The position numbers and the translations under genes were made by a program. Shown here piece by piece: positions 1 through 64,000 of a stretch of 64,000 bases of DNA. Every line of letters starts with the position of its first letter. Within the stretch, counting starts at the first letter, position 1. This DNA is from Clostridia bacterium (GTDB taxonomy: Bacteria; Bacillota; Clostridia; Oscillospirales; CAG-272). Under the pieces are notes generated by a model. The model made no database searches. It was not told where the DNA came from and saw nothing but the letters and a program-made list of their open reading frames with translations. The stretch covers positions 62,001 to 126,000 of the forward strand of contig JAFQRL010000002.1 in NCBI GenBank assembly GCA_017410065.1, written 5' to 3'.

Positions 1-247
1 CAAAGTTTACCAGAGGCTTAATTGCAACCGAGCATTGCTCGGAGCTGACGTATATTCCTATGTCCTCGGTCTTGTCGTCCTCTATCTGAGTTGATATGAT
101 CTCGGCAGACAAAGCAACCTTGTCCTCCTTATCCTGAGTCAGCCTGCTCTTTATTATCGATGTAATAATACCCGAAAGAGTTATAAAGCTGACAAGAATT
201 ATGATGACGAAGGCTGTGATATATTTTGAAAACGAGGTCTTAAACAA
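1..247 (-). CDS. N-terminal part of a membrane-anchored protein, possibly a sensor histidine kinase (partial)
   Basis: The gene starts at a TTG (245-247 on the plus strand) preceded by a good GGAG ribosome binding site at 255-258 and runs off the left edge, so only about 82 residues are visible. The translation begins with a short basic stretch (MFKTSFSKYI), then one strongly hydrophobic segment at about residues 10-32, then a charged polar stretch that looks extracytoplasmic (KSRLTQDKEDK onwards). This is the usual start of a membrane sensor kinase, but no catalytic domain lies inside the window, so that assignment is inference. It is divergently transcribed from gltX. Confidence 0.5.
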   Translation of the reverse strand, partial: MFKTSFSKYITAFVIIILVSFITLSGIITSIIKSRLTQDKEDKVALSAEIISTQIEDDKTEDIGIYVSSEQCSVAIKPLVNF

Positions 248-304
248 AATATCACTCCTAACCGTTATAATTTAAAAAAGAGAGTTTATAATATCTCATC
301 CTAT

Positions 305-334
305 ATTTTAACATATTTCTTGCGGATATGTCAA
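305..334 (-). promoter_or_regulatory. SigA-type promoter of the leftmost gene
   Basis: On the minus strand there is TTGACA (329-334) and TAAAAT (305-310) with an 18-base spacer. It lies about 58 bases upstream of the TTG start and is back to back with the gltX promoter. Confidence 0.55.
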
Positions 335-352
335 ATATTTTTTTCTTTTTAA

Positions 353-381
353 TTGACTATTTTCAAAATATATGTTAAAAT
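353..381 (+). promoter_or_regulatory. SigA-type promoter of gltX
   Basis: TTGACT (353-358), a 17-base spacer and TAAAAT (376-381). The predicted transcript start near 388 would exclude the upstream TTG at 387 as a start codon and supports ATG at 420. Confidence 0.65.
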
Positions 382-419
382 AGTGGTTGAAGTTTAAAAT
401 TTCCGAAAGGATCAGCTAT

Positions 420-1865
420 ATGACAGTAACAAGATTTGCCCCCAGCCCCACAGGTTATATGCACATAGGAAACCTGAGAACGGCTCTTTATTCCTTCCTT
501 ATCGCGAAGCACGACGGAGGTAAATTCATCCTCAGAATTGAGGATACAGACAGAGAAAGACTGGTTGAGGGTGCCACAGATATTATCAAATCCACCCTTG
601 CCGTCACCGGTCTCAATTACGATGAAGGCCCCGACGTCGGAGGAGACCACGGACCCTACGTTCAGTCCGAGCGCAAGGAAATATATATGGAGTATGCAAA
701 GAAGCTCGTTGATATGGGCTACGCTTACTACTGCTTCTGCACCAAGGACAGGCTTGAAAAGCTCCACGAGGAGGATGCAACAGGCGGCTACGACAGGCAT
801 TGCCGTAACCTTTCGAAGGAAGAGGTCGAGAAGAACCTCGCAGACGGTGTCCCCTTCGTTATCAGGCAGAAAATGCCTCTTGAGGGTGTTACCTCCTACG
901 TAGACTCTGTTTTCGGCGAGATCTCCACAGCAAATTCCGAGCTTCAGGATCAGATCCTTATGAAGGCAGACGGATATCCCACTTATAATTTCTGCCACGT
1001 TGTAGACGATTATCTTATGGGAGTTACCCACGTTGTCCGCGGTTCCGAATATCTCACAAGTACCCCCAAGTACGCCCTTCTTTATGATGCATTTGGATGG
1101 GAGCGTCCCACCTACGTTCATCTGCCTCTGCTTATGGGTAAAAACGAAGACGGATCGGTCTCCAAGCTCTCCAAGCGTCACGGCGCGGTGTCCTTCCAGG
1201 ATCTTATCAAGGACGGATATCTTCCCGAAGCAGTTCTCAATTATATCGCTCTTCTCGGCTGGTGCCCCAAAAACAGCGAGACCGAGTTCTTCGATCTCGA
1301 CGGTCTCAAGGCAGCCTTCACCATCGACGGAGTTTCTAAATCTCCCGCTGTATTTGATTTTGATAAGCTTCTCTGGTTTAACGGTGAATATATCCATAAG
1401 CTTGACGATGTCAAATTTAGAGAACTGATCGGCGATTTCATCAAGTCTGATATCCCCGATAACATTAACAAGGAGAAAATGCTTTCTCTTCTCAAAACAA
1501 GGATCTCAAAGCTCAGCGAGATCGATGAGAAAATGGCGTTCTTCATCGCGCTTCCCGAGTACGATAAAGAGCTCTTCCTTAATAAGAAGAATAAGATCGC
1601 GGATTTTGATATCGTTAAAACGGTTCTCCTTGAAGCAAAAGCCACTCTTTGCGGAGTTGATTCCTTTGATAACGACACCCTCTTTACTTCTCTTATGCCT
1701 ATCGCTGAAAAGCTTGCAATCAAAACCGGCACACTTATGTGGTGCATAAGAATCGCAGTTTCGGGTATGGCTGCCACCCCCGGCGGTGCGACCGAGATAA
1801 TGGAGGTTATCGGTAAAAACGAAAGCCTTGCAAGAATAGACGTAGCTCTCGATAAGCTCGCTTAA
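420..1865 (+). CDS. gltX: Glutamyl-tRNA synthetase
   Basis: This class I aminoacyl-tRNA synthetase charges tRNA-Glu in the cytoplasm. The 481-residue protein has the usual length of bacterial GltX. It starts MTVTRFAPSPTG, with the HIGH-type motif HIGN near residue 18, and carries the KMSKS-type motif as KLSKRHG near residue 255. The Rossmann catalytic core comes first and the helical anticodon-binding domain occupies the last third. ATG 420 was chosen because GAAAGG lies at 405-410; an in-frame TTG at 387 has no such site and falls at the predicted transcript start. Many Clostridia use a non-discriminating GltX that also charges tRNA-Gln; that cannot be decided here. The gene appears monocistronic. 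Confidence 0.96.
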   Translation: MTVTRFAPSPTGYMHIGNLRTALYSFLIAKHDGGKFILRIEDTDRERLVEGATDIIKSTLAVTGLNYDEGPDVGGDHGPYVQSERKEIYMEYAKKLVDMGYAYYCFCTKDRLEKLHEEDATGGYDRHCRNLSKEEVEKNLADGVPFVIRQKMPLEGVTSYVDSVFGEISTANSELQDQILMKADGYPTYNFCHVVDDYLMGVTHVVRGSEYLTSTPKYALLYDAFGWERPTYVHLPLLMGKNEDGSVSKLSKRHGAVSFQDLIKDGYLPEAVLNYIALLGWCPKNSETEFFDLDGLKAAFTIDGVSKSPAVFDFDKLLWFNGEYIHKLDDVKFRELIGDFIKSDIPDNINKEKMLSLLKTRISKLSEIDEKMAFFIALPEYDKELFLNKKNKIADFDIVKTVLLEAKATLCGVDSFDNDTLFTSLMPIAEKLAIKTGTLMWCIRIAVSGMAATPGGATEIMEVIGKNESLARIDVALDKLA

Positions 1866-1873
1866 TTTAAAAT

Positions 1874-1934
1874 AAAGACCGATGGAAGGTTACTTATGCT
1901 CCCCCGAGCAAAAGCACTCTGTCGGTCTTTTTTC
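1874..1934 (+). terminator. Rho-independent terminator of gltX with a nested hairpin
   Basis: Outer stem AAAGACCGA (1874-1882) pairs with 1922-1930 and is followed by a T tract. The loop contains an inner TGCTC/GAGCA hairpin (1897-1901 with 1906-1910). Confidence 0.65.
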
Positions 1935-2039
1935 TATAATTACTACCTGTCGGTATTTTTCAATTAATTGCTAAATATATTTATGCTTCACATAAAAAAC
2001 CGGCGCATATTAAGTAGCGCAACCCAAGGAATAAAAATG

Positions 2040-2070
2040 AAAAAAGCCCGCCGTGGGTTAGTCGGCGGAC
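2040..2070 (-). terminator. Terminator of rpsT
   Basis: On the minus strand GTCCGCCG (2063-2070) pairs with CGGCGGGC (2046-2053) across a 9-base loop, followed by six T residues (2040-2045), directly after the rpsT stop codon. Confidence 0.8.
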
Positions 2071-2081
2071 TTATATTCGCA

Positions 2082-2345
2082 TTATGCCATTGCGTTGAAT
2101 TTCTTGGTGAATTCAGACTTCTTGTGAGCTGCGTTGTTCTTGTGAACGAGACCGCGAGCAACTGCCTGGTCAAGCTTCTTAACAGCGAGCTTATAAAGTT
2201 CGGAAGCCGACGCCTTGTCGCCTGCTTCAACAGCAGCGTTATACTTCTTGATTACAGTCTTAAGCTGGCTCTTAACCATCTGGTTCTGAAGTGCCTTAGT
2301 CTGGTTGACAAGAATACGCTTCTTAGCGGACTTAATATTAGCCAT
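2082..2345 (-). CDS. rpsT: 30S ribosomal protein S20
   Basis: The 87-residue protein is a primary binder of 16S rRNA in the small subunit. It starts MANIKSAKKR, the hallmark S20 N-terminus, and is rich in Lys, Ala and Gln in long helices. Start 2345 is set by this N-terminus and an AAGGAGA site at about 2352-2358; a longer frame upstream adds 15 residues with no homology. The gene is monocistronic, with its own promoter, a leader of about 100 bases containing an AGGTT/AACCT hairpin (2414-2430), and a terminator right after the stop. Confidence 0.97.
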   Translation of the reverse strand: MANIKSAKKRILVNQTKALQNQMVKSQLKTVIKKYNAAVEAGDKASASELYKLAVKKLDQAVARGLVHKNNAAHKKSEFTKKFNAMA

Positions 2346-2451
2346 TTTAGTTCTCCTTATAAATTTTCTGTAATCAATGCTCCGCTTCAACTACAGCTGA
2401 GAGGGTCTGTAAAAGGTTACTTCGCAACCTGATTACGTTTTTTACCGATAT

Positions 2452-2480
2452 ATTGTAGCACATTTTTTAAATAAAATCAA
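2452..2480 (-). promoter_or_regulatory. SigA-type promoter of rpsT
   Basis: On the minus strand: TTGATT (2475-2480), 17-base spacer, TACAAT (2452-2457). It gives an untranslated leader of about 100 bases, long enough for autoregulation by S20. Confidence 0.65.
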
Positions 2481-2537
2481 TAGTTTTTCAAAAAAATCTC
2501 GGAAATTCCAAAAAAATTTTTAATTATTGATTTAGTC

Positions 2538-2566
2538 TTTACAAAACAAAAAAATAATGATATAAT
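2538..2566 (+). promoter_or_regulatory. SigA-type promoter of the YfcE-like gene
   Basis: TTTACA (2538-2543), 17-base spacer, TATAAT (2561-2566), about 37 bases upstream of the ATG. Confidence 0.65.
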
Positions 2567-2602
2567 TTTTTCGTAGAAAATCAATTGAAAGGCTGATGTC
2601 AG

Positions 2603-3154
2603 ATGAAACTTTTTATTTGCTCGGATATACACGGCGACATTGAATGTGCTAAAGCGGCAGTAGCGGCATACAAAAGAGAGGACTGCGAAAAAATGATAAT
2701 TCTCGGCGACGTGCTCTATCACGGCCCGAGAAACGATCTCCCCTCCCACTACGCTCCGAAAGAGGTAATAGAGCTTCTTAACGGAATGAAGAATGAAATA
2801 CTTGCAGTTCGCGGTAACTGCGACACAGAGGTAGATCAGATGGTGCTCACGTTCCCTATTCTCGCCGATTACGCGGTGATCTGGGCTGACGGCGTCTGCA
2901 TATACGCAACCCACGGACATAACTATAACACAGAATCCCTCCCTCCGCTTTCGGCTCACGACGTACTTCTTCACGGTCACACCCACGTTCTGACAGCCAC
3001 CCCCTTTGGCAATAATAATTATTACCTCAACCCTGGATCCGTTACCCTTCCCAAGAACGGAAATCCAAAGACCTATGCGATAATCGAAAACGGTATCTTC
3101 ACAGTTAAGACCCTTGACGGCAACGAGATCTTGTCGCAGGATCTTAAAGCATAA
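2603..3154 (+). CDS. yfcE: YfcE/MJ0936-family metallophosphoesterase
   Basis: The 183-residue protein is a small cytoplasmic calcineurin-like phosphodiesterase. Metal-ligand motifs are visible in order: DIHGD near residue 8, GDVLYHGP near 34, GNCD near 74, THGHN near 103 and HGHTHV near 124. Length and motif order fit the YfcE family, members of which hydrolyse phosphodiester bonds in vitro; the natural substrate is not established. GAAAGG lies 10 bases before the ATG. The gene has its own promoter and terminator, so it is probably monocistronic. Confidence 0.88.
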   Translation: MKLFICSDIHGDIECAKAAVAAYKREDCEKMIILGDVLYHGPRNDLPSHYAPKEVIELLNGMKNEILAVRGNCDTEVDQMVLTFPILADYAVIWADGVCIYATHGHNYNTESLPPLSAHDVLLHGHTHVLTATPFGNNNYYLNPGSVTLPKNGNPKTYAIIENGIFTVKTLDGNEILSQDLKA

Positions 3155-3171
3155 AATGAAAAAAATCAATG

Positions 3172-3203
3172 CAGAGTCGGGCCTTGTTTCGACTCTGTTT
3201 TTT
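3172..3203 (+). terminator. Terminator of the YfcE-like gene
   Basis: CAGAGTCG (3172-3179) pairs perfectly with CGACTCTG (3190-3197) over a 10-base loop and is followed by six T residues. Confidence 0.8.
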
Positions 3204-3372
3204 AATATTTTTCGCTCAATATTTATTTCGGTTTCACAGTATTCTTTTTCATATTTTTCAGGAGCAGAGGACCTATTTGATCAATTTTGTTTTGCCTCAC
3301 GCATATAATGGTATTTGTAAAATTATAGGATTTAAATTAAGGCAGTATTGATTTTTATGAAAGTGAGGCTAG

Positions 3373-4209
3373 ATGAAGATGTGCGGTTATGCGTATTATA
3401 ACGGTAATGGAGGACGTCGGGACAGCATACGAATTCCCCTTGATGACAGAAGCATATTTTTCGGTGATGCCGTCTACGATATGATGATCGGAGCAAACGG
3501 AAAAATATATCAAGCAGAGGAGCATTTTGAAAGACTGCTTAAGAGCGCAGGTGCCATTGGTCTTGACCACGGATTCACGGTAGATAAGCTTATAAGCATA
3601 GCCGAGGAATGCATCAAGAAGTCGGAGCTTCAGGTATACTCTGTCTACGTTCAACTTTCAAGAAGCTCCGAGGGGCGAGTTCATTCTGCGCTGGGCTGTG
3701 TGGGAGCAAACATTCTCATCTGCATTGAAGCGGCTGAGCTTCCCCGAAAGCTTTGCGAGGTAAAGCTTTGCACGTCCGAGGATAAACGGTATCGCCTGTG
3801 TAATATCAAGACTGTAAATCTGCTCCCTGCCGTTCTTTATTCCACAGATGCTGAGCGGTGCGGCTATGACGAGACGATTCTTCACCGCGACGGCTATGTG
3901 ACCGAATGTGCACATTCCAACGTGTTTATAATGCACCGCGGGATATTGTATACTCACCCACTATCCGAGCTCATATTACCTGGAATAACAAGACGCCATC
4001 TTATACTTTCCGCAAAGATGCTTGGCATCAGGGTCATCGAGGAGCCGTTTTCCCTCCCCGAGCTCTACTCGGCAGACGAGGTGCTTATCACATCGACAAC
4101 GAAGCTTATCCGAGTTGCGACAGAGGTTGACGGTATTTCATACAAGAGCGAGGATCGGGAAATTTGTAGTGCCCTTTTTTGCGAGCTCTTGAGAGATATG
4201 CTACCGTAA
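3373..4209 (+). CDS. dat: D-amino-acid transaminase (aminotransferase class IV)
   Basis: This PLP enzyme interconverts D-alanine and D-glutamate through 2-oxo acids, supplying D-amino acids for peptidoglycan. The 278-residue length is typical. The PLP-binding lysine sits in NIKTVNLLPAVLY (about residues 142-154), which matches the D-alanine transaminase form of this motif. The stretch LHRDGYVTECAHSNVF carries the conserved Glu of fold IV, and ITSTTKL near residue 240 binds cofactor phosphate. The start is uncertain: ATG 3373 and ATG 3379 are both in frame and the only Shine-Dalgarno-like sequence is a weak GTGAGG at 3363. A branched-chain or aminodeoxychorismate lyase-type activity cannot be excluded. 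No operon partner is visible. Confidence 0.82.
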   Translation: MKMCGYAYYNGNGGRRDSIRIPLDDRSIFFGDAVYDMMIGANGKIYQAEEHFERLLKSAGAIGLDHGFTVDKLISIAEECIKKSELQVYSVYVQLSRSSEGRVHSALGCVGANILICIEAAELPRKLCEVKLCTSEDKRYRLCNIKTVNLLPAVLYSTDAERCGYDETILHRDGYVTECAHSNVFIMHRGILYTHPLSELILPGITRRHLILSAKMLGIRVIEEPFSLPELYSADEVLITSTTKLIRVATEVDGISYKSEDREICSALFCELLRDMLP

Positions 4210-4285
4210 CTTCCAGAAATAGGTAAACATCCCAAAAATTACGTTAAAAAAATGACAAAAACCGTAATAAAAATTAAAATATCTA

Positions 4286-4314
4286 TTGAAATTTGCGCGC
4301 GCACGTGATATAAT
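4286..4314 (+). promoter_or_regulatory. SigA-type promoter of the hydrogenase operon
   Basis: TTGAAA (4286-4291), 17-base spacer, TATAAT (4309-4314) with an extended TGA before the -10. It precedes the first operon gene by about 55 bases. Confidence 0.7.
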
Positions 4315-4369
4315 TAATAATGTTGTGAATGTTAATATTTTCACATTTAAAAAATCAGGAGGAGTTATT

Positions 4370-4867
4370 ATGCTCAAAAAGTTTTCGACGCTTCCTTTTG
4401 CAGGCACAGCAGACCAGGAAGCAAAGCTCAAAGCTTTTATCGAAGCAAACAAGCACGATAAGAGCCGCCTTATGGCTGTAATGCAGGAGGCACAGGGTAT
4501 CTACGGATATCTTCCCATCGAGGTTCAGAATATGATCGCCGAGGGAATGGATATTCCTCTCGAGAAGGTATACGGCGTTTCCACCTTCTATGCTCAGTTC
4601 TCCCTTTCTCCCAAGGGTGAGTACAACATTTCCGTTTGTCTCGGTACCGCTTGCTACGTTAAGGGCTCAGGCGATATCTACAATAAGCTTCAAGATATCC
4701 TCGGTATCGGCGGCGACGAGTGCACCCCCGATAGACGCTTCTCTCTCGAGGCTTGCCGTTGCATCGGCGCGTGCGGTCTTGCTCCCGTTCTCACAGTAAA
4801 CGAGGAGGTTTACGGTCGTCTCGGTGTTGATGACGTTCAGGGTATCATCGAAAAATACAGAGCGTAA
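4370..4867 (+). CDS. NuoE-like [2Fe-2S] subunit of an NADH-linked [FeFe]-hydrogenase
   Basis: The 165-residue protein has the thioredoxin-like fold of NuoE/HydC, which carries one [2Fe-2S] cluster and passes electrons between the NADH/FMN subunit and the hydrogenase. Visible family features are the helical N-terminal part, YGVSTFYAQF near residue 70, and the ligands in CLGTACYVKG and CRCIGACGLAP. A strong AGGAGG lies before ATG 4370; the frame is open further upstream, but no second site supports a longer protein. It opens the operon and is separated from its partner subunits at 8629-12606 by six small genes. Cofactor preference and electron bifurcation cannot be read from sequence. Confidence 0.9.
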   Translation: MLKKFSTLPFAGTADQEAKLKAFIEANKHDKSRLMAVMQEAQGIYGYLPIEVQNMIAEGMDIPLEKVYGVSTFYAQFSLSPKGEYNISVCLGTACYVKGSGDIYNKLQDILGIGGDECTPDRRFSLEACRCIGACGLAPVLTVNEEVYGRLGVDDVQGIIEKYRA

Positions 4868-4909
4868 ATCAGAAAATAAATTCTACTTATAAAACAGGAA
4901 GCTAAAGCT

Positions 4910-5263
4910 ATGAAGATTAGTGCGATCCGCGATCTGCTTGAAGCCAACGTCCATTGCGGCGAGGGCAAGCTTGATAAGGAGGTATCCTCGGTTTTCGGTT
5001 GCGATCTAATGAGCGACGTTCTCGCTTATGCAGGCGACCAAGCCGTGCTTCTCACAGGTCTTGTAAACCCTCAGGTTATCCGTACCGCCGTTATGATGGA
5101 TATGGTTTGCATCGTTTTCGTCCGCTCGAAGGCTCCGAGCGAAGAAATGCTGACTCTCGCGAAGGAGAGCGGCATAGTTGTTCTCAGCACCGATATGACT
5201 ATGTATACCGCCTGCGGTAAGCTATATAGTAACGGTCTTGTGAGCGATTACAGAGTCAAATAA
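4910..5263 (+). CDS. DRTGG-domain protein (first copy)
   Basis: A 117-residue single-domain protein of alternating beta and alpha segments resembling the DRTGG domain also found in phosphotransacetylase and CBS-type proteins. Biochemical function is not established; a ligand-sensing or protein-interaction role is inferred. A second DRTGG gene at 6969 is related (compare CIVFVRSKAPSEEML here with CVIIAEGVVLSEDVI there), so the operon holds a diverged pair. Its stop codon overlaps the next ATG by one base, implying translational coupling. Confidence 0.72.
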   Translation: MKISAIRDLLEANVHCGEGKLDKEVSSVFGCDLMSDVLAYAGDQAVLLTGLVNPQVIRTAVMMDMVCIVFVRSKAPSEEMLTLAKESGIVVLSTDMTMYTACGKLYSNGLVSDYRVK

Positions 5264-5685
5264 TGAGCGAAGAATTGGTTTTCCGTTTTACAGTTGACGG
5301 CGAGGATTTCACCTCTGCCGGGCAAGCCTCCGTACAGGTCAAGAAAAATCTTCGCCAATTGGGCCTATCGGCTGAGGTTATTAAGCGAGTTTCTGTCGCT
5401 ATGTACGAAGGCGAGATCAATATGGTTATCCACGCAGGCGGCGGTATCGCCGAGGTTCGTGTGTGCGAGAGCTATGTTGAGATCATTCTTGATGACAAGG
5501 GTCCCGGAATCAAGGATATAGATCTTGCAATGCAGGAGGGCTATTCCACAGCAACGGACACTATCCGTTCGCTCGGCTTCGGCGCGGGAATGGGTCTTCC
5601 CAATATGCGCAAATACACCGACTATATGACTATCGAATCAGAGGTCGGCGTTGGGACTAAAATCGTTATGAGAGTAAATTGTTAA
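5263..5685 (+). CDS. RsbW/SpoIIAB-like HATPase (anti-sigma-factor-type kinase fold)
   Basis: The 140-residue protein is a stand-alone GHKL ATPase domain. The N box is EGEINMVIHAGG (about 49-60), the G1 box DDKGPGI (about 77-83) and the G2 region GAGMGLPNM (about 108-116). It has no phosphoacceptor histidine domain, so it resembles serine kinases of the RsbW/SpoIIAB class. No anti-anti-sigma partner or sigma factor is adjacent. It overlaps the preceding DRTGG gene by one base, and the hydrogenase-like gene follows after 12 bases. A role in sensing redox or hydrogen state is inference from context only. Confidence 0.78.
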   Translation: MSEELVFRFTVDGEDFTSAGQASVQVKKNLRQLGLSAEVIKRVSVAMYEGEINMVIHAGGGIAEVRVCESYVEIILDDKGPGIKDIDLAMQEGYSTATDTIRSLGFGAGMGLPNMRKYTDYMTIESEVGVGTKIVMRVNC

Positions 5686-5697
5686 GGTGAATGTGTA

Positions 5698-6972
5698 ATG
5701 TATAATTACGAGCACTCGGTTCTTTTGGATGAGAGCAAGTGTACCGGTTGTACCACATGTTTAAGGCACTGTCCCACTGAGGCGATCAGAATAAGAGACG
5801 GACACGCAATCATCAACCCCGAGAGGTGCATTGACTGCGGCGAGTGTATTCGTGTTTGCCCCCATAAGGCAAAAAAGGCGGTTTGCTCAAAGCTGCCCGA
5901 TATGGATAGATTCAAATGGAAGATAGCTCTTCCCGCCCCTACTCTGTACGGTCAATTTGATAATCTCGACGATGTTGATTACGTTCTTGACGGTCTTTTG
6001 AAGATCGGCTTTGACGACGTTTATGAGGTTGCTAAGGCAGCCGAGCTTGTTTCGGCATACACGAGGCTGTATCTGAAGGATGCAAAGGTAACAAAGCCTG
6101 CCATCAGCTCTGCCTGCCCCGTTATTATAAGACTTATCAATCTCAGATTTCCGTCGCTCACAGATCATATTATACCTATGCTTCCTCCAATGGAGATAGC
6201 GGCAAGGCTGGCAAAGGAGCGCGCATTAAGCGAGCATCCCGAGCTTAAGCCGGAGGACGTTGGCGTTTGCTTCATCACGCCCTGCCCTGCCAAGGTAAGC
6301 TATGTTAAGAACGGCTTTGCTTCATACAAAAGCTATGTTGACGAGGTTGTGTCGATAAGCGACATATACTTCCAATTAATCGGTAAAATGAGAAAAGACA
6401 AGGATATACGTCCTCTGTCCGAATCCGGCAGGATCGGTCTGGGTTGGGCAAGAAGCGGCGGCGAAGCAACCGCTATACTCAACGAGGAATATCTTGCGGC
6501 AGACGGCATTGATAACGTTATCCACGTTCTTGACCAGGTTGAGAACGGCAATATCCCGCCTCTTGAGTTTATCGAGCTCAACGCCTGCACAGGCGGCTGT
6601 GTCGGCGGAGTTCTCACCATTCAGAATCCCTTTATCGCAAAGGCAAGGCTTCAGTCCTTAAGAAGATATCTCCCTGTTTCAAGGAACACTGTCGACAGAG
6701 ATGAAACCACTGTTCCCGAGGGGTTTGTTTTCAAGGATATGCCCGAGTACGTGCCGATCACAAGGCTGAGCAACAGTCTCGCAGAGTCTATGCGAATGAT
6801 GAATGAGATCCATTCCATTCGCGATTGCCTGCCCGGTATAGACTGCGGCTCCTGCGGCGCGCCCACGTGCAGAGCCTTCGCTGAGGATATCGTAAGAGGT
6901 CAATCGGATATATCCGACTGCCCGATAAAAGCGATCTCCGAGCTTCGCTCGGCAATGGAGGCTGAAAAATGA
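5698..6972 (+). CDS. Divergent [FeFe]-hydrogenase-like iron-sulfur protein (possible sensory hydrogenase)
   Basis: The 424-residue protein has two N-terminal [4Fe-4S] motifs (CTGCTTCLRHCP near residue 15 and CIDCGECIRVCP near 45), then a hydrogenase large-subunit-like domain with degenerate H-cluster loops: SSACPV in place of TSCCP, TPCPAK in place of MPCxxK, and NACTGGCVGG in place of the GGCxxGGGQP loop. It ends with a further cysteine motif, CLPGIDCGSCGAPTC (about 383-397). The four likely H-cluster cysteines remain, but the Cys used for proton transfer in standard enzymes is Ala. Proteins of this type are usually regarded as sensory or of unknown activity. It overlaps the next gene by four bases. 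Confidence 0.8.
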   Translation: MYNYEHSVLLDESKCTGCTTCLRHCPTEAIRIRDGHAIINPERCIDCGECIRVCPHKAKKAVCSKLPDMDRFKWKIALPAPTLYGQFDNLDDVDYVLDGLLKIGFDDVYEVAKAAELVSAYTRLYLKDAKVTKPAISSACPVIIRLINLRFPSLTDHIIPMLPPMEIAARLAKERALSEHPELKPEDVGVCFITPCPAKVSYVKNGFASYKSYVDEVVSISDIYFQLIGKMRKDKDIRPLSESGRIGLGWARSGGEATAILNEEYLAADGIDNVIHVLDQVENGNIPPLEFIELNACTGGCVGGVLTIQNPFIAKARLQSLRRYLPVSRNTVDRDETTVPEGFVFKDMPEYVPITRLSNSLAESMRMMNEIHSIRDCLPGIDCGSCGAPTCRAFAEDIVRGQSDISDCPIKAISELRSAMEAEK

Positions 6973-7298
6973 CGGTCAGAGAACTATCACGTCTTGATAA
7001 TTTTTCCGAAATAATCTTACCCGACCCCGATAGAGAGATCATTGGCGGTTACGTTGGCGATCTTCTCAGCTGGGTTATGGGGCGCGCAGAAAGCGGCAAT
7101 GCCTGGATCACGATAATGAGTAACGTAAACGTGCTCGCAGTTGCGACCCTTGCAGACGTAAGCTGCGTTATAATTGCAGAAGGTGTAGTGCTTTCAGAGG
7201 ATGTTATATCGGTTGCAAAGGAGAAGGAGATCAATCTTATCTCCACGTCTCTTCCGATGTTTGAAGCATCCGTTAAGCTCTCGGAGGCTCTCCGATGA
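6969..7298 (+). CDS. DRTGG-domain protein (second copy)
   Basis: A 109-residue DRTGG-domain protein, a diverged partner of the one at 4910. It begins MTVRELSRLDNFSEI and contains the segment GRAESGNAWITIMSNVNVLAVA followed by the VSCVIIAEG core. Its ATG overlaps the previous stop by four bases and its stop overlaps the PHP gene by four bases, so all three are translationally coupled. No catalytic motif is visible. Confidence 0.7.
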   Translation: MTVRELSRLDNFSEIILPDPDREIIGGYVGDLLSWVMGRAESGNAWITIMSNVNVLAVATLADVSCVIIAEGVVLSEDVISVAKEKEINLISTSLPMFEASVKLSEALR

Positions 7299-8023
7299 GA
7301 GAGTATTTCTACGATCTGCATCTTCACTCCTGCCTTTCGCCCTGCGGCGATGAGGACAACACACCGAATAACATTGCGGGAATGGCGTCGCTTTGCGGAC
7401 TTGATATAGTCGCGCTGACAGATCATAATACCTGCAAGAATTGCCCTGCTTTCTTTGAAGCGGCAGAGAGGTGCGGTATCATTCCCATCGCAGGAATGGA
7501 GCTTACCACCTCGGAGGATATTCACGTCGTCTGTCTTTTTGAAAGGCTTGAAGACGCTATGCGTTTTGACGAATTCGTTGACACCGCCAGGCTGAAGATC
7601 AAAAACAAGCCGAATATTTTCGGTGAGCAGCTGATCCTGGACGGCTTTGACAACGTTATCGGCAAAGAGGAATATCTTCTGCCAAACGCTACCTCCATTT
7701 CCATAGAGGATGCCCCTGATGCAGTACGAAGATACGGCGGAATATGCTACCCCGCTCATATCGACAGGATGAGCAACGGCATCATTGCCGTGCTGGGTAC
7801 TCTCCCTCCCTCCCCTTCGTTCTCTGCGATAGAGCTTCATTCAAGGGACAAGCAGGAAGAATATCAAAGGATGTATGACCTTTCGGGAAAGAAGATCGTT
7901 ATTTCATCCGATGCTCACTATCTCCAGGATATGAGAGATGCGGAAAATTGGGTTTTACTTTCTGCCGAAAGAGATGACCCCGATGCCGTGCGTCACGAGC
8001 TTATCAAGGCACTTGGAGGATAA
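7295..8023 (+). CDS. PHP-domain phosphoesterase
   Basis: The 242-residue protein is a PHP-fold metal-dependent phosphoesterase, normally with a trinuclear metal site. Motifs seen are DLHLHSCLSPCG near residue 6, TDHNTCKNC near 43, GMELTTSED near 68, YPAHIDR near 148, and SSDAHYLQDM near 206. This set gives the expected His and Asp ligands. The substrate is unknown; relatives act on nucleotides, phosphohistidinol or ribose phosphates. Being coupled on both sides to signalling-like genes suggests removal of a phosphate or a nucleotide signal, which is inference. Confidence 0.82.
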   Translation: MREYFYDLHLHSCLSPCGDEDNTPNNIAGMASLCGLDIVALTDHNTCKNCPAFFEAAERCGIIPIAGMELTTSEDIHVVCLFERLEDAMRFDEFVDTARLKIKNKPNIFGEQLILDGFDNVIGKEEYLLPNATSISIEDAPDAVRRYGGICYPAHIDRMSNGIIAVLGTLPPSPSFSAIELHSRDKQEEYQRMYDLSGKKIVISSDAHYLQDMRDAENWVLLSAERDDPDAVRHELIKALGG

Positions 8024-8025
8024 CT

Positions 8026-8580
8026 ATGAAGGAGCTATCTCTGAATATACTTGATATCGTTGAAAATTCCGTTAAAGCAGGAGCTTCTCTCACCGAGATC
8101 CTGATCAATGAGGATGATGAAAATCTCACCATCGTCATTAAGGATAACGGTTGCGGAATGACAGACGAGGTCGTTAAAGGTGTTATCGATCCTTTTTACA
8201 CAACAAGAAAAACGAGAAGCGTCGGTCTTGGGATTCCGCTTCTTAAGCTTGCCGCCGAGCAAACCGGCGGATATATAACCATAAGCTCCGATACAGCAGA
8301 GGAATCTCCTCTCTCGCACGGGACAACGGTTAAAGCAAGCTTTAATAAATCCCACATTGATTTCACACCGCTCGGTGACGTTATCTCAACCGTCAAGACC
8401 CTGATTCAAGGACATCCCGATAGAGATTTTCTTTATATACACGAATTAAAATCGGGCAGAATTGAATTGGATACCCGCGATATGCGTGAGGTTCTTGAGG
8501 ACGTTCCCTTGAATTCCATTGAGGTCATCTCTTGGGTCGGGGAAAATTTAGAGGAGCAATACCGAGAAATTAATACTTGA
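8026..8580 (+). CDS. Stand-alone HATPase (histidine-kinase-type ATP-binding domain)
   Basis: A 184-residue protein with a GHKL ATPase domain in its first 110 residues: N box NILDIVENSVKAGA (about 6-19), G1 box DNGCGM (about 40-45), then PFYTTRKTRSVGLGIPLLK with the G2 glycines. The C-terminal 70 residues are a separate small domain with no recognised motif. There is no HisKA dimerisation domain and no membrane segment, so it cannot be a classical sensor kinase alone. It starts two bases after the PHP gene. A 48-base gap then separates this module from the catalytic hydrogenase genes. Confidence 0.75.
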   Translation: MKELSLNILDIVENSVKAGASLTEILINEDDENLTIVIKDNGCGMTDEVVKGVIDPFYTTRKTRSVGLGIPLLKLAAEQTGGYITISSDTAEESPLSHGTTVKASFNKSHIDFTPLGDVISTVKTLIQGHPDRDFLYIHELKSGRIELDTRDMREVLEDVPLNSIEVISWVGENLEEQYREINT

Positions 8581-8628
8581 TTGATATTATTTAAAATAAA
8601 AAATGTATCACTTGGAAAGGAAGAAACT

Positions 8629-8997
8629 ATGAAATCTTTGGCTGAACTCAAAGCAATCAAAGACAGAATGAAGGACAAGGTTGTTCTTCGCGAGGGCTCA
8701 AACGATGTTCGCGTTGTCGTAGGTATGGCTACCTGCGGTATCGCAGCAGGCGCAAGACCCGTACTCAACGCTTGCGTTGAGGAAGTAAACAAGAGTGGTC
8801 TCACCGACAAGGTAACCGTTACGCAGACAGGCTGCATCGGTCTTTGCCAGTACGAGCCCATCGTTGAGGTTTACGAAGCAGGTAAGGAAAAAGTTACCTA
8901 TGTAAAAATGACCGCAGAGAAGGTTAAGACGGTCGTTGAAAAGCATCTCAAGGGCGGCAACGTTGTAACAGAATTTACAGTTGCCAACCAGAATTAA
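8629..8997 (+). CDS. Thioredoxin-like (2Fe-2S) ferredoxin-domain protein of the hydrogenase operon
   Basis: The 122-residue protein has the thioredoxin-like [2Fe-2S] fold. Likely cluster ligands are the cysteines in MATCGIAAGA (near residue 52) and TGCIGLCQ (near 80). Start 8629 follows a strong GGAAAGGAAG site; an in-frame start 48 bases upstream lacks one. It lies 15 bases before the NuoF-like gene, whose N-terminus is a related thioredoxin-like domain, so it is probably an extra electron carrier or subunit of the complex. Confidence 0.85.
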   Translation: MKSLAELKAIKDRMKDKVVLREGSNDVRVVVGMATCGIAAGARPVLNACVEEVNKSGLTDKVTVTQTGCIGLCQYEPIVEVYEAGKEKVTYVKMTAEKVKTVVEKHLKGGNVVTEFTVANQN

Positions 8998-9012
8998 TGG
9001 AGGTATAACACA

Positions 9013-10833
9013 ATGATTCGTGCTCACGTTTTGGTTTGTGGCGGTACAGGCTGTACCTCCTCGGGAAGCCAGTCTGTTCAGGCAGCATTCCTTGAAAACA
9101 TTGAGGCATACGGTCTCCAGGACGAAGTAAAGCTTGTTCAGACAGGTTGCTTCGGTCTTTGCGCACTCGGCCCCGTCGTTATCATTTATCCCGACGGAAC
9201 ATTCTATAGCCGTGTAACTCCCGAGGACGTTAAGGAGATCGTTGAGGAGCATCTTCTCAAGGGTAGAGTTGTTGAGCGTCTTGTTTACGCAGACACAGGT
9301 ACCGACGAGATCGTTTCCAAGGCAAGCGTTTCCCTCGGCGACACCGCATTCTATAAGTCCCAGAACCGTATCGTCCTTCGTAACTGCGGTGTTATCGACC
9401 CCGATAGCATCGACGAGTACATAGCAATGGACGGTTACGCAGCTCTCGGAAAGGTTCTCACAGAGATGACTCCCGACGAGGTTATAAAGCTCGTTACCGA
9501 TTCCGGTCTTCGCGGCAGAGGAGGCGGTGGCTTCCCCACAGGTCGCAAGTGGGCTCTCTGTGCTCCCAACAAGGCTCCTCAGAAATACGTTGTTTGTAAC
9601 GCGGACGAGGGCGACCCCGGTGCATTTATGGACCGTTCCATTCTCGAGGGCGACCCCCACTGTATCGTTGAGGCAATGGCGATCTGCGGTTACGCTATCG
9701 GCGCAACCAAGGGCTTCGTTTACGTTCGTGCAGAGTATCCCATCGCAGTAAAGCGTCTTCAGACTGCTATCGATAAGGCTAAGGAATACGGCCTTCTCGG
9801 TAAGAATATCTTTGGTTCGGGCTTTGATTTCGATCTTGAGATCAGACTTGGTGCAGGCGCGTTCGTTTGCGGCGAGGAAACCGCTCTTATGACCTCCATC
9901 GAGGGTAATCGCGGCGAGCCCAGACCCCGTCCTCCCTACCCCGCAGTTAAGGGTCTTTATGCTTCTCCCACAGTTGAAAACAACGTTGAGACCTTCGCAA
10001 ATATCCCTCAGATCATTCTTAACGGCGTTGAATGGTTCACCTCTATGGGTACCGAAAGGTCCAAGGGTACTAAGGTATTCGCACTTGGCGGTAACATTGA
10101 GCATACAGGTCTCGTTGAGATTCCTATGGGTACCACTCTTCGCAACATCATCTATGATATCGGCGGCGGTATCCCCGGCGGAAAGAAGTTCAAGGCAGCT
10201 CAGACGGGCGGTCCTTCAGGCGGTTGTATCCCCGCAAGCCTTATCGACACCGAGGTTGACTACGATAACCTCACAGCTATCGGCTGTATGATGGGTTCGG
10301 GCGGTCTTATCGTTATGGACGAGGACACCTGTATGGTAGATATGGCTAAATTCTTCCTTGAATTCACCGTTGACGAATCCTGCGGTAAGTGCACACCTTG
10401 CCGTGTTGGTACCAGAAGACTTCTTGAGATCCTTGAGAAGATCACCGACGGTAAGGGCACTCTTGAGGACATCAACAGACTTGAGAACCTTTGCAACTAC
10501 ATCAAGCAGAATTCTCTTTGCGGTCTCGGTCAGACGGCTCCCAACCCCGTGCTTGCAACTCTTAACTTCTTCCGTGACGAATACATCGCGCACGTTGTTG
10601 ATAAGAAGTGTCCCGCAGGTGTTTGTAAGAACCTTCTTTCCTTCACCATCGATGCTGACAAGTGTATCGGCTGCGGCAAGTGCGCTAAGAACTGCCCTGT
10701 TGACACTATCGTTAAGACCGACTACGTTGCTCCCGGACATAAGCTTCCCTCCTACAAGATCGAGCAGGCTAAGTGCATTAAGTGCGGTGCTTGTATGGCT
10801 GGCTGTAAGTTCGGTGCAATAACCAAGAAGTAA
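9013..10833 (+). CDS. hydB: NuoF-like flavoprotein subunit (HydB type) of NADH-linked [FeFe]-hydrogenase
   Basis: The 606-residue protein oxidises NAD(P)H and feeds HydA, or runs in reverse. Domains in order: thioredoxin-like [2Fe-2S] domain (1-120; CGGTGCTSSGS and TGCFGLC), the FMN/NADH core with GRGGGGFPTGRKW near 170 and GAGAFVCGEETAL near 285, the NuoF C-terminal [4Fe-4S] motif CGKCTPCRVGTRR near 457, then two ferredoxin motifs CIGCGKCAKNCP near 553 and CIKCGACMAGC near 590. This is the exact domain order of HydB from trimeric and tetrameric electron-bifurcating hydrogenases. It is followed after 21 bases by HydA. Whether ferredoxin is a second substrate cannot be decided here. Confidence 0.93.
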   Translation: MIRAHVLVCGGTGCTSSGSQSVQAAFLENIEAYGLQDEVKLVQTGCFGLCALGPVVIIYPDGTFYSRVTPEDVKEIVEEHLLKGRVVERLVYADTGTDEIVSKASVSLGDTAFYKSQNRIVLRNCGVIDPDSIDEYIAMDGYAALGKVLTEMTPDEVIKLVTDSGLRGRGGGGFPTGRKWALCAPNKAPQKYVVCNADEGDPGAFMDRSILEGDPHCIVEAMAICGYAIGATKGFVYVRAEYPIAVKRLQTAIDKAKEYGLLGKNIFGSGFDFDLEIRLGAGAFVCGEETALMTSIEGNRGEPRPRPPYPAVKGLYASPTVENNVETFANIPQIILNGVEWFTSMGTERSKGTKVFALGGNIEHTGLVEIPMGTTLRNIIYDIGGGIPGGKKFKAAQTGGPSGGCIPASLIDTEVDYDNLTAIGCMMGSGGLIVMDEDTCMVDMAKFFLEFTVDESCGKCTPCRVGTRRLLEILEKITDGKGTLEDINRLENLCNYIKQNSLCGLGQTAPNPVLATLNFFRDEYIAHVVDKKCPAGVCKNLLSFTIDADKCIGCGKCAKNCPVDTIVKTDYVAPGHKLPSYKIEQAKCIKCGACMAGCKFGAITKK

Positions 10834-10854
10834 TGAAAGGAGCAATAAACTGAT

Positions 10855-12606
10855 ATGGAAATGTTAAATGTTACAGTTAACGGCATTGCTGTAAGCGTGC
10901 CGAAGGGCTCCACCATTCTGGAAGCTGCCCGCAAAGCAGGCGTGGAGATCCCCACCCTCTGCTATATGAAGGAAAAGAACGAGATCGGTGCTTGCCGTAT
11001 CTGCGTTGTTGAGGCTACAGGTGCAAGAGGTCTTGTTACCGCTTGCGTATATCCCGTTACCGAGGGTATGGCTATCGGCACCAACACCGCAAAGGTAAGA
11101 GAAGCAAGAAAGACCACTCTTGAGCTCATCCTTTCCACCCACGATAAGAACTGCCTCTCCTGCTCCCGTTCCACAAACTGCGAGCTTCAGAAGCTTTGCC
11201 TTGAGTACGGCGTTGATTCCACCGCATTCGATGGCTTCAAGCCCACCTATGAGCTTGACTATTCTACTCCCCACCTTGTCAGAGACAACAACAAGTGCAT
11301 CCTTTGCCGTCGCTGCGTAGCAGTTTGCGAGGAGCAGCACGTTGCTGTTATCGGAGCTAACAACCGTGGTATCGACACCTGCATCGGACAGGCATTCGAG
11401 CTTCCCCTCGGTGCGACTCCCTGTATCTCCTGCGGTCAGTGCACCGCTGTTTGCCCCACAGGCGCACTCGTTGAGCGCGACGATACCGATAAGGTATGGG
11501 CAGCTCTTGCAGATCCCACAAAGCACGTTGTAGTTCAGACCGCTCCCTCCATCAGAGCAACTCTCGGTGAGTGCTTCGATATGCCTATCGGCACTAACGT
11601 TGAGGGCAAGATGGTTGCAGCTCTCCGCAGACTCGGCTTTGAGAAGGTATTTGACACAAATACCGCGGCAGACTTCACCATCGTTGAGGAAGCAACCGAG
11701 CTTCTTGAGAGAGTTAAAAACGGTGGCACACTTCCTATGATCACCTCCTGCTCTCCCGGATGGGTCAAATTCTGCGAGCTTTACTATCCCGATATGATCA
11801 AGCACCTCTCCTCCTGCAAGTCTCCTCAGCAGATGGGCGGAGCTCTTATCAAGACCTATTGGGCTGATAAGATGGGCTATGATCCTAAGGATATCTTCGT
11901 TGTATCCATTATGCCCTGTACCGCAAAGAAGTTTGAGGTTGGCAGAGACGATATGTCCGCAGCAGGCGAAGGCATTGTTGACGTTGACGTTGCTCTTACC
12001 ACCCGTGAGCTTGCAAAGATGATCGGCAGAGCCGGCATCAAGTTCACTTCTCTTCCCGACGAGGACTTCGATCCCGCATTCGGTGTTGACACAGGTGCCG
12101 CTGTTATCTTCGGTGCAACAGGCGGCGTTATGGAGGCTGCTCTCCGTACTGCAAACGACGTTCTCACCGGCAAGGATAACGAGTCTCTTGAGTTCCACGA
12201 GGTTCGTGGCACAGAGGGCCTTAAGGAAGCTACCTACAACATCGCAGGAATGGATATCAAGGTTTGCGTTGCTTCCGGCGCAAAGAATGCAAAAGCTGTT
12301 ATGGATAAGATCGCTAAGGGCGAGGCAGACTGGACATTCGTTGAGATTATGGGATGCCCCGGCGGTTGTGTAAACGGCGGCGGTCAGCCTATCCAGCCTC
12401 AGCACGTTCGTGATACTGTTGATCTTAAGGCTGTAAGAGCTAAGGCTCTCTACGACCAGGATCGTGCAATGGCTATGAGAAAGTCTCATCAGAACCCCAT
12501 CATCAAAGAGGTTTACGATAACTACTTCAAGGGCGGTTACGGTTGCCACAAGGCTCACCACACCCTCCACACCTCCTACGTTGGAAGAAAGAAGTTCGAC
12601 TTCTAA
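10855..12606 (+). CDS. hydA: [FeFe]-hydrogenase catalytic subunit HydA (NADH-dependent type)
   Basis: The 583-residue protein makes or consumes H2 at an H-cluster. Order of domains: NuoG-like [2Fe-2S] (CYMKEKNEIGACRICVVE, near 38), His-ligated [4Fe-4S] (HDKNCLSCSRSTNC, near 98), two ferredoxin motifs (CILCRRC near 149, CISCGQC near 190), then the H domain with TSCSPGW (297-303), MPCTAK near 353 and GCPGGCVNGGGQP near 500, and a small-subunit-like tail (FKGGYGCHKAHHTLH). In the best-studied enzymes the first motif is TSCCP and the second Cys is an H-cluster ligand; here residue 300 is Ser. Dedicated maturases (hydE, hydF, hydG) are not in the window. A strong terminator follows. Confidence 0.94.
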   Translation: MEMLNVTVNGIAVSVPKGSTILEAARKAGVEIPTLCYMKEKNEIGACRICVVEATGARGLVTACVYPVTEGMAIGTNTAKVREARKTTLELILSTHDKNCLSCSRSTNCELQKLCLEYGVDSTAFDGFKPTYELDYSTPHLVRDNNKCILCRRCVAVCEEQHVAVIGANNRGIDTCIGQAFELPLGATPCISCGQCTAVCPTGALVERDDTDKVWAALADPTKHVVVQTAPSIRATLGECFDMPIGTNVEGKMVAALRRLGFEKVFDTNTAADFTIVEEATELLERVKNGGTLPMITSCSPGWVKFCELYYPDMIKHLSSCKSPQQMGGALIKTYWADKMGYDPKDIFVVSIMPCTAKKFEVGRDDMSAAGEGIVDVDVALTTRELAKMIGRAGIKFTSLPDEDFDPAFGVDTGAAVIFGATGGVMEAALRTANDVLTGKDNESLEFHEVRGTEGLKEATYNIAGMDIKVCVASGAKNAKAVMDKIAKGEADWTFVEIMGCPGGCVNGGGQPIQPQHVRDTVDLKAVRAKALYDQDRAMAMRKSHQNPIIKEVYDNYFKGGYGCHKAHHTLHTSYVGRKKFDF

Positions 12607-12624
12607 TCTCAAAAAGTGAATAAA

Positions 12625-12679
12625 GGCTCGGCATACTGTGAGCGGCTTTGTTGCGATCGGTATGCCGAGTCTTTTTTTT
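12625..12679 (+). terminator. Terminator of the hydrogenase operon
   Basis: A 12-base stem (12625-12636 with 12660-12671, one G-T pair) around a 23-base loop is followed by eight T residues. It starts 19 bases after the hydA stop. Confidence 0.85.
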
Positions 12680-12853
12680 GCTCTTTCAATTGCACCCTTT
12701 GTTAATAGTCGACGTTATAAAATCGAAAGAATTTATATCAGGACCTGGGCCGTTATTATCTTTTCAAGCGGTCGCATTTTCTCGCGCGCAAGCACGCATA
12801 TTTAAATAATGTAGAAAACTTATACCGTCTTTGAGAAAAAATTGACAGTATTA

Positions 12854-12974
12854 TGCATATTTATGCAGTTTAAACACAGTTTTATGCATATAAAATTAAA
12901 TTATTTTTTAATAATTATAAAAAAATGCATTTTTTCTGAAAAAATATTCAAAAACCTCTTGACAAAATATGCAT
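12854..12974. promoter_or_regulatory. Candidate ArgR operator cluster upstream of argG
   Basis: The gap between the hydA terminator and argG (12680-13030) holds no gene. It contains one palindrome with ARG-box geometry, TGCAT-4-ATGCA (12854-12867), and three further ATGCAT sites at 12884-12889, 12925-12930 and 12969-12974, the last between the -35 and -10 of the arg promoter. The classical ArgR/AhrC box is TGAAT-4-ATTCA; TGCAT half-sites would be a lineage variant. Binding by an ArgR is inference; no argR gene is in the window. Confidence 0.5.
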
Positions 12975-12987
12975 TAGGTATTACAAT
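12959..12987 (+). promoter_or_regulatory. SigA-type promoter of the arginine operon
   Basis: TTGACA (12959-12964), 17-base spacer, TACAAT (12982-12987), 44 bases upstream of the argG ATG. An ATGCAT half-site lies in the spacer. Confidence 0.75.
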
Positions 12988-13030
12988 ATATGAGTAATTA
13001 AAAAAACATCTCATACGGAGGAAATTTAAA

Positions 13031-14260
13031 ATGGATAAGAAATCAATCAAAAAGGTAGTTCTTGCGTACTCAGGCGGTCTTGATACCTCTATCATTATTC
13101 CCTGGCTCAAGGAAAACTATAATAACTGCGAGGTTATTGCTGTTTCGGGTAACGTCGGTCAGGCAGACGAGCTTGAAGGCCTTGAGGAGAAGGCTCTCAA
13201 AACAGGCGCATCAAAGCTCTACATCGAGGACCTCACCGAAGAGTTTGTTGACGAATACGTAATCCCCACCGTTAAGGCAGGTGCGCTTTACGAGGAATAT
13301 ATGCTTGGAACGTCCTTTGCACGTCCCATCATCGCAAAGAGAATAGTTGAGATCGCTCTTGCAGAAGGCGCAGACGCTATCTGCCACGGTTGCACAGGTA
13401 AGGGCAACGATCAGGTTCGTTTTGAGCTTGCTATCAAGGCTTTTGCTCCCAATATGCCTATTATCGCTCCCTGGCGTGAGTGGAGCATCAAGTCCCGTGA
13501 GGAGGAGATCGAATACGCCGAGGCGCACAACGTTCCCCTTAAGATAAACCGCGAGACTAACTACTCCAAGGATAAGAACCTTTGGCACCTTTCTCACGAG
13601 GGTCTTGATCTTGAGGATGCAGGCAACGAGCCTCTCTACGAAAAGGAGGGCTTCCTTGAGATGAGCGTTTCTCCTCTCCAGGCTCCCGACAAGCCCACTT
13701 ACATTACCCTTGATTTTGAAAAGGGCTGCCCCGTTGCTCTCGACGGCAAGAGGATGAGTGCAAAGGAGATCATCCTCGCGCTTAATAAGGTTGGCGGCGA
13801 GAACGGTATCGGTCTTCTTGATATCGTCGAGAACCGTCTTGTCGGTATGAAGTGCCGCGGAGTATACGAGACCCCCGGCGGAGCGATCCTCTACTTCGCA
13901 CACAACTATCTTGAGACCCTCTGCCTCGATAAGATGACTATGCACGAAAAGCAGAAGCTCTCCATCACCTTTGCAGAGCTCGTTTACAACGGTCAGTGGT
14001 ACACTCCCCTTCGTGAGGCTCTCTCCGCATTCGTCGATAAGACTCAGGAGAACGTAACAGGTAAGGTTAAGATCAAGCTCTATAAGGGCAATATGATCAA
14101 GGCTGGTGCTTGGAGCGATTATTCTCTCTACTCCGAGGAGATCGCAACCTTCGGCGAGGATAATGTTTATAATCAGGCAGACAGCGCAGGCTTCATCAAC
14201 CTTTACGGCCTTCCCATCAAGGTACAGGCACAGGTAAACGCAAAGAATAACAAGAAATAA
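13031..14260 (+). CDS. argG: Argininosuccinate synthase
   Basis: This 409-residue cytoplasmic enzyme condenses citrulline and aspartate with ATP to give argininosuccinate. The ATP pyrophosphatase P-loop is [10 protein letters not shown] near residue 13. Also present are [13 protein letters not shown] near 122 and the substrate region [15 protein letters not shown] near 160. The length is typical. The ATG follows a CGGAGG site. It is the first gene of a seven-gene arginine operon; argH starts 10 bases later. Confidence 0.97.
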
Positions 14261-14270
14261 GGAAAGCACA

Positions 14271-15641
14271 ATGGAAAAAATGTGGGCGGGACGGTTTGAA
14301 AAGGCGTCCGACAAAATGGCAGACGATTTCAATTCCTCCATTCATTTTGATAAAAAAATGTATAAGCAGGACATCAAGGGCTCTATGGAGCACGCCGCGA
14401 TGCTTTGCAGAGTGGGTATTCTCACCCCTGATGAGCTCGGCTCGATAACCTCGGGCCTTGCATCAATACTTCACGATCTTGAGGTCGGAGATCTCGATTT
14501 CGATATGAACGCAGAGGATATCCATATGTTCGTGGAGGCGGAGCTCACCAAAAGAATCGGTGACACAGGTAAAAAGCTCCACACCGCCCGCTCAAGAAAC
14601 GACCAGGTGGCTCTTGACCTCAGGTTATATATGAGAGATGAGGCGTTTGCCGTTATCGACCTTCTCAAGGCTCTCACAAAAACGACTCTTGAGCTCGCTA
14701 AAAAGAACACCGAGACTATAATGCCCGGCTACACTCACCTTCAGCGAGCACAGCCCATAACATTCGCTCATCATCTACTCGCATACTGTATGATGTTTAT
14801 CAGAGACGTATCAAGAATACTTGATGCGGTCCTCCGTATGAACTACTCACCTCTCGGCTCCTGCGCCCTCGCAGGTACCACCTACCCCACAGACAGAGAT
14901 TCGGTTGCCGAGGCACTCGGCTTCGACGGAGTCACGATGAACTCCATTGACGGCGTTTCAGACAGAGACTACTGCATTGAGCTTGAAGCTGCCTTCGCAA
15001 CCGTTATGATGCACCTTTCCCGCTTCTCCGAGGAGATCATACTTTGGTCAAGCTGGGAGTTCAAGTTCGTTGAGCTCGATGATGCATACACCACAGGCTC
15101 CTCCATTATGCCGCAAAAGAAAAATCCGGATATGGCAGAGCTCGTTCGCGGCAAATGCGGCAGAGTATACGGCGACCTTATGGCAACCCTCACAATGCTG
15201 AAGGGTCTGCCCCTTGCATACAACAAGGATATGCAGGAGGATAAGGAGGCTGTGTTCGACAGCGTTGAGACCGTGAAAAAATGCCTCGCGATCTTCATTC
15301 CAATGGTTGAGACTATGAAGCCTATTCCCGAAAATATGCTTGCGGCGGCTAAGCGCGGCTTCATTAACGCAACAGACCTCGCAGATTATCTCACAAAGCG
15401 CGGTCTTCCCTTCCGTACCGCATATAAAATCGTTGGAACAGTCGTAGGTAAGTGCGTTAAGGAGGGCAAGACTCTTGATGAGATCCCTCTTTCCGAATAT
15501 AAGGAATATTCGGAGATATTCGCCGAGGATCTCTACGAGGAGATCGCTCTTGAAACCTGTATAAGAAAAAGGATCTCCAAGGGTAGCACAGGCTATGCAT
15601 CCGTTATGGAGCAGATAGCATACGTTGAAGAACAGATTTAA
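14271..15641 (+). CDS. argH: Argininosuccinate lyase
   Basis: The 456-residue enzyme splits argininosuccinate into arginine and fumarate, the last biosynthetic step. It belongs to the fumarase/aspartase superfamily. The signature loop GSSIMPQKKNPD near residue 280 holds the catalytic Ser. HTARSRNDQVALD near 104 and GYTHLQRAQPITFAHH near 151 supply substrate and catalytic His residues. Start MEKMWAGRF is typical. It lies 10 bases after argG and 12 bases before argC. Confidence 0.97.
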   Translation: MEKMWAGRFEKASDKMADDFNSSIHFDKKMYKQDIKGSMEHAAMLCRVGILTPDELGSITSGLASILHDLEVGDLDFDMNAEDIHMFVEAELTKRIGDTGKKLHTARSRNDQVALDLRLYMRDEAFAVIDLLKALTKTTLELAKKNTETIMPGYTHLQRAQPITFAHHLLAYCMMFIRDVSRILDAVLRMNYSPLGSCALAGTTYPTDRDSVAEALGFDGVTMNSIDGVSDRDYCIELEAAFATVMMHLSRFSEEIILWSSWEFKFVELDDAYTTGSSIMPQKKNPDMAELVRGKCGRVYGDLMATLTMLKGLPLAYNKDMQEDKEAVFDSVETVKKCLAIFIPMVETMKPIPENMLAAAKRGFINATDLADYLTKRGLPFRTAYKIVGTVVGKCVKEGKTLDEIPLSEYKEYSEIFAEDLYEEIALETCIRKRISKGSTGYASVMEQIAYVEEQI

Positions 15642-15653
15642 TTTTTAGGAATA

Positions 15654-16592
15654 ATGATGAAAAAGAAGATTTTTATTGACGGCAAGGCAGGCACCACCGG
15701 CTTAAGGATCGAGGAAAGACTTTCGGGCAGAGATGACGTTGAGATCATCTCTCTGCCCGACGAGTTAAGAAAAGACCCCGATGCAAGACGTAGTATGCTC
15801 AACTCTGCCGATATTGTTTTTTTATGCTTGCCCGATGATGCGGCAAGAGAGGCGGTTTCAATGATCGATAATCCGGACGTTGTCGTTATCGATGCGTCAA
15901 CCGCACACAGAACCTTAGACGATTGGGCATACGGTCTCCCCGAGCTCGGCGCGGATTTTGAAAATAAGATCATCTCTTCAAAGAGGATCGCCGTCCCGGG
16001 ATGCCACGCGAGCGGATTTATCTCGCTTGTATACCCCCTTATAAAGCACGGTTATCTATCCAAGGATTCGCTTCTCACCGTTCATTCCTTAACAGGATAC
16101 AGCGGCGGAGGAAAATCTATGATAGCAGATTATGAAAGCGATTCCCGCTCCCCCCTTCTTGATGCTCCGAGGCAGTATGGGATATCCCAAAAGCATAAGC
16201 ACCTTCCCGAGATGGTCAAGATAACGGGACTTGAAAACGCTCCGATATTCTGCCCCATAGTTTCGGATTTCTATTCGGGAATGGAGGTTACTGTTCCTCT
16301 GTTTGCATCTCAACTCCTGAAGGGCACTATTGAGGATATTAAGGCTCTCTACCGTGAGTGCTACTGCTCTCCCCTGCTCTATTATAAGGAGGATGGCGAC
16401 GAAGGCGGACTTATGTCAGCCGCCGCTATGTCAGGTCTTGATTCAATGCAGATCGAGGTCAAGGGCAATAACGAGCGCATTCTTTTGATAGCAAGATACG
16501 ATAATCTCGGCAAGGGCGCTTCAGGCGCCGCCGTTGAATGTCTTAACATAAAGCTCGGTTGCGAAAAAACTAAAACACTCGAGGTGAAATAA
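15654..16592 (+). CDS. argC: N-acetyl-gamma-glutamyl-phosphate reductase (short type 2 form)
   Basis: The 312-residue NADPH-dependent enzyme reduces N-acetylglutamyl phosphate to the semialdehyde. It is the short class of ArgC: the nucleotide-binding start is [13 protein letters not shown] near residue 6, and the catalytic Cys is in PGCHASGF near 117. [13 protein letters not shown] near 143 is also conserved. Class 2 ArgC proteins are about 310 residues, against about 345 for class 1. An alternative start one codon later (ATG 15657) is possible. It ends one base before argJ. Confidence 0.93.
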
Positions 16593-16593
16593 T

Positions 16594-17814
16594 ATGGCTA
16601 TAAATATTATTGAGGGCGGCGTTTGCGCCGCAGAGGGCTTCGTTGCAGGCTCGGTGCTCGCAGGTATTAAAAAGGGCAGAACCAAAAACGACCTTTCTCT
16701 TATCTACACAAAGACAAAGGCAGCTTGCGCGGCGGTTTACACCACCAACAAGGTCAAGGGTGCTCCCCTCACAGTAACGAAGGAGCACATATCCGATGGA
16801 TACGCTCACGCAGTTATATGCAACAGCGGAAACGCAAACACCTGCAATGCAAACGGTATTGATATCGCAAAGCAGACCTGCAAGCTCGTTGCTAAAAAGC
16901 TTAAAATTGCCGCAAAGGACGTTGTGGTAGCATCCACGGGCGTTATCGGACAGCCTATGTCCATTGAACCCATTGAAAATGCAATTCCCGCCCTCGTTGC
17001 TTCGCTCAACGCAAACGGAAGTGCCGCAGCGGCTGAGGGCATTATGACCACAGACACAGCACTCAAAGAGGTTGCCGTAAGCTTTGAGATCGGCGGCGTT
17101 ACCTGCAAGATGGGCGGTATTGCCAAGGGCTCGGGTATGATACACCCCAATATGGCAACTATGCTTGTTTTCATCACAACAGACTGCTCCATTTCCCCTG
17201 AAATGCTTGGTAAGGCACTCTCGGGTGACGTAAAAAACACCTTTAATATGGTCAGCGTTGACGGTGATACCTCAACCAACGATATGGTAACGGTTCTTGC
17301 AAACGGCAAGGCAGGCAATAAGGAAATTACCTCTCGCGGCAAGGACTTCAACGAATTTATGAAGGCTCTCAACACGATCACCGTTAATCTTTGCAAGAAG
17401 ATCGCGGCGGACGGCGAGGGTGCAACAAAGATGCTTGAATGTGTCGTCAGCGGTGCCAAGGATGAAGCAAATGCAAAGATCATTGCAAAGAGTGTTATCT
17501 GCTCCTCTCTTGTTAAGGCGGCTATGTTCGGAGCTGATGCTAACTGGGGCAGGATCCTCTGCGCTATCGGTTATAGCGGTGCAGACGTTGACGTATCAAA
17601 GGTTGGCGTTTCCTTTATTTCGGGCAAGGGAGAGATCCCAGTTTGCTCTAACGGCGCAGGTGTTGAGTTCTCCGAGGACTTCGCAAAGGAGATCCTTTCC
17701 GAAAGCGAGATCACAATTAAGATCAAGCTTGGCGACGGAGTCGGCGCGGCAGTTGCTTGGGGGTGCGATCTTACCTACGATTACGTAAAAATAAACGGTG
17801 ATTACAGAACTTAA
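16594..17814 (+). CDS. argJ: Bifunctional glutamate N-acetyltransferase / N-acetylglutamate synthase
   Basis: ArgJ moves the acetyl group from N-acetylornithine to glutamate, closing the acetyl cycle, and in many Firmicutes also makes N-acetylglutamate from acetyl-CoA. The 406-residue precursor contains the autocleavage site GMIHPNMATMLVF near residue 187, where cleavage before Thr of the ATML motif gives alpha and beta chains. It starts MAINIIEGGVCAAEGF. Presence of ArgJ explains the absence of argA and argE here. Whether it is mono- or bifunctional cannot be read from the sequence. Confidence 0.96.
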   Translation: MAINIIEGGVCAAEGFVAGSVLAGIKKGRTKNDLSLIYTKTKAACAAVYTTNKVKGAPLTVTKEHISDGYAHAVICNSGNANTCNANGIDIAKQTCKLVAKKLKIAAKDVVVASTGVIGQPMSIEPIENAIPALVASLNANGSAAAAEGIMTTDTALKEVAVSFEIGGVTCKMGGIAKGSGMIHPNMATMLVFITTDCSISPEMLGKALSGDVKNTFNMVSVDGDTSTNDMVTVLANGKAGNKEITSRGKDFNEFMKALNTITVNLCKKIAADGEGATKMLECVVSGAKDEANAKIIAKSVICSSLVKAAMFGADANWGRILCAIGYSGADVDVSKVGVSFISGKGEIPVCSNGAGVEFSEDFAKEILSESEITIKIKLGDGVGAAVAWGCDLTYDYVKINGDYRT

Positions 17815-17827
17815 CTTGGAGAAAAAT

Positions 17828-18697
17828 ATGTCGAGCGAAATCAGTAATGCAAAACGCGCCGAGGTGCTTACCCAGGCGCTTCCATACATAAAGAAATTCA
17901 ACGGTGAGGTCATAGTAATAAAATACGGCGGCAACGCAATGATCAACGAGCAGCTCAAGCTCCAGGTAATGGAGGACATCGCTCTTCTTTGGCTCATCGG
18001 CGTTAAGGTGGTGCTTGTTCACGGCGGCGGTCCCGAAATAAACGAGCTGATGGATAAGCTTGGTAAAAAGCCCGTATTCGTTGACGGTCTCAGAGTTACA
18101 GACAAGGAGACGGTTGACATCGTAGAAATGGTTCTTGCGGGTAAGGTTAATAAATCCCTCGTTACCCTTCTTCAAATGAAGGGCGGCCACGCAGTCGGTA
18201 TTTCGGGTGTTGACGGCGGAATGATCGAGGCGGAGATCAAGGACGAGCGCCTCGGGTACGTTGGCAAGATAACCAAGATAAGGACCCAGCCCATCACCGA
18301 CCTTCTTGAAAAGAACTATATCCCCGTTATCTCCACAGTTGCGGGAGACAGGCACGGCAACGTATATAATATCAACGGCGACACCGCCGCGGCTCACATC
18401 GCAGGAGCTCTTCACGCGGAGAGACTTCTTATGATGACGGATATTGCAGGTATTCTCCGCGATAAGGACGATCCCTCGTCCCTTATTCCCGAGCTTACCA
18501 TATCCGAAGCAAACGCACTACGCGAGGAAGGCGTAATATCGGGCGGTATGATCCCCAAGGTTGAGTGTTGCATCAAGGCCATCAACGAGGGAGTCAAAAA
18601 CGTAACTATTCTTGACGGCAGAATTCCCCATTCTGTTCTGATGGAGCTCCTCACAAACGAGGGCGCAGGCACGATGGTTAAAAAGGACGAAAATTAA
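17828..18697 (+). CDS. argB: Acetylglutamate kinase
   Basis: The 289-residue amino-acid-kinase-family enzyme phosphorylates N-acetylglutamate. Motifs: VIKYGGNAM near residue 31, LVHGGGPEIN near 64 and the GDTAAAHIAGAL region near 196. ATG 17828 was preferred over an in-frame start 30 bases upstream because TGGAG lies seven bases before it and the shorter form starts within the usual N-terminal helix. That helix (about residues 5-20) is a feature of arginine-inhibited hexameric kinases, so feedback control by arginine is likely. argD starts right after the stop codon. Confidence 0.95.
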   Translation: MSSEISNAKRAEVLTQALPYIKKFNGEVIVIKYGGNAMINEQLKLQVMEDIALLWLIGVKVVLVHGGGPEINELMDKLGKKPVFVDGLRVTDKETVDIVEMVLAGKVNKSLVTLLQMKGGHAVGISGVDGGMIEAEIKDERLGYVGKITKIRTQPITDLLEKNYIPVISTVAGDRHGNVYNINGDTAAAHIAGALHAERLLMMTDIAGILRDKDDPSSLIPELTISEANALREEGVISGGMIPKVECCIKAINEGVKNVTILDGRIPHSVLMELLTNEGAGTMVKKDEN

Positions 18698-19864
18698 ATG
18701 GCAGATATCAAGGAAATAGATAAACAATACGTTGCAAATACCTATGCAAGATTTGATATAGAGATAGTTTCGGGAAAAGGCTCAAGAGTCGTTGATTCAA
18801 ATGGCAAGGAGTACGTGGATCTCGGTACAGGGATCGCCGTAAACACCTTTGGCTTGTGCGACGAGCAATGGACCGAGGCTGTAACAAAGCAGCTTTCTAA
18901 ATTCCAGCACACCTCAAATCTTTATTATTCAGAGCCCTGTGCTCGTCTTGCCGAGCTTCTTTGTAACAAAACAGGCGCGAAAAAAGTATTCTTTGGCAAC
19001 TCCGGAGCCGAGGCAAACGAATGTGCCATCAAGGTTGCAAGGAAATGGGCACAGGATAAAAAGGGCGCAGGTGATTATAGCATTATCACCTTGAAAAACA
19101 GCTTCCACGGCAGAACTGTCACCACTCTTATGGCAACGGGTCAGGACGTGTTCCACAAGGATTTCGGTCCATTTCCCGAGGGCTTCCTCTATGCCGAGGC
19201 AAATAATGCCGAAAGTGTTCGCGCACTCGCAGAAAACAACAAATGCTGTGCTATTCTTATGGAGCCCGTTCAGGGCGAAGGCGGTGTTTTGCCGCTCACA
19301 AAGGAGTTTGTCACAGAGGTGGCAAGGATCGCCAAGGAATTCGATCTGCTTCTGATGTTTGACGAGGTCCAAACGGGCAACGGAAGATCAGGCACTCTTT
19401 ATGCTTACGAGCAGTTTGGCGTTTCGCCCGACGTTGTAACAACCGCAAAGGGTCTTGGAGGCGGCTTGCCTATCGGAGCTTGTATGCTGTTTGAAAAGAC
19501 AGAAACCACGCTTCTTTCAGGCGACCACGGCTCAACCTTTGGCGGCAACCCTATCGCCGCTGCGGGTGCTGTCAGCATTATCTCGCGTCTTGACGAGCCT
19601 TGCCTTCAGGGAGTGCGCGAAAGATCCGATTATATAATTTCCTCTCTTACAGGCAAACCCGGAATAAAGAGCATCACGGGTATGGGACTTATGCTTGGTA
19701 TCGAGCTTGAAAAGGACGTAAATCTTGTGCTCTCCGAATGTATTTCCAGAGGAATTTTACCTATAAAAGCAAAAAACAAGCTCAGGCTTCTGCCTGCGCT
19801 TAACATTCCTATGGCCGACCTTGAATATGCGGTCAGAGTGATTTTGGAGGTCAGTAAACAATGA
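18698..19864 (+). CDS. argD: Acetylornithine aminotransferase
   Basis: The 388-residue class III PLP aminotransferase converts N-acetylglutamate semialdehyde to N-acetylornithine. [15 protein letters not shown] near residue 98 binds cofactor, [14 protein letters not shown] near 218 holds the PLP-ring Asp, and [13 protein letters not shown] near 246 holds the Schiff-base Lys. It begins directly after argB with no gap and its TGA overlaps the argF ATG by four bases. Confidence 0.95.
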
Positions 19865-20856
19865 ATTATGCGGGCTTTATGAAGGGGCGCGATTTCCTTA
19901 AGCTTCTTGATCTGACATCGGAGGAAATTGCCAATCTTATCGCCTTTGCCGAGGAGCTGAAGGCAAAGAAAAAATGTGGCGAGACGCACAAGCTCTGTGA
20001 GGGCAAAAATATTGCTTTGATATTCGAAAAAACAAGCACGAGAACAAGATGCAGCTTTGAGGTTGCCGCATACGATCTCGGTATGCACGTTACCTATCTT
20101 GATCCCTCGGGCTCTCAGATCGGTAAGAAGGAAAGCATCGCAGACACGGCACGTGTTCTCTCCTCTATCTACGACGGAATAGAGTACCGCGGCTTCGGGC
20201 AGTCCATAGTTGAGGAGCTCGCCGAATATTCAAAGGTTCCCGTATGGAACGGTCTCACAAATGAATTTCACCCAACTCAGATACTTGCAGACTTCCTCAC
20301 GATCAAGGAGCATTTCGGCAAGCTTCGCGGGATCAAATTCGTTTATATGGGCGATGCCCGTTATAATATGGGTAATTCCCTTATGGTCGGCTGCGCTAAG
20401 ATGGGGCTTGATTTCGTAGCCTGCGCACCTAAAAAGTATTTCCCCGATGCGGCACTTGTTGATGAATGTAAGAGGATCGCAAAGGATAACGGATGTACAA
20501 TCACTCTTGAAGAGGACGTTAAGAGCGCTCTTGCCGATGCCGATGTTGTTTATACCGACGTTTGGGTATCTATGGGAGAGCCCGCAGAGGTTTGGGAGGA
20601 GCGCATAAAAGATCTTTCGCCCTATCAGGTAAACTCAACCGCTATGAGCTATGCTTCAAGGGACGCCGTGTTTATGCATTGCCTTCCTTCTTTCCACGAC
20701 CTTAAAACCAAGGTTGGCAAGGAGATAGCAGATAAGTTTGGTATCACCGAAATGGAAGTCACAGACGAGGTGTTCGAATCAAAGCAGTCCATAGTATTTG
20801 AGGAAGCCGAGAACCGTATGCACACGATCAAGGCTGTTATGGCGGCAACTCTTTGA
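19861..20856 (+). CDS. argF: Ornithine carbamoyltransferase
   Basis: The 331-residue enzyme makes citrulline from ornithine and carbamoyl phosphate. The carbamoyl-phosphate loop is [12 protein letters not shown] near residue 57. The ornithine loop includes HCLPSFHD near 278, and [13 protein letters not shown] near 137 is conserved. The family sequence usually reads HCLPAFHD, so this is a mild variation. It closes the arginine operon. The enzyme could in principle run in the arginine deiminase direction, but no arcA or arcC is present and the context is biosynthetic. Confidence 0.95.
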
Positions 20857-20904
20857 TATTTTTTTGTATTTATTACTTTTATTTTAATGACAAAATGCGC
20901 AATA

Positions 20905-20946
20905 AAAAGCCGAATATGCAAACAACTATTTGCATATTCGGCTTTT
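20905..20946. terminator. Bidirectional terminator between argF and the oadB operon
   Basis: A perfect 18-base stem (20905-20922 with 20929-20946) around a six-base loop, with A residues on one flank and T residues on the other, serves both converging transcription units. Confidence 0.85.
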
Positions 20947-20966
20947 CTTATTGAAATAATAGAATT

Positions 20967-21116
20967 TTATTCTTTGCTTTTGCCTGATGTAAGCTTAGCA
21001 ATTGCGTATGTTGCACCGATGATAACACCGATAATTATAAACACTCCAAGCATACCTATGCCCATATAGCGGAGGTTCTCAAGGAATGCATACGGATCAA
21101 AAACAAGCTGTGACAT
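20967..21116 (-). CDS. Small single-pass membrane protein next to oadB (OadG-like accessory candidate)
   Basis: A 49-residue reading frame, too short for most gene callers. Its ATG (21114-21116) follows a strong GGGAGG site, and it starts 13 bases after the oadB stop on the same strand. The protein has a polar N-terminus (MSQLVFDPYAFLENLRYM), one hydrophobic helix of about 20 residues (19-40) and a basic tail. Sodium-pumping decarboxylases have a small single-pass gamma subunit, so an OadG-related role is inferred from position, size and topology. Confidence 0.65.
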   Translation of the reverse strand: MSQLVFDPYAFLENLRYMGIGMLGVFIIIGVIIGATYAIAKLTSGKSKE

Positions 21117-21129
21117 TATACTACCTCCC

Positions 21130-22380
21130 TTACGCGCCCAAGAAGAATTTCAGAACGAGAGAGCCTGCAATAACCGAGGCGATCTGTCCCGATACGTTAA
21201 CACCGATAGCGTGCATCAAAAGAAAATTCTGATTATCTGCTTCAAGTCCCATCTTATGAACTATTCTTCCCGACATAGGGAACGCAGATATTCCTGCCGC
21301 ACCGATCATCGGGTTTATCGGAGGCTTACCAAGCAGCTTCATAACAAGGTTATAGAGCTTTGCGAAGAGCACTCCGCCCGCGGTATCAACAACGAATGCA
21401 ACAAGACCAAGACCCATAATAAGAAGAGTCTCAAGGTTGATAAACTGATCTGCCGTCATATTGAACGCGATGGTGATACCGAGGAAAATCGTGATCAGAT
21501 TTGCAAGCACCTTCTGCGCGGTTTCGGAAATAGACTCAAGCACGCCGCACTCTCTGATAAGATTTCCAAACATAAGGAAGCCTATAAGAGATCCCGCGCC
21601 GGGAGCAAACACGCATGCAACTATCGAAATGATTATGGGGAAAAGGATCCTTGTGGTCTTGGAAACACTCTTCTGTGTGTATGCCATACGGATCTTTCTT
21701 TCCTTCTCGGTTGTGAGAAGCTTGATAACGGGTGGCTGAATGATCGGCACAAGTGCCATATAAGAATACGCAGCAACCGTAATTGCACCTATGTAATTGG
21801 ATTTAAGAGCATTTGCAACGACAATGGACGTGGGACCGTCTGCGGCACCGATTATTGCGATAGAAGCGAAGTCCTTCGCGTTCGGGAAGAAGATCGAAGC
21901 CATACAAAGCGTGAAGAAAATACCGAACTGAGCGGCAGCGCCAAAAAGCATAAGCTTCGGATTATTAAGAAGCGGACCAAAATCGATCATCGCACCGATG
22001 CCTATAAAGAGTATCAAGGGGAATAGCTCATTGGCTATACCTGCATTATATAACTCGTGCAGGGGCTCTGCAATACCTGTGAAATTGGCAGAGACTATAC
22101 CTGTGCACTCTGCCGCCGTGCAGGCGTGATTTGCCACAAGCCTTGTGAATTCCGAATAGCTGTAAACCGTATCGCAGCTTCCGCAGGCATATTCCACAAC
22201 GCCGGGGAAATTCATAAGAATTGCTCCAAAGCCTATCGGCAGAAGCAACGTGGGCTCCATTTGCTTTTTGATTGCAAGATAGATGAGAATACCACCTATC
22301 GCCCACATAATAAACATTCTCCAGTTACCGCCGTGGCAGAAAGCAACGATGGTATCAAAGAGTTGAGCAAGTTGTTCCAT
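21130..22380 (-). CDS. oadB: Sodium-translocating decarboxylase beta subunit
   Basis: The 416-residue multi-spanning protein couples carboxybiotin decarboxylation to Na+ export in oxaloacetate, methylmalonyl-CoA and glutaconyl-CoA decarboxylases. The diagnostic region IIGAADGPTSIVVANAL lies near residue 180, followed by AAYSYMALVPIIQPP near 205. About ten hydrophobic segments are visible. Substrate specificity is set by the alpha subunit, which is absent here along with the biotin carrier, so oadB, mmdB and gcdB cannot be told apart. It starts at an ATG after GGAGAAGG. No convincing promoter was identified just upstream. Confidence 0.9.
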   Translation of the reverse strand: MEQLAQLFDTIVAFCHGGNWRMFIMWAIGGILIYLAIKKQMEPTLLLPIGFGAILMNFPGVVEYACGSCDTVYSYSEFTRLVANHACTAAECTGIVSANFTGIAEPLHELYNAGIANELFPLILFIGIGAMIDFGPLLNNPKLMLFGAAAQFGIFFTLCMASIFFPNAKDFASIAIIGAADGPTSIVVANALKSNYIGAITVAAYSYMALVPIIQPPVIKLLTTEKERKIRMAYTQKSVSKTTRILFPIIISIVACVFAPGAGSLIGFLMFGNLIRECGVLESISETAQKVLANLITIFLGITIAFNMTADQFINLETLLIMGLGLVAFVVDTAGGVLFAKLYNLVMKLLGKPPINPMIGAAGISAFPMSGRIVHKMGLEADNQNFLLMHAIGVNVSGQIASVIAGSLVLKFFLGA

Positions 22381-22486
22381 AACCTTCTCCTATTATTTTA
22401 TTTAAAACATATATATTGTATCGCAAAATCAGCTAAGATTTAACAAAAACGAATTTTTTTAAGAGAATAGCGCCGCGAGCCCTGCA

Positions 22487-23200
22487 TCAATCTCCCATAC
22501 GGTATCCGACTCCCAGCTCGTTGACGACATATCCGACCTCCCCGGGCTTTGCTCCAAGTTTTTTTCTTATGTTAGCCATATTCACCTGAAGCTTTTTGAT
22601 ACTGTTTTCATCCGAGCTCTCGCGCCAAACGGTTCGAATGATCGAGGAGTACGTCATAACCTTCCCCGGGTTTGCGGAAAGATATGCCATAATGTTATAT
22701 TCGGTTTGAGTAAACTTTATTTCCGCCTCGCCAATAAACACACGCCTGGAGTCGTAATCGATCACAAGCTCTCCAAGCGTAAATTTCCCGCCGGGTAGCT
22801 TTCCCTCCTCCGCGCTTGGCCTTGAATTTCGCAGAGCAGTTCGCACTCTGGCAAGAAGCTCCGCAGAGCCAAAGGGCTTTGTGATATAATCGTTAGCCCC
22901 CATATCAAGGAGTCTGACCTTTTCACCCTCGTCTCCTCTTGCGGAAAGAATTATAACAGGTGTCGTATCCTTTTCCCTTATTTCAGATAAAAGCGCAGAG
23001 CCATCCCTATCGGGCAACCCAAGATCAAGTATAACAAGGTCGGGTATATATGATAAATAGAGCAGCTTTGCTTCGCCAAAGCTTTTTGCGGGAATAGCCT
23101 GATATCCGTTTGCCTCAAGAAGCGCGCAAACAAAGGTCCTGATGTTTTCCTCGTCCTCAACCAAGAGCACCTTATATTTATTATTGCTTTTCGTTATCAT
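22487..23200 (-). CDS. OmpR-family response regulator, KdpE-like
   Basis: The 237-residue protein has a receiver domain (about 9-125: acidic LLVEDEENIR, phosphoacceptor Asp in LVILDLGLPDRDG, switch residue in IILSARG, Lys in ITKPF) and a C-terminal winged-helix DNA-binding domain (about 138-235, ending NELGVGYRMGD). The pattern is closest to KdpE. Its start overlaps the end of the kinase gene by 20 bases, so the pair is coupled. No kdpFABC potassium pump genes are in the window, so the target is unknown. Confidence 0.88.
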   Translation of the reverse strand: MITKSNNKYKVLLVEDEENIRTFVCALLEANGYQAIPAKSFGEAKLLYLSYIPDLVILDLGLPDRDGSALLSEIREKDTTPVIILSARGDEGEKVRLLDMGANDYITKPFGSAELLARVRTALRNSRPSAEEGKLPGGKFTLGELVIDYDSRRVFIGEAEIKFTQTEYNIMAYLSANPGKVMTYSSIIRTVWRESSDENSIKKLQVNMANIRKKLGAKPGEVGYVVNELGVGYRMGD

Positions 23201-24260
23201 AATCGGTATCCTCCGTAGTATTTAGAGAGAAACGGAAGATAGCGCCGCCATCCTTTGCGTTTTCAGCCTTTATCCGCCCTCCGTGAGCCTTGATTATCGT
23301 TGAGCATACCGAAAGGCCTATTCCTGCATTTCTCTTTCCCGTGTCTGATCGATCGTCGTTAAGCGCAAAATAACCGTCGAATATTTTATCAAGCCGTTCT
23401 TGCTCTATCCCGCATCCGTTATCCTTGACCTCAAATATGGCTTTATCCCCAAGAACAAACACGCGGAACTCAAGCTTCGTCATACCCTGTGCGTGCTGAA
23501 CGGCATTTTCGAGCAAATTGATAATAACCTGACCTATAAGCATTGCATCCATCGGGATCATAACGAGCTCCTCGGGAATGTCTATTTCAACCTGCTTATC
23601 GGGATATCTTTTCTTGAACTTCAATATCACGGTATCAACAAGCTCGTACAGTACGGTTGGAGTTTTGATTATTTCAACGCTACCCGAATCTATCCTTGTG
23701 ACCGAAAGCAGGTTTTCAACCATTCTTATCAGCCACTCCGAGTCCTCCTTGATGCCTGCGATAATTCTTTTTTTCCGCTCCTCGTCGATATTGTCTCCGC
23801 TATCCAATATAGCAGAGCTTGATCCGTATATAGTGGTGAGCGGAGTTCGGAGATCGTGAGAAACTGCTCTGAGAAGATTTGCTCTCATTCTTTCTCTCTC
23901 GCCCTCGGCGCGTATTTCCTGCCAAGCCTTAAGCCTTGAGATAAGAGTGCTCGTCATAAGGGCGATAACGATCATAACAAGTGCTGAAACAAAGTTTTCG
24001 GGAATTGCAAAATTAAATGAAAAATAAGGAAATGCAAACGCAAAATTTACCGCGAAAACAGAAATGAACGCCGCCGCCAGACCAAAAATATAGCCATCGG
24101 TGGTGAGCGAGATCAGAAACACTCCGAAGACAAAGATCGCCGTAATCGGACCCTTTATCTGCAAAAGCTCGTGAAGGAGCAAGCTTACACCAAAGCACCC
24201 AGCCAAAACTCCGAGGGTGATTATTGAATTTTTTAAATATTTCTTTGCGGTTTTATTCAT
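23181..24260 (-). CDS. KdpD-like sensor histidine kinase lacking the N-terminal KdpD/Usp domains
   Basis: The 359-residue protein begins with a four-helix membrane region (about 10-105) like the DUF4118 region of KdpD, then a HisKA domain with AVSHDLRTPLTTIYG near 134 and a HATPase domain (N box NLLENAVQHA near 256, DNGCGIE near 281, GIGLSVCSTI near 312). Full KdpD proteins carry about 400 extra N-terminal residues that bind c-di-AMP or act as a Usp domain; those are missing. It is the upstream gene of a two-gene operon. The signal is unknown. Confidence 0.87.
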   Translation of the reverse strand: MNKTAKKYLKNSIITLGVLAGCFGVSLLLHELLQIKGPITAIFVFGVFLISLTTDGYIFGLAAAFISVFAVNFAFAFPYFSFNFAIPENFVSALVMIVIALMTSTLISRLKAWQEIRAEGERERMRANLLRAVSHDLRTPLTTIYGSSSAILDSGDNIDEERKKRIIAGIKEDSEWLIRMVENLLSVTRIDSGSVEIIKTPTVLYELVDTVILKFKKRYPDKQVEIDIPEELVMIPMDAMLIGQVIINLLENAVQHAQGMTKLEFRVFVLGDKAIFEVKDNGCGIEQERLDKIFDGYFALNDDRSDTGKRNAGIGLSVCSTIIKAHGGRIKAENAKDGGAIFRFSLNTTEDTDYDNEKQ

Positions 24261-24334
24261 AACGCCCTCCTCTCCATACTATATAATTATAACATATTTA
24301 AACTTAAGATTCGGTAAAGATAAATGATATTTTA

Positions 24335-24358
24335 AAGGCTGCCTTTTCAGGCAGCCTT
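24335..24358 (-). terminator. Probable terminator of the GH88 gene
   Basis: AAGGCTGCC (24335-24343) pairs perfectly with GGCAGCCTT (24350-24358) over a six-base loop. The minus-strand tail is only moderately T-rich. Confidence 0.55.
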
Positions 24359-24374
24359 CGTTGATCGGATATTA

Positions 24375-25565
24375 TTACCAATAAAGCTTCCATTCGGGGT
24401 CAAGAAGTCTATGAAGAGCCTCCATATAGAAGTAATCACCCCAAATATTATGCTCGTCGACTCCAATTCCCTGCGGCTTTGCATAAACCTGATGAAGAAG
24501 GAGACCGTTGGATTCGGGAACGTCCTTGGAAATATATTTATCAATAAGCGTATTCATCATTCGCTTGATCGCGCCAACGTAGATCACCTTAAGAGGATCG
24601 GATTCATCCATATACTTAACCGCTTCAAGCATACCGCACATCGCGATAGCCGCCGTGGACGAATCCTTCGGCTCCCCGTCTCCATCCTTGAAGGAGAGAT
24701 CCCAATAAGGAATAAGATCCTCGGGAAGATTATTGAGAAGATAGTTCGTTGTCGCCTTAAATACCGTGAGTGCACGTTCGTCCTTCTTATATATGTACGT
24801 AAGCATAGGACCGTAAACGCCCCAAGCCTGACCGCGAGCCCAAGCGGAATCGTCAAATGCACCCTGGTGAGTTACACCCTTAACGGGTGCACCCGTCTTG
24901 GGATCAAAATAATATGTGTGATATGTGCTTGCATCAGCGCGACAGCAGACCTCAATGGTGGAATTAAAATGATTATACGCAATCTCGTCAAATTTCTTAT
25001 CGCCCGTTACCTCAGCCGTCCAATAAAGGAGAGGAATATTGAGGAGGCAGTCAATAATAAGACGGTATGCCTTGGGATCGTCCACCGCGCCCCACGCCTG
25101 AATGAACTTGCCCTTATCGTGATAACGAGTCGCAAGATGCTCTGCAGCCATAATAGCCGCCGCCTTTGCCTCCTCGTTACCTGCAAGCTTCCAAGCCGCA
25201 ACGCAGGATGGCGTGAAAACGAAGCCCATATCGTGATGATTAACGCCGATCTTCTCCACTATTCTCTTCGTGTAAGTGGGGATATGAGCGAGAGCTGCAG
25301 CCTTATATTTATCATTTCCCGTCAACTCGTATGCGTGCCAGAGAATACCTGTCCAGAAGCCGCAGCCCCAGCCGCCTACATTCTCCATTTTGTTGTATAC
25401 GTTACCCTTACTGTACTCTGTCGGGAAAAGTGTGGGACCAAAATAATCTATCGCTTTATCCACCTTCTTAAGAGCCTCGGAAAGTGCATATTCAAGCTTC
25501 TCGCGAGGAAGATCAACGTCTCCAAATCTTTCGGGATTTTTAATTTCGGGAATATTCGGTATCAT
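24375..25565 (-). CDS. Glycoside hydrolase family 88 unsaturated glucuronyl hydrolase
   Basis: The 396-residue protein resembles enzymes that remove the unsaturated uronic acid left by polysaccharide lyases on glycosaminoglycan or pectin fragments. The (alpha/alpha)6-barrel signatures are GVNHHDMGF near residue 105 with a catalytic-type Asp, HQGAFDDSAWARGQAWGVYG near 228, and KDSSTAAIAMCGML near 299. There is no signal peptide, so it acts in the cytoplasm on imported oligosaccharides. The closely related GH105 family is the main alternative. No lyase, transporter or other carbohydrate gene adjoins it. It has its own promoter and a likely operator. Confidence 0.87.
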   Translation of the reverse strand: MIPNIPEIKNPERFGDVDLPREKLEYALSEALKKVDKAIDYFGPTLFPTEYSKGNVYNKMENVGGWGCGFWTGILWHAYELTGNDKYKAAALAHIPTYTKRIVEKIGVNHHDMGFVFTPSCVAAWKLAGNEEAKAAAIMAAEHLATRYHDKGKFIQAWGAVDDPKAYRLIIDCLLNIPLLYWTAEVTGDKKFDEIAYNHFNSTIEVCCRADASTYHTYYFDPKTGAPVKGVTHQGAFDDSAWARGQAWGVYGPMLTYIYKKDERALTVFKATTNYLLNNLPEDLIPYWDLSFKDGDGEPKDSSTAAIAMCGMLEAVKYMDESDPLKVIYVGAIKRMMNTLIDKYISKDVPESNGLLLHQVYAKPQGIGVDEHNIWGDYFYMEALHRLLDPEWKLYW

Positions 25566-25581
25566 AATATTGTCCTTTCAG

Positions 25582-25602
25582 TTAATGATTTTATCTCATT
25601 AA
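25582..25602. promoter_or_regulatory. Inverted repeat downstream of the GH88 promoter (candidate operator)
   Basis: TTAATGA (25582-25588) and TCATTAA (25596-25602) form a perfect 7-base inverted repeat with a 7-base centre. It covers the expected transcript start, a usual place for a repressor site. The regulator is not identified. Confidence 0.4.
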
Positions 25603-25606
25603 TGTA

Positions 25607-25635
25607 ATTTTACCATACATCCATATTAATGTCAA
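25607..25635 (-). promoter_or_regulatory. SigA-type promoter of the GH88 gene
   Basis: On the minus strand: TTGACA (25630-25635), 17-base spacer, TAAAAT (25607-25612) with an extended TGG. Confidence 0.7.
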
Positions 25636-25747
25636 GAGAAAATGAGGCAAAAAGCTTCACTTTATTCCGCCGTTTCTGCATTTTATTCCAATAAATTTAT
25701 ACCCTATTCATCAATACGGAACAAGCAATATATAAAGGATTAAATAA

Positions 25748-25774
25748 TGAGCCGCAGAGATGCTCCGCGGCTCA
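25748..25774 (-). terminator. Probable terminator of the ABC exporter operon
   Basis: TGAGCCGC (25748-25755) pairs with GCGGCTCA (25767-25774). The following minus-strand sequence is AT-rich (TTATTTAAT) rather than a clean T run. Confidence 0.55.
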
Positions 25775-25792
25775 AATGAATTAGGTATTGTC

Positions 25793-27751
25793 TTATGCAA
25801 GCTCGGTCTTGCCCGTGTATAGCTCGTAATATCTTCCGCCCATAGCGATAAGATCGTCGTGATCTCCGCGCTCTATTATTTCGCCCTGCTCAAGCACCAT
25901 AATCGCATTTGCGTTGCGAACGGTCGAAAGCCTGTGCGCAATAACGAAGGTCGTTCTGTCCTTCATAAGTCTGTCCATACCGTGCTCGATATGCCGCTCG
26001 GTTCTTGTATCAACCGAGGACGTTGCCTCATCAAGCACAAGTATCGGTGCCTTGGAAATAGCGGCACGAGCGATATTCAGAAGCTGTCTTTGTCCCTGAG
26101 AAAGATTGGCTCCGTCGCCCTCAAGCACAGTATCGTAGCCGTGCTCAAGCCTCATAATGAAGCTATGCGCGCTTGCGGTCTTTGCGGCGGCAACAACCTC
26201 CTCGTCTGTGGCATCAAGCCTGCCATAGCGGATATTCTCTCTAACCGTGCCTGTGAAAAGGTGAGTGTCCTGAAGCACCATCGCGATATTTTTTCTTAAA
26301 AAGTCTCTGCTATATTCCTTGATAGGTCTTCCGTCAATGGTTATAGTTCCGCTTTCAATGTCATAAAAACGGTTGAGAAGGTTGGTAACGGTTGTCTTGC
26401 CCGCTCCCGTTGATCCGACGAAGGCAATCTTCTGCCCGGGCTTTGCGTATAGCGAGATGTTCTTAAGAACCGTCTTTTCGGGAGTGTAGCCGAAGCTTAC
26501 GTCCTCAAGAATAACGTGGCCCTTGATCTTATCGGTAGAAGCTCCTTCAACGTCTGCGACCTCGGGCTCCTCATCCATAACCTTAAACACACGCTCAGCG
26601 CCGGCAAGTGCCGCAAAGAAGGTGGAGACCTGCATAGAAAGCTGGTTTATCGGCATTGAGAATTGCTTTGAATAGTTCGCAAACGCAGTAAGCTCTCCCG
26701 GAGTAAAGCCTGTGAAGAATATGAGAATACCTCCAACGCCAAGTGTTACCGCATAGGAAATCAGGCTGATATTATGCATAATCGGGCCTGTAACTCCACC
26801 CCAGAACTGTGCCTTCTGCTGTTTTTCGCGAAGGTCCTCATTGATAAGCTCCATCTCGTCTATACATTCATCCTCGTGGTTGAACACCTTGATGACCTTC
26901 TGACCGCTTATTGTCTCCTCAATATATCCGTTTACTGCTCCGAGTGCCGCCTGCTGCGCACCGTAATACTTGGAGGAATTTTTACCGATAACGCCAACGG
27001 CGAAAATAAGCAGAGGAACGAAAAGCACTGTTATAAGCGTGAGCCAGATATTCGTTGTTATCATAAAGATAAACGTTCCCGTGAGACTTATAACACCGCT
27101 GACGATAGAGGTCAGGGAGTTATTAAGCATAACGTCTATATTATCAACGTCATTGGTAAAGCGGGACATAATCTCACCTGTTGGGTGAGAATCGAAATAT
27201 CTGACAGGAAGCGTTTGAAGCTTCTTGAAAAGATCGTCTCTTATCGCCTGTATGGAATTCTGCGACACCGAAAGCATAAGCCTCGACTGAATATAGCTTC
27301 CGAATGCAGAGATACAGTACACCGTACCAAGCACGATGAGTCCGCAAACAACGTAGACCGTGACTGCCGCGACAGAATTCCCCATAATTTTTGCAATAAG
27401 AGGGGTTGAAACGAGAGCCTCTATCAAGCCGTCCGCCATCATTGCCATAGGGCTTGGTGATTGCACCATAGACGGATCAACGACCTTTGCTATGCGGTTG
27501 ATGATCGGCACCGTAAGGTATCCGCCAAAGAGCGAAGAAACGGTTGTGAGAATCATACAGATGAAAACGAGAATAAGTCTTCCCTTGTATCTGCCAACGT
27601 AGGAAAGGAGGCGGGATACTGTCTTTCCGATGTTTTTCGGTTTTCCCTTTGCTCTGGGTCCGGGTCCTCTGCCTGGTCCGCCGCCTCGAAGAGAGGTTCC
27701 GTGAGAGGTGCTGTTATAGCGTTTTCTTAATTCATCCAGCGACCTTGCCAT
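25793..27751 (-). CDS. ABC exporter half-transporter with consensus Walker B (second subunit of a heterodimer)
   Basis: The 652-residue protein has an N-terminal Gly/Arg/Pro-rich tail (RGGGPGRGPGPRAKGKPKN, about 20-40), six transmembrane helices (about 60-370) and a nucleotide-binding domain: Walker A GSTGAGKTT near 455, Walker B LVLDEATS near 580 and H-loop IAHRLS near 611. The signature motif is LSQGQ rather than LSGGQ. Together with the neighbour this gives one consensus and one degenerate ATP site, as in TM287/288-type exporters. ATG 27751 was chosen because GGAGGAG precedes it; it overlaps the upstream gene by 20 bases. Drug or lipid export is likely, but the substrate is unknown. Confidence 0.9.
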   Translation of the reverse strand: MARSLDELRKRYNSTSHGTSLRGGGPGRGPGPRAKGKPKNIGKTVSRLLSYVGRYKGRLILVFICMILTTVSSLFGGYLTVPIINRIAKVVDPSMVQSPSPMAMMADGLIEALVSTPLIAKIMGNSVAAVTVYVVCGLIVLGTVYCISAFGSYIQSRLMLSVSQNSIQAIRDDLFKKLQTLPVRYFDSHPTGEIMSRFTNDVDNIDVMLNNSLTSIVSGVISLTGTFIFMITTNIWLTLITVLFVPLLIFAVGVIGKNSSKYYGAQQAALGAVNGYIEETISGQKVIKVFNHEDECIDEMELINEDLREKQQKAQFWGGVTGPIMHNISLISYAVTLGVGGILIFFTGFTPGELTAFANYSKQFSMPINQLSMQVSTFFAALAGAERVFKVMDEEPEVADVEGASTDKIKGHVILEDVSFGYTPEKTVLKNISLYAKPGQKIAFVGSTGAGKTTVTNLLNRFYDIESGTITIDGRPIKEYSRDFLRKNIAMVLQDTHLFTGTVRENIRYGRLDATDEEVVAAAKTASAHSFIMRLEHGYDTVLEGDGANLSQGQRQLLNIARAAISKAPILVLDEATSSVDTRTERHIEHGMDRLMKDRTTFVIAHRLSTVRNANAIMVLEQGEIIERGDHDDLIAMGGRYYELYTGKTELA

Positions 27752-29495
27752 TTTCTTCTCCTCCCTTCTTATCCATCTGTGAATAGTAGATTTCGCCGTA
27801 TTCTGCGTTAGACTCAAGCAGTTCGTCGTGATTGCCGATTCCCGTGATCCTGCCGTCGTTCATTACGATGATCATATCTGCCTCACGGACAGAGCTGATC
27901 CTTTGAGCAATGATTATCTTGGTACATCCGGGAAGATCTGTTCTGAACGCCTCCCTGATCTGCGCCTCGGTTGCGGTATCAACCGCGCTTGTCGAGTCAT
28001 CAAGAATAAGTATTTTAGGCTTCTTTATCAAAGCTCTTGCAATGCAAAGCCTCTGCTTCTGTCCGCCCGAAAGGTTAAGTCCGCCCTTATCAAGAACCGT
28101 GTCGTACCCATCCTTGAAGGTTGAAACGAACTTATCCGCAGCCGAGTGAGTTGCCGCCGTCTTGATCTCGTCGTCCGATGCCTCCATATCTCCCCAGCGA
28201 AGATTTTCCGCAATAGTGCCCGAGAAAAGAAGATTCTTCTGAAGCACCATACCGATGCCGTCGCGAAGGCTGACAAGAGAGTAATCCTTTACGTTCACAC
28301 CGTCAACGAGTACCTCGCCCGAATCAACGTCGTAGAGCCTCGGTATCATTGAAACGAGAGTTGTCTTTCCGCAGCCTGTTGAGCCGATTATACCGACGGT
28401 TGCACCCGCGGGGATCTTAAGGTCGATATTTTCAAGCACGGGCTCCTCGCTATTCTTATAGTAGCGGAAGCTAACGTTCTTAAATTCAATCTCGCCTTTG
28501 CTGATAGTCCTATCGGGATCAGCCCCCTCGCTGTTCTTTATATCGATCTTCTCATCAAGCACCTCGCAAATTCTCTTGCCCGAGGCAAGTGCGCGGGACG
28601 TGTTCATAAGCAGGAACGTTACCATCATAAGGGAAGAGAGGATCTGCGTTGTGTAGGTTATAAATGCGCTGAGGTCGCCGACCTTCATTCCTGTGGAGGC
28701 ATCAAGCACCATTCCGTGGCCAAACCAGATAACGGCAATAACGGTCGCATACATAAATATGGTCATTACAGGACCCATATAGATCATTATTTTGACAGCG
28801 CGCATACCGGAATCCTTAAGATCCTTGTTGTCTCTCTCGAACTTATCGTTTTCAAAGTCCTCTCTCACAAAGGACTTCACAACTCTCACGTTCGTGACGT
28901 TCTCGCGCACCGTAGAATTGAGCTTATCGATCTTCTTCTGCATAATATTAAAGCGCGGGAAGCTCACCTTTATGAGAATGAGTATAACTATTATCATAAG
29001 AGGCATCGTCACGCCGAGGATCACCGATAAAGTGGGGTTGAGTGATATCGCCATAATAATGCCGCCGATGAACATACCGGGTGATCTGAGTGCCATACGA
29101 AGCAGCATATTAACGAAATTCTGAAGCTGTGTGACGTCGTTTGTCATTCTTGTGACAAGCGAGCCCGTTGAGAATTTATCTATATTTGAGAACGAGAAAT
29201 CCTGCACCTTTGCATAAACGTCTCGCCTCAGATCAGCGGCAAAGTTTACCGATGCCTTTGAGCCAAAGAAAGCGCCCGCAACACCGCCTGTCATCATAAG
29301 AAGCACTATTCCAACAAGTATCGCCGCATAGCCAATGCTGAGACCCGGCGTCAGAGTGCCGTCAAGTCCTGCGTTAATGATCTTCGCAAGAATAAGCGGC
29401 ATAAACATCTCGCCAACGACCTCAACTATCATTCCGAGCGGTCCCAGAATAAATGAGGAAAGGTAGGGCTTCACGTATTTAAACCATCTTCTCAT
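27732..29495 (-). CDS. ABC exporter half-transporter with degenerate catalytic residues (first subunit of a heterodimer)
   Basis: The 587-residue protein has six transmembrane helices (about 15-320) and a nucleotide-binding domain with Walker A GSTGCGKTT near 378, a canonical signature LSGGQKQR near 485 and Walker B LILDDSTS near 506. The catalytic Glu is replaced by Asp and the H-loop reads IAQRIS, with Gln in place of His. These changes are those of the degenerate half in heterodimeric exporters. ATG 29495 follows GGGAG, whereas a longer frame upstream runs through the marR gene. It overlaps marR by 17 bases. Confidence 0.9.
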   Translation of the reverse strand: MRRWFKYVKPYLSSFILGPLGMIVEVVGEMFMPLILAKIINAGLDGTLTPGLSIGYAAILVGIVLLMMTGGVAGAFFGSKASVNFAADLRRDVYAKVQDFSFSNIDKFSTGSLVTRMTNDVTQLQNFVNMLLRMALRSPGMFIGGIIMAISLNPTLSVILGVTMPLMIIVILILIKVSFPRFNIMQKKIDKLNSTVRENVTNVRVVKSFVREDFENDKFERDNKDLKDSGMRAVKIMIYMGPVMTIFMYATVIAVIWFGHGMVLDASTGMKVGDLSAFITYTTQILSSLMMVTFLLMNTSRALASGKRICEVLDEKIDIKNSEGADPDRTISKGEIEFKNVSFRYYKNSEEPVLENIDLKIPAGATVGIIGSTGCGKTTLVSMIPRLYDVDSGEVLVDGVNVKDYSLVSLRDGIGMVLQKNLLFSGTIAENLRWGDMEASDDEIKTAATHSAADKFVSTFKDGYDTVLDKGGLNLSGGQKQRLCIARALIKKPKILILDDSTSAVDTATEAQIREAFRTDLPGCTKIIIAQRISSVREADMIIVMNDGRITGIGNHDELLESNAEYGEIYYSQMDKKGGEENGKVAG

Positions 29496-29973
29496 TGTTG
29501 TTTTTCTCCCTTCCGTTACACAAAGCTTGAGGATATTCCCCAGCCTGCCTGCGAATATTTTCCTGAAGCTTTTCAAGGCATCTTATGTAGATTGAAAGCT
29601 CTTCTTCCGAAAAGCCGTCAAACATAGATATATCAACCTCGCTGAACTTCTTTCTTGTTAATTCAACGAGCTCCCTTCCCTTTTCGGTTATCTTAAGCTC
29701 GTTGTATCTGTTGTCCTGTCCCATCGTCCTCTCAACGAAGCCGTCGCGCTCGATCTTTTTCAGCGCACCCGTAACGGCGGCAGGTGTGATATCCAGATGC
29801 TCTGCAAGCTCTTTTTGAGACGGTAGCTTACCGTGCCTTGCCAAACGCATCAGTATTCTGTGTTGGGTGCGATGTATTCCGATATCCCGAACTCTGCTGT
29901 CGATAAGCGCCCTATGCATATGATCCGTGCGTATCATCATATCAACAGCCTGGGAAAGCTTTGCTGCTCGCAT
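29479..29973 (-). CDS. MarR-family transcriptional regulator
   Basis: The 164-residue protein has the MarR winged helix: recognition region KELAEHLDITPAAVTGALKKIE near 75, and wing DGFVERTMGQDNRYNELKITEKG near 98. ATG 29973 is preferred over an in-frame ATG 12 bases upstream because GGAGG (29979-29983) precedes it. It is the first gene of the exporter operon and probably represses it: a 24-base palindrome lies across its own promoter. The inducer is unknown. Confidence 0.9.
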   Translation of the reverse strand: MRAAKLSQAVDMMIRTDHMHRALIDSRVRDIGIHRTQHRILMRLARHGKLPSQKELAEHLDITPAAVTGALKKIERDGFVERTMGQDNRYNELKITEKGRELVELTRKKFSEVDISMFDGFSEEELSIYIRCLEKLQENIRRQAGEYPQALCNGREKNNNEKMV

Positions 29974-30003
29974 TATATCCTCCATATAAAATGATTTAGC
30001 TCT

Positions 30004-30027
30004 TAATAATTAACCACTTAATTATTA
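30004..30027. promoter_or_regulatory. Palindromic operator for the MarR regulator
   Basis: TAATAATTAA (30004-30013) and TTAATTATTA (30018-30027) are perfect 10-base inverted repeats around CCAC. The site overlaps the -10 box and the expected transcript start of the marR-exporter operon. Confidence 0.7.
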
Positions 30028-30052
30028 TACTGTCAAGTAAGCATTAAGTCAA
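30024..30052 (-). promoter_or_regulatory. SigA-type promoter of the marR-ABC exporter operon
   Basis: On the minus strand: TTGACT (30047-30052), 17-base spacer, TATAAT (30024-30029). Confidence 0.75.
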
Positions 30053-30100
30053 TGGAATACCTTGTTTTTTTACAAAAAATACACAAATATAAAAATCCCC

Positions 30101-30129
30101 TTGCAATCGGCTTTGATAAATGGTAAAAT
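30101..30129 (+). promoter_or_regulatory. SigA-type promoter of the NUDIX gene
   Basis: TTGCAA (30101-30106), 17-base spacer, TAAAAT (30124-30129) with TGG before the -10; the ATG is 23 bases downstream. Confidence 0.6.
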
Positions 30130-30151
30130 AAAGTAGAAAGGATAAGAAAAA

Positions 30152-30610
30152 ATGCTTAACACAACTCTTTGCTATATTGAGCAGAACGGCTCATATCTTA
30201 TGATACATCGCATCAAGAAAAAGAATGATATGAATAAGGATAAATGGATCGGCGTCGGCGGTAAGCTTGAGGCGGGTGAGTCGCCTCACGACTGCGCAAG
30301 GCGCGAGGTCCTCGAGGAATGCGGTGTATATCCAAAGGACCTTAAATATCGCGGTGTCGTTACCTTCGTTTCTAATGAATTCGGCACGGAGTATATGCAT
30401 CTTTTCACCGCAAGCGGATATGATGGAGAAATAAACTACGATTGCAACGAGGGCAAGCTTGAGTGGGTTGAAAAATCAAAGGTGCGGGAGCTGCCGATTT
30501 GGGAAGGAGACAAAATATTCTTCGATCTTTTGGATAAGGGCTCTCCATTCTTTTCTTTGAAGCTCATCTATGAGGGCGACCGCCTCGTTTTTCACACCGT
30601 CGAATATTAA
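30152..30610 (+). CDS. NUDIX hydrolase, MutT/8-oxo-dGTP diphosphatase-like
   Basis: The 152-residue protein has a complete Nudix box starting at GGKLEAGES near residue 36 and ending REVLEECGV, with the REUxEE core intact, so it should be an active Mg2+-dependent pyrophosphohydrolase. The start MLNTTLCYIEQNGSYLMIHR is typical of the 8-oxo-dGTP/oxidised nucleotide-sanitising group, but substrate assignment in this family from sequence alone is unreliable. It is monocistronic, converging on the phosphatase gene through a shared terminator. Confidence 0.85.
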   Translation: MLNTTLCYIEQNGSYLMIHRIKKKNDMNKDKWIGVGGKLEAGESPHDCARREVLEECGVYPKDLKYRGVVTFVSNEFGTEYMHLFTASGYDGEINYDCNEGKLEWVEKSKVRELPIWEGDKIFFDLLDKGSPFFSLKLIYEGDRLVFHTVEY

Positions 30611-30613
30611 ATA

Positions 30614-30658
30614 AAATGCAGAGTCAGACCTTCATTGAAGACCTACGGCTCTGCATTT
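30614..30658. terminator. Bidirectional terminator between the NUDIX and phosphatase genes
   Basis: AAATGCAGAG (30614-30623) pairs perfectly with CTCTGCATTT (30649-30658); AT-rich tails lie on both sides. Confidence 0.7.
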
Positions 30659-30680
30659 CATTTTAATTTGAGTATATTTT

Positions 30681-31034
30681 CTATTCTTTAGCAAATGATA
30701 AAAGCTTTGCAATTTTTGATTTTGGATCGCTCGGAAAATAACGGAAAATATTTCGCATATTCCGCTCGTCCATCAGTGCAAAAACATCGTATTTATCATA
30801 ATCAGCAGGCGATAGCAAGGTCGCTTCTCTTTTACTGTACGGCACTCCGTGACGGTAAAGCTCACTGGCGGCGGGTGGATATATCGGGCTGCCGTATTCC
30901 TCGGGGCTCGTGGCAGATGAGGCTATCAGATAATCCCCATCAAGCCCAAGATCGGAAACTATTTTCTTTGTTATAAATTCAGCCATCGGACTTCTGCAAA
31001 TATTTCCGTGGCACACAAACATTATTCTATACAT
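30681..31034 (-). CDS. Truncated low-molecular-weight protein-tyrosine phosphatase
   Basis: The 117-residue protein starts with the P-loop of the family, FVCHGNICRS near residue 6, giving the Cys nucleophile and Arg. It follows the family fold to KSKIAKLLSFAKE and then stops. Full proteins are about 150 residues, and the missing C-terminal part normally carries the DPYY-type loop with the general-acid Asp. The shared terminator begins 23 bases after the stop, so the tail appears deleted rather than interrupted by one mutation. Either a crippled gene or an unusual short form; I favour loss of function. It is third in a trmL-sfsA-phosphatase run. Confidence 0.75.
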   Translation of the reverse strand: MYRIMFVCHGNICRSPMAEFITKKIVSDLGLDGDYLIASSATSPEEYGSPIYPPAASELYRHGVPYSKREATLLSPADYDKYDVFALMDERNMRNIFRYFPSDPKSKIAKLLSFAKE

Positions 31035-31073
31035 TCCCTCGCCTCAATTCTGCCTTTGTTTTTTAGTCGTATT

Positions 31074-31769
31074 TTATAATATTATGTCGATAGGCTGATC
31101 AATGATCATTTCGTTATCGGTTATCCTCGAGTCATAGCACAGGAGCCTCACTCCGCTATTGGCGGCCACGGAAAGAGCCTCTCCGAATTCGGGGTGAGTT
31201 TCCGTATTTGGCTTAAAGCAATGCATCCCCTTCATCTGAATAACGAACAGTACGGCACATCCCCATCCTTCGCGTGCAAGAGAGGAAAGCTCTCTCAGGT
31301 GCTTAACTCCGCGCTCTGTCGGTGCATCGGGAAACAAAGCCTCCCCATCCACCTCAAGGGTCACTCCCTTTACCTCAAGATAAGTCGTTTTATCATTCTC
31401 ATAAATTGCGAAGTCAAATCGCGATCCTCCAACCGTCACCTCTCTGCGGATCTTCGCCCCCTCCGAAAACAGTCCCGATTTTGGAAGCCATTCGGCTACC
31501 GCCTCGTTAGGTGCCTGTGAGTCCATATTGATAAGGATCTTTCTGCCGTCCTCTGTTCTCTTTTCAACTGCAACAAGATCGTACCTCGTTTTTCTGTTTT
31601 TCCCCTGGGGCTCGTCAAGATAAACAACCGCTCCCTCCACGAGCAGCTCCTTGCATCTGCCTGTATTTTTCACGTGTGCCACAACGGTCTCGCCATCAAG
31701 CTTCGCGTGAGCAATAAATCTGTTCGGGCGTTCTATGAAGACCGCCTTTTTAATATTTGTGTATTTCAT
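31074..31769 (-). CDS. sfsA: SfsA family DNA/RNA nuclease
   Basis: The 231-residue protein matches SfsA along its length: N-terminal RPNRFIAHAKLDGE, VKNTGRCKELL near 34, the nuclease-like core DFAIYENDKTTYLEVKGVTLE near 118 with acidic residues and Lys of a PD-(D/E)XK fold, and FPDAPTERGVKHLREL near 146. It was first named for effects on maltose genes in E. coli and is now regarded as a nuclease-fold protein of unclear role. It lies 30 bases downstream of trmL. Confidence 0.9.
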   Translation of the reverse strand: MKYTNIKKAVFIERPNRFIAHAKLDGETVVAHVKNTGRCKELLVEGAVVYLDEPQGKNRKTRYDLVAVEKRTEDGRKILINMDSQAPNEAVAEWLPKSGLFSEGAKIRREVTVGGSRFDFAIYENDKTTYLEVKGVTLEVDGEALFPDAPTERGVKHLRELSSLAREGWGCAVLFVIQMKGMHCFKPNTETHPEFGEALSVAANSGVRLLCYDSRITDNEMIIDQPIDIIL

Positions 31770-31799
31770 CGTGCGATATTCCTTGTGCTATGTAAGAAG

Positions 31800-32267
31800 C
31801 TATTTCAAGCCTTCAAAGCCGTGTTGCCTCAGCACCTCGTAAACCGCTATGGCAACCGCGTTTGAAAGGTTAAGGCAACGGAGAGTGGGTCTCATAGGGA
31901 TACGTACAGTACGATCGGCGTTTGCCGACGTGATCTCTGCGGGAAGGCCTGTCGTCTCTCTGCCAAAAATGAGATAAACGTTATCGGGATATTCGACCTC
32001 CGAATAGGATCTTTCGGTGTGGGAGGTGAAATAATATGCTGTTATATTCGGGTTTTGCTTCAAAAATTCGTCGTAGCTATCGTAATAATAAATATCAAGC
32101 TTATCCCAATAATCAAGCCCTGCTCGCTTAAGCGTCCTATCGGAAATTTCAAATCCGAAAGGTCGGATAAGATGCAGAGCCGCACCCGTTACAGCCGCCG
32201 TGCGTGATATATTACCCGTGTTTTGAGGTATCTCGGGAGAAAATAAAACTATATTGATCTTCGGCAT
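31800..32267 (-). CDS. trmL: tRNA (cytidine(34)-2'-O)-methyltransferase TrmL
   Basis: The 155-residue SPOUT methyltransferase modifies the wobble position of certain leucine tRNAs. The characteristic start is INIVLFSPEIPQNTGNISRT, the knot region contains LIFGRETTGLP near 99, and the C-terminal SAM site has RIPMRPTLRCLNLSNAVAIAVYE. ATG 32267 is chosen because it begins the conserved domain; 20 further upstream codons in frame show no homology. The ribosome binding site is weak. It heads the trmL-sfsA-phosphatase group. Confidence 0.93.
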   Translation of the reverse strand: MPKINIVLFSPEIPQNTGNISRTAAVTGAALHLIRPFGFEISDRTLKRAGLDYWDKLDIYYYDSYDEFLKQNPNITAYYFTSHTERSYSEVEYPDNVYLIFGRETTGLPAEITSANADRTVRIPMRPTLRCLNLSNAVAIAVYEVLRQHGFEGLK

Positions 32268-32414
32268 AAGAGCTCTCTCTTTCGATCTTAACTTTTTACC
32301 ATTATATTTTATCACACACTTCGGCAAATTTCAAGCAAAAGAGATAATTAATCGGCTTGATTAGCTTCGCCCGGAAGTTTTTTCAAACTTTTCTTATTAA
32401 TTTACAATTTTTTA

Positions 32415-32443
32415 TTTATTTTTTATTTTAAATATGATATAAT
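32415..32443 (+). promoter_or_regulatory. Extended -10 promoter of secA
   Basis: TGA followed by TATAAT (32438-32443) with a poor -35 (TTTATT, 32415-32420) at 17 bases. Confidence 0.5.
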
Positions 32444-32495
32444 GTTATGATGAGAACGAATATACGGTCTTCGGACACCGAAAGGATATAGAAAA

Positions 32496-35249
32496 ATGGG
32501 ATTTTTCAAGACCTACAGTGAAAAACAGATCAAAAGGATAATGCCTCTTGTTGATGCGATCGAGGCTCTTGCTGATAAATTCGCCGAAATGAGCGACAGC
32601 GAGCTTCGAGCATACACGGATAAGCTTAAGGACGATCTTGCAAACGGCAAGACCCTTGACGATATTCTCCCCGAGGCTTTTGCACTCGTTCGCGAGGCAG
32701 ACGACAGAGTTCTCGGCAAAAGGCCCTTCCGCGTTCAGCTGATGGGCGGTATCCTCCTCCATCAAGGACGTATCGCCGAGATGAAAACAGGTGAAGGTAA
32801 GACCCTTGTTGCTACCCTTCCCGCTTATCTCAACGCGCTTTCGGGCAAGGGCGTTCATATCGTCACGGTAAATGACTATCTCGCAAAGCGCGACAGCGAC
32901 GAGATGGGCAGAGTTTACGGCTTCCTCGGACTTAAAACAGGTCTTATCATTCACGGTCAGAACGCGAAGGAAAAAAAGGAGGCTTACGCCGCAGATATCA
33001 CATACGGCACCAATAACGAGCTCGGCTTCGATTACCTTCGTGACAATATGGTCGTTTATAAGGAAAGAATGGTTCAGCGAGGCCACAATTTTGCTATTGT
33101 TGACGAGGTGGACTCCATTCTTATAGACGAGGCAAGAACTCCTCTTATCATTTCCGGTCAAGGCACAAAATCCACCGATCTTTACACAATGGCAGATAGA
33201 CTCGCCCGCACTATGAGCCGCTTCCTTATCAAGGAGGTGGACCAGAAGCAGGATCTTGACACATACAAAGAGGACTATATCATAGATGAAAAGGCTCGCA
33301 CCGCGGTCCTCACTCAGCACGGTATCGAAAAGGCGGAGAAATTCTTTAATATTGCAAATCTTTCCGATCCCGAAAACTCAAGCATTTACCATCACGTAAA
33401 CACCGCCATCAAGGCGCACGGCGTAATGAAGCGCGACGTTGACTATATCGTTAAGGACGATAACGTTATCATAGTTGATGCCTTCACAGGCCGTCTTATG
33501 CCCGGCCGCCGCTATAACGACGGTCTCCATCAGGCAATAGAAGCGAAGGAAAACGTTAAGATCCAGCGCGAATCCCGCACGATCGCAACAATAACCTTCC
33601 AGAATTACTTCCGTATGTACGGCAAGCTTTCGGGAATGACGGGTACCGCCCTCACCGAGGAAAACGAATTCAAGCAGATCTATGCGCTTGACGTTGTTGA
33701 GGTGCCCACCAACAAGCCTATGATAAGGATTGATCGAAACGATGCGGTTTACAGAACCTATCGCGGAAAGATATGGGCGATAGTTGAGCAGATCAAGGCG
33801 TGCCGCGAAAAGGGGCAGCCTGTCCTTGTTGGTACTGTTTCCATCGATAAATCCGAGGAGCTCTCCTCCGTTCTTAAGAGAAACGGCATCCCTCACACCG
33901 TGCTCAACGCGAAGCATCACGAAAAAGAGGCTGAAATAGTCGCTCAGGCGGGTAAGTTTGGCAGCGTTACCATTTCCACCAATATGGCAGGACGCGGTAC
34001 CGATATTATGCTGGGCGGCAACCCCGAGTTTATGGCCAAGAACGAGCTTCGCCGCGAGGGCTATGAGGACGGTCTCATCGCGATGGCAACGAGCTCCGCT
34101 CCGTCCGACGATGAGGCGGTAAACGAGATCCGCGCAAAGTACAAGGAGCTTTATGCAAAGCATAAGGCGGCGATCGAGCCCGAGGCTGAAAAGGTACGTG
34201 CCGCAGGCGGTCTATTTATTCTCGGCACGGAGCGTCACGAAAGCCGTCGTATAGATAACCAGCTCAGAGGTCGAAGCGGACGTCAGGGCGACCCGGGTGA
34301 ATCTATGTTCTTCCTCTCTCTTGAGGACGATCTTATGCGACTGTTCGGCTCGGACAGGGTCGCAGGCCTTTGCGAAAGGCTCGGTCTTGACGAAAAGACA
34401 CCCATCAATGCAAAGATCCTTTCGGGCTCTATTGAAAACGCGCAGAAGAGGATAGAGGATAACAACTTCAACAGAAGAAAGAACGTCCTCACCTACGACG
34501 ACGTTATGAACCAGCAAAGAAAGGTTATATATAACCAACGCTACGAGGTGCTTCTCGGAGACGATATCAGCGAGAAGATAATCGGTATGATAACGAGCTC
34601 GGTTTCAGAGACCTTCGATTTCTGCTTCGGTCTTGACACACCCGAGGATTGGAAGTTTGATGAATTCAAAAACCATTATCTCGGTCTTCTTGTAGATAAA
34701 AAGAACTTTAACTACACCGAAAAGGAGCTTGCCGAGATCGACAAGGACGAGTGGAAGTCGGAGCTTATAGACAAAGCACTTGAGATCTACCGCTCCAAGG
34801 ACGAGCTCTTCAAAAACGCACCCGGTGCTCCGGAAAACGCAATGCGCGAGGTTGAAAAGGTCATCCTTCTTCAGAACGTTGACAGAAAGTGGATGGATCA
34901 CCTTGAGGCTATGGATCAGCTTAAGGAATCGGTCGGCCTTAATTCCTATGCTCAGCGTGACCCCGTTGCGATTTACAGACTTCAGGGCGCGGATATGTTC
35001 GATCAGATGGTTGACGATATCAAGGAGGACACCGTGCGTCAGATCCTCGGCGTTATCCCCAGAGCTAACGCAACCGAAAGAGTGCAGGTCGCAAAGCCCA
35101 CCTCCGAGGGCTTCGGCGGCGATAAGACGATTGCAAGAAAGCCTATCGTTAAGGCTGTTAAGGTCGGCAGAAACGACCCCTGCCCTTGCGGTAGCGGAAA
35201 GAAGTATAAAAAGTGCTGCGGAGCTAACGAAGCAGCAGATAAGGATTAA
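32496..35249 (+). CDS. secA: Preprotein translocase ATPase SecA
   Basis: The 917-residue motor drives export of unfolded preproteins through SecYEG at the membrane. Visible: Walker A MKTGEGKT near 96, the DEAD-like DEVDSILIDEART near 205, a preprotein crosslinking domain in between, helicase motifs MAGRGTDIMLGGNPEF near 495 and LRGRSGRQGDPGES near 590, and the C-terminal zinc motif CPCGSGKKYKKCC near 895 that contacts SecB or ribosomes. Length and domains are complete. Two small membrane protein genes follow, the first one base after the stop. Confidence 0.97.
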   Translation: MGFFKTYSEKQIKRIMPLVDAIEALADKFAEMSDSELRAYTDKLKDDLANGKTLDDILPEAFALVREADDRVLGKRPFRVQLMGGILLHQGRIAEMKTGEGKTLVATLPAYLNALSGKGVHIVTVNDYLAKRDSDEMGRVYGFLGLKTGLIIHGQNAKEKKEAYAADITYGTNNELGFDYLRDNMVVYKERMVQRGHNFAIVDEVDSILIDEARTPLIISGQGTKSTDLYTMADRLARTMSRFLIKEVDQKQDLDTYKEDYIIDEKARTAVLTQHGIEKAEKFFNIANLSDPENSSIYHHVNTAIKAHGVMKRDVDYIVKDDNVIIVDAFTGRLMPGRRYNDGLHQAIEAKENVKIQRESRTIATITFQNYFRMYGKLSGMTGTALTEENEFKQIYALDVVEVPTNKPMIRIDRNDAVYRTYRGKIWAIVEQIKACREKGQPVLVGTVSIDKSEELSSVLKRNGIPHTVLNAKHHEKEAEIVAQAGKFGSVTISTNMAGRGTDIMLGGNPEFMAKNELRREGYEDGLIAMATSSAPSDDEAVNEIRAKYKELYAKHKAAIEPEAEKVRAAGGLFILGTERHESRRIDNQLRGRSGRQGDPGESMFFLSLEDDLMRLFGSDRVAGLCERLGLDEKTPINAKILSGSIENAQKRIEDNNFNRRKNVLTYDDVMNQQRKVIYNQRYEVLLGDDISEKIIGMITSSVSETFDFCFGLDTPEDWKFDEFKNHYLGLLVDKKNFNYTEKELAEIDKDEWKSELIDKALEIYRSKDELFKNAPGAPENAMREVEKVILLQNVDRKWMDHLEAMDQLKESVGLNSYAQRDPVAIYRLQGADMFDQMVDDIKEDTVRQILGVIPRANATERVQVAKPTSEGFGGDKTIARKPIVKAVKVGRNDPCPCGSGKKYKKCCGANEAADKD

Positions 35250-35250
35250 T

Positions 35251-35958
35251 ATGGGATTTGGAACTCTTCTCGGCGGATATTTTCTGCTTTTGAATTTCAC
35301 CTATTACAGATTCACGGACGTCATAGCCGCTCTGCTGATGCTCTATGCGCTCTATAAGCTTTCGGGCGTCAATCAGATGTTCAAGCTTTCCGCTATTGGT
35401 TCGGCAGTATTTTCCGCCTTCGGCTTGGCAGAGCTTGTGCTCGGCTTCCTTGAGATATTCTCTATAATCGAGCTTTCGCCGATCGCGGTCTCCCTTATAG
35501 CTATGCTCCGCAATTTCGCAGTTGGCTTAATAACCGTTCTGATGCTTATTGGAATCAGGGACGTTGCCGCCGAGGTCGGGCTTCCAAGACTTCAGATAAA
35601 GGCAAACTATCTGTCTTACGTTACGATGGTGGTCTACGTTGGCAACATCTTCTTGCAAACAGCAGAGCTCTCCAGCTGGATACCCGTCACAGTTCTCGTT
35701 CCCGCTTCAATTATCTTCATTATTGCCACGATGGCACTTATATGCGTAAATCTTTCCGCAATATTCACTTGCTATCAGAAGATCTGTATGCCAAGCGAAA
35801 AGAAGGAAACCGCGTATAAGGAGAAAAAGTCACGCTTCGGCTTCGTGAATAAGTTCAGAGCTCACGAGGAGCAAAGGCAACGCGAATATGCCGAATATAA
35901 GCTTGATAAAATGAAGAAAAAATCAGAAAAACGCAAGTCCGGCGGTAAGAAAAAATGA
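35251..35958 (+). CDS. Unknown membrane protein downstream of secA
   Basis: I do not recognise this 235-residue protein. It has about five or six hydrophobic segments between residues 5 and 175 and a strongly basic, coiled-coil-prone C-terminal tail (about 190-235, ending KSEKRKSGGKKK) likely to face the cytoplasm. ATG 35251 follows AAGGA and lies one base after the secA stop; an open frame extending upstream within secA is a shadow. It overlaps the next gene by four bases. A role tied to secretion or the envelope is inference from position only. Confidence 0.7.
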   Translation: MGFGTLLGGYFLLLNFTYYRFTDVIAALLMLYALYKLSGVNQMFKLSAIGSAVFSAFGLAELVLGFLEIFSIIELSPIAVSLIAMLRNFAVGLITVLMLIGIRDVAAEVGLPRLQIKANYLSYVTMVVYVGNIFLQTAELSSWIPVTVLVPASIIFIIATMALICVNLSAIFTCYQKICMPSEKKETAYKEKKSRFGFVNKFRAHEEQRQREYAEYKLDKMKKKSEKRKSGGKKK

Positions 35959-37415
35959 AAAACACCGATTTCAAAAAAGAAAAAATTCTAACGTCAGGCG
36001 CGCTTATGACGCTCGCTTTGGTCTTCTTTGCGAACCCAACGGTAAGGCTTTTCGATATCCTTCCCGATTTCGTTGCTTGCCTGATAATTGCCAAGGCACT
36101 CCGCTATCCCGCAGACAGAGCCCCGTTCTTCAGCGAGGCACGGTCTGCGTTTATCAAGCTCGGTATAGTTTCGCTGATGAAGATCCCCGCTTTCTTTATT
36201 CTGATCTCCGTGCGCAGCACAAACGTATCCGATTTCGATATTTCAGCCCTGCTCACGTTTTCCTTTGCCGTAATTGAAGCACTGTATTTCACCTCTGCGA
36301 TAAGTAATCTCTTCTCGGCATTGTTTTATCTCGGAGAACGAAGCAACGAGCGCGTTTTGCTGGCTCCCTTCAAAACCTCTCCGAATGAATATTCAAAGCG
36401 GACGATGAAGCCCGAGACACTGAAGCTTCTCACCCTTGCCTTCACATATTTCAAGCTTGCGGCAGGCTCGCTTCCCGAGATGCTTCTTCTATCATCTACC
36501 ACCGATTACGGTTCGCACGTGGGTCAAGGTGCGGGGGCACTTCTCTATCCTTACGTGCTTTTGGCACTGCTTGTATTCACCATTGTGTTCGGCGTTATAT
36601 TTGCTAAAAGCTTTAATTCCTACATAAAGGCAATAAGAGCCGACGGATGCTTCTATCCGACCCTTGATTCGCTCGTTCGCGACGAAGCGAGAATAGAGCT
36701 GGATAAGAGAATAGAAAAGCGCAATATGCGTTCTTCTCTTGATCTTTACGTTATAGCGATACTCTTTATTTTCACCCTGAGAATAGATACTCTCCAGGAA
36801 ATAGATCTTATTCCTCTTTGCGTGTTTGCGCCGCTTTCGCTTTATGCTCTTATAAGGCTTTGGCACAGTCCGCGCCCTATTCTCCCCGCGATAATCACAG
36901 GCTCGCTTTTCTTTATCAGCTCGCTGATCTATCAGATAACCGAATTTTCCTTCCTTGATAAATACGGGTATGACCTGATGGTAACTGATATGAACGTTCG
37001 TATGAGCTATATCCCAACCATTATCACCTCCCTCGTTACCTTCATCACCTTCTCCGCATTTATGGCTTGCATCTCTCTCGGTCTTATAAAATTTGCGGCA
37101 AGGCGCGTGCTGACACCCGATCTTGAGGGGGCGGACAGAATAAGAATGGATAGATACAGGTCCATCAGGCGCAGAGCGATCATCTGGTGTGCGATCGGCA
37201 TTTTTACTATGCTTACCCTTTGCCTGAACGTTCTTTTCAAGTTCTTCCCAAGCATCGATGCCGTGTTGAGCGGCGACGGATCCTACAAGCTGATAACCAC
37301 AGCTCTTATACCTTGGTTTGGAACTTTAGTGTTCATCGTCTCTCTTATCCTTCTCGGTTATACCATTTATCTGATCTCCTCGATGAAGGATGATATTGAT
37401 ACCTACGTCAAATAA
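35955..37415 (+). CDS. Unknown polytopic membrane protein
   Basis: I do not recognise this 486-residue protein. It has about ten hydrophobic segments, with longer cytoplasmic-looking stretches near 140-160 and 225-250 (RDEARIELDKRIEKRNMR). There are no transporter or enzyme motifs. Its segment RLFDILPDFVACLIIAKALR is reminiscent of the preceding gene's N-terminal RFTDVIAALLMLYALYKL, suggesting the two proteins may be distantly related. It is translationally coupled to that gene and ends at a strong terminator. Confidence 0.7.
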   Translation: MKNTDFKKEKILTSGALMTLALVFFANPTVRLFDILPDFVACLIIAKALRYPADRAPFFSEARSAFIKLGIVSLMKIPAFFILISVRSTNVSDFDISALLTFSFAVIEALYFTSAISNLFSALFYLGERSNERVLLAPFKTSPNEYSKRTMKPETLKLLTLAFTYFKLAAGSLPEMLLLSSTTDYGSHVGQGAGALLYPYVLLALLVFTIVFGVIFAKSFNSYIKAIRADGCFYPTLDSLVRDEARIELDKRIEKRNMRSSLDLYVIAILFIFTLRIDTLQEIDLIPLCVFAPLSLYALIRLWHSPRPILPAIITGSLFFISSLIYQITEFSFLDKYGYDLMVTDMNVRMSYIPTIITSLVTFITFSAFMACISLGLIKFAARRVLTPDLEGADRIRMDRYRSIRRRAIIWCAIGIFTMLTLCLNVLFKFFPSIDAVLSGDGSYKLITTALIPWFGTLVFIVSLILLGYTIYLISSMKDDIDTYVK

Positions 37416-37422
37416 TATCCTT

Positions 37423-37470
37423 GACTGCCAAGGTGACGGGCCGATTTTTCCGCACCTCGGCAGTCGTTTT
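37423..37470 (+). terminator. Terminator of the secA transcription unit
   Basis: GACTGCC-A-AGGTG (37423-37435) pairs with CACCT-C-GGCAGTC (37453-37465) with one internal mismatch and is followed by GTTTT. Confidence 0.75.
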
Positions 37471-37524
37471 CTGTTTTAGCTGCTATGGATTTTTGATCAG
37501 CGAAACATTTTCGTTGTCTAATCA

Positions 37525-37554
37525 TTGACATTTATATAGAAAAAGTGTTATTAT
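37525..37554 (+). promoter_or_regulatory. SigA-type promoter of the MATE gene
   Basis: TTGACA (37525-37530), 18-base spacer, TATTAT (37549-37554) with TG two bases before it. Confidence 0.6.
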
Positions 37555-37610
37555 ACATATATAATAAGTAAGAAATCAAAAGGTTTTGCAGATATTTTCA
37601 GAGGACTGTT

Positions 37611-39029
37611 ATGTTAAAGACTAAAAGAAAGATAATAGAAGGACCTATATTTATTCAACTGCTTCTATTTTCTCTGCCCATTATGCTCACGGGGCTTTTG
37701 CAGGTTGCTTATAATATGGCGGACAACATCATCGTCGGTCAGTTTTCAGGCGACCCAAATGCTCTTGCCGCTATCACGTCTACCTCATCGCTCACGACCC
37801 TTGCCGTCAATTTCCTGATGGGGCTTGCCACGGGCTCAGGTGTCGTTGTTGCTCAGGCGTTTGGCGCAGATGAAAAGCAAAAGGTATCCCGAACGGTTCA
37901 CACAGCGATCACGTTTGCAATTATTATAGGAGCTGCCTTCGGTGCTCTTGCGTTTGGTCTTGCCAGAGTCGCCCTTGAGGCAATGGGCACTAAAAGGGTG
38001 CTTATTGACGGTGCCGTTCTGTACTTCCGAATAATTGCAATCGGTATCCCTGCAACGACTATATATAATTTCGGTGCCGCTATCCTCAGATCTATCGGCA
38101 ATTCAAAGCTTCCTCTTTATATTCTCGGCGGGTCGGGACTTTTAAACGTTGCGCTGAATTTGTTTTTTGTTATCGTTTGCGGTATGTCCGTTGACGGCGT
38201 TGCAATTGCAACCGTTATTTCTCAATACGCATCCGCAGTAACCGTTATTCTGATATTGGTTAAAAACAAAAATAATGCCTGGGGTCTCGATATAAAAAGG
38301 CTTGGAATAAACAAGGCGCTTCTTTTAAGGATAGTCAGATACGGAGCCCCCGCAGGGCTTCAATCCTCCCTGTTCAGCATCACAAACGTTATAATTACGT
38401 CTGCGGCGAACCAGCTCCCGAAGGTCGCCCTTGATGCAAAGGCTATTGCCTTTAACATTGACGGTATGGTATACACCGCAATGGACAGCTATCTTCATTC
38501 ATCGATGACCTTCGTTGGGCAGAATTACGGCGCAAAGAAATACGATAGGATCATCAAAAGCACTATCTATTCCGTCATCCAGGTCGCTTTTATCGGTTTT
38601 TTGCTAGGACAGATACTCATATTCTTCAGCGAGCCGATCATAGGACTTTATCTTGGAGCAGCAACAGAGCAAAGAGAGCTCGTGGTCAGCCTTGCTCAGG
38701 GGCTTATGCGCTTTATTTTGTCGATATACTTCCTTTGCGGAATTATGCATACGATATCGGGTGCACTCAGGGGGCTTGGCAACTCCATCGCACCTATGCT
38801 TATAAGCATAATCGGCACTGTTGTGGTGCGAGTTGTGTGGGTCGTTTTCTTCTATCCTATGGAGCAATTCCACACGATCACCGGTCTTTATTACTGCTAC
38901 CCGATAACCTGGATATCAAGCATCATCGCCCTGGTTATCACCTTCGTTATATCAGCACGTCGCGCTAAAAAAAGAATTAACGAGGCTGTCGAGGAGCAAA
39001 GGGTGGCTGCAGCTCTTGCCGCGCAGTAA
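37611..39029 (+). CDS. MATE-family efflux transporter
   Basis: The 472-residue integral membrane protein has twelve hydrophobic segments in two pseudo-symmetric halves. The first helix region reads LPIMLTGLLQVAYNMADNIIVGQF, the usual MATE start, followed by GLATGSGVVVAQAFGA near 88. The second half repeats the pattern (SSLFSITNVIITSAANQLP near 258; SSMTFVGQNYGAKKYDR near 300). MATE pumps export cationic drugs or metabolites using Na+ or H+. The substrate is unknown. It is monocistronic with a strong promoter. Confidence 0.92.
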   Translation: MLKTKRKIIEGPIFIQLLLFSLPIMLTGLLQVAYNMADNIIVGQFSGDPNALAAITSTSSLTTLAVNFLMGLATGSGVVVAQAFGADEKQKVSRTVHTAITFAIIIGAAFGALAFGLARVALEAMGTKRVLIDGAVLYFRIIAIGIPATTIYNFGAAILRSIGNSKLPLYILGGSGLLNVALNLFFVIVCGMSVDGVAIATVISQYASAVTVILILVKNKNNAWGLDIKRLGINKALLLRIVRYGAPAGLQSSLFSITNVIITSAANQLPKVALDAKAIAFNIDGMVYTAMDSYLHSSMTFVGQNYGAKKYDRIIKSTIYSVIQVAFIGFLLGQILIFFSEPIIGLYLGAATEQRELVVSLAQGLMRFILSIYFLCGIMHTISGALRGLGNSIAPMLISIIGTVVVRVVWVVFFYPMEQFHTITGLYYCYPITWISSIIALVITFVISARRAKKRINEAVEEQRVAAALAAQ

Positions 39030-39113
39030 ATCGGACTTAAAAAGCTAACCATTTCGGTTTTGATTTAAAAGATCACAGAAATAATTGAAATAACAAAGCA
39101 AAAAAGAGTAAAA

Positions 39114-39151
39114 AACGAAAGAGGAATCGGTTTTCCGATTCCTCTTTCGTT
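39114..39151 (-). terminator. Terminator of the zinc-ribbon/sigH unit
   Basis: A perfect 17-base stem (39114-39130 with 39135-39151) with a TTTT/AAAA loop is followed on the minus strand by a T run. It may also stop the MATE transcript, although the plus-strand tail lacks T residues. Confidence 0.7.
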
Positions 39152-39226
39152 ATATGCATAAAATAGACATACCGACGTATGTATAAAGTATACATATCAG
39201 GTCAGGCGACTTTCGTCCGAGCTTGA

Positions 39227-39511
39227 TTAATCAACACTCGCTGCTCTCTTTGCTGCGAAGCACTCGCTGCAATAAACAGCCTTACCTTCGGTGGGCTTGA
39301 AGGGCACTTGGCACTCCTTGCCGCACTCTACGCAGACTGCATCGAACATCTCTCTAGCACCCTTCTGCGCATTCTTCTTAGCGGCACGGCACTCTTTGCA
39401 CCTAGAGGGCTTATTCTCAAAGCCTCTCTGTGCATAGAACTCCTGCTCACCTGCGGTGAACACGAACTCATTGCCACAATCTCTGCACTTCAATGTCTCG
39501 TCCTGGTACAT
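39227..39511 (-). CDS. Double zinc-ribbon protein
   Basis: The 94-residue protein contains two four-cysteine modules: CRDCGNEFVFTAGEQEFYA with CKEC (about 9-40), then CVECGKECQVPFKPTEG with YCSEC (about 60-83). This is a recognisable family of small zinc-ribbon proteins in Clostridia and other bacteria, without a known function; zinc binding is inferred from the cysteines. It lies downstream of sigH on the same strand with a 112-base gap that holds a tRNA-like relic. Confidence 0.8.
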   Translation of the reverse strand: MYQDETLKCRDCGNEFVFTAGEQEFYAQRGFENKPSRCKECRAAKKNAQKGAREMFDAVCVECGKECQVPFKPTEGKAVYCSECFAAKRAASVD

Positions 39512-39623
39512 GTTTGTTTCTCTCCCTTGATAGGTAAAATATTTTTTGCCCTGAGACGGATTTCAACCGACGCCTTTGTGTTAACCAACGCTCTCCCTTA
39601 AGCTACCTTGGGCATAATGACTA

Positions 39624-40187
39624 TTAAATTTCCTCGCTGCCGTAAAGCTCGCGAAGACGGCGGAAAATACGCGCCTTTGCGTTATCCACCGATTTGGCAT
39701 TTTTGCCGAGCTTCTCTGCAATAGCCGCAGTTTTAAAGCCCTGAATATGAAGCATCAGAACCTTGTATTCATAATCCGAAAGCTCCCTCTTTGCTCCCGA
39801 AAGAAGACTTTCTATCCTCTCTCTTAAGGCAAGCTCCTCGGCTATCTGCTCTTTAGCTTCAACCACCTCAACGTCCATATCCACGATATCGGGCGAGACC
39901 TCCTCACGGCGAAGATGGTCGATCAACCTTCTGTGGATGCATATCCTTGCAAAGAGCCCGAAGGTTATTCCCTGTCGCTTGTGATCAAAATGAAGCGCCG
40001 CTGAATGAAGAGCAACCGTTGCCTCCGCAAAAAGATCATCGGGCGAAAGGCTCGTGTCCGCAAAGCCCGATATAACCTTATTCATAAGGGGCGAATATCT
40101 TTTAACCAGCTCAACAAAAGCCTCGTCGTCGTGATCTCCAACTGCCGAAATCAATGCGTTAAGGTCTAATTTTTCATACATATTCAT
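39624..40187 (-). CDS. sigH: SigH-like sigma-70 family RNA polymerase sigma factor
   Basis: The 187-residue protein has region 2 (about 20-90: LVKRYSPLMNKVISGF, SPDDLFAEATVALHSAALHFD, FGLFARICIHRRLIDHLRRE) and region 4 (about 125-180: LSDYEYKVLMLHIQGFKTAAIAEKLGKNAKSVDNAKARIFRRLREL). The last phrase is characteristic of SigH/Spo0H-type factors, which start sporulation or stationary-phase programmes. ATG 40187 and an ATG two codons later are both possible; neither has a strong ribosome binding site. The promoter matches the SigA consensus perfectly. Confidence 0.85.
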   Translation of the reverse strand: MNMYEKLDLNALISAVGDHDDEAFVELVKRYSPLMNKVISGFADTSLSPDDLFAEATVALHSAALHFDHKRQGITFGLFARICIHRRLIDHLRREEVSPDIVDMDVEVVEAKEQIAEELALRERIESLLSGAKRELSDYEYKVLMLHIQGFKTAAIAEKLGKNAKSVDNAKARIFRRLRELYGSEEI

Positions 40188-40214
40188 TTCTAAAATCTAC
40201 CAAATTATAGATAT

Positions 40215-40243
40215 ATTATAACTATTTATTCATTTTTTGTCAA
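40215..40243 (-). promoter_or_regulatory. Perfect-consensus SigA promoter of sigH
   Basis: On the minus strand: TTGACA (40238-40243), exactly 17 bases, TATAAT (40215-40220). Confidence 0.8.
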
Positions 40244-40344
40244 GACTTTTGTTTAAAAAATTCAACATTTTTCTTTGATTTAAACAATATTCGCTAAAAA
40301 CCGCCTTGCAATTTTGTTAAAAACAGCTAAATGCTCAAAATGAC

Positions 40345-40899
40345 CTATGATAAAAAGTCCATTTTACCTGTTGCCGAGAATAAAATCCCCTTATAAACGC
40401 CGTCGGGGCGATTGTCGTAGTTGTTCTTGATTTCCAAGGCTTCAGCCATAGAATTGACTGTGAGCGAGAGCCTCATTATCTCTCCGTATTTATCCCTTGC
40501 AAAGAGAGTCACCGAAAATCTTTTTTCCTCGGTCTCCTCAATTTTTGAGCCAATGGATATTTCTCGCTTTTGAAGTGAAAGATATCTTGCTATGGAGCTT
40601 CTGCATTTTTCTCTGAAGCCCTTATTCAAAGAATCGTAAAGCTCTGCAACGGTTGCCCTTCCCTTGTCCGAGATCATATAGTATCTCACGCCCTCAAATT
40701 CATCCGTGAGCACGTGCTCGGTTTTCGCGAGCTCGGCGAGACATTGAGAATAATCAAGAGTTATATCGTTTGTATTCTGTCCCGCGATGAGAAGCACCGT
40801 CTCCTCCTCAACAGGATAACGAAGATTATCGAGCACGTACAGAATAAATACCTTAAGATCGGTGAAGCTTGTTAAACCGAATTCCTTATTAATTTTCAT
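40345..40899 (-). CDS. DUF4364 family protein (winged-helix-like regulator)
   Basis: The 184-residue protein resembles DUF4364 of Firmicutes: FGLTSFTDLKVFILYVLDNLRYPV at the start, a PadR/MarR-like helical and winged region (about 10-95) including YYMISDKGRATVAEL, and a beta-rich C-terminal half. A DNA-binding role is likely for the family but not demonstrated. It is divergent from gpr across 92 bases. A perfect TTGACA lies upstream but no matching -10 was found at normal spacing. Confidence 0.78.
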   Translation of the reverse strand: MKINKEFGLTSFTDLKVFILYVLDNLRYPVEEETVLLIAGQNTNDITLDYSQCLAELAKTEHVLTDEFEGVRYYMISDKGRATVAELYDSLNKGFREKCRSSIARYLSLQKREISIGSKIEETEEKRFSVTLFARDKYGEIMRLSLTVNSMAEALEIKNNYDNRPDGVYKGILFSATGKMDFLS

Positions 40900-40991
40900 A
40901 GTGTGTTCCTTAAAGTAAAACTTTATTTATTGAATATCGGGGCAAAAACTGTCAACAATCTTCAAAGAGATAAACCCTTGGAGGACCGATT

Positions 40992-41870
40992 ATGTTTTTC
41001 ACCGATAAATTTGATTTTGATAAGCATCCCTACACCGACCTAGCCTGCGAAAGAAGGCGTCTTGATATAAACACCACAGGTGTGGAATACAAAAAAGAGC
41101 TTGGGGTCGTTGGCTCCTGGGAGCGCATCAGGATCTCGTCAAAGGAGGGAGCCGAGAGCATAGGCAGACCGATCGGCACCTACGATACTCTTTTGCTTGA
41201 AAGGATGGATCTATTAGAAAACGAGGCGATCGAGGATGCGGCTGACGAGGTCGCAAGAGAGCTTTGTTATATGTGCGATCTTAACTCAGTCGTTCCCGAG
41301 CGCGTGCTCGTTGTGGGACTTGGAAATCCCGAGCTTACTCCCGATTCAATAGGACCTGCCGCATGCAGAGCGGTAAAAGCAACGATGCAGATAAAAAGCT
41401 TCGATAAGGAGCTTTTCGAAGGACTTGAATGCTCGGAGATAGCCGCCGTGACCCCCGACGTCGCATCAAAAAGCGGATTTGATGCAGCGGATTACGTCAA
41501 AGGGCTTTGCTCGGTTATGAAGCCCGACGTGGTCTTTGCAATAGATGCCCTCGCGTCTCGTGCGGTCTCAAGACTTGGAACCACCGTACAGATATCGGAT
41601 ACGGGGATATTCCCGGGATCGGGAATAGGAAACCACAGAGGTGCTATATGCCGCGAGTCGGTGGGAGTGCCCGTTATTGCTATCGGTATTCCAACCGTGA
41701 TAGATTCACGAATGTTCTGGCTTGATGCAAGAGGTTCGTCAGAGCCCTGCGACAAGGACGCCTCGGGTGCTTCAATGTTCGTTTGCCCGAGAGAGATCGG
41801 AGAGATCGTGAAGGTCGGGGCAAGGATCGTCGGCGAAGGAATAAACCAAGCGTTTGGATTGTTTTATTGA
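40992..41870 (+). CDS. gpr: GPR endopeptidase (germination protease)
   Basis: GPR degrades small acid-soluble proteins when spores germinate; it is made as a zymogen in the forespore. The 292-residue protein has the family core: VVGLGNPELTPDSIGPAACRAVKAT near 102, VFAIDALASRAVSRLGTTVQISDTGIFPGSGIGNHR near 175 and GVPVIAIGIPTVID near 221. An N-terminal propeptide precedes LACERRRLDINTTGVEY. A strong GGAGG precedes the ATG. It is direct evidence that this lineage has, or had, sporulation. A forespore promoter is expected but not convincingly seen. Confidence 0.93.
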   Translation: MFFTDKFDFDKHPYTDLACERRRLDINTTGVEYKKELGVVGSWERIRISSKEGAESIGRPIGTYDTLLLERMDLLENEAIEDAADEVARELCYMCDLNSVVPERVLVVGLGNPELTPDSIGPAACRAVKATMQIKSFDKELFEGLECSEIAAVTPDVASKSGFDAADYVKGLCSVMKPDVVFAIDALASRAVSRLGTTVQISDTGIFPGSGIGNHRGAICRESVGVPVIAIGIPTVIDSRMFWLDARGSSEPCDKDASGASMFVCPREIGEIVKVGARIVGEGINQAFGLFY

Positions 41871-41873
41871 TCT

Positions 41874-41919
41874 CAAGATGGAGACGTCACACTCATTTGG
41901 CGTTTCCATCTTGTATTTT
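41874..41919 (+). terminator. Terminator of gpr
   Basis: A 13-base stem (41874-41886 with 41901-41913, one G-T pair) is followed by TATTTTT. It begins a few bases after the stop codon. Confidence 0.8.
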
Positions 41920-41948
41920 TATGGATATTTTTAAGGAGAAAAAGCCGA

Positions 41949-43241
41949 TCAATATACGAAATCGAATTCGAAATCGTATATACTGACAGTATCCCCCTCC
42001 TCAATGCCAGCCTCGCGAAGCTTATCGATAACTCCGTTTTTTGAAAGCACGCGCTGGAAGAAATTGAGCGATTCGTAATCGTCGAAGTTGATCTGCCCCA
42101 TAAAGTTATAGAGCCACTCACCCTCAACGATGTATTTATCGTTTTCGCGTCTCACGATAGTCTCGCGAACGCCGACAGTATTGGCAACAGCCTCGTCCTC
42201 GGGCGAGTATTCCGCATCGTAAACGGTGATCGGAGGAAGGGTCTCAAGAGTATCCGAGGTCAGTCTGACGAGCTTATCAAGTCCCTCGCCTGTAACGGCA
42301 GATACGTATATCACAGGATAGCCAAGCTCATTGCATCTTTGCTTGAAGGCAAGCACCTGCTCTCCGTCCATATCGGCACTGTCGACCTTATTCGCGACTA
42401 TTATCTGAGGACGGGATGAAAGATTTTCGGAATACCTTTCAAGCTCCTTATTGATCATATCAATGTCCTCTGCAGGCTCTCTGCCGTCCGTGCCCGCAAT
42501 ATCAACAACGTGAAGAAGAAGGCGGCATCTGTCAACGTGGCGAAGAAATGCGTGACCAAGTCCAAGCCCCTCAGATGCACCCTCGATGAGACCGGGGATG
42601 TCTGCCGCAAGGAATCCGCGCCCCTCACCCTGAGACACTACTCCGAGATTCGGAGAAAGCGTTGTGAAATGGTAATTTGCGATCTTGGGCTTTGCCGATG
42701 AGATTCGGGAAAGAATAGATGATTTACCAACGTTCGGGAAGCCGATAAGACCGACCTCGGCAAGCATTTTAAGCTCAAGCACGACCTCGCGCTCCTCGCC
42801 CTTGGTGCCGCTTTTAGCAAATCTGGGTATCTGCCTTGTGGGGGTTGCAAAATGACGGTTTCCCCAACCGCCTCTGCCGCCCTTACAGAGAACATATTCA
42901 TCTGCAGATGCCATATCAAAAATGATCTTATCTGTCTCGGGGTCTTTTATAAGTGTTCCCTTTGGAACGCGAACGATGACGTCTGCTCCGTTTTTTCCGT
43001 GCATTTTTCCGCTTTTTCCGTTTTCGCCGCGTTCTGCAATAAACTTGCGCTTATAGCGGAACGAAAGAAGCGTGTTTGCTCCGTCGTCGATCTTGAATAC
43101 TATGCTTCCGCCCCTGCCGCCGTCGCCGCCGTCGGGTCCGCCTGCCGAAACATACTTTTCTCTATGGAAGGATATTGCACCGTCTCCGCCGTCTCCCGCC
43201 TTGACGTATATCCTTATTTTATCAATAAATGCGTTATCCAT
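41949..43241 (-). CDS. obgE: GTPase ObgE (CgtA)
   Basis: The 430-residue protein is a ribosome-associated GTPase for 50S assembly and stress control. The glycine-rich Obg fold is at the start (DKIRIYVKAGDGGDGAISF, GGPDGGDGGRGGSI), the G domain at about 160-330 (GFPNVGKSS, DIPGLIEGA, NKVD), and a C-terminal OCT domain of about 75 residues follows, as in many Firmicutes. It lies 14 bases after der in a DUF512-der-obgE run. Confidence 0.97.
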   Translation of the reverse strand: MDNAFIDKIRIYVKAGDGGDGAISFHREKYVSAGGPDGGDGGRGGSIVFKIDDGANTLLSFRYKRKFIAERGENGKSGKMHGKNGADVIVRVPKGTLIKDPETDKIIFDMASADEYVLCKGGRGGWGNRHFATPTRQIPRFAKSGTKGEEREVVLELKMLAEVGLIGFPNVGKSSILSRISSAKPKIANYHFTTLSPNLGVVSQGEGRGFLAADIPGLIEGASEGLGLGHAFLRHVDRCRLLLHVVDIAGTDGREPAEDIDMINKELERYSENLSSRPQIIVANKVDSADMDGEQVLAFKQRCNELGYPVIYVSAVTGEGLDKLVRLTSDTLETLPPITVYDAEYSPEDEAVANTVGVRETIVRRENDKYIVEGEWLYNFMGQINFDDYESLNFFQRVLSKNGVIDKLREAGIEEGDTVSIYDFEFDFVY

Positions 43242-43255
43242 TTTAACCTCCCTTA

Positions 43256-44590
43256 TTATTTCGTGGAGTCGTCGCCCTTCTGCCTTATAACCAGCTTAAT
43301 AGGTGTTCCCTCAAAGCCGAACGTATCTCGCAGACAGTTTTCAAGATACCTTCTGTATGAGAAGTGGAAAAGCTCCTCGGAATTGCAGAAGATAACAAAG
43401 GTGGGAGGGGCGATCTGCGTTTGTGTCATATAATATATCTTCAATCTCTTTCCTTTGTCCGAGGGAGGCTGAACTCTTGTCATAGCGTCGTTGAGAAGGT
43501 CGTTCAGCATACCTGTGGATATGCGGCGATGCGCCTCCTCGTACACCTTATTGATCAGCTCGTAGATATGAGCGCACCGCTGACCTGTGAGTGCTGATAC
43601 GTAAATGATGGGCGCATAAGGCATATAAGCAAGTGCTGTGCGTATTTTTTTATTATATTCGTTAACTGTACTGTTTTCCTTTTCAACGGCATCCCACTTG
43701 TTGATAACGATAATACAAGCCTTACCTGCCTCGTGAGCAATTCCCGCGATCTTCTCGTCCTGCTCTGTGATACCGTCCTGCGCATCGATCATAAGAAGGC
43801 AAACATCCGCCCTCTCAACCGCCATATTCGCTCTGATGACACTGAATTTCTCAATTCTGTCCTCCACCTTTGAGTGGCGGCGAATACCTGCCGTATCAAT
43901 AAAATTATATATGCCGTGTGAGTTTTCCACACGGGTGTCGACTGCGTCTCTCGTTGTACCCGCGATATCGGAAACGATCACGCGCTCCTCGCCGCACATA
44001 CGGTTGATAATAGAGGATTTGCCTGCATTGGGCTTGCCGATGACCGCAACGTTGATAACACCCTCGTCATCACCCTCGGCAGAATCAAAATTACATTCCT
44101 CAATAACCGCGTCAAGAAGGTCGCCCGAGCCCGTTCCGTGGAGCGACGAAAGCGCGATAGGCTCTCTGTCAAATCCAAGCTCGTAAAACTCATAAAATTC
44201 ATAAGGAAGCGCGCCGACCTTATCTGCCTTGTTGACCGCAACGACTATGGGCTTGCCCGATTTTTTCAGCATAATCGCGATATCCCTGTCATCGGCAAGA
44301 AGACCTGCACGTATATCGCACATAAAGATGATAACGTCAGCCGTTGCAACCGCGATCTCCGCCTGGCGGCGCATCTGCTTCGGGATCGTGTCATCACTTT
44401 TCGGCTCTATACCGCCTGTATCAACGAGTATGAATTTATGGCTGTTCCATTCAGCCTCGGCATAAATTCTGTCTCGGGTAACTCCGGGTGTATCCTCAAC
44501 TATCGAGCGCCTCTCTCCTATAAGCTTATTGAAAAGAGTGCTCTTTCCAACGTTTGGTCTTCCAACTATTGCTACTATCGGTTTTGACAT
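43256..44590 (-). CDS. der: Ribosome biogenesis GTPase Der (EngA)
   Basis: The 444-residue protein has the two tandem G domains unique to Der: GRPNVGKST near 10 with DTPGVTRD, and GKPNAGKSS near 184 with DIAGTTRDAVD, plus NKAD and NKWD specificity motifs, then a KH-like C-terminal domain (about 350-440). It is an essential factor for 50S maturation. The gene lies 22 bases after the DUF512 gene and 14 bases before obgE. Confidence 0.97.
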   Translation of the reverse strand: MSKPIVAIVGRPNVGKSTLFNKLIGERRSIVEDTPGVTRDRIYAEAEWNSHKFILVDTGGIEPKSDDTIPKQMRRQAEIAVATADVIIFMCDIRAGLLADDRDIAIMLKKSGKPIVVAVNKADKVGALPYEFYEFYELGFDREPIALSSLHGTGSGDLLDAVIEECNFDSAEGDDEGVINVAVIGKPNAGKSSIINRMCGEERVIVSDIAGTTRDAVDTRVENSHGIYNFIDTAGIRRHSKVEDRIEKFSVIRANMAVERADVCLLMIDAQDGITEQDEKIAGIAHEAGKACIIVINKWDAVEKENSTVNEYNKKIRTALAYMPYAPIIYVSALTGQRCAHIYELINKVYEEAHRRISTGMLNDLLNDAMTRVQPPSDKGKRLKIYYMTQTQIAPPTFVIFCNSEELFHFSYRRYLENCLRDTFGFEGTPIKLVIRQKGDDSTK

Positions 44591-44612
44591 TTTTTACCTA
44601 CCTTTCCAAGCT

Positions 44613-45929
44613 TCACACGTCGCCCTTGCCGAGTATCTTCAAGCAAAGCTCGTAGCCGTCGTCTCCCGAGGGAGTAACGGGCACGCCAAGCTTTTCCGAA
44701 AGCTCGCTGACTGTCATATCGCAAAGGAAGGTCTCCTCCCCTTGACGAAGGGCGTTTTTAGGGATCAGAAGCTCGTCAAAAAGCTCCTTGTCCTTAAGCT
44801 GCTCATATATATCTTTTCCCGTGAGAAGGCCTGTGACGGTTATGCTTTCTCCATAGAAATTATTAACTATCTTATAAATTTTGACATTTAAATTCGGGCA
44901 GAAAGTCTTAAGTCCCTCAACAAGTCGTACCACCGTTGGATATGCAGCAACGCCTGTTGCCAGAGATACCGACCTTGCCCTTGAGTTTACACCATCTGCT
45001 CTTTCGTCGTCTGCGCACATATTGAATTCATCTGCAAGCGAGCGAAGCATACCCACGCCGTTTTCAAGCTGAGGATAATCCTCGTAATAGTCGGCATCCG
45101 GGATCTCCCGCCCCGCCTTAAGATAAAACTCATCTGCCGCAAAAACAAATCTTTCGCCCTTTTCTCTCTTGAACTTATCTCCAAAGGAATTGATAAGATC
45201 TATGACCTCTCCTGCCTCCTCGGGGGTAAAATCCGATAGCGGATAGAGCTTGTCTCTGTATTTTGTAAGGCCCGCAGGTACTACCGCAAGGCTTGTCATT
45301 TCGGGGTAATATTCGTAAAGATCGCTTATCGATCTCCGAAGCTCCTCGCCGTCGTTGATGCCTCGGCAAAGAACGATCTGACCGCACATAGAAATGCCCG
45401 CGTCCTTAAGAGTCTTAAGATATGAGAGGACCTCGCCTGCGCGCTTGTTTTTCATCATTTTAACGCGAAGTGAGGGATTGGTCGTATGCACGGAAATATT
45501 GATCGGAGAAAAACGCATCTTCACTATTCTCGCAATATCCTTGTCCGTCATATTGGTGAGCGTGATATAATTTCCGTGAATAAAGGAAAGGCGCGAATCG
45601 TCATCCTTGAAGTACAGAGACTCTCTTAGCCCCTCGGGATTCTGATCTATAAAGCAGAAGATACAGCCGTTGCGGCAGGTGTGCTTTTTATCCATCAGGG
45701 GAGTTTCAAATTCAAGCCCGATATCGTCGTATTCGCCTTTTTTTATATCAACGGTGTATTCACCCTCCGCCCCGGCAAGCAAAAGCGATATCTGCCTCTC
45801 CGTAAGGTAGAAGCGATAATCGAGCACGTCGTTTATTTCGTTACCGTTTATTGAAATCAGAGTGTCTCCCTTGCGAATCCCCCGCTTTTCCGCAGAGGAA
45901 CGGGGCTCAACTCCCACGATCTTAACCAT
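44613..45929 (-). CDS. DUF512 family PDZ/radical SAM-like protein
   Basis: The 438-residue protein has an N-terminal PDZ-like domain (about 1-60: VEPRSSAEKRGIRKGDTLISINGNEI), then a CRNGCIFCFID motif near 85 that gives a three-cysteine radical SAM-type cluster (CxxxCxxC), and the C-terminal DUF512 domain. It is widespread in Clostridia next to der, and the reaction is unknown. Position before two ribosome assembly GTPases suggests a link to ribosome or tRNA maturation, which is inference. A strong palindromic leader (hairpin near 45957-45984) lies upstream. Confidence 0.85.
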   Translation of the reverse strand: MVKIVGVEPRSSAEKRGIRKGDTLISINGNEINDVLDYRFYLTERQISLLLAGAEGEYTVDIKKGEYDDIGLEFETPLMDKKHTCRNGCIFCFIDQNPEGLRESLYFKDDDSRLSFIHGNYITLTNMTDKDIARIVKMRFSPINISVHTTNPSLRVKMMKNKRAGEVLSYLKTLKDAGISMCGQIVLCRGINDGEELRRSISDLYEYYPEMTSLAVVPAGLTKYRDKLYPLSDFTPEEAGEVIDLINSFGDKFKREKGERFVFAADEFYLKAGREIPDADYYEDYPQLENGVGMLRSLADEFNMCADDERADGVNSRARSVSLATGVAAYPTVVRLVEGLKTFCPNLNVKIYKIVNNFYGESITVTGLLTGKDIYEQLKDKELFDELLIPKNALRQGEETFLCDMTVSELSEKLGVPVTPSGDDGYELCLKILGKGDV

Positions 45930-45956
45930 TGTTTCATCCTTTATAGTTTAATGCTG

Positions 45957-45984
45957 CATCCGATCATCCCTTTGGGGCAGATCG
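45957..45984 (-). other. Structured leader hairpin upstream of the DUF512 gene
   Basis: On the minus strand a perfect seven-base stem TCCGATC/GATCGGA encloses an inner CCC/GGG pairing. A second hairpin GGTTGG/CCAACC lies further upstream (about 46003-46023). Neither has a T tail, so they look like leader structures rather than terminators. Confidence 0.4.
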
Positions 45985-46041
45985 GACGTGTTATTTTTTA
46001 CGGTTGGACAACACCGCCAACCCTTCTTTTTTTGTAAAAAA

Positions 46042-46821
46042 TCAGTAGCCCCTTCTACGCCCTGCGCCGAGTCTCCTTGATCTGGGAGCAGATTCCTCAA
46101 GCATCTCGGGTACCAAGCCGTTTTCCGCTATGTATGCCGCCGCCTCAGGAGAGCCGTGCTTTTGCGCCGCAAACATAAGTCTCACCGACTTTGCTCGGTC
46201 GAAATCGGTTCCGAGTCCGTCAACGTAGCATCTTGCATAAAGAAATTTTCCCTTCGCAATAAGCTCGTCCACGTCGGAGGTGGTATTTCTCGCCGCCGCC
46301 TTAAACATTTCAAACGCCCGAACTCCGTCCTGCTTGACAGCCGAATATCTCAGCTCCTCGTCAAGCTCAAAATCGGGCACGTCGCCGTCCAGCATAAGAA
46401 TATTGTCGCGGTACTCGGGCGTGTGTGAGGGGATCATAGAAATACCCACTATGTCGGGCTCAAAAATGCAACCCGAAGTATAAGCCATACCTAGATAAAG
46501 TTGCGCTTCGATGCATCCTTGTGATGCGGATATCCTAAGATATTCGGCGGCTTTTTTATAATCTCTCGCGACGCCCTCGCCGTGCATATATAGCATTGCT
46601 ATGTTATAGCAAGCCTCGCCGCCCTCAATATCTCTTGCAAATGCAAAAAAGCTTTTCGCCTCCTTTGGGTCGTATGGAACGCCGAGACCGCGCCAAAGCA
46701 GATAGCCGTAGTTGAATGCGGCAATATGTACGCCCTCTCTTGCGCCGTCAAGATACATTTTTGCGGCACCTTCATAGTCGCCCTCTAAAAATTTGACGTC
46801 TGCAACAGACTTTTCAAACAC
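46042..46821 (-). CDS. Sel1-like repeat protein
   Basis: The 259-residue protein contains several Sel1 (TPR-like) repeats with the typical Gly/Ala pattern: AAFNYGYLLWRGLGVPYDPKEAKSFF (about 34-60), ACYNIAMLYMHGEGVARDYKKAAEYL (about 73-98), AQLYLGMAYTSG near 107, and a further one around 190-235 (GKFLYARCYVDGLGTDFDRAKSV). Sel1 proteins are adaptors; the partner is unknown. Start is a GTG at 46821 behind AGGAGGAG. No signal peptide. It follows the glycerate kinase gene by 89 bases. Confidence 0.82.
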   Translation of the reverse strand: MFEKSVADVKFLEGDYEGAAKMYLDGAREGVHIAAFNYGYLLWRGLGVPYDPKEAKSFFAFARDIEGGEACYNIAMLYMHGEGVARDYKKAAEYLRISASQGCIEAQLYLGMAYTSGCIFEPDIVGISMIPSHTPEYRDNILMLDGDVPDFELDEELRYSAVKQDGVRAFEMFKAAARNTTSDVDELIAKGKFLYARCYVDGLGTDFDRAKSVRLMFAAQKHGSPEAAAYIAENGLVPEMLEESAPRSRRLGAGRRRGY

Positions 46822-46910
46822 GTCTATCTCCTCCTAATATATTCTTTTATAATTATGGCTGAAGCCGATGTCGTTTATCAAATCAGATGGCAAGCCGTAA
46901 AACCGAAAAA

Positions 46911-48059
46911 TTACTTCCCTGCGGCTCTCCAAAGGCGGAGCACCTGCTCTGCGGTCCTTTTGAGATTTCTGAAGGCGGTCGGCTTGTCCATCGCCTCTGC
47001 GAGAGAGCACGCGCCGTGAGCTATGGGAAAATACGCATCAACTCCCTGCGTGTGCAGACCTTCCGCGCCTTCCGCCACAGCGCCCGAAAGTGCGATCACG
47101 GGCTTTCCGTGCTTTCTTGCAAGTTTTGCAACTCCCGCGGGAGCCTTGCCCATTGCAGACTGCCTATCAAGCCTTCCCTCTCCCGTGAAAACTATATCGG
47201 AATCAATGATATGCTTCTCAAGTCCCGATTCTCTCATCACGAGCTCAATGCCCGAGGTCAGCCTTGCGCCAAGATAGGCGATAAGAGCAAACCCAAGTCC
47301 GCCTGCCGCTCCCGCGCCTTTATCAGCCGAATGGTCAACTCCGAGAGTCTCCTTCGTAATACTTGCAAATTTTGATAGCCAGCCGTCAAGAAGCTTCACG
47401 TCCTCCGTGCTCGCTCCCTTCTGCGGACCGAACACCGCGCTTGCGCCCAAGGGTCCTACCAAAGGATTTTCAACGTCGCAAGCAACCAGTATATCACATT
47501 CCTTTATTCTTTGATCTGCCTGTGACAGATCGATTCCCTCAAGCACGGATAATCCCGATGCTCCGATAGGGATAGGATTTTCTTCCTTATCAAGGAGCTT
47601 ATAGCCCAAAGCCGCGAGCATACCTGCTCCGCCGTCGTTGGTTGCACTTCCCCCAATACCAATAATCAGCTTGCGACATCCCTCTCCGATGGCATCGGAG
47701 AGTAGCTCACCCACTCCAAAAGTAGTTGCCCTCATAGGATCGCGCTCCTTATCGGAAATCAGCGTGATACCCGCCGCAGCCGACATTTCTATCACCGCAG
47801 TATTATCGGGAAGAATAGAATAGCTTGCATCAACCTTTTTCCCAAGCGGTCCGCTGACGGTAACGGTACGCACTCTGCCGCCTCTTGCCGCTAAAAGTGC
47901 TTCAGCGGTTCCCTCTCCTCCGTCTGCCAGAGGTATGACAGAAACATCCGCATCGGGATAGACCGCCCATGCCGCCTCCCTTACCGCTTCGCCTGCCTCT
48001 TGTGATGAAAGACTGCCCTTGAAGGAATCTATCGCAACAGTTATCTTCACGTCACTCAT
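46911..48059 (-). CDS. Glycerate 2-kinase (type I)
   Basis: The 382-residue protein matches the GarK/GlxK family: VAIDSFKGSLSSQEAGEAV at the start, LADGGEGTAEALLAARGG near 50, IGIGGSATNDGGAGMLAALGY near 120, ACDVENPLVGPLGASAVFGPQKGA near 185 and FTGEGRLDRQSAMGKAPAGVA near 285. It phosphorylates glycerate to 2-phosphoglycerate. The start is uncertain: ATG 48059 has GGAGG almost touching it, and in-frame ATG 48068 and GTG 48071 lack a site; all overlap the end of the preceding gene, so coupling is likely. No glyoxylate or galactarate genes are nearby. Confidence 0.9.
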   Translation of the reverse strand: MSDVKITVAIDSFKGSLSSQEAGEAVREAAWAVYPDADVSVIPLADGGEGTAEALLAARGGRVRTVTVSGPLGKKVDASYSILPDNTAVIEMSAAAGITLISDKERDPMRATTFGVGELLSDAIGEGCRKLIIGIGGSATNDGGAGMLAALGYKLLDKEENPIPIGASGLSVLEGIDLSQADQRIKECDILVACDVENPLVGPLGASAVFGPQKGASTEDVKLLDGWLSKFASITKETLGVDHSADKGAGAAGGLGFALIAYLGARLTSGIELVMRESGLEKHIIDSDIVFTGEGRLDRQSAMGKAPAGVAKLARKHGKPVIALSGAVAEGAEGLHTQGVDAYFPIAHGACSLAEAMDKPTAFRNLKRTAEQVLRLWRAAGK

Positions 48060-48771
48060 TCCTCCCATCACGGCACGCCGCTATAAAGTCGTCGAATATT
48101 TTTTTATTATAATCGTCCTTATCATAAAGTCTTTCGGGGCGCCATTGATACGCCCTGAGATATGACTTACCAATAAGATAAAACGCTTCTATCAATCCAT
48201 CGTCTGCCAAAGCCATAGCACAAAGCCCCGCGCCCAAGGTCTTTACAGCCTGATGATGAAAGCTGTTAACGCGAGCTCTGTTTTCGCCGAAGAGCTCTTT
48301 GAGAGGCGTGCCCTCCGAAATTTCGACCTCGTGAGAATGAGAAAGGAGAGGCTCCGCCTGTCTATGGGAAATATCGGTTTTGTATTCGTTGTGAATATCC
48401 TGATAAAGCGTGCCGCCAAACGCAACGTTCACGAGCTGCGCACCGCGACAAACGGCTAAAATCGGCTTTTTCGCGCGAAGCACCTCGTCCAGCATAGAAA
48501 ATTCAAGCGAATCTCTATACGGCTGGATCTCTCCGCAATCGGCTGACGCCTCCTCGCCGTAGTAGAGTGGGTCGATATCCGCTCCGCCCGTGAAGAAGAA
48601 GCCGTCGCAAACCTCGGTGTATGCCCTATGCTGTTCTCCGTTTAAAGTAAACGGTATCAGTATTGGCAAGCCTCCCGACCTTTCGATAACCGAAGTATAA
48701 CGCGCCATAACGGATGTGCTTTGCTCGTTATCAACGCTTGAAAGTATTCCAATCAGCGGCTTCATATCCAC
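48052..48771 (-). CDS. Peptidase C26 / gamma-glutamyl-GABA hydrolase-like protein with altered catalytic His
   Basis: The 239-residue class I glutamine-amidotransferase-fold protein resembles PuuD. The nucleophile motif is AVCRGAQLVNVAFGG near 108 and DGFFFTGGADIDPLYYG lies near 56. The C-terminal motif, normally QWHPE with catalytic His and Glu, reads QWRPE (codon CGC for Arg). The adjacent FHHQAV motif is intact. It could be inactive, or use another residue; the family is otherwise intact in length. It lies between cysS and glycerate kinase, overlapping the latter by 8 bases. Confidence 0.82.
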   Translation of the reverse strand: MDMKPLIGILSSVDNEQSTSVMARYTSVIERSGGLPILIPFTLNGEQHRAYTEVCDGFFFTGGADIDPLYYGEEASADCGEIQPYRDSLEFSMLDEVLRAKKPILAVCRGAQLVNVAFGGTLYQDIHNEYKTDISHRQAEPLLSHSHEVEISEGTPLKELFGENRARVNSFHHQAVKTLGAGLCAMALADDGLIEAFYLIGKSYLRAYQWRPERLYDKDDYNKKIFDDFIAACRDGRNE

Positions 48772-48836
48772 ACCTCCCGTTTTTAATGCTTGAATTGGTC
48801 AAATTTAAAAGCTGCTTATTCAATGTGATATTAAGA

Positions 48837-50282
48837 TCAGCTGCCGATAGTAAACTTTGTTCCCTCTCTTGTATCAAGAAGAGTGATGCCCTTTGCAAGA
48901 AGCTCATCTCGGATAGCATCCGCCTCCGCAAAATTCTTTGCCTTCTTTGCGGCGCGGCGAGCCTCTATCTTCTCGTTGATGTATGCGAGAAGCTCGGGAT
49001 CGATATCCGCGTTTTCAGCCTCTGCTTCCTTTTTCTTTTCAGCATTAACGCGATCTGCGGCCGCAACAAGACCGAGATCAAGCACGGTCTCAAAATCACG
49101 AATGAGAGCAAGCTTTGTCGTATCGTTAGCGGAAAGCTTGAATACATCGTAGAGAGCGGTTACGGCAAGAGAGGTGTTAAGATCGTTATCGAGAGCATCT
49201 GTAAATCTCTTTTTCCCCTCCGCAAATGCCTGCGCATCGACGTCCTCGCCCGCCTTGGGAGCAAGAGCCGCGATCCTTGCAACAAGCTTTGTGTAAGCCG
49301 TTTTTGCATTCTCAAGATTATCCCAGGAGAATACAAGGTTACGTCTGTAATGAGACTGAAGGCAGAAGAAGCGGTAGACAAGCGGATCAAATCCGCGCTC
49401 CTCAAGAAGCGAGACCGTGAGGAATTCGCCCTTGGACTTCGACATCTTACCCGAACTGGTGTTAAGATGATGAACGTGGAGCCAATGCTTGCACCATTCG
49501 TGGCCGTAGGTCGCCTCGCTCTGCGCTATTTCATTCGTGTGATGAGGGAATGCGTTGTCTATTCCGCCGCAATGGATATCAACGTATTCGCCGAGGTGCT
49601 TGCTTGCGATGCAGGAGCACTCAATATGCCAGCCCGGATAGCCGATGCCCCAGGGAGAATCCCACTTGAGCTCCTGATCCTCAAACTTGGATTTTGTGAA
49701 CCAAAGAACGAAGTCTGCTTTATTGCGCTTATTGGAATCCTCCTCGACGCTCTCACGAACGCCGACCTCAAGATCCTCCTCCTTGAAATCGTTGAAAACA
49801 TAATATTTTTCAAGCTTCGAGGTATCAAAATAAATATTTCCGCCTGCCTCGTAGGCATAGCCCTTTGAAAGAAGTGTTTCTATCATAGCGATAAACTCGG
49901 GTATGCAGTTGGTTGCGGGCTCTATAACGTCGGGGCGCTTGATATGGAGCTTATCGCAGTCTGCAAAGAAGGCGTCGGTGTAATACTTTGCTATCTCAAG
50001 CACCGTCTTTTTTTCTCTCTTTGCTCCCTTGAGCATTTTGTCCTCACCTGTGTCTCCGTCGCTTGAAAGATGGCCGACGTCGGTGATATTCATAACGCGC
50101 TTAACGTCATTTCCCGAATAGCGAAGATATTTTTCAAGCACGTCCTCCATCGTGTAGGTGCGGAGATTGCCGATATGTGCAAAATGATAAACGGTAGGAC
50201 CGCAGGTATACATAGTTACCTTGCCTGCCTCTCTCGGCTTGAATTCATCCTTTGATCTTGTGAGCGAATTGTATAAAAGCAT
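48837..50282 (-). CDS. cysS: Cysteinyl-tRNA synthetase
   Basis: The 481-residue class I synthetase charges tRNA-Cys. Motifs: YTCGPTVYHFAHIGNLRTY near 25 (first zinc-ligand Cys and the HIGH-type motif), SCIASKHLGEYVDIHCGG near 210 and HHTNEIAQSE near 233 (further zinc ligands), and KMSKSKG near 268. ATG 50282 follows GGAAGGAGA; an upstream in-frame start adds a cysteine-rich, non-homologous stretch that comes from hairpins in the leader. It has a strong promoter and no T-box is seen. Confidence 0.96.
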   Translation of the reverse strand: MLLYNSLTRSKDEFKPREAGKVTMYTCGPTVYHFAHIGNLRTYTMEDVLEKYLRYSGNDVKRVMNITDVGHLSSDGDTGEDKMLKGAKREKKTVLEIAKYYTDAFFADCDKLHIKRPDVIEPATNCIPEFIAMIETLLSKGYAYEAGGNIYFDTSKLEKYYVFNDFKEEDLEVGVRESVEEDSNKRNKADFVLWFTKSKFEDQELKWDSPWGIGYPGWHIECSCIASKHLGEYVDIHCGGIDNAFPHHTNEIAQSEATYGHEWCKHWLHVHHLNTSSGKMSKSKGEFLTVSLLEERGFDPLVYRFFCLQSHYRRNLVFSWDNLENAKTAYTKLVARIAALAPKAGEDVDAQAFAEGKKRFTDALDNDLNTSLAVTALYDVFKLSANDTTKLALIRDFETVLDLGLVAAADRVNAEKKKEAEAENADIDPELLAYINEKIEARRAAKKAKNFAEADAIRDELLAKGITLLDTREGTKFTIGS

Positions 50283-50295
50283 TTTATCTCCTTCC

Positions 50296-50328
50296 GATGC
50301 CTCAAGGCATCTATTGCCGCAATGGCAA
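50296..50328 (-). other. Tandem hairpins in the cysS leader
   Basis: Two perfect short hairpins precede the ribosome binding site: GATGCC/GGCATC (50296-50301 with 50306-50311) and TTGCC/GGCAA (50314-50318 with 50324-50328). Neither resembles a T-box specifier domain. Confidence 0.4.
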
Positions 50329-50351
50329 ACTTGCATAGTTATTCAGATAAC

Positions 50352-50380
50352 ATTTTAGCAGAAAAGCTCGGGTTTGTCAA
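50352..50380 (-). promoter_or_regulatory. SigA-type promoter of cysS
   Basis: On the minus strand: TTGACA (50375-50380), 17-base spacer, TAAAAT (50352-50357) with extended TGC. Confidence 0.7.
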
Positions 50381-50439
50381 GTATTACGAGCGCATTATAT
50401 ATAAAATTTAAAATAAATTATATTTTTTGCGTTTTGCTC

Positions 50440-50468
50440 TTGTTTTTTTTGTTTAAATTTGATAGAAT
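50440..50468 (+). promoter_or_regulatory. SigA-type promoter of ftsK
   Basis: TTGTTT (50440-50445), 17-base spacer, TAGAAT (50463-50468), 40 bases upstream of the ATG. Confidence 0.55.
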
Positions 50469-50507
50469 ATATGTTGAGAAATTGTACCACGCGGAGGTTT
50501 GACATAT

Positions 50508-53500
50508 ATGAACAACGAAAAGAAGGAAAAGAAGAAATACTATGCAAGGCTATTTGGCTTTAGGAGAGCCGTGCCTGTTATACTTGTGGCACTAAGCATC
50601 TTTATAGCTATCTGCTTCTTCACAGACGGAGCGGGACTGCTGGGTAGCGGTGTCAGCGCATTTCTTAAGGGCTTATTCTCCTTTGGCGCGTATTTTATTC
50701 CTCCTCTGCTTATTCTTCACGCGGTGTTCTACGCGGGAGATTATGTTAAGAGCCTTACGATATCAAGAGCCATCTTCTCGTTTATCACGATTCTTATAGT
50801 ATCCTGTATCGAATACATAATCTGCTTCTGGAGCGAGCCTGTTTTCGCTCCCGGAGAATTTTATCTTCAACAAAGCGCGGGCGGCTTCCTTGGCAGTATG
50901 GTGGCATACGGCCTCGCCAGAGTGCTCGGTCCTGTTGGACTTATCATTCTCTCGGCTGCCCTTATTGCCGTTTACGTTACTTATTTCTTTGCAAACGGCA
51001 ACAGCGTTGCAAGCAGATCGGTTATGAAGGTATTCTCCGCTATCGGCGGCTTCTTCACCTCTATTGTTAAGAAGCGCAAGGCAGCCAAGGCAGAAAAAGA
51101 AGCGGCAAAGGCTGAAAACGAGCGCATAGCGGAGGAAAAGCGCAGTGCCGAGCTTATGGCAGACAGTTTCTTCGCTATGGACGAAAACGTCAGCGAGCTG
51201 AAGATCGAACAGCTCGGCATCAGCGAAAAGAACGAAGCGGCAGAGGCTCCCGCGGTTGAGGAGCCCAAGAAGGCAGAGCCCGAGCCCACCCCCGAGGTAA
51301 AAAGGGCAGAAAGACCGAAGCGAGTGCTTAATCTTGATTACGGACTCGATCTTTCTCAAAGAGGTGGGGACAAGCCCTCCGATGCAAGATCCGCAGAGCA
51401 AAAGGTCGCCGAGCCGCCCCGTGCATCGAGAATCGGTGCAGCATACGGTCTTGACGACAGCGCAGACAACGTTTTCACCAAGGACTTTGATCCCTTTGAT
51501 TTTGCAACCGCGGAAAAAATAGCGCACAGACCTTCAAGCAGAGTTAAGCCCAAAGAAAATTCGGGCATCAGCGAGGTTGCAACTCCCCTATCCGCTGTAA
51601 CCGAGGAGGATCTTTCCCTTCTTCGCCAGAAGCAGGAGGAGGACAGACGTCGCCGCGAGTTTGAGGAAAAGAAAAAAAGGATACTTGAAAATATGTCCTC
51701 AAGATCCACCTCTGCAAGTGCACCCACTAATACCTACTCCGCACCTGCGGCTCAACCTGCGGCAAGCGCGCCCACAAGCACCTATTCCGCACCTACGGCT
51801 CAACCCGTAGCAAGCGCACCTGCAAGCACCTACTCCGTACCTGCGGCTCAACCCGCGGCAAATGCACCTACAAGCACATACTCCGCCCCTGCGGCTCAAC
51901 CTGCGGCAAATGCACCTGCAAGCATCTACTCCGCTCCCGCGGCTCAACCTGCGGCAAGCGCACCCACGAGCACATACTCCGCTCCTGCGGCAGAGTCCGA
52001 GGATCGGTCCTCCGCTCATAAGAGTGTTGAATACAACATTTCCGGTGAGGAGCAGCATTCGGGCGGTGAGCCCGCAATGGGTAGCACCGTGACCTTTGTT
52101 TTCGATAAGTCGGAGCATTACCCCGACGAGACCCAAAGGATAGCCGCAGAGGTTGCTCAGATGCTTGAGAAAAACGTTACCGGCTATACCCGCAGTGCAA
52201 ACAGATCCTTTACCTACACCAAGATCAGCGAAGCAAGCAACGCTCCCGCGCAAGGACACGAAAATGAAACAGCCTTCACGATAGATACCGCAAAGGGCTC
52301 CGACGGCGCTGCAAGCGGCATTTCCGCAAGCTTTATTACTCACGGCTCCGTCGAGGCAGAAGGGGCTGACAAGCACAATGAGGTCCTCACCTACCCTCAA
52401 AGCTATGCACCGACGCAAAGCGAGACCCGCTACTCCGCCGCAGAAGACGGCGAGGCCAGACTTGGTATCGTAACCGAATTTACAACAGGCGAGCGCGAAG
52501 TGCCGTCAGCCCAAAGCTTCAACGAATATAAGGCACCCGAGATCACCTCACACACCGCCCCACAAAGCACGGAGGAGATCAGGATCGAGCGCACTATGAT
52601 CGAGCCCACCGTCACCCCCGAGCCCGCCGTTATAACCGAGCGAGACCGCCGTTTCACGGTTATCGACGAGGATATGCAGCCCGAGAACGAGGCAGATGAC
52701 AGCAGCTCAAATGAAACCGAGAGCGCAAACGGATCCGAATCCGCAACCCTTCTTGATTTCGGCGATTCAGAGGAAGACGAGCTCTCCGTGCCCGATGTCT
52801 CCGACGATATATCCGCAATATTTGACGCCGAGGACGAGGATGACGAGGACGTTGTCCCCGAAGCCCCCGACGAAGACGAGGACGGCGAAATAGAGGAGAT
52901 CCCACCCGAGGAGCAAAACCCCGAAATACTTAAGCAAAGGCAGCTTTTCCCCTTCCTTGATAACGCACCCAAAGCCGAATCAACGGTTCTCTGTGAAGAG
53001 TCGGGCGAGGCAGAAGACTATATTCCCGACGATGATGAGGATGAGCCTCCCTTTGATATTCCCGAGCAAAAGCCTGCGGCAGGTGCTCCCGAGAAAAGCG
53101 TTGCTCTGGTCCCCGAAAAGGATGCGAAGAAATCTGCTCCCAAGGCACCGAGCTATAAGGACTTTAAGTTCCCGCCCATCGAGCTTCTCGGCATCAATGC
53201 TGACGCCGCCGATGAAAACGTTCAGCTTGAGATCCAGGAAAACGCAGACAGACTTATAGACACCCTTTCCTCCTTCAACGTCACCGCCTCCATCAAGGGC
53301 GTGGACAGAGGACCCCGAATTACTCGCTACGAGGTAGTTCCCGCCAAGGGCGTTAAGGTCAGCTCTATTATGAATCTTCAGGACGATATCGCACTCAGCC
53401 TTGCGGCAGACGGTATCAGAATGGAGGCTCCCATCCCGGGCAAGAGCGCTGTCGGCGTTGAGATACCCAACAAGCACGACACGACTGTAAGGCTTCGCGA

Positions 53501-54659
53501 GCTTATCGAGACCGAGGACTTCCGCAGTATGAAATCCAAGACGTCTATCTGTATCGGTAAGGACGTTGCGGGTCAGCCTGTTATTAACGATATTGCAAAA
53601 ATGCCCCACCTGCTTATTGCGGGTGCCACGGGTATGGGTAAGTCGGTTTGTATCAACTCGCTTCTTATCAGTATTCTTTACAAGGCAAGACCCGACGAGG
53701 TCAAGCTCATAATGATCGACCCGAAGCAGGTTGAATTCACGATGTATAACGGAATCCCCCATCTTCTCATCCCCGTCGTTTCGGATGCGAAGCAGGCGGC
53801 AGGCGCACTTATGTGGGCGGTAGACGAGATGGAAAAGCGATTCACTCAGCTCAATTCGGCTTGCGTTCGTAATATCGACGGCTACAACGAGAAGGTTGCA
53901 GAGGATCCCTCGCTCGGCGAGCCCATGTCCAAGATCATTATCGTTATAGACGAGTTTGCCGACCTTATGCTTCAGGTCAAGGATCCTGTTGAAAACCTGG
54001 TTATGAGAATAGCCCAGAAGGCAAGAGCCGCAGGCATACATCTCATTATCGGTACACAGCGTCCCTCAACCAACGTTATTACGGGTACCATCAAGGCGAA
54101 TATCCCCTCCCGTATGTCCTGTAAGGTTGCATCGAACGTTGACTCAAGAACGGTTCTTGACACAGTCGGTGCGGAAAAGCTTCTAAACAAGGGCGATATG
54201 CTCTTTGCTTATGCAGGAGCGATCAAGCCCCTCAGAGTTCAGGGTGCGTTCGTTTCCGACGGCGAGGTTCAGAACATAATGAATCACCTTAAGCAGTTCA
54301 GTACAGGCGCAGATTACGACGAGGCTGTTATGGAGGAGATCAAGCGTGCCGCAGACAAATGCTCCAAGAAGGGCTCGGGAGGCGGTGACGACGAGCGAGA
54401 CGGAGACGATTCAAGCGGCGAGGGCTTCCTTAACGACAGGCAGTTCCTTGAGGCTGTTGAGGTTGCCGTTAATTCGGGCAAGATCTCAACCTCCCTGCTT
54501 CAGCGTAAGATATCCGTCGGATACGGAAAGGCGGCGAAGTTTATCGACGTTATGTGCGATATGGGCATCGTGAGTGAGCCCAACGGCTCAAAGGCGCGCG
54601 AGGTGCTTATCACCCCCGATGAATGGCGCGAGAAGCTCGCGCGCACTCAATATGATTAA
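50508..54659 (+). CDS. ftsK: FtsK/SpoIIIE-family DNA translocase
   Basis: The 1383-residue membrane-anchored motor pumps chromosomal DNA through the division or sporulation septum. Four transmembrane helices (about 18-170) are followed by a basic coiled stretch, a very long linker (about 200-880) with six 16-residue Ala/Pro/Ser/Tyr repeats (about 403-495) and a highly acidic stretch (about 760-820), then the alpha-beta motor (Walker A GATGMGKSV near 1040, Walker B KIIIVIDEFADLM near 1145) and a C-terminal gamma winged helix ending VLITPDEWREKL. Start ATG 50508 follows GGAGG. The size is nearly twice that of B. subtilis SpoIIIE because of the linker. FtsK versus SpoIIIE roles cannot be separated. 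Confidence 0.94.
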   Translation: MNNEKKEKKKYYARLFGFRRAVPVILVALSIFIAICFFTDGAGLLGSGVSAFLKGLFSFGAYFIPPLLILHAVFYAGDYVKSLTISRAIFSFITILIVSCIEYIICFWSEPVFAPGEFYLQQSAGGFLGSMVAYGLARVLGPVGLIILSAALIAVYVTYFFANGNSVASRSVMKVFSAIGGFFTSIVKKRKAAKAEKEAAKAENERIAEEKRSAELMADSFFAMDENVSELKIEQLGISEKNEAAEAPAVEEPKKAEPEPTPEVKRAERPKRVLNLDYGLDLSQRGGDKPSDARSAEQKVAEPPRASRIGAAYGLDDSADNVFTKDFDPFDFATAEKIAHRPSSRVKPKENSGISEVATPLSAVTEEDLSLLRQKQEEDRRRREFEEKKKRILENMSSRSTSASAPTNTYSAPAAQPAASAPTSTYSAPTAQPVASAPASTYSVPAAQPAANAPTSTYSAPAAQPAANAPASIYSAPAAQPAASAPTSTYSAPAAESEDRSSAHKSVEYNISGEEQHSGGEPAMGSTVTFVFDKSEHYPDETQRIAAEVAQMLEKNVTGYTRSANRSFTYTKISEASNAPAQGHENETAFTIDTAKGSDGAASGISASFITHGSVEAEGADKHNEVLTYPQSYAPTQSETRYSAAEDGEARLGIVTEFTTGEREVPSAQSFNEYKAPEITSHTAPQSTEEIRIERTMIEPTVTPEPAVITERDRRFTVIDEDMQPENEADDSSSNETESANGSESATLLDFGDSEEDELSVPDVSDDISAIFDAEDEDDEDVVPEAPDEDEDGEIEEIPPEEQNPEILKQRQLFPFLDNAPKAESTVLCEESGEAEDYIPDDDEDEPPFDIPEQKPAAGAPEKSVALVPEKDAKKSAPKAPSYKDFKFPPIELLGINADAADENVQLEIQENADRLIDTLSSFNVTASIKGVDRGPRITRYEVVPAKGVKVSSIMNLQDDIALSLAADGIRMEAPIPGKSAVGVEIPNKHDTTVRLRELIETEDFRSMKSKTSICIGKDVAGQPVINDIAKMPHLLIAGATGMGKSVCINSLLISILYKARPDEVKLIMIDPKQVEFTMYNGIPHLLIPVVSDAKQAAGALMWAVDEMEKRFTQLNSACVRNIDGYNEKVAEDPSLGEPMSKIIIVIDEFADLMLQVKDPVENLVMRIAQKARAAGIHLIIGTQRPSTNVITGTIKANIPSRMSCKVASNVDSRTVLDTVGAEKLLNKGDMLFAYAGAIKPLRVQGAFVSDGEVQNIMNHLKQFSTGADYDEAVMEEIKRAADKCSKKGSGGGDDERDGDDSSGEGFLNDRQFLEAVEVAVNSGKISTSLLQRKISVGYGKAAKFIDVMCDMGIVSEPNGSKAREVLITPDEWREKLARTQYD
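51714..51992 (+). repeat. 48-bp tandem repeat in the ftsK linker
   Basis: Six in-frame copies of a 48-base unit start at 51714, 51762, 51810, 51858, 51906 and 51954 (the last incomplete), each coding for a 16-residue unit like ASAPTSTYSAPAAQPA. Copies differ mainly at third positions and a few residues (APAS, ANAP, SVPA), so the protein pattern is conserved while the DNA has drifted. Confidence 0.9.
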
Positions 54660-54712
54660 AGAATCTGCCCCGTGCCATTGAGTGCGCGAGGTAGTTCAGG
54701 AAAAATTAAAAG

Positions 54713-54747
54713 GCATTGGAGCCGATCCTTTGATTCGGCTCCAATGC
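54713..54747 (+). other. Strong hairpin between the two FtsK-type genes
   Basis: A perfect 13-base stem (54713-54725 with 54735-54747) with a 9-base loop lies 19 bases before the AGGAGG of the next gene. It has no T tract, so it is more likely an mRNA processing or stability element than a terminator. Confidence 0.5.
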
Positions 54748-54778
54748 TGATATACAGATAGAAATGAGGAGGACAAAT

Positions 54779-56806
54779 ATGATAATCGTTTTACTTGCAA
54801 ACGGCTTCGAGGAGATCGAGGCACTCACCCCCGTTGATATTTTAAGGCGCGAGGGCTATGAGGTCAAAACCGTTGGAATATCCGGCAAAAGCGCGATCGG
54901 CTCCCACGGAATAGAGGTCGTGTGTGATGCCCTGCCCTCCGATATAGATCTATCAAAGGTTGATTTGGCAGTGTTCCCGGGCGGTATGCCCGGTGCCCTT
55001 AATCTTGACGGCTCGGAATTCACCGGTAAGGTGATCAACCGCGTTTTGGAGCAAGGAGGGCATCTTGCCGCTATTTGCGCGGCACCGCTTATTTTTGGAC
55101 GAAGGGGGCTTCTCAGCGGAAGACGATCCACCTGCTTCCCCGGCTTTGAAGGAGAGCTTCGCGGCGCAACCGTTTTGAATGCAGACGTTGTTACGGACGG
55201 TTGCTTCACCACGGGCAGAGGTATGACGGTTTCCCTTGAATTTGCAAGAGAGCTTGTCCGTGTGCTCAAGGAGAGACCAAATAGAGGCACCGCGCCTCTT
55301 GAGAATGAAGGGGACGTTTCCAAGGTCACAACAGAATATACCGCTCCCCCGCTTGATCTTCTGAAAGCTCCGTCTGCTGACGACGGTGCCATAGCGGCAG
55401 AGTCCGAGAAAATGGCAGAAAAGCTCGTTGAAAATTTCCAGTCGCTGGGTTATAGCGTTACCGTCACGAGCATCACCCAAGGACCAAGGCTCACAAGCTA
55501 CAAGGTATTACCCGAGAAGGCTATAAGGGTATCTGAGCTCAAATACCTCGATGCCGACCTTTCTCTTTATCTCTGCGTTGAAGGCTTGAGAATACTGCTC
55601 CCCACAAGCGGTGAGAAATCCTTCACCGTTGAGATCCCTAACAAAAACAGCCGACCCGTGTATTTAAGAGAGCTTCTTGAGTGCGAGAAATTTTCGGGTG
55701 CAAGCTCTAAAACCACCGTGTGCATCGGTAAGAGCACAACGGGGGAAAACATCCTGTGCGATATTCACAATATGCCCCATCTTCTTGTTTCGGGAGTCAC
55801 GGGTATGGGCAAGTCGGTCTGCATTAATTCTATTCTCGCAAGCCTTCTTTATAAGGCTACTCCGGACGAGGTAAAGCTCATCCTGATAGATCCAAAGCAG
55901 GTTGAATTTAATTCCTATAACGGTATTCCCCATCTTATCACCCCCGTTATCACCGATATGAATATGGCTGTCGGTGCTCTCAGGTGGGCTATCGGTGAGA
56001 TGGAGCGCAGATATCAGCTCATCTCCGACGCACAGGTAAGAAATCTTGACGGCTATAACCTTAAATGCGCGGCAGACCCCAAGGTCGGCAAGCCGCTTCC
56101 CAAGATAATAATCGTTATAGACGAGCTTTCGGATCTTATGATGTTTAAAAGAGGTGCGGCAGAGGGACCCATTATGAGAATAGCCCAGAAGGCAAGAGCC
56201 GCGGGTATTCATTTGATAATCGGAACGCAAAGACCTTCTCCTTCCGTGATCTCGGGTGTGATAAAAGCTAATATACCCACCAGAATATGCTTCAAGGTCA
56301 GCTCGCAGTTGGATTCGAGAACCGTTCTTGAGGTATCGGGAGCCGAAAAGCTCTTGAATAGCGGCGATATGCTCTTCTCCCTTGCAGGATCTCCAGTACC
56401 CGTGAGAGTTCAGGGCGCATATATCTCGGATAGCGAGATTCGGGCGATAACCGATCATCTAAAGGACTTCCCCACCAGAGAGTGTGTCACAGAGGAGATC
56501 AAAAAGGAAGCTGAAAAGCTTTGTGCATCACCCGATAACTGTGACGAGCTCGCAGACGAGGATGACGAAACAGCAAGCTATCTTGATGACGACACCTTCC
56601 TTGATGCGGTCGATACAGTAATAAGAGCAGGCAAGGCATCCACCTCCCTTCTCCAGAGAAAGCTTTCGATCGGCTACGGTAAGGCTGCTAAATATATTGA
56701 CGTAATGTGCGAGCTTGGAGTAATAAGCGAGAGTTGCGGCGCAAAGCCGAGAGACGTGCTCATAACGGCAGACGAATGGGCAGAAAGGCTTGATCAGCTG
56801 AGCTGA
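54779..56806 (+). CDS. DJ-1/PfpI domain fused to a soluble FtsK-type DNA translocase
   Basis: This 675-residue protein joins two domains normally found apart. Residues 1 to about 175 are a DJ-1/PfpI domain with the conserved Glu in ANGFEEIE (E14) and the nucleophile-elbow Cys in AAICAAP (C100), plus VFPGGMPGA. After a linker of about 20 residues a complete FtsK motor begins at YTAPPLDLLK: alpha region with TQGPRLTSYKV, Walker A GVTGMGKSV near 340, Walker B KIIIVIDELSDLM near 445, QKARAAGIHLIIGTQRP near 470, and the gamma winged helix ending VLITADEWAERL. No membrane segment exists, so the motor is predicted cytoplasmic, unlike the adjacent FtsK. ATG 54779 follows AGGAGG; the frame is open with no internal stop. 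It is probably a diverged duplicate of the neighbouring motor. Confidence 0.88.
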   Translation: MIIVLLANGFEEIEALTPVDILRREGYEVKTVGISGKSAIGSHGIEVVCDALPSDIDLSKVDLAVFPGGMPGALNLDGSEFTGKVINRVLEQGGHLAAICAAPLIFGRRGLLSGRRSTCFPGFEGELRGATVLNADVVTDGCFTTGRGMTVSLEFARELVRVLKERPNRGTAPLENEGDVSKVTTEYTAPPLDLLKAPSADDGAIAAESEKMAEKLVENFQSLGYSVTVTSITQGPRLTSYKVLPEKAIRVSELKYLDADLSLYLCVEGLRILLPTSGEKSFTVEIPNKNSRPVYLRELLECEKFSGASSKTTVCIGKSTTGENILCDIHNMPHLLVSGVTGMGKSVCINSILASLLYKATPDEVKLILIDPKQVEFNSYNGIPHLITPVITDMNMAVGALRWAIGEMERRYQLISDAQVRNLDGYNLKCAADPKVGKPLPKIIIVIDELSDLMMFKRGAAEGPIMRIAQKARAAGIHLIIGTQRPSPSVISGVIKANIPTRICFKVSSQLDSRTVLEVSGAEKLLNSGDMLFSLAGSPVPVRVQGAYISDSEIRAITDHLKDFPTRECVTEEIKKEAEKLCASPDNCDELADEDDETASYLDDDTFLDAVDTVIRAGKASTSLLQRKLSIGYGKAAKYIDVMCELGVISESCGAKPRDVLITADEWAERLDQLS

Positions 56807-56906
56807 CCTTCCAAGCCTCGCTCGGGCTTGCCTCGCGTGATGCCCGCATTTAATTAAGCAAAGCTTGCCCTCGGATATATCTCCAAGGGCTATAAAGGAG
56901 TATTAT

Positions 56907-57554
56907 ATGGTTATTGAACCTAAAAAAAGAAATATTGCATATAGGTGCCCCGAGTGTGGCACAGCGGTGCTTGGTCTTGTTGGAAAATTCGCTCTCAAGG
57001 CGGATCTTTTGCGCCTTAAGTGCTCTTGCGGCGAGGGCGATGCAATGGATATCGGCGCCGCCTCTGATAAGAGAGTGAGGCTTTCCGTGCCCTGCCTTTT
57101 CTGCAAGCAAAACCATAGCTACACAGTTAGCGAAAGCATCTTCTTTGACCGCGACGAATTTATGCTTAACTGCCCTTATTCGGGTATGGATATAGCATTT
57201 ATGGGAACCGAGGAGGAGATTGGTGCACAGCTCGACAGAACCAAGACCGAGATCGAGCGGCTTATGATGAGCCTCGGCGCGGAGGAGCTTTCGGATATTC
57301 AGCCCCAGGATATGAACGAGGATGAAATACTCCCCGACCCTGCAGTTTACGACACCCTCAAATTTCTCATCCGCGATCTTGAGGACGAGGGCAAGGTGAT
57401 CTGCCCCTGCGGCGAGGGTAGCTACGAGCTCCGTTTCTGCGACGGCGGCGTGCAGGTCTATTGCGAAAGGTGCGGTGCAAGCTACACCTTCAAGGCAATG
57501 ACTCCCACAATGGCTGAGGAATATCTCGGTCTTGATGAGATCCGCCTGAAATAA
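56907..57554 (+). CDS. Cysteine-rich CpXC-like protein of unknown function
   Basis: A 215-residue protein with paired cysteines: YRCPECGTAVLG near 14, LKCSCGEGD near 37, VPCLFCKQNHSYTV near 63, and in the C-terminal third VICPCGEGSYELRFC with YCERCGASYTF near 168-195. These suggest several zinc-ribbon-like knuckles separated by an acidic helical segment (TEEEIGAQLDRTKTEIERLM). It resembles CpXC-type proteins but I cannot assign a function. ATG 56907 follows AAAGGAG. It follows the DJ-1/FtsK gene by 100 bases. Confidence 0.7.
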   Translation: MVIEPKKRNIAYRCPECGTAVLGLVGKFALKADLLRLKCSCGEGDAMDIGAASDKRVRLSVPCLFCKQNHSYTVSESIFFDRDEFMLNCPYSGMDIAFMGTEEEIGAQLDRTKTEIERLMMSLGAEELSDIQPQDMNEDEILPDPAVYDTLKFLIRDLEDEGKVICPCGEGSYELRFCDGGVQVYCERCGASYTFKAMTPTMAEEYLGLDEIRLK

Positions 57555-57628
57555 ACTTATCTTTCCGATCTTGCCCTGACTGGCAAGACTTGAACCCATA
57601 GCCCTTCCGGGGCTGAGACGTTATATGA

Positions 57629-58198
57629 TCAAAGCAAGCCGTAATAGATGAGTATTCCTCTGTATATTCCCGTTGAGAAAAGATACGGTGAGTTTGCAAG
57701 GAGATCCGCATCGTAGGAATTGGAAATAAAGCCCATCTCCACAAGCACCGCAGGCATTTGAGTCCGCTTCAGCACGTAGAGCCCCGGGCGATAAACTATT
57801 CCTCTGTTTCGCAGTCCTGTTGTGAGCGTCAGCTGCTCTAAAATATCCTCGCCGAGACCTATTGCCACGGTTGAGGACGGACCGTAAACGAGGGCTTCGT
57901 TGCCTGTGGCGGCTGTGTTGGTTGCTGAATTTGTGTGCAGGGATATAAATATATCCGCGCCCCAGGAGTTTGCCTCACGCACTCTTGCAGTAAGGCTTGA
58001 TGAATTGTTTGTGCCAAGCACCGTATCGGGCGTTGGGCGTGAAAGTCTCGCTTCGAACTCGGAATTTGCGGAAAGAAGATTATATAATCTTCTCCCTATC
58101 TCGTAGGTTATGTCCTGCTCAAAATAGCCGTTGCCCTCGGCTCCCGTATTGAAGCCGCTGGGGTTATGGCCCTGGTCTATATATATTTTTATTGCCAC
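57629..58198 (-). CDS. N-acetylmuramoyl-L-alanine amidase (Amidase_3), without signal peptide
   Basis: The 189-residue zinc amidase cleaves the bond between MurNAc and the stem peptide. Zinc and catalytic residues: His in IYIDQGHNPSG, Glu in GYFEQDITYEIG, His in ISLHTNSA, and Glu in LVEMGFISN. The best start is GTG 58198 with AAGGAG seven bases upstream, giving a catalytic domain alone with no signal peptide, membrane anchor or cell-wall-binding domain. Cell-wall amidases such as CwlD are exported, so the absence is notable. A phage-derived endolysin or a truncated gene are alternatives. Confidence 0.85.
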   Translation of the reverse strand: MAIKIYIDQGHNPSGFNTGAEGNGYFEQDITYEIGRRLYNLLSANSEFEARLSRPTPDTVLGTNNSSSLTARVREANSWGADIFISLHTNSATNTAATGNEALVYGPSSTVAIGLGEDILEQLTLTTGLRNRGIVYRPGLYVLKRTQMPAVLVEMGFISNSYDADLLANSPYLFSTGIYRGILIYYGLL

Positions 58199-58254
58199 TT
58201 GGTTGCTCCTTCTGTGTTTTATTAAAAGTTTATGCATTGCTTTAGGAATTTGAT

Positions 58255-59010
58255 ATGAATGAAATGAAAAGATTGCTCAGCTTCGTCAGACGGGCGGTTG
58301 ACGATTACCAAATGATAGAAGAGGGGGACAGAATAGCTGTCGGCGTTTCGGGAGGTAAGGATTCTCTGGCACTCCTTTCTGCACTTGCCGAGATGCGCAG
58401 ATTTTATCCAAAAAAATACGAGGTCGTTGCCATCACCGTTGATATGGGCTTCAAGGGAATGGATTTTTCTCCCATTGAAGAATTCTGCAAGAAGAAAAAC
58501 GTTGAATACGTTGTAGAGCACACCGAAATCGCAAAGATAATATTCGACGTTCGCAAGGAGACGAACCCCTGCTCTCTTTGCGCCAAGATGAGACGCGGCT
58601 CGCTCCACTCTGCCGCACAGGAGGCGGGGTGCAATAAGGTTGCCCTCGGTCATCATTACGACGATGCCGTTGAGACCTTTATGATGAATCTTTTCTTTGA
58701 GGGCAGGCTCGGGTGCTTCTCACCCAAGAGCTACCTTTCAAACAGAAAGCTCACCCTCATTCGCCCTATGATCTATGCTATGGAAAAGGACGTTGTGTAT
58801 TTTGCGCGGCGGCAAGAGCTACCCATCATTGAAAGCAAGTGCCCCGAGGATCACGCAACCGAAAGAGAAAATATGAAAAATCTTCTCTCAGAGCTTGAAA
58901 GAGGCAACAAGGGAATAAAGCACAGGATATTTAACGCAATGTGCAAATCGGAAATAGACGGCTATAAGCTTTTTGGAAGATATCCCGATGCGGGAAAATT
59001 AGAGGACTAA
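58255..59010 (+). CDS. TtcA-family tRNA-thiolation-like ATPase
   Basis: The 251-residue protein has the PP-loop GVSGGKDSLALL near 30, a CSLC pair near 103 (ETNPCSLCAKMRRG) and GHHYDDAVETFMMNLFFEGRL near 133. This is the TtcA/TilS-related group, which activates tRNA cytidine 32 with ATP for 2-thiolation using an iron-sulfur cluster. A third cysteine typical of TtcA lies in the C-terminal part (ESKCPEDH). Substrate is inferred from family. It starts divergently from the amidase, and the next gene starts two bases after its stop. Confidence 0.85.
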   Translation: MNEMKRLLSFVRRAVDDYQMIEEGDRIAVGVSGGKDSLALLSALAEMRRFYPKKYEVVAITVDMGFKGMDFSPIEEFCKKKNVEYVVEHTEIAKIIFDVRKETNPCSLCAKMRRGSLHSAAQEAGCNKVALGHHYDDAVETFMMNLFFEGRLGCFSPKSYLSNRKLTLIRPMIYAMEKDVVYFARRQELPIIESKCPEDHATERENMKNLLSELERGNKGIKHRIFNAMCKSEIDGYKLFGRYPDAGKLED

Positions 59011-59011
59011 T

Positions 59012-59905
59012 ATGAATTTAAGGGAACATTTTATTGGTTTTTTAAACGATTTCAAGATAGATGATAAACACACATCGCCATTGATAGATGCGGCAGACGC
59101 TCTCTTTAAAAGCAAATCCGCGTGTCTTTCTCTTGAGCGGGAGATCGAGGCATATCGTAGCTTTGATTACGATTTCGGCAGGACCGTCTCACTTGCGGAG
59201 TGCCACGCCGAGGAGATGGGAGTTCATCCGTACAGAGCGAGATACATATTCTTAACTTCTCTTGCGCCCTTTGCCCTTCCCTATTTTGAGAGAGTTGGGC
59301 TTGGGAGAGAGGAGTGGTATGACTCTATGATGGACTTTAAGTGGAACGGCGAGCTATGCTATTCAAAATCGGGGATATTCGGAAACTATTCCGAATGGTC
59401 CAAAAGATTTCTCTCGGCAGACAGAATAGCCTTTGGCAGACTTCAGTATAACGAATTTGAGGCGAGAGTCACCTATAAGAGCGAAAAATTTGATCTGAAG
59501 CCCGATAGCTTTGTTATCACGGTGCATATTCCTTCGGACACAAGATCGCCCTTCAGCCCCGAAAACAGGCTTCGTTCTTATAAACGCGCGACGGCGTTTT
59601 ACAAAAACAGATTTGAAGACGGGCAGGTCATTTTCAGGTGCGGCTCCTGGCTGCTTAATCCTATCCACAAGACTATACTTCCCGAGGGCTCAAACATTCG
59701 TTCCTTCGTTGACGAATACGAGCTGTGTATGGATAGTCTTGTAGAAAGCTTTGACGATATCGCGCGCATTTTCGGCATTTGGAATTACGACGGCGATGCG
59801 AGTTCACTTCCCGAGGACAGCTCGCTCAGACGTGCTTACAAAAAGCATCTTCTCTCGGGCGGCAAGATGGGATCCGTAACAGGCTTCAGACTCGGAGATA
59901 ATTAA
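59012..59905 (+). CDS. GNAT-like acyltransferase-domain protein (DUF5596-like)
   Basis: The 297-residue protein resembles a two-domain family: an N-terminal helical half and a C-terminal GNAT-like half with GRLQYNEFEA near 142, VITVHIPSDTRSPFSPE near 165 and RCGSWLLNPIHKTILPEGSNIRSF near 207. The phrase SWLLxP...LPExSNI is the most diagnostic element. Substrate and reaction are unknown. The gene starts two bases after the TtcA-like gene, so the two are surely cotranscribed. Confidence 0.7.
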   Translation: MNLREHFIGFLNDFKIDDKHTSPLIDAADALFKSKSACLSLEREIEAYRSFDYDFGRTVSLAECHAEEMGVHPYRARYIFLTSLAPFALPYFERVGLGREEWYDSMMDFKWNGELCYSKSGIFGNYSEWSKRFLSADRIAFGRLQYNEFEARVTYKSEKFDLKPDSFVITVHIPSDTRSPFSPENRLRSYKRATAFYKNRFEDGQVIFRCGSWLLNPIHKTILPEGSNIRSFVDEYELCMDSLVESFDDIARIFGIWNYDGDASSLPEDSSLRRAYKKHLLSGGKMGSVTGFRLGDN

Positions 59906-59921
59906 CAAACCAAGCAAAATT

Positions 59922-59942
59922 GGCGCGCAAGGCGCCTTTTTT
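59922..59942 (+). terminator. Terminator of the TtcA/GNAT-like unit
   Basis: GGCGC (59922-59926) and GCGCC (59932-59936) form a short GC stem followed by six T residues. Confidence 0.75.
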
Positions 59943-59976
59943 GTTAAAATTATTTGTTTTTCGTAATCGAGGATTT

Positions 59977-60016
59977 GGGAGCTTTCGGGAGCTTTTGGGA
60001 GATTTCGGGAGGTTTC
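59977..60016. repeat. Four tandem 10-bp repeats upstream of rplM
   Basis: Four head-to-tail copies of GGGAGNTTTY start at 59977, 59987, 59997 and 60007, ending about 42 bases before the rplM -35 box. Confidence 0.75.
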
Positions 60017-60058
60017 GTTTTTTAAATCGATTTTTTCAAAATTTTTTCAAAAAAAGTG

Positions 60059-60087
60059 TTGACATTAATGGGAATATATGCTATAAT
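60059..60087 (+). promoter_or_regulatory. Perfect-consensus promoter of rplM-rpsI
   Basis: TTGACA (60059-60064), 17-base spacer, TATAAT (60082-60087) with an extended TGC. Confidence 0.85.
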
Positions 60088-60108
60088 ATACAAGCTTGAA
60101 AAAATGCG

Positions 60109-60129
60109 TGCGTCCCCTATCGGGTCGCA
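60109..60129 (+). promoter_or_regulatory. Candidate L13 leader hairpin
   Basis: TGCG-T-CCC (60109-60116) pairs with GGG-T-CGCA (60122-60129) with one T-T mismatch and a five-base loop, just before the rplM ribosome binding site. Firmicutes rplM genes often carry a short autoregulatory leader here. Confidence 0.5.
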
Positions 60130-60155
60130 GAAACTAAAAATCGGAGGAAAAGAAA

Positions 60156-60581
60156 ATGTCTACATTTATGGCAAATGCAAACAACATCGAGCGCAGATGG
60201 TTTGTTATTGACGCAGCAGGCAAGCCCCTCGGCAGAACCGCTGTTAAGGCTGCTGATATTCTTCGCGGCAAGCACAGACCTGAATTCACCCCCCACGCTG
60301 ATTGCGGCGAATACGTTATCATCGTAAACGCAGCAAAGGCAACTCTCACCGGCAAGAAGCTTGAGCAGAAGTTCTACCGTCATCATTCCGGCTACATCGG
60401 CGGTCTCAAGGAGGTTAACTATAAGACTCTTATGGCTACCCGTCCCGAGAAGGCTATGGAGCTTGCTGTTAAGGGTATGCTTCCCCACAACTCTATCGGT
60501 GATAAGTCCTTCACCCGTCTTCACGTTTACGCAGACGCAAATCACAAGCAGGCTGCACAGCAGCCCATCGTGCTTGACTAA
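60156..60581 (+). CDS. rplM: 50S ribosomal protein L13
   Basis: The 141-residue early-assembly protein of the large subunit shows RRWFVIDAAGKPLGRTAVKAADILRGK at the start, YVIIVNAAKATLTGKK near 50, the YRHHSGYIGGLK segment near 69 and MLPHNSIGDKSFTRLHVY near 108. ATG 60156 follows GGAGG; an in-frame ATG four codons later is possible. It is the first gene of the rplM-rpsI pair, under a consensus promoter. Confidence 0.97.
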   Translation: MSTFMANANNIERRWFVIDAAGKPLGRTAVKAADILRGKHRPEFTPHADCGEYVIIVNAAKATLTGKKLEQKFYRHHSGYIGGLKEVNYKTLMATRPEKAMELAVKGMLPHNSIGDKSFTRLHVYADANHKQAAQQPIVLD

Positions 60582-60600
60582 TAAGGGAGGTTAAAGTAGA

Positions 60601-61002
60601 ATGTATACAAGTGCAAAGCCCTATTTCTACGGAACAGGCAGAAGAAAGAAGTCCGTAGCTAGAGTTCGCCTCTATCCCGGTACAGGCGTTGTTACCATCA
60701 ACGGCAGAGACGTTAATGACTATTTCGGTCTTGAAACTCTTAAGTATATCGTTAACCAGCCCTTCGGCGTAACCGAGACTGTTGGTAAGTTCGACATCGT
60801 TGCGAACGTTACCGGCGGCGGCTTCTCCGGTCAGGCAGGTGCTATCCGTCACGGCGTTGCCCGTGCCCTTCTCTCTGCAGACGAGAACTATAAGCCCCTC
60901 CTCAAGAAGGCAGGCTTCCTCACTCGTGACCCCAGAATGAAGGAAAGAAAGAAGTACGGTCTCAAGGCTGCACGTCGCGCACCTCAGTTCTCGAAGAGAT
61001 AA
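60601..61002 (+). CDS. rpsI: 30S ribosomal protein S9
   Basis: The 133-residue protein ends with the S9 tail [16 protein letters not shown], whose last residues reach the P-site tRNA, and has [18 protein letters not shown] near 10 and [19 protein letters not shown] near 79. It follows rplM by 19 bases with its own GGGAGG site. A terminator follows the stop. Confidence 0.98.
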
Positions 61003-61025
61003 TTTCGACCTTTGGTCGAAACTTC

Positions 61026-61058
61026 AAAAAGCACTTCGCATCAAGCGGAGTGCTTTTT
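61026..61058 (+). terminator. Terminator of rplM-rpsI
   Basis: AAAAAGCACTTCGC (61026-61039) pairs with GCGGAGTGCTTTTT (61045-61058), one G-T pair, five-base loop. Confidence 0.8.
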
Positions 61059-61085
61059 GTTATCTCTTGGATGAACTGAGGTGCA

Positions 61086-61293
61086 ATGAAATCTGCCTGT
61101 GGCAGAATAAATCCGCTTACGTGGATGAAATCGCTATCGCGATGAAATTCGACTTCGTCGGGTTATGGTGGCAGATTTCATATCACCCGAGGCTTGCCTC
61201 GGATTTCATCTGAACGTAGTGAAGATTTCATCCGCTTTTGCGGATTTCATCACCGTAGGTGATTTCATTTTCTTTCGCCGTAGGTGATTTCAT
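61086..61293. repeat. Array of small hairpins separated by ATGAAAT / ATTTCAT
   Basis: The 380-base gap between rpsI and the next gene is largely this array. ATGAAAT occurs three times in the left part (61086, 61125, 61142) and its complement ATTTCAT six times in the right part (61175, 61203, 61225, 61244, 61262, 61287). Between them sit different mini-palindromes such as TCTGCC/GGCAGA, ATCGC/GCGAT, CCGAGG/CCTCGG, ATCCGC/GCGGAT and ATCACC/GGTGAT. The left and right halves could also pair into one branched structure. No open reading frame is evident. Confidence 0.8.
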
Positions 61294-61310
61294 TTTCTTC
61301 CGCCGTAATA

Positions 61311-61339
61311 TTTACATTTCGGTAAATTTATGATATAAT
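61311..61339 (+). promoter_or_regulatory. SigA-type promoter of the orphan gene
   Basis: TTTACA (61311-61316), 17-base spacer, TATAAT (61334-61339) with extended TGA, directly after the hairpin array. Confidence 0.65.
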
Positions 61340-61381
61340 GTAATTGTTAGTTAAGCCCGAATAAAACGAGGAAATTAATAC

Positions 61382-61843
61382 ATGTCACAAGAATATAAGT
61401 TTGAATTTAGTGGAACAAAGGACGATCTTACCCTTAAAATCAATACGTTGTTTAATCATTCCTATGGTAGATATCGTTATGACAACTATATAATAGATAT
61501 TGTTGATGAAGAAATCCGCTTTGGTGTTGAACGTGGTGGCCATTCCGGAGGATATTGGTATATTCCAACCATAACCGAATGTGGTGAAAAAATAGAACTT
61601 TGCGGAAGTATTAGTTATATAGGACCAGACGATAACAGAAACAAATTTCAGAAAGCAATTGATACTGTCAAGCTAGTTTTATTATTAATTGTATTTTCAC
61701 CCATTTTCTTGACGATTATGCTTTATAGTCTGGTAGAATCCATGATTAGAAAAATATTCAAACTAAAGAGACCAAAAAATACTGAAGATAAATTAAATTT
61801 TCTTATGGAAACGCATTTAGGTTGCGTAAGAAAATATAACTAA
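61382..61843 (+). CDS. AT-rich hypothetical protein with one membrane segment
   Basis: I do not recognise this 153-residue protein. The first 100 residues are polar and beta-prone (IIDIVDEEIRFGVERGGHSGGYWYIPTI), then a hydrophobic helix (about 102-124) and a basic C-terminal tail. Codon and base usage are visibly more AT-rich than in neighbours (many AAA, ATA and TTA codons), suggesting recent transfer. GAGGAAA precedes the ATG and a good promoter lies upstream, so it is probably expressed. Confidence 0.6.
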   Translation: MSQEYKFEFSGTKDDLTLKINTLFNHSYGRYRYDNYIIDIVDEEIRFGVERGGHSGGYWYIPTITECGEKIELCGSISYIGPDDNRNKFQKAIDTVKLVLLLIVFSPIFLTIMLYSLVESMIRKIFKLKRPKNTEDKLNFLMETHLGCVRKYN

Positions 61844-61960
61844 CTATTACTAATCTTAATTTGTCGAGTAGAACAGCGTTGAATGTTGGTGCAAATTTGA
61901 TTCAACCTTGAAAGCATCTGAAGCAGTATCGGAATTTTAAGGTCATATCGGGAGAAACAA

Positions 61961-62380
61961 ATGAATATTATAAAATCCTGCGGGTTTATCGCGTATAAGG
62001 TGATCGACGAAAAGCGGCATTATCTGATCATAAAGAGCATAAACGGTGACGTCGGCTTTCCAAAGGGACATACGGAACAGGGAGAAACCGAGCTTGAGAC
62101 CGCGCATAGAGAGCTTTATGAAGAAACGGGTGTAAGGGTCGAAGCTATCGAAGGCTTCAGACACGAGATAGAGTATTCTCTACCGAAAGCTAAAGATACG
62201 GTAAAGCGAGTAGTTTATTTTCTCGGGAGGATAGATGACGATAATATAGTTTGTCAGCAAAGCGAGGTCGCAGAGGCTCGTCTTGTCACGGCTGAAGAAG
62301 CACTTCTCACATTAACCTTTGATTCTGCACGGCAGTTGATTTGCGAAGCGGAAGGCTTCTTAAAATCGCGAGCTCATTGA
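61961..62380 (+). CDS. NUDIX hydrolase, Ap4A-hydrolase-like
   Basis: The 139-residue protein has the Nudix box GHTEQGETELETAHRELYEETG near 38 with the REUxEE core intact. The phrase GDVGFPKGHTEQGE is typical of asymmetric diadenosine tetraphosphate hydrolases, and the start SCGFIAYKVI fits. Substrate remains inference. GGGAG lies six bases before the ATG. It is separated by 117 bases from the orphan gene. Confidence 0.82.
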   Translation: MNIIKSCGFIAYKVIDEKRHYLIIKSINGDVGFPKGHTEQGETELETAHRELYEETGVRVEAIEGFRHEIEYSLPKAKDTVKRVVYFLGRIDDDNIVCQQSEVAEARLVTAEEALLTLTFDSARQLICEAEGFLKSRAH

Positions 62381-62496
62381 TGCGGCAAGCTTTTAATAAA
62401 CATCATTTTTTGATACGTTTTAATAACAATAGTTTACATTTTCGCTTGTTTTTCACATACTTACGGTTGTTTTCTCTCCACTCAACCAACGGTATG

Positions 62497-62525
62497 TGGA
62501 CAAAATTTGCAACAACGTATATAAT
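62497..62525 (+). promoter_or_regulatory. SigA-type promoter of the XRE gene
   Basis: TGGACA (62497-62502), 17-base spacer, TATAAT (62520-62525), giving a leader of about 130 bases. Confidence 0.5.
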
Positions 62526-62552
62526 GTAATCGGGATAAGCGAGGGAGGAAAA

Positions 62553-62599
62553 GGTGCGTTTTATAATTCCTTTTTCAGTATGACACCGTTGAGCGCACC
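62553..62599. repeat. Small palindrome-ended block in the XRE leader
   Basis: A 47-base block is bounded by GGTGCG (62553-62558) and CGCACC (62594-62599). It also holds two tiny overlapping reading frames: a GTG-started nine-residue frame (62554-62583) behind GGAGGA, and an ATG-started 17-residue frame (62580-62633). Which feature matters, if any, is unclear. Confidence 0.35.
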
Positions 62600-62661
62600 C
62601 GAAGCAAAAGATAGCTTCAAACTTCATTTTTAACGTGACACCCGAAACGGAGGCTTTTAGA

Positions 62662-63291
62662 ATGGATCAGATCAAAATCGGAAAATTTATAGCAGAGCGC
62701 AGGCGCGAGAGGAAGCTCACACAAGCCCAACTTGGAGAACTGCTTTCTATAACAGACAGAGCCGTTTCCAAATGGGAACGAGGTCTTTCCCTTCCCGACT
62801 CATCTATAATGGTGAAGCTTTGCGAAATACTTGAGATTACTGTTAACGAATTACTTTGCGGAGAGAAGATTGAAATGCCCGAAAACGAAAAAATGATCAA
62901 CGAAAATATCATTGAGCTTTTAAAGCAAAAGGAGCGCGCGGATAGGAGCCTGCTATTTCTTGAGATCATAATCGGAGTTATGTCTACGATCCTTCTGCTC
63001 GGTTCAACGCTTATCGCGGGCTTGATCCAAATGCCTGATTGGCAAAGGATCGTGATCATTGCTTGTGGCTTTGCCGTGTCGATCGTCGGTATTGTGTTTG
63101 CGCTTCGAATCGAGCAGATCGCAGGCTACTATGAATGCAAGCATTGCGGTCATAGATACGTCCCTGCCTATAAAAATATGTTATTTGCAATGCATTTTGG
63201 CAGAACGAGATTTATGAAGTGTCCAAAGTGTGGCAAAATGTCCTGGCAGAAAAAGGTGATCTCCAAAGAACCTATAAATGCCGATAAATGA
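62662..63291 (+). CDS. XRE-family membrane-anchored transcriptional regulator
   Basis: The 209-residue protein has an N-terminal Cro/C1-type helix-turn-helix (about 5-60: KLTQAQLGELLSITDRAVSKWERGLSLPD), a short helical linker, two transmembrane helices (about 97-123 and 129-150) and a C-terminal zinc-ribbon-like tail (CKHCGHRYVPAY and CPKCGKMSW). Similar regulators with a membrane tail are common in Clostridia; the signal is unknown. ATG 62662 follows GGAGG; the frame extends nine codons upstream without a better start. Confidence 0.82.
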   Translation: MDQIKIGKFIAERRRERKLTQAQLGELLSITDRAVSKWERGLSLPDSSIMVKLCEILEITVNELLCGEKIEMPENEKMINENIIELLKQKERADRSLLFLEIIIGVMSTILLLGSTLIAGLIQMPDWQRIVIIACGFAVSIVGIVFALRIEQIAGYYECKHCGHRYVPAYKNMLFAMHFGRTRFMKCPKCGKMSWQKKVISKEPINADK

Positions 63292-63310
63292 TTTTATTTT
63301 AACTAAAAAC

Positions 63311-63352
63311 AAACAGAGCCAACCTTGCAATTAAGGCGGGCTCTGTTTTTAT
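63311..63352. terminator. Bidirectional terminator after the XRE gene
   Basis: AAACAGAGCC (63311-63320) pairs with GGCTCTGTTT (63339-63348), with T runs on the plus side and on the minus side. Confidence 0.75.
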
Positions 63353-63394
63353 TGTTCTTTGGATATTGTATAAATGAAGTATCTTTTTATCCGA

Positions 63395-64000
63395 TCATCT
63401 CAAATATTTGAACACGGGAGCTGAACGGTCAAGCGCGCCCTCGGGGTCGTAAACGAAGGTCTTCCCTTCAGCCAGAGCCTCCTCGGCAGCGGCGAGAAGC
63501 TCCCAGAGATACTCAAGATTGATCGTCATCATACGGAGAGTTTGGTGCCTGATACATTCGATCCTTGCCTGCTCAACTCTCAGCATATGTCCTTTGAGCT
63601 TTCTGATAAGCCCCTTAACAAGAGAAATGACTTCATCTGTCGACATTCTTCCCTCGGCTGTATCCTTATAAATGCGATAGAGCGTTAAGAACTGCTCGGA
63701 ATACATTACCTGCTCGCTGATCGATGCAATAAAGTTATCGTTAACGGCAGAGGGCGTTGCTTTATCGCTTATGAAGAAATCAAGCGCGCTATTTGCGCGG
63801 CTGTTAAGGTCGCGAAGATAGGTGAGATACCTATAAGGATCGGCATCGATCTTAGCAATTATCTCTGCTATATGGTTTCTCGGATAATCTATGCCGCCCT
63901 TAACGTAGCTATAAATATACTGTGCAAACTCGGAATTTGCAGGGGGCTTTTCCGTGTAGTTATAGGAATGGAGTCTATGACGAACGGTCTGCCATCTTTC
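63395..64000 (-). CDS. C-terminal part of an unknown helical protein (partial)
   Basis: The frame is open from the right edge (64000) to the TGA at 63395-63397, giving 201 visible residues; an internal ATG at 63706 is not the start because homologous-looking coding sequence continues upstream in frame. The visible part is predicted to be mostly alpha-helical (ISLVKGLIRKLKGHMLRVEQAR and LEYLWELLAAAEEALAEG) with no membrane segment. I do not recognise a domain. It converges on the XRE gene through a shared terminator. Confidence 0.6.
   Translation of the reverse strand, partial: ERWQTVRHRLHSYNYTEKPPANSEFAQYIYSYVKGGIDYPRNHIAEIIAKIDADPYRYLTYLRDLNSRANSALDFFISDKATPSAVNDNFIASISEQVMYSEQFLTLYRIYKDTAEGRMSTDEVISLVKGLIRKLKGHMLRVEQARIECIRHQTLRMMTINLEYLWELLAAAEEALAEGKTFVYDPEGALDRSAPVFKYLR

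Follow-up and report, generated by a model that had tools for sequence, protein, structure and literature searches.

A DJ-1 domain fused in frame to a soluble, probably SftA-like FtsK motor in a genus of Clostridia

FtsK is a hexameric pump for double-stranded DNA that encircles its substrate as a ring, with its gamma domain giving the direction. DJ-1 proteins form dimers and their true substrate is still debated. Among described systems, the closest counterpart of the protein reported here is SftA (YtpS) of Bacillus subtilis, a soluble FtsK-type translocase without transmembrane (TM) helices that partners membrane FtsK/SpoIIIE and, beside the membrane FtsK, clears DNA from the closing septum (PMC5357621). 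On the DJ-1 side, the human protein hydrolyses cyclic 3-phosphoglyceric anhydride, a reactive glycolytic anhydride (PMC10915168).

We analysed a 64,000-nucleotide stretch of DNA from a Clostridia bacterium (the window), in which one reading frame encodes both a DJ-1 domain and an FtsK motor. Below, K1 denotes the canonical membrane FtsK (main ftsK) and K2 the second, soluble FtsK motor; G000 is the genome of this window and other G-numbers are the genomes of relatives. As for SftA, the soluble motor shares its genome with a membrane FtsK, a likeness in the sense of 'works like SftA' that is drawn from SftA's description. Unlike SftA, for which no such head is described (PMC5357621), the fusion carries DJ-1 at its N-terminus; moreover, K2 looks like a duplicate of ftsK that arose within the genus. 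Recruitment to the FtsZ ring is known of SftA. The motor shares alpha, beta and gamma domains, Walker motifs and fold with FtsK/SpoIIIE motors (2IUT, 2IUS, 6T8B; 41-43% identity), but has a DJ-1 domain in place of their 4TM anchor. Similarly, the head resembles DJ-1/YajL proteins (TIGR01383; 4K2H, 1P5F) in domain extent, E14, C100 and fold, but serves as the N-terminal head of a motor, whereas that family normally consists of small stand-alone proteins.

Architecture of the reading frame

ORF analysis of the window revealed a single open frame at 54779-56806 (+), running from 54764/54779 to the stop at 56806, in which a DJ-1 domain is followed, after a linker of about 25 residues, by a complete FtsK alpha-motor-gamma unit spanning aa 190-663 (Table 1). 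The original prediction, an in-frame DJ-1/FtsK fusion, is borne out by this uninterrupted ORF and by full-length fusions in other species. Its N-terminal DJ-1 domain is present as well, but ends at about residue 164 rather than 175.

Table 1. Features of the fusion gene and its flanks, in window coordinates
Feature	Position	Strand	Basis
ftsK (K1), membrane-anchored: four TM-like segments, long linker, alpha-motor-gamma	50499..54659	+	Pfam, hydropathy
Two strong hairpins, ftsK end and gap to fusion gene	about 54640-54690, 54712-54748	+	Fold z-score -3.7
Good Shine-Dalgarno GAGGAGG, serving ATG 54779	54766..54772	+	
DJ-1/YajL-type domain, aa 1-164 (E14, C100, A101)	54779..55270	+	Pfam DJ-1_PfpI (aa 2-161, E 5e-36), TIGR01383, alignment, fold match
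Predicted flexible linker, aa 165-189, ending at YTAPPLDLL, the opening motif of FtsK alpha	55271..55345	+	pLDDT <50 at 170-183
FtsK alpha domain, aa 190-288	55346..55642	+	Pfam FtsK_alpha (aa 190-288, E 2e-17)
FtsK motor beta, aa 296-487	55664..56239	+	Pfam FtsK_SpoIIIE (aa 296-487, E 2e-59); Walker A GVTGMGKS, Walker B IIIVIDEL, GTQRP
FtsK gamma, winged-helix DNA reader, aa 603-663	56585..56767	+	Pfam FtsK_gamma (aa 603-663, E 3e-21)
'zr' gene	56865..57554	+	No Pfam match

The head scored 136.2 bits against the NCBIfam DJ-1 family model TIGR01383 (cut-off 131.25). As anticipated from this one sequence, its Glu and Cys are conserved: E14 and C100 are invariant in an alignment of all five full fusions found in the genus. 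PfpI proteases carry a His directly after the nucleophilic Cys; here A101 follows C100 in all five fusions, and a PfpI protease reading was rejected on this ground.

In the alignment, the junction falls just before YxxPxxDLL, the motif that opens FtsK alpha, so that nothing of FtsK's 4TM-plus-linker portion is present. No 19-residue window of the fusion protein exceeds a hydropathy of 1.6, leaving it without a TM segment, and Pfam returned no FtsK_4TM match in it. All parts of an FtsK/SpoIIIE module were matched, namely alpha, gamma and a RecA-like beta that carries Walker A and B, in agreement with the proposal of a complete FtsK lacking membrane helices. By these sequence features, the fusion protein is a soluble FtsK paralogue and not of the membrane type. 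The predicted model showed confident folds (mean pLDDT 92) with low confidence at 170-183 and 595-598 only, and the linker between DJ-1 and FtsK alpha is probably disordered. The model fits FtsK motor structures with a target TM of about 0.9, and DJ-1 structures match too.

Part of the earlier interpretation had to be revised. The upstream neighbour does have four TM-like segments and an FtsK_4TM match, but starts at 50499, not 50508. This intact membrane FtsK retains its anchor, so that the anchor was not replaced; the fusion motor is a second, paralogous copy beside it. The linker of this membrane protein includes a Pro/Ala/Ser/Thr-rich repeat, encoded by a 48-base tandem repeat (5.8 copies, window 51714-51991). 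The hairpins at 54640-54748 lack a T tract and no Rfam match was found in window 50000-58000; perhaps these structures between ftsK and the fusion gene act in transcript processing or attenuation.

The DJ-1/FtsK junction showed no in-frame internal start preceded by a good ribosome site, and separate translation of the motor from such a start was rejected. DJ-1 and the FtsK motor in one protein represent a real, apparently undescribed gene fusion. That two genes were joined by an assembly or frame error is extremely unlikely: the relatives examined are draft genomes, their titled records being metagenome-assembled, but the same fusion occurs in five species, on different contigs and at 49-53% identity to the one in this window, and GC3 is alike on both sides of the junction. 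We rejected an assembly artefact on the grounds that the fusion is common to five species, which also dispels the early concern that it might be confined to one assembly.

Gene order and recurrence in the genus

We sampled 69 genomes of the genus, 63 of which had the ftsK/dj1 region visible. In 61 of these 63, dj1 comes after ftsK, with both genes sharing strand and contig; the two genes lie on different contigs in the remaining two. Throughout the genus, the order cysS - ftsK - dj1 - [K2] - zr - amidase - ttcA is nearly fixed, with other genes between dj1 and zr in part of it, and zr marks the downstream side of the K2 slot in nearly all members. Several other Clostridia, including sister genera, have the order ftsK - tmk - dj1, and dj1 is therefore an old neighbour of ftsK.

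Most of the genus has no K2, and dj1 is a separate gene adjoining ftsK in most relatives. Full in-frame DJ1-FtsK ORFs with the same domain boundary were found in at least five species (G000, G001, G022, G023 and G076). A further genome, G031, encodes a 530-residue protein of DJ1 and a decayed motor, and three others (G010, G020, G025) encode DJ1 joined to gamma only. Full, partial and decayed stages of DJ1-FtsK are thus visible in living relatives.

Proteins of DJ-1 and FtsK gamma alone are encoded at L056:4627-5433 (+), L066:4256-5116 (+) and L072:4638-5531 (+); from their domain content, they are possible DNA-binding DJ-1 proteins. Small stand-alone FtsK gamma proteins lie away from ftsK at L112:2489-2890 (-) and L113:2710-3213 (-), the latter with an RRXRR-like N-terminus and the former with a similar sequence upstream.

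To look outside the genus, we scanned 295 genomes of the order for DJ-1, 391 genomes of the class with profiles, and GTDB r220 species; no further full fusion appeared among the matches listed. The original prediction named no described function for this combination and, likewise, none of the literature searched dealt with a DJ-1 plus FtsK architecture; three PfpI plus FtsK literature matches were judged incidental from their titles and term counts. Each part is known, as are soluble FtsK paralogues; what appears to be new is their DJ-1 and TIR heads and the series of stages seen at a single slot. Most likely, the fusion is a variant of the known soluble FtsK pumps.

Origin and conservation of the second motor

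K2 motors are closest to FtsK of their own genus and not to an outside family. In a tree that included all K2 motors, those headed by DJ-1 and by TIR formed a joint clade (SH-aLRT 96, with long branches making the clade unsafe) placed beside FtsK of one half of the genus. Approximately unbiased (AU) tests rejected neither a single K2 origin nor the derivation of the G000 and G001 copies from FtsK of their own genomes (p 0.31-0.71). In the DJ1-gamma protein of G010, gamma is 85% identical to that of the genome's own FtsK, as would be expected if 3' pieces of ftsK were duplicated locally behind dj1.

The branch of the window's genome measured 0.81-0.83 for K2 compared to 0.12 for K1, and the second motor evolves faster than the main FtsK by a factor of about 5-7. 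The DJ-1 half, in turn, has an end branch of 0.32 against a median of 0.31, that is, the rate of free DJ-1 proteins. As a conservation reference, we used the 99 positions invariant in 62 K1 proteins. The DJ-fused K2 motors kept 86-91 of them (87-92%) at 38-52% identity elsewhere, TIR-headed K2 motors kept 55-70, and the decayed G031 copy kept 29. Four of the five full fusions (G000, G001, G022 and G023) have intact Walker A, Walker B and GTQRP motifs; in G076, Walker B is changed (IIEEF). Retention of invariant motor residues while other columns diverged suggests, at the sequence level, purifying selection on the DJ-fused motor.

This pattern bears on whether the motor matters at all. Duplication might repeatedly drop ftsK 3' pieces behind dj1, leaving a motor that is tolerated or slowly decaying and a DJ-1 half that alone counts. 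Such a by-product of genome change would fit the decayed motor of G031, the gamma-only tails, the absence of K2 from most of the genus and a motor evolving much faster than K1 or the DJ-1 half. We nevertheless consider it unlikely, as five long-diverged, stop-free full fusions keep both these motor residues and gamma, and, given the length of the K2 branches, intact frames would hardly have survived without selection.

We favor, with a probability of about 0.5, the reading that K2 is a soluble, SftA-like translocase that arose as a local ftsK duplicate beside dj1 and was fused to a still catalytic DJ-1. By local duplication, the cytoplasmic part of ftsK would have come to lie in the slot immediately 3' of dj1, with which it was joined in frame. 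A tandem duplication with one end within ftsK and the other immediately ahead of the dj1 stop codon could give the order in one step; however, the second dj1 copy that it predicts is absent, which counts against this explanation, as do the absence of K2 from most of the genus, its fast evolution, the G031 decay and the G076 Walker B.

Possible roles and TIR-headed motors

By homology, the K2 motor would form a ring that runs along double-stranded DNA at the expense of ATP, with gamma setting its orientation. It would aid membrane FtsK in moving chromosomal DNA during division, much as SftA works alongside SpoIIIE. The DJ-1 half is the only PF01965 (DJ-1/PfpI) protein of the genome and would presumably keep the ordinary role of a sole DJ-1 protein; it may also pair subunits or rings, since DJ-1 proteins dimerise. 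A link to sporulation, suggested initially, was not supported, as no Spo0A was found in the 96% complete genome; the protein may still take part in DNA or protein damage control, which was also suggested.

The simplest reading is that two working parts were tied by fusion of neighbors, while selection for the tie itself is possible. In the latter case, the DJ-1 head would have been selected to travel with the DNA motor; it might, for instance, repair DNA or proteins that are glycated or acylated close to the septum, or regulate the motor with C100 as a redox switch. The shared order and boundary in five species and the retained DJ-1 residues are consistent with such coupling, and so are the gamma-only DJ-1 fusions in another part of the genus, which may mean that DJ-1 acquired a DNA-binding partner repeatedly. 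We consider it doubtful, given that the fused partner is the neighboring gene, so that adjacency alone explains the fusion, that DJ-1 is free in most relatives and that the slot also takes TIR-headed motors.

These TIR-headed motors, found in G059, G060 and G074, lie right after dj1 as a separate ORF with a TIR_2 head. In G059, the motor is in frame with dj1, with one TAA between them; in G074, the protein has two motors; and G020 encodes a TIR-FtsK protein on another contig. The G059 TIR query did not pick up the G060 TIR head within the genus, and TIR heads may therefore have been gained more than once. TIR_2 plus soluble FtsK alpha-motor-gamma proteins are encoded at L084:5535-7538 (+), L085:5527-7479 (-), L097:6548-9715 (+; TIR, two motors and gamma) and L067:2354-4105 (-); the Walker A lysine is changed in L085 and the Walker motifs are altered in L067. 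Like the DJ-1 fusion, those of L084, L085 and L097 combine a soluble alpha-motor-gamma unit with the slot after dj1, but differ in their TIR_2 head, separate ORF and less conserved motor residues.

A soluble FtsK ring sensing DNA, with exchangeable TIR or DJ-1 heads as effectors, would resemble HerA/FtsK-type conflict systems. TIR-FtsK proteins in the same slot and, in G020, on another contig would fit this idea, and the PADLOC profiles SspH and mads_8 match the fusion, through its motor domain only. It is nonetheless very unlikely, because the head is a core DJ-1 gene and not a toxin domain, the site is fixed in the core genome among core genes, and such TIR domains are fused to many unrelated modules in the bacterial family. 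An assignment to anti-phage SspH or MADS8 was likewise rejected, with the SspH profiles matching only by the motor part, mads_8 itself being motor-sized and the neighbors being core genes.

More broadly, the slot after dj1 might be modular, taking a soluble FtsK ring or gamma alone with exchangeable heads (DJ-1, TIR), such that DNA binding or translocation controls the attached enzyme. This is an unlikely and quite speculative proposal; if true, the slot would hold a new class of DNA-motor-coupled enzymes. Under the preferred reading of a local, soluble ftsK duplicate, the locus would illustrate how, at a single chromosomal site, a copied FtsK motor can shed its membrane anchor and acquire new heads (DJ-1, TIR). 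It would also be a natural setting in which to test the function of a second, soluble FtsK and whether DJ-1 has a DNA-linked role.

Finally, TIR domains related to the TIR-FtsK head occur on many other modules in the bacterial family (L195, L196, L199, L200, L204), their partners being Sel1-like repeats, LRR-like repeats and TM parts.

Follow-up and report, generated by a model that had tools for sequence, protein, structure and literature searches.

A solo hairpin array behind rpsI in a Clostridia bacterium, probably a gene-less copy of an IVP-associated mobile element

Introduction

Intervening sequences (IVSs) of the 23S rRNA with S23/IVP genes have been known for more than 25 years, and in the account given by PMC4990558 their mobility has been suspected, and their origin, their movement and the role of the protein are described as unclear. 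The same source reports heptameric repeats, GACAGAT, upstream of the S23p ORF of Coxiella burnetii, two or three of them according to the strain, and the passages on rRNA insertions in PMC11270868 present 23S_rRNA_IVP ORFs of uncharacterised function with no mention of arrays. The target of diversity-generating retroelements (DGRs) needs a hairpin or cruciform at the 3′ end of the gene, with a stem of free sequence, a conserved 5′-GRNA loop and avd in trans, according to the relevant sections of PMC3240598. Finally, Gut-1 (Rfam RF01706) was graded certain as a noncoding RNA and reported only from environmental (human gut) sequences, in a description that names no protein partner and no second half (Weinberg 2010, PMC2864571).

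In this study, we describe an array of mini-hairpins found in a stretch of 64,000 nucleotides (64 kb; hereafter the window) of a Clostridia genome. Its own genome is labelled G000 and other G numbers are relatives, which are drafts and in many cases incomplete; L numbers are loci. The family to which the array belongs resembles the 23S rRNA IVSs in its protein family, PF05635, and in having short repeats directly upstream of the ORF; it differs in that the repeats are spaced by mini-hairpins and occur in two polarities, that the elements stand at gene 3′ ends outside rRNA, and that the gene is mostly absent. Fuller sister copies contain the IVP (S23) gene directly behind the repeats, which the window copy does not, and the window copy follows rpsI rather than interrupting an rRNA gene. 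The kind of element, IVP/IVS, is already known but unexplained, and the IVP-linked bipolar hairpin array is its new part; apart from the IVS and Gut-1 papers, our literature search, which reached few subscription papers and preprints, turned up no earlier account of hairpin arrays linked to IVP. In mechanism, the nearest parallel is the DGR target, which resembles the arrays in being a DNA hairpin at a gene 3′ end with free stem sequence and a conserved loop. By that analogy the block may work in a somewhat similar way, but it is not a DGR: the own genome has no match to a reverse transcriptase (RVT_1; 5 of 24 relatives have one), the arrays are not one hairpin, and many of their loops are triloops as opposed to four-base loops. 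We conclude that the block is probably the cis-acting array of an IVP-associated mobile element, in a solo copy that lacks the gene and acts as DNA.

Results

Structure of the block

The initial annotation had described a non-coding block of 208 bases with three copies of ATGAAAT on the left, six of ATTTCAT on the right and differing mini-hairpins between them, and these coordinates and counts hold (Table 1); the block is indeed intergenic, lying between the end of rpsI and the start of the next ORF. Three features had escaped it, namely the long-range stem P1, an inverted copy of the rpsI end that directly touches the left edge, and a 25-nt duplication at the right end, which is a single unit in the orthologous array of a relative (L091) and bears out, to some extent, the growth by duplication that had been proposed. 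ATGAAAT and ATTTCAT are one linker that changes polarity between the two halves. The downstream ORF, to which no family could be assigned, was considered as an IVP relative and ruled out, since it is not PF05635/TIGR02436 (Table 1), so that the array is solo in the window; PHROGs gave no match for this ORF, nor for the IVP protein. Promoter-like sites are no more numerous in the array region than in shuffles.

Table 1. Features of the rpsI locus and the hairpin array (positions in the window)
Feature	Position	Strand	Basis or remark
rpsI (ribosomal protein S9), target gene; the element adjoins its 3′ end	60601..61002	+	ORF and sequence
rpsI 3′ end as palindrome arm, pairs with 61060–61084	60979..61002	+	Inverted repeats: 60979–60990 with 61073–61084, 12 nt, 100% (exact); 60991–61002 with 61060–61071, 12 nt, 92%
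Intrinsic-terminator-like hairpin within the rpsI-end palindrome	61025..61059	+	
Inverted copy of rpsI 3′ end, ends directly at array left edge	61060..61084	+	
Long-range stem P1, 5′ arm	61080..61097	+	18 nt, 89% complementary to 61170–61187
Left edge, first linker and hairpin 1 (left arm common with P1)	61085..61103	+	
ATGAAAT linkers (starts)	61086, 61125, 61142		
Remaining first half: mini-hairpins and TGAAAT-type linkers	61104..61165	+	Linkers at 61125 and 61142, a degenerate one near 61105
Subthreshold Gut-1 match	61104–61171	+	30.9 bits
P1 3′ arm, closes first half	61170..61187	+	
Second half: mini-hairpins with reverse-complement linkers	61175..61293	+	ATTTCAT x6
ATTTCAT linkers (starts)	61175, 61203, 61225, 61244, 61262, 61287		
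Subthreshold Gut-1 match	61175–61252	−	31.2 bits
25-nt tandem duplication, right end	61250..61299	+	96% identity
Promoter-like site 3′ of array	61311..61339	+	11/12 consensus matches
Downstream ORF, 153 aa, not an IVP gene	61382..61843	+	Not PF05635/TIGR02436

A blind array detector, which looks for any 6-mer linker, its reverse complement later on and hairpins between the copies, was run over the window in 635 tiles of 500 nt; it fired in the 4 tiles over the block and in 0/631 others. The pattern ATGAAATN{8,26}ATGAAAT has 38 matches in the own genome and the reversed control pattern 0, and with these two results chance or low complexity was rejected. The exclusion of CRISPR and of simple tandem repeats also stands: instead of constant repeats with non-palindromic spacers, the block has a 7-nt repeat unit and palindromic interiors.

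The mini-hairpins were said to differ in sequence and yet keep their symmetry, and this proved to be so across the family, a stem of at least 6 being present in 39.5% of 428 distinct interiors (the stretches between TGAAAT linkers) as against 0.6% when shuffled. Among 115 triloops, c(GNA)g was counted 37 times on the ATTTCA strand, compared with 3 on the opposite one, the counts hanging on the rule that the longest stem is taken first and then the shortest loop. GNA triloops are favourable in DNA hairpins. RNA UUCG tetraloops were considered as a sign of RNA function, and the count of C(UUCG)G is 0 on either strand. The RNA fold of 61050–61330 reaches −100.1 kcal/mol on the + strand (z −6.85) and −79.2 on the − strand (z −5.25), with 0/200 shuffles equally good on either strand, so the check that had been proposed, folding both strands, gives far better folds than shuffles for both. 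By this fold, the single large multi-branched structure envisaged in the initial annotation is possible; it is probably not the point, since the loop type flips strand together with the linker, from which we infer that one folded transcript suits the data less well than recognition of the two halves separately, each on its own strand of DNA.

Copies of the array

It had been stated that the lack of any second copy in the genome would speak against the array being more than an accident; many arrays were found, both in the own genome and in relatives. The printed own-genome copies, some of them cut by contig ends, have a common plan, in which a palindrome is followed by the P1 left arm with hairpin 1, then by two to three mini-hairpins whose linkers have one polarity, the right arm of P1, and at least three mini-hairpins with the reverse-complement linker. 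The P1 arms vary yet remain complementary (AAATCCGTC, AAATCCGCC, AAATCCACC and AATTTGCCC; GAAATCTGCC in the window). A first test of P1 pairing (102/103) was set aside as inflated, because linkers pair by definition, and the non-linker arms of 65 oriented arrays were used instead.

Three own-genome arrays, L082, L084 and L085, are identical pairwise at 170/174 positions, and their flanks are without similarity at blastn E ≤ 1e-3; being nearly identical in unrelated surroundings, they have spread. When GTDB contigs were scanned for GATGAAATC occurring three times with spacing, at least 113 stretches were returned, and among the matches listed most are Clostridia MAGs from animal guts and some belong to other taxa. 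Triple matches of GATGAAATC outside Clostridia (Prevotella, Nostoc, Desulfobacterales, Sulfurimonas and others) may be unrelated repeats.

The linker types comprise GATGAAATC, ATGAAAT, GTGAAAT, GTGAAGT, ATGAATTG, GCGATAT, GTGATAT, TATGTAATC, TATATCATC, AACATCAT and others. GTGAAGT arrays were seen beside a TGAAATC array (right flank of L085) and after the own-genome rlmD-like gene (L309, G000 contig C24), so that the own genome holds several linker types. At the left flank of L076, a TGAAATC array has beside it one whose linker is of the ATATCGC type.

The IVP gene and its linker

Immediately after the own-genome arrays L083, L081 and L072 stands the gene of a four-helix-bundle protein of the family PF05635, 23S_rRNA_IVP; the L083 protein falls in TIGR02436 and matches PDB 2rld at 3.6e-25. 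PF05635 has 7 matches in the own genome and is present in 18/24 relatives and 0/14 control genomes. IVP genes of the same genus are often directly preceded by an array of the same bipolar plan with a linker other than that of the window, and the gene stands on the second-half side. When the blind detector was applied to the 500 nt upstream of IVP genes, it found a bipolar array in 20/52 matches (19 distinct genes; one match without a locus, G015:C18, was left out), as compared with 0/52 downstream and 0/631 window tiles. By eye, an array and its linker could be assigned at 34 IVP loci. The IVP genes L245, L246, L256 and L259 have bipolar short repeats with no regular hairpins, and the IVP clade L226–L229 has a one-way short-repeat run or none.

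In the GTDB set, among the matches listed, an array stands no more than 400 nt away from 9/10 IVP ORF matches, and the 8 arrays in question all face the gene start, a figure that is not a free sample because the stretches had been fetched by their arrays. Only 8/116 arrays, again among the matches listed, have an IVP gene within 400 nt; the association therefore runs from gene to array and not from array to gene, and most arrays are solo, like that of the window. At the rlmD-like site of L305 (G013), L307 (G002) and L312 (G011), a non-IVP gene follows the array and starts at the position of the IVP gene, as if, judging from the sequence, cargo could be exchanged.

In the wider phylum (29 of 58 matches listed), many IVP genes follow short-repeat runs without hairpins; by script, at least three short repeats of period 6–9 are present upstream in 9/29 of these loci and in 1/255 control tiles. 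Such runs agree with the GACAGAT heptamers known from the Coxiella S23p ORF (PMC4990558). By eye, some of the phylum-level loci appear to sit within genes for 23S rRNA or RNase P RNA, L290 and L292 being apparent cases of the latter (identity by eye) with short repeats before the IVP gene. The Avd proteins of DGRs are relatives of the IVP proteins, and the IVP-family matches L299–L301, which stand after apparent DGR variable-gene ends with a hairpin, are probably Avd genes.

On the sequences compared, the linker tracks the IVP phylogeny. Of the 34 loci typed by eye, 3 were set aside because their protein matches were short; in 19/31 of the others (19/21 for linkers that occur repeatedly) the linker is the same as that of the closest IVP of a different genome. 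Among 10,000 permutations of the linker labels the best gave 10/31, and with neighbours below 75% identity the linker is shared in 9/31. The linker is the informative part of the array, because it changes with the associated protein. Linked inheritance alone could produce this agreement, which is not proof of recognition.

These results bear on whether the arrays are REP/BIME or MITE-type repeats moved in trans by a Y1 (RAYT) or other transposase. REP/BIME elements are dispersed intergenic palindromic units in opposite orientations, and the arrays are like them in these respects and in having near-identical copies. Nevertheless, the array stems lack sequence conservation, the linker differs according to IVP clade, and the own genome has no match to a Y1 transposase in a search that covered PF01797 (0 matches), which leaves mobilisation by RAYT/Y1 unsupported and makes this explanation quite improbable.

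Relation to Gut-1

The sole Rfam matches of the window block are to Gut-1, on opposite strands of the two halves (Table 1), at about 31 bits as against a gathering threshold of 50 bits. Like Gut-1, the window array consists of hairpins joined by UGAAAU linkers, and sister copies in the own genome, where Gut-1 has 50 matches at E ≤ 1, pass the cut-off (best 78 bits), unlike the window copy itself. Gut-1 is over the cut-off in 25/40 relatives and in 0/14 controls, 4/14 of which have a match at E ≤ 1. Judged from the alignments, what Gut-1 models seems to be the first half of an array of this type, and the family was probably built on sequences of this kind.

Could the array instead be transcribed and function as a structured noncoding RNA? 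Its strong folding, the matches on both halves, the abundance of Gut-1 in the own genome and its relatives, and the certain grade given to the family as RNA (PMC2864571, in the part that lists it) all speak for this. The window matches nonetheless score below the gathering threshold and lie on opposite strands, loop type flips together with linker polarity, the copies are dispersed, sister arrays with other linkers precede IVP genes, and the model seems to cover the first half alone; we therefore regard function as an RNA as unlikely and prefer an array that would act as DNA.

Probable insertion sites

Among the GTDB matches listed, a palindrome with a stem of at least 10 ends at the left edge in 62/64 of the arrays for which P1 gave an orientation and there was room enough, compared with 5/320 random positions and 2/55 right edges. 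Clusters that were not strictly + then − (38/116) and arrays without a non-linker P1 of at least 9 nt were not oriented. In 25 printed arrays, the palindrome lies 0–4 nt from the left edge. Palindrome variants of the GCGTGTTATCC..ACACGC type recur before the GTDB arrays L112, L119, L125, L134, L138, L142 and L147 and also precede L082, L084, L085 and L076; this type may travel with the element.

The target sites include the 3′ ends of tRNA, tmRNA, rlmD-like and rpsI genes. Of 24 IVP loci selected for scanning, 19 gave a tRNA gene and 1 a tmRNA gene, and tRNA-Gln(ctg) is used by different linkers (L225, L233 and L253). L274 is an IVP-type array with a tmRNA gene upstream.

With the window rpsI as query for the equivalent site in relatives, 20 loci were readable (L101 and L111 were left out, their 3′ ends being unreadable), and 14/20 are without anything of the array plan. 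The linkers at this site are TGAAAT (G000, G001), TTATGA (G014, G011) and TGAATTG (G004), with a stub in G012. An inverted copy of the rpsI end occurs in 6/20 loci, all with array or stub; it is exact over 12–16 nt in 3/6 and over 9 nt in the other 3, and follows base changes of the host (GCTCC with GGAGC in G004; GCACC with GGTGC in G000). L096 (G013) and L095 (G011) have a direct duplication of the rpsI 3′ end, which looks, from the sequence, as though a different integrating element had also used this site.

At the 3′ end of a second gene, which we take to be rlmD/rumA-like, arrays with three types of linker occupy 10/14 loci of the same genus and the other 4 are empty; six rlmD-like loci lacking the GHVE motif were left out. 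An exact inverted copy of at least 15 nt is present in 3/10 filled loci, the rest being imperfect by eye and one decayed. When G000 is compared with the empty G012 and G008, the sequences become homologous again directly behind the last linker (84% over 75 nt with G012). The palindromes of both sites contain an inverted copy of the gene's own end, and none was seen at empty sites, bar a 9-nt exact match in one array-less rpsI locus. From the dispersed copies and the filled and empty sites we infer that the element moves; no target-site duplication was noticed.

Two explanations in terms of the host locus have to be weighed here. Firstly, since arrays stand just after gene ends and terminators, they might be a 3′ UTR device, serving rpsI and other genes as a terminator or as hairpins that stabilise the mRNA; yet most readable rpsI loci of relatives are without an array, the same site carries different linkers, copies also follow tRNA and tmRNA genes, and there is the link to IVP genes, all of which makes such a device very unlikely. 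Secondly, palindromes and arrays might have grown by mutation only, through quasi-palindrome correction and slippage, with no element behind them, and the 25-nt tandem duplication and the symmetry with free sequence would agree with this. Filled and empty sites, dispersed copies identical at 170/174 positions, and a fixed plan joined to IVP genes argue against it, and we consider growth by mutation only to be extremely improbable.

Discussion

If the window block is the gene-less copy of an IVP-associated element that we take it to be, an IVP multimer would bind the linker-plus-mini-hairpin units of its own clade as extruded or single-stranded DNA, each half being bound on its ATTTCA-polarity strand. 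The bound IVP would then steer insertion of the array to the base of another hairpin, and fold-back DNA synthesis (template switching) by host enzymes at the target hairpin would generate the inverted copy of the target end. For the window array, which has no IVP gene of its own, the IVP of L083 on G000 contig C15, which belongs to the same linker class, could act in trans. We know of no nuclease activity in IVP proteins, and the catalyst is for this reason missing from the scheme.

A wider reading, which we put forward as tentative and rather doubtful, would see in these arrays a class of mobile DNA that has neither a transposase nor a reverse transcriptase of its own, in which a multimer of the IVP/Avd family reads a clade-specific linker and seeds arrays at the hairpin feet of gene 3′ ends with fold-back copying; the intervening sequences of rRNA, the Gut-1 "RNAs" and the target hairpins of DGRs would then be branches of one system. 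The interchangeable, clade-matched linkers and the filled and empty sites provide a direct way to test both IVP binding and the spread of the element, and the arrays offer a new reading of an orphan Rfam family, Gut-1.
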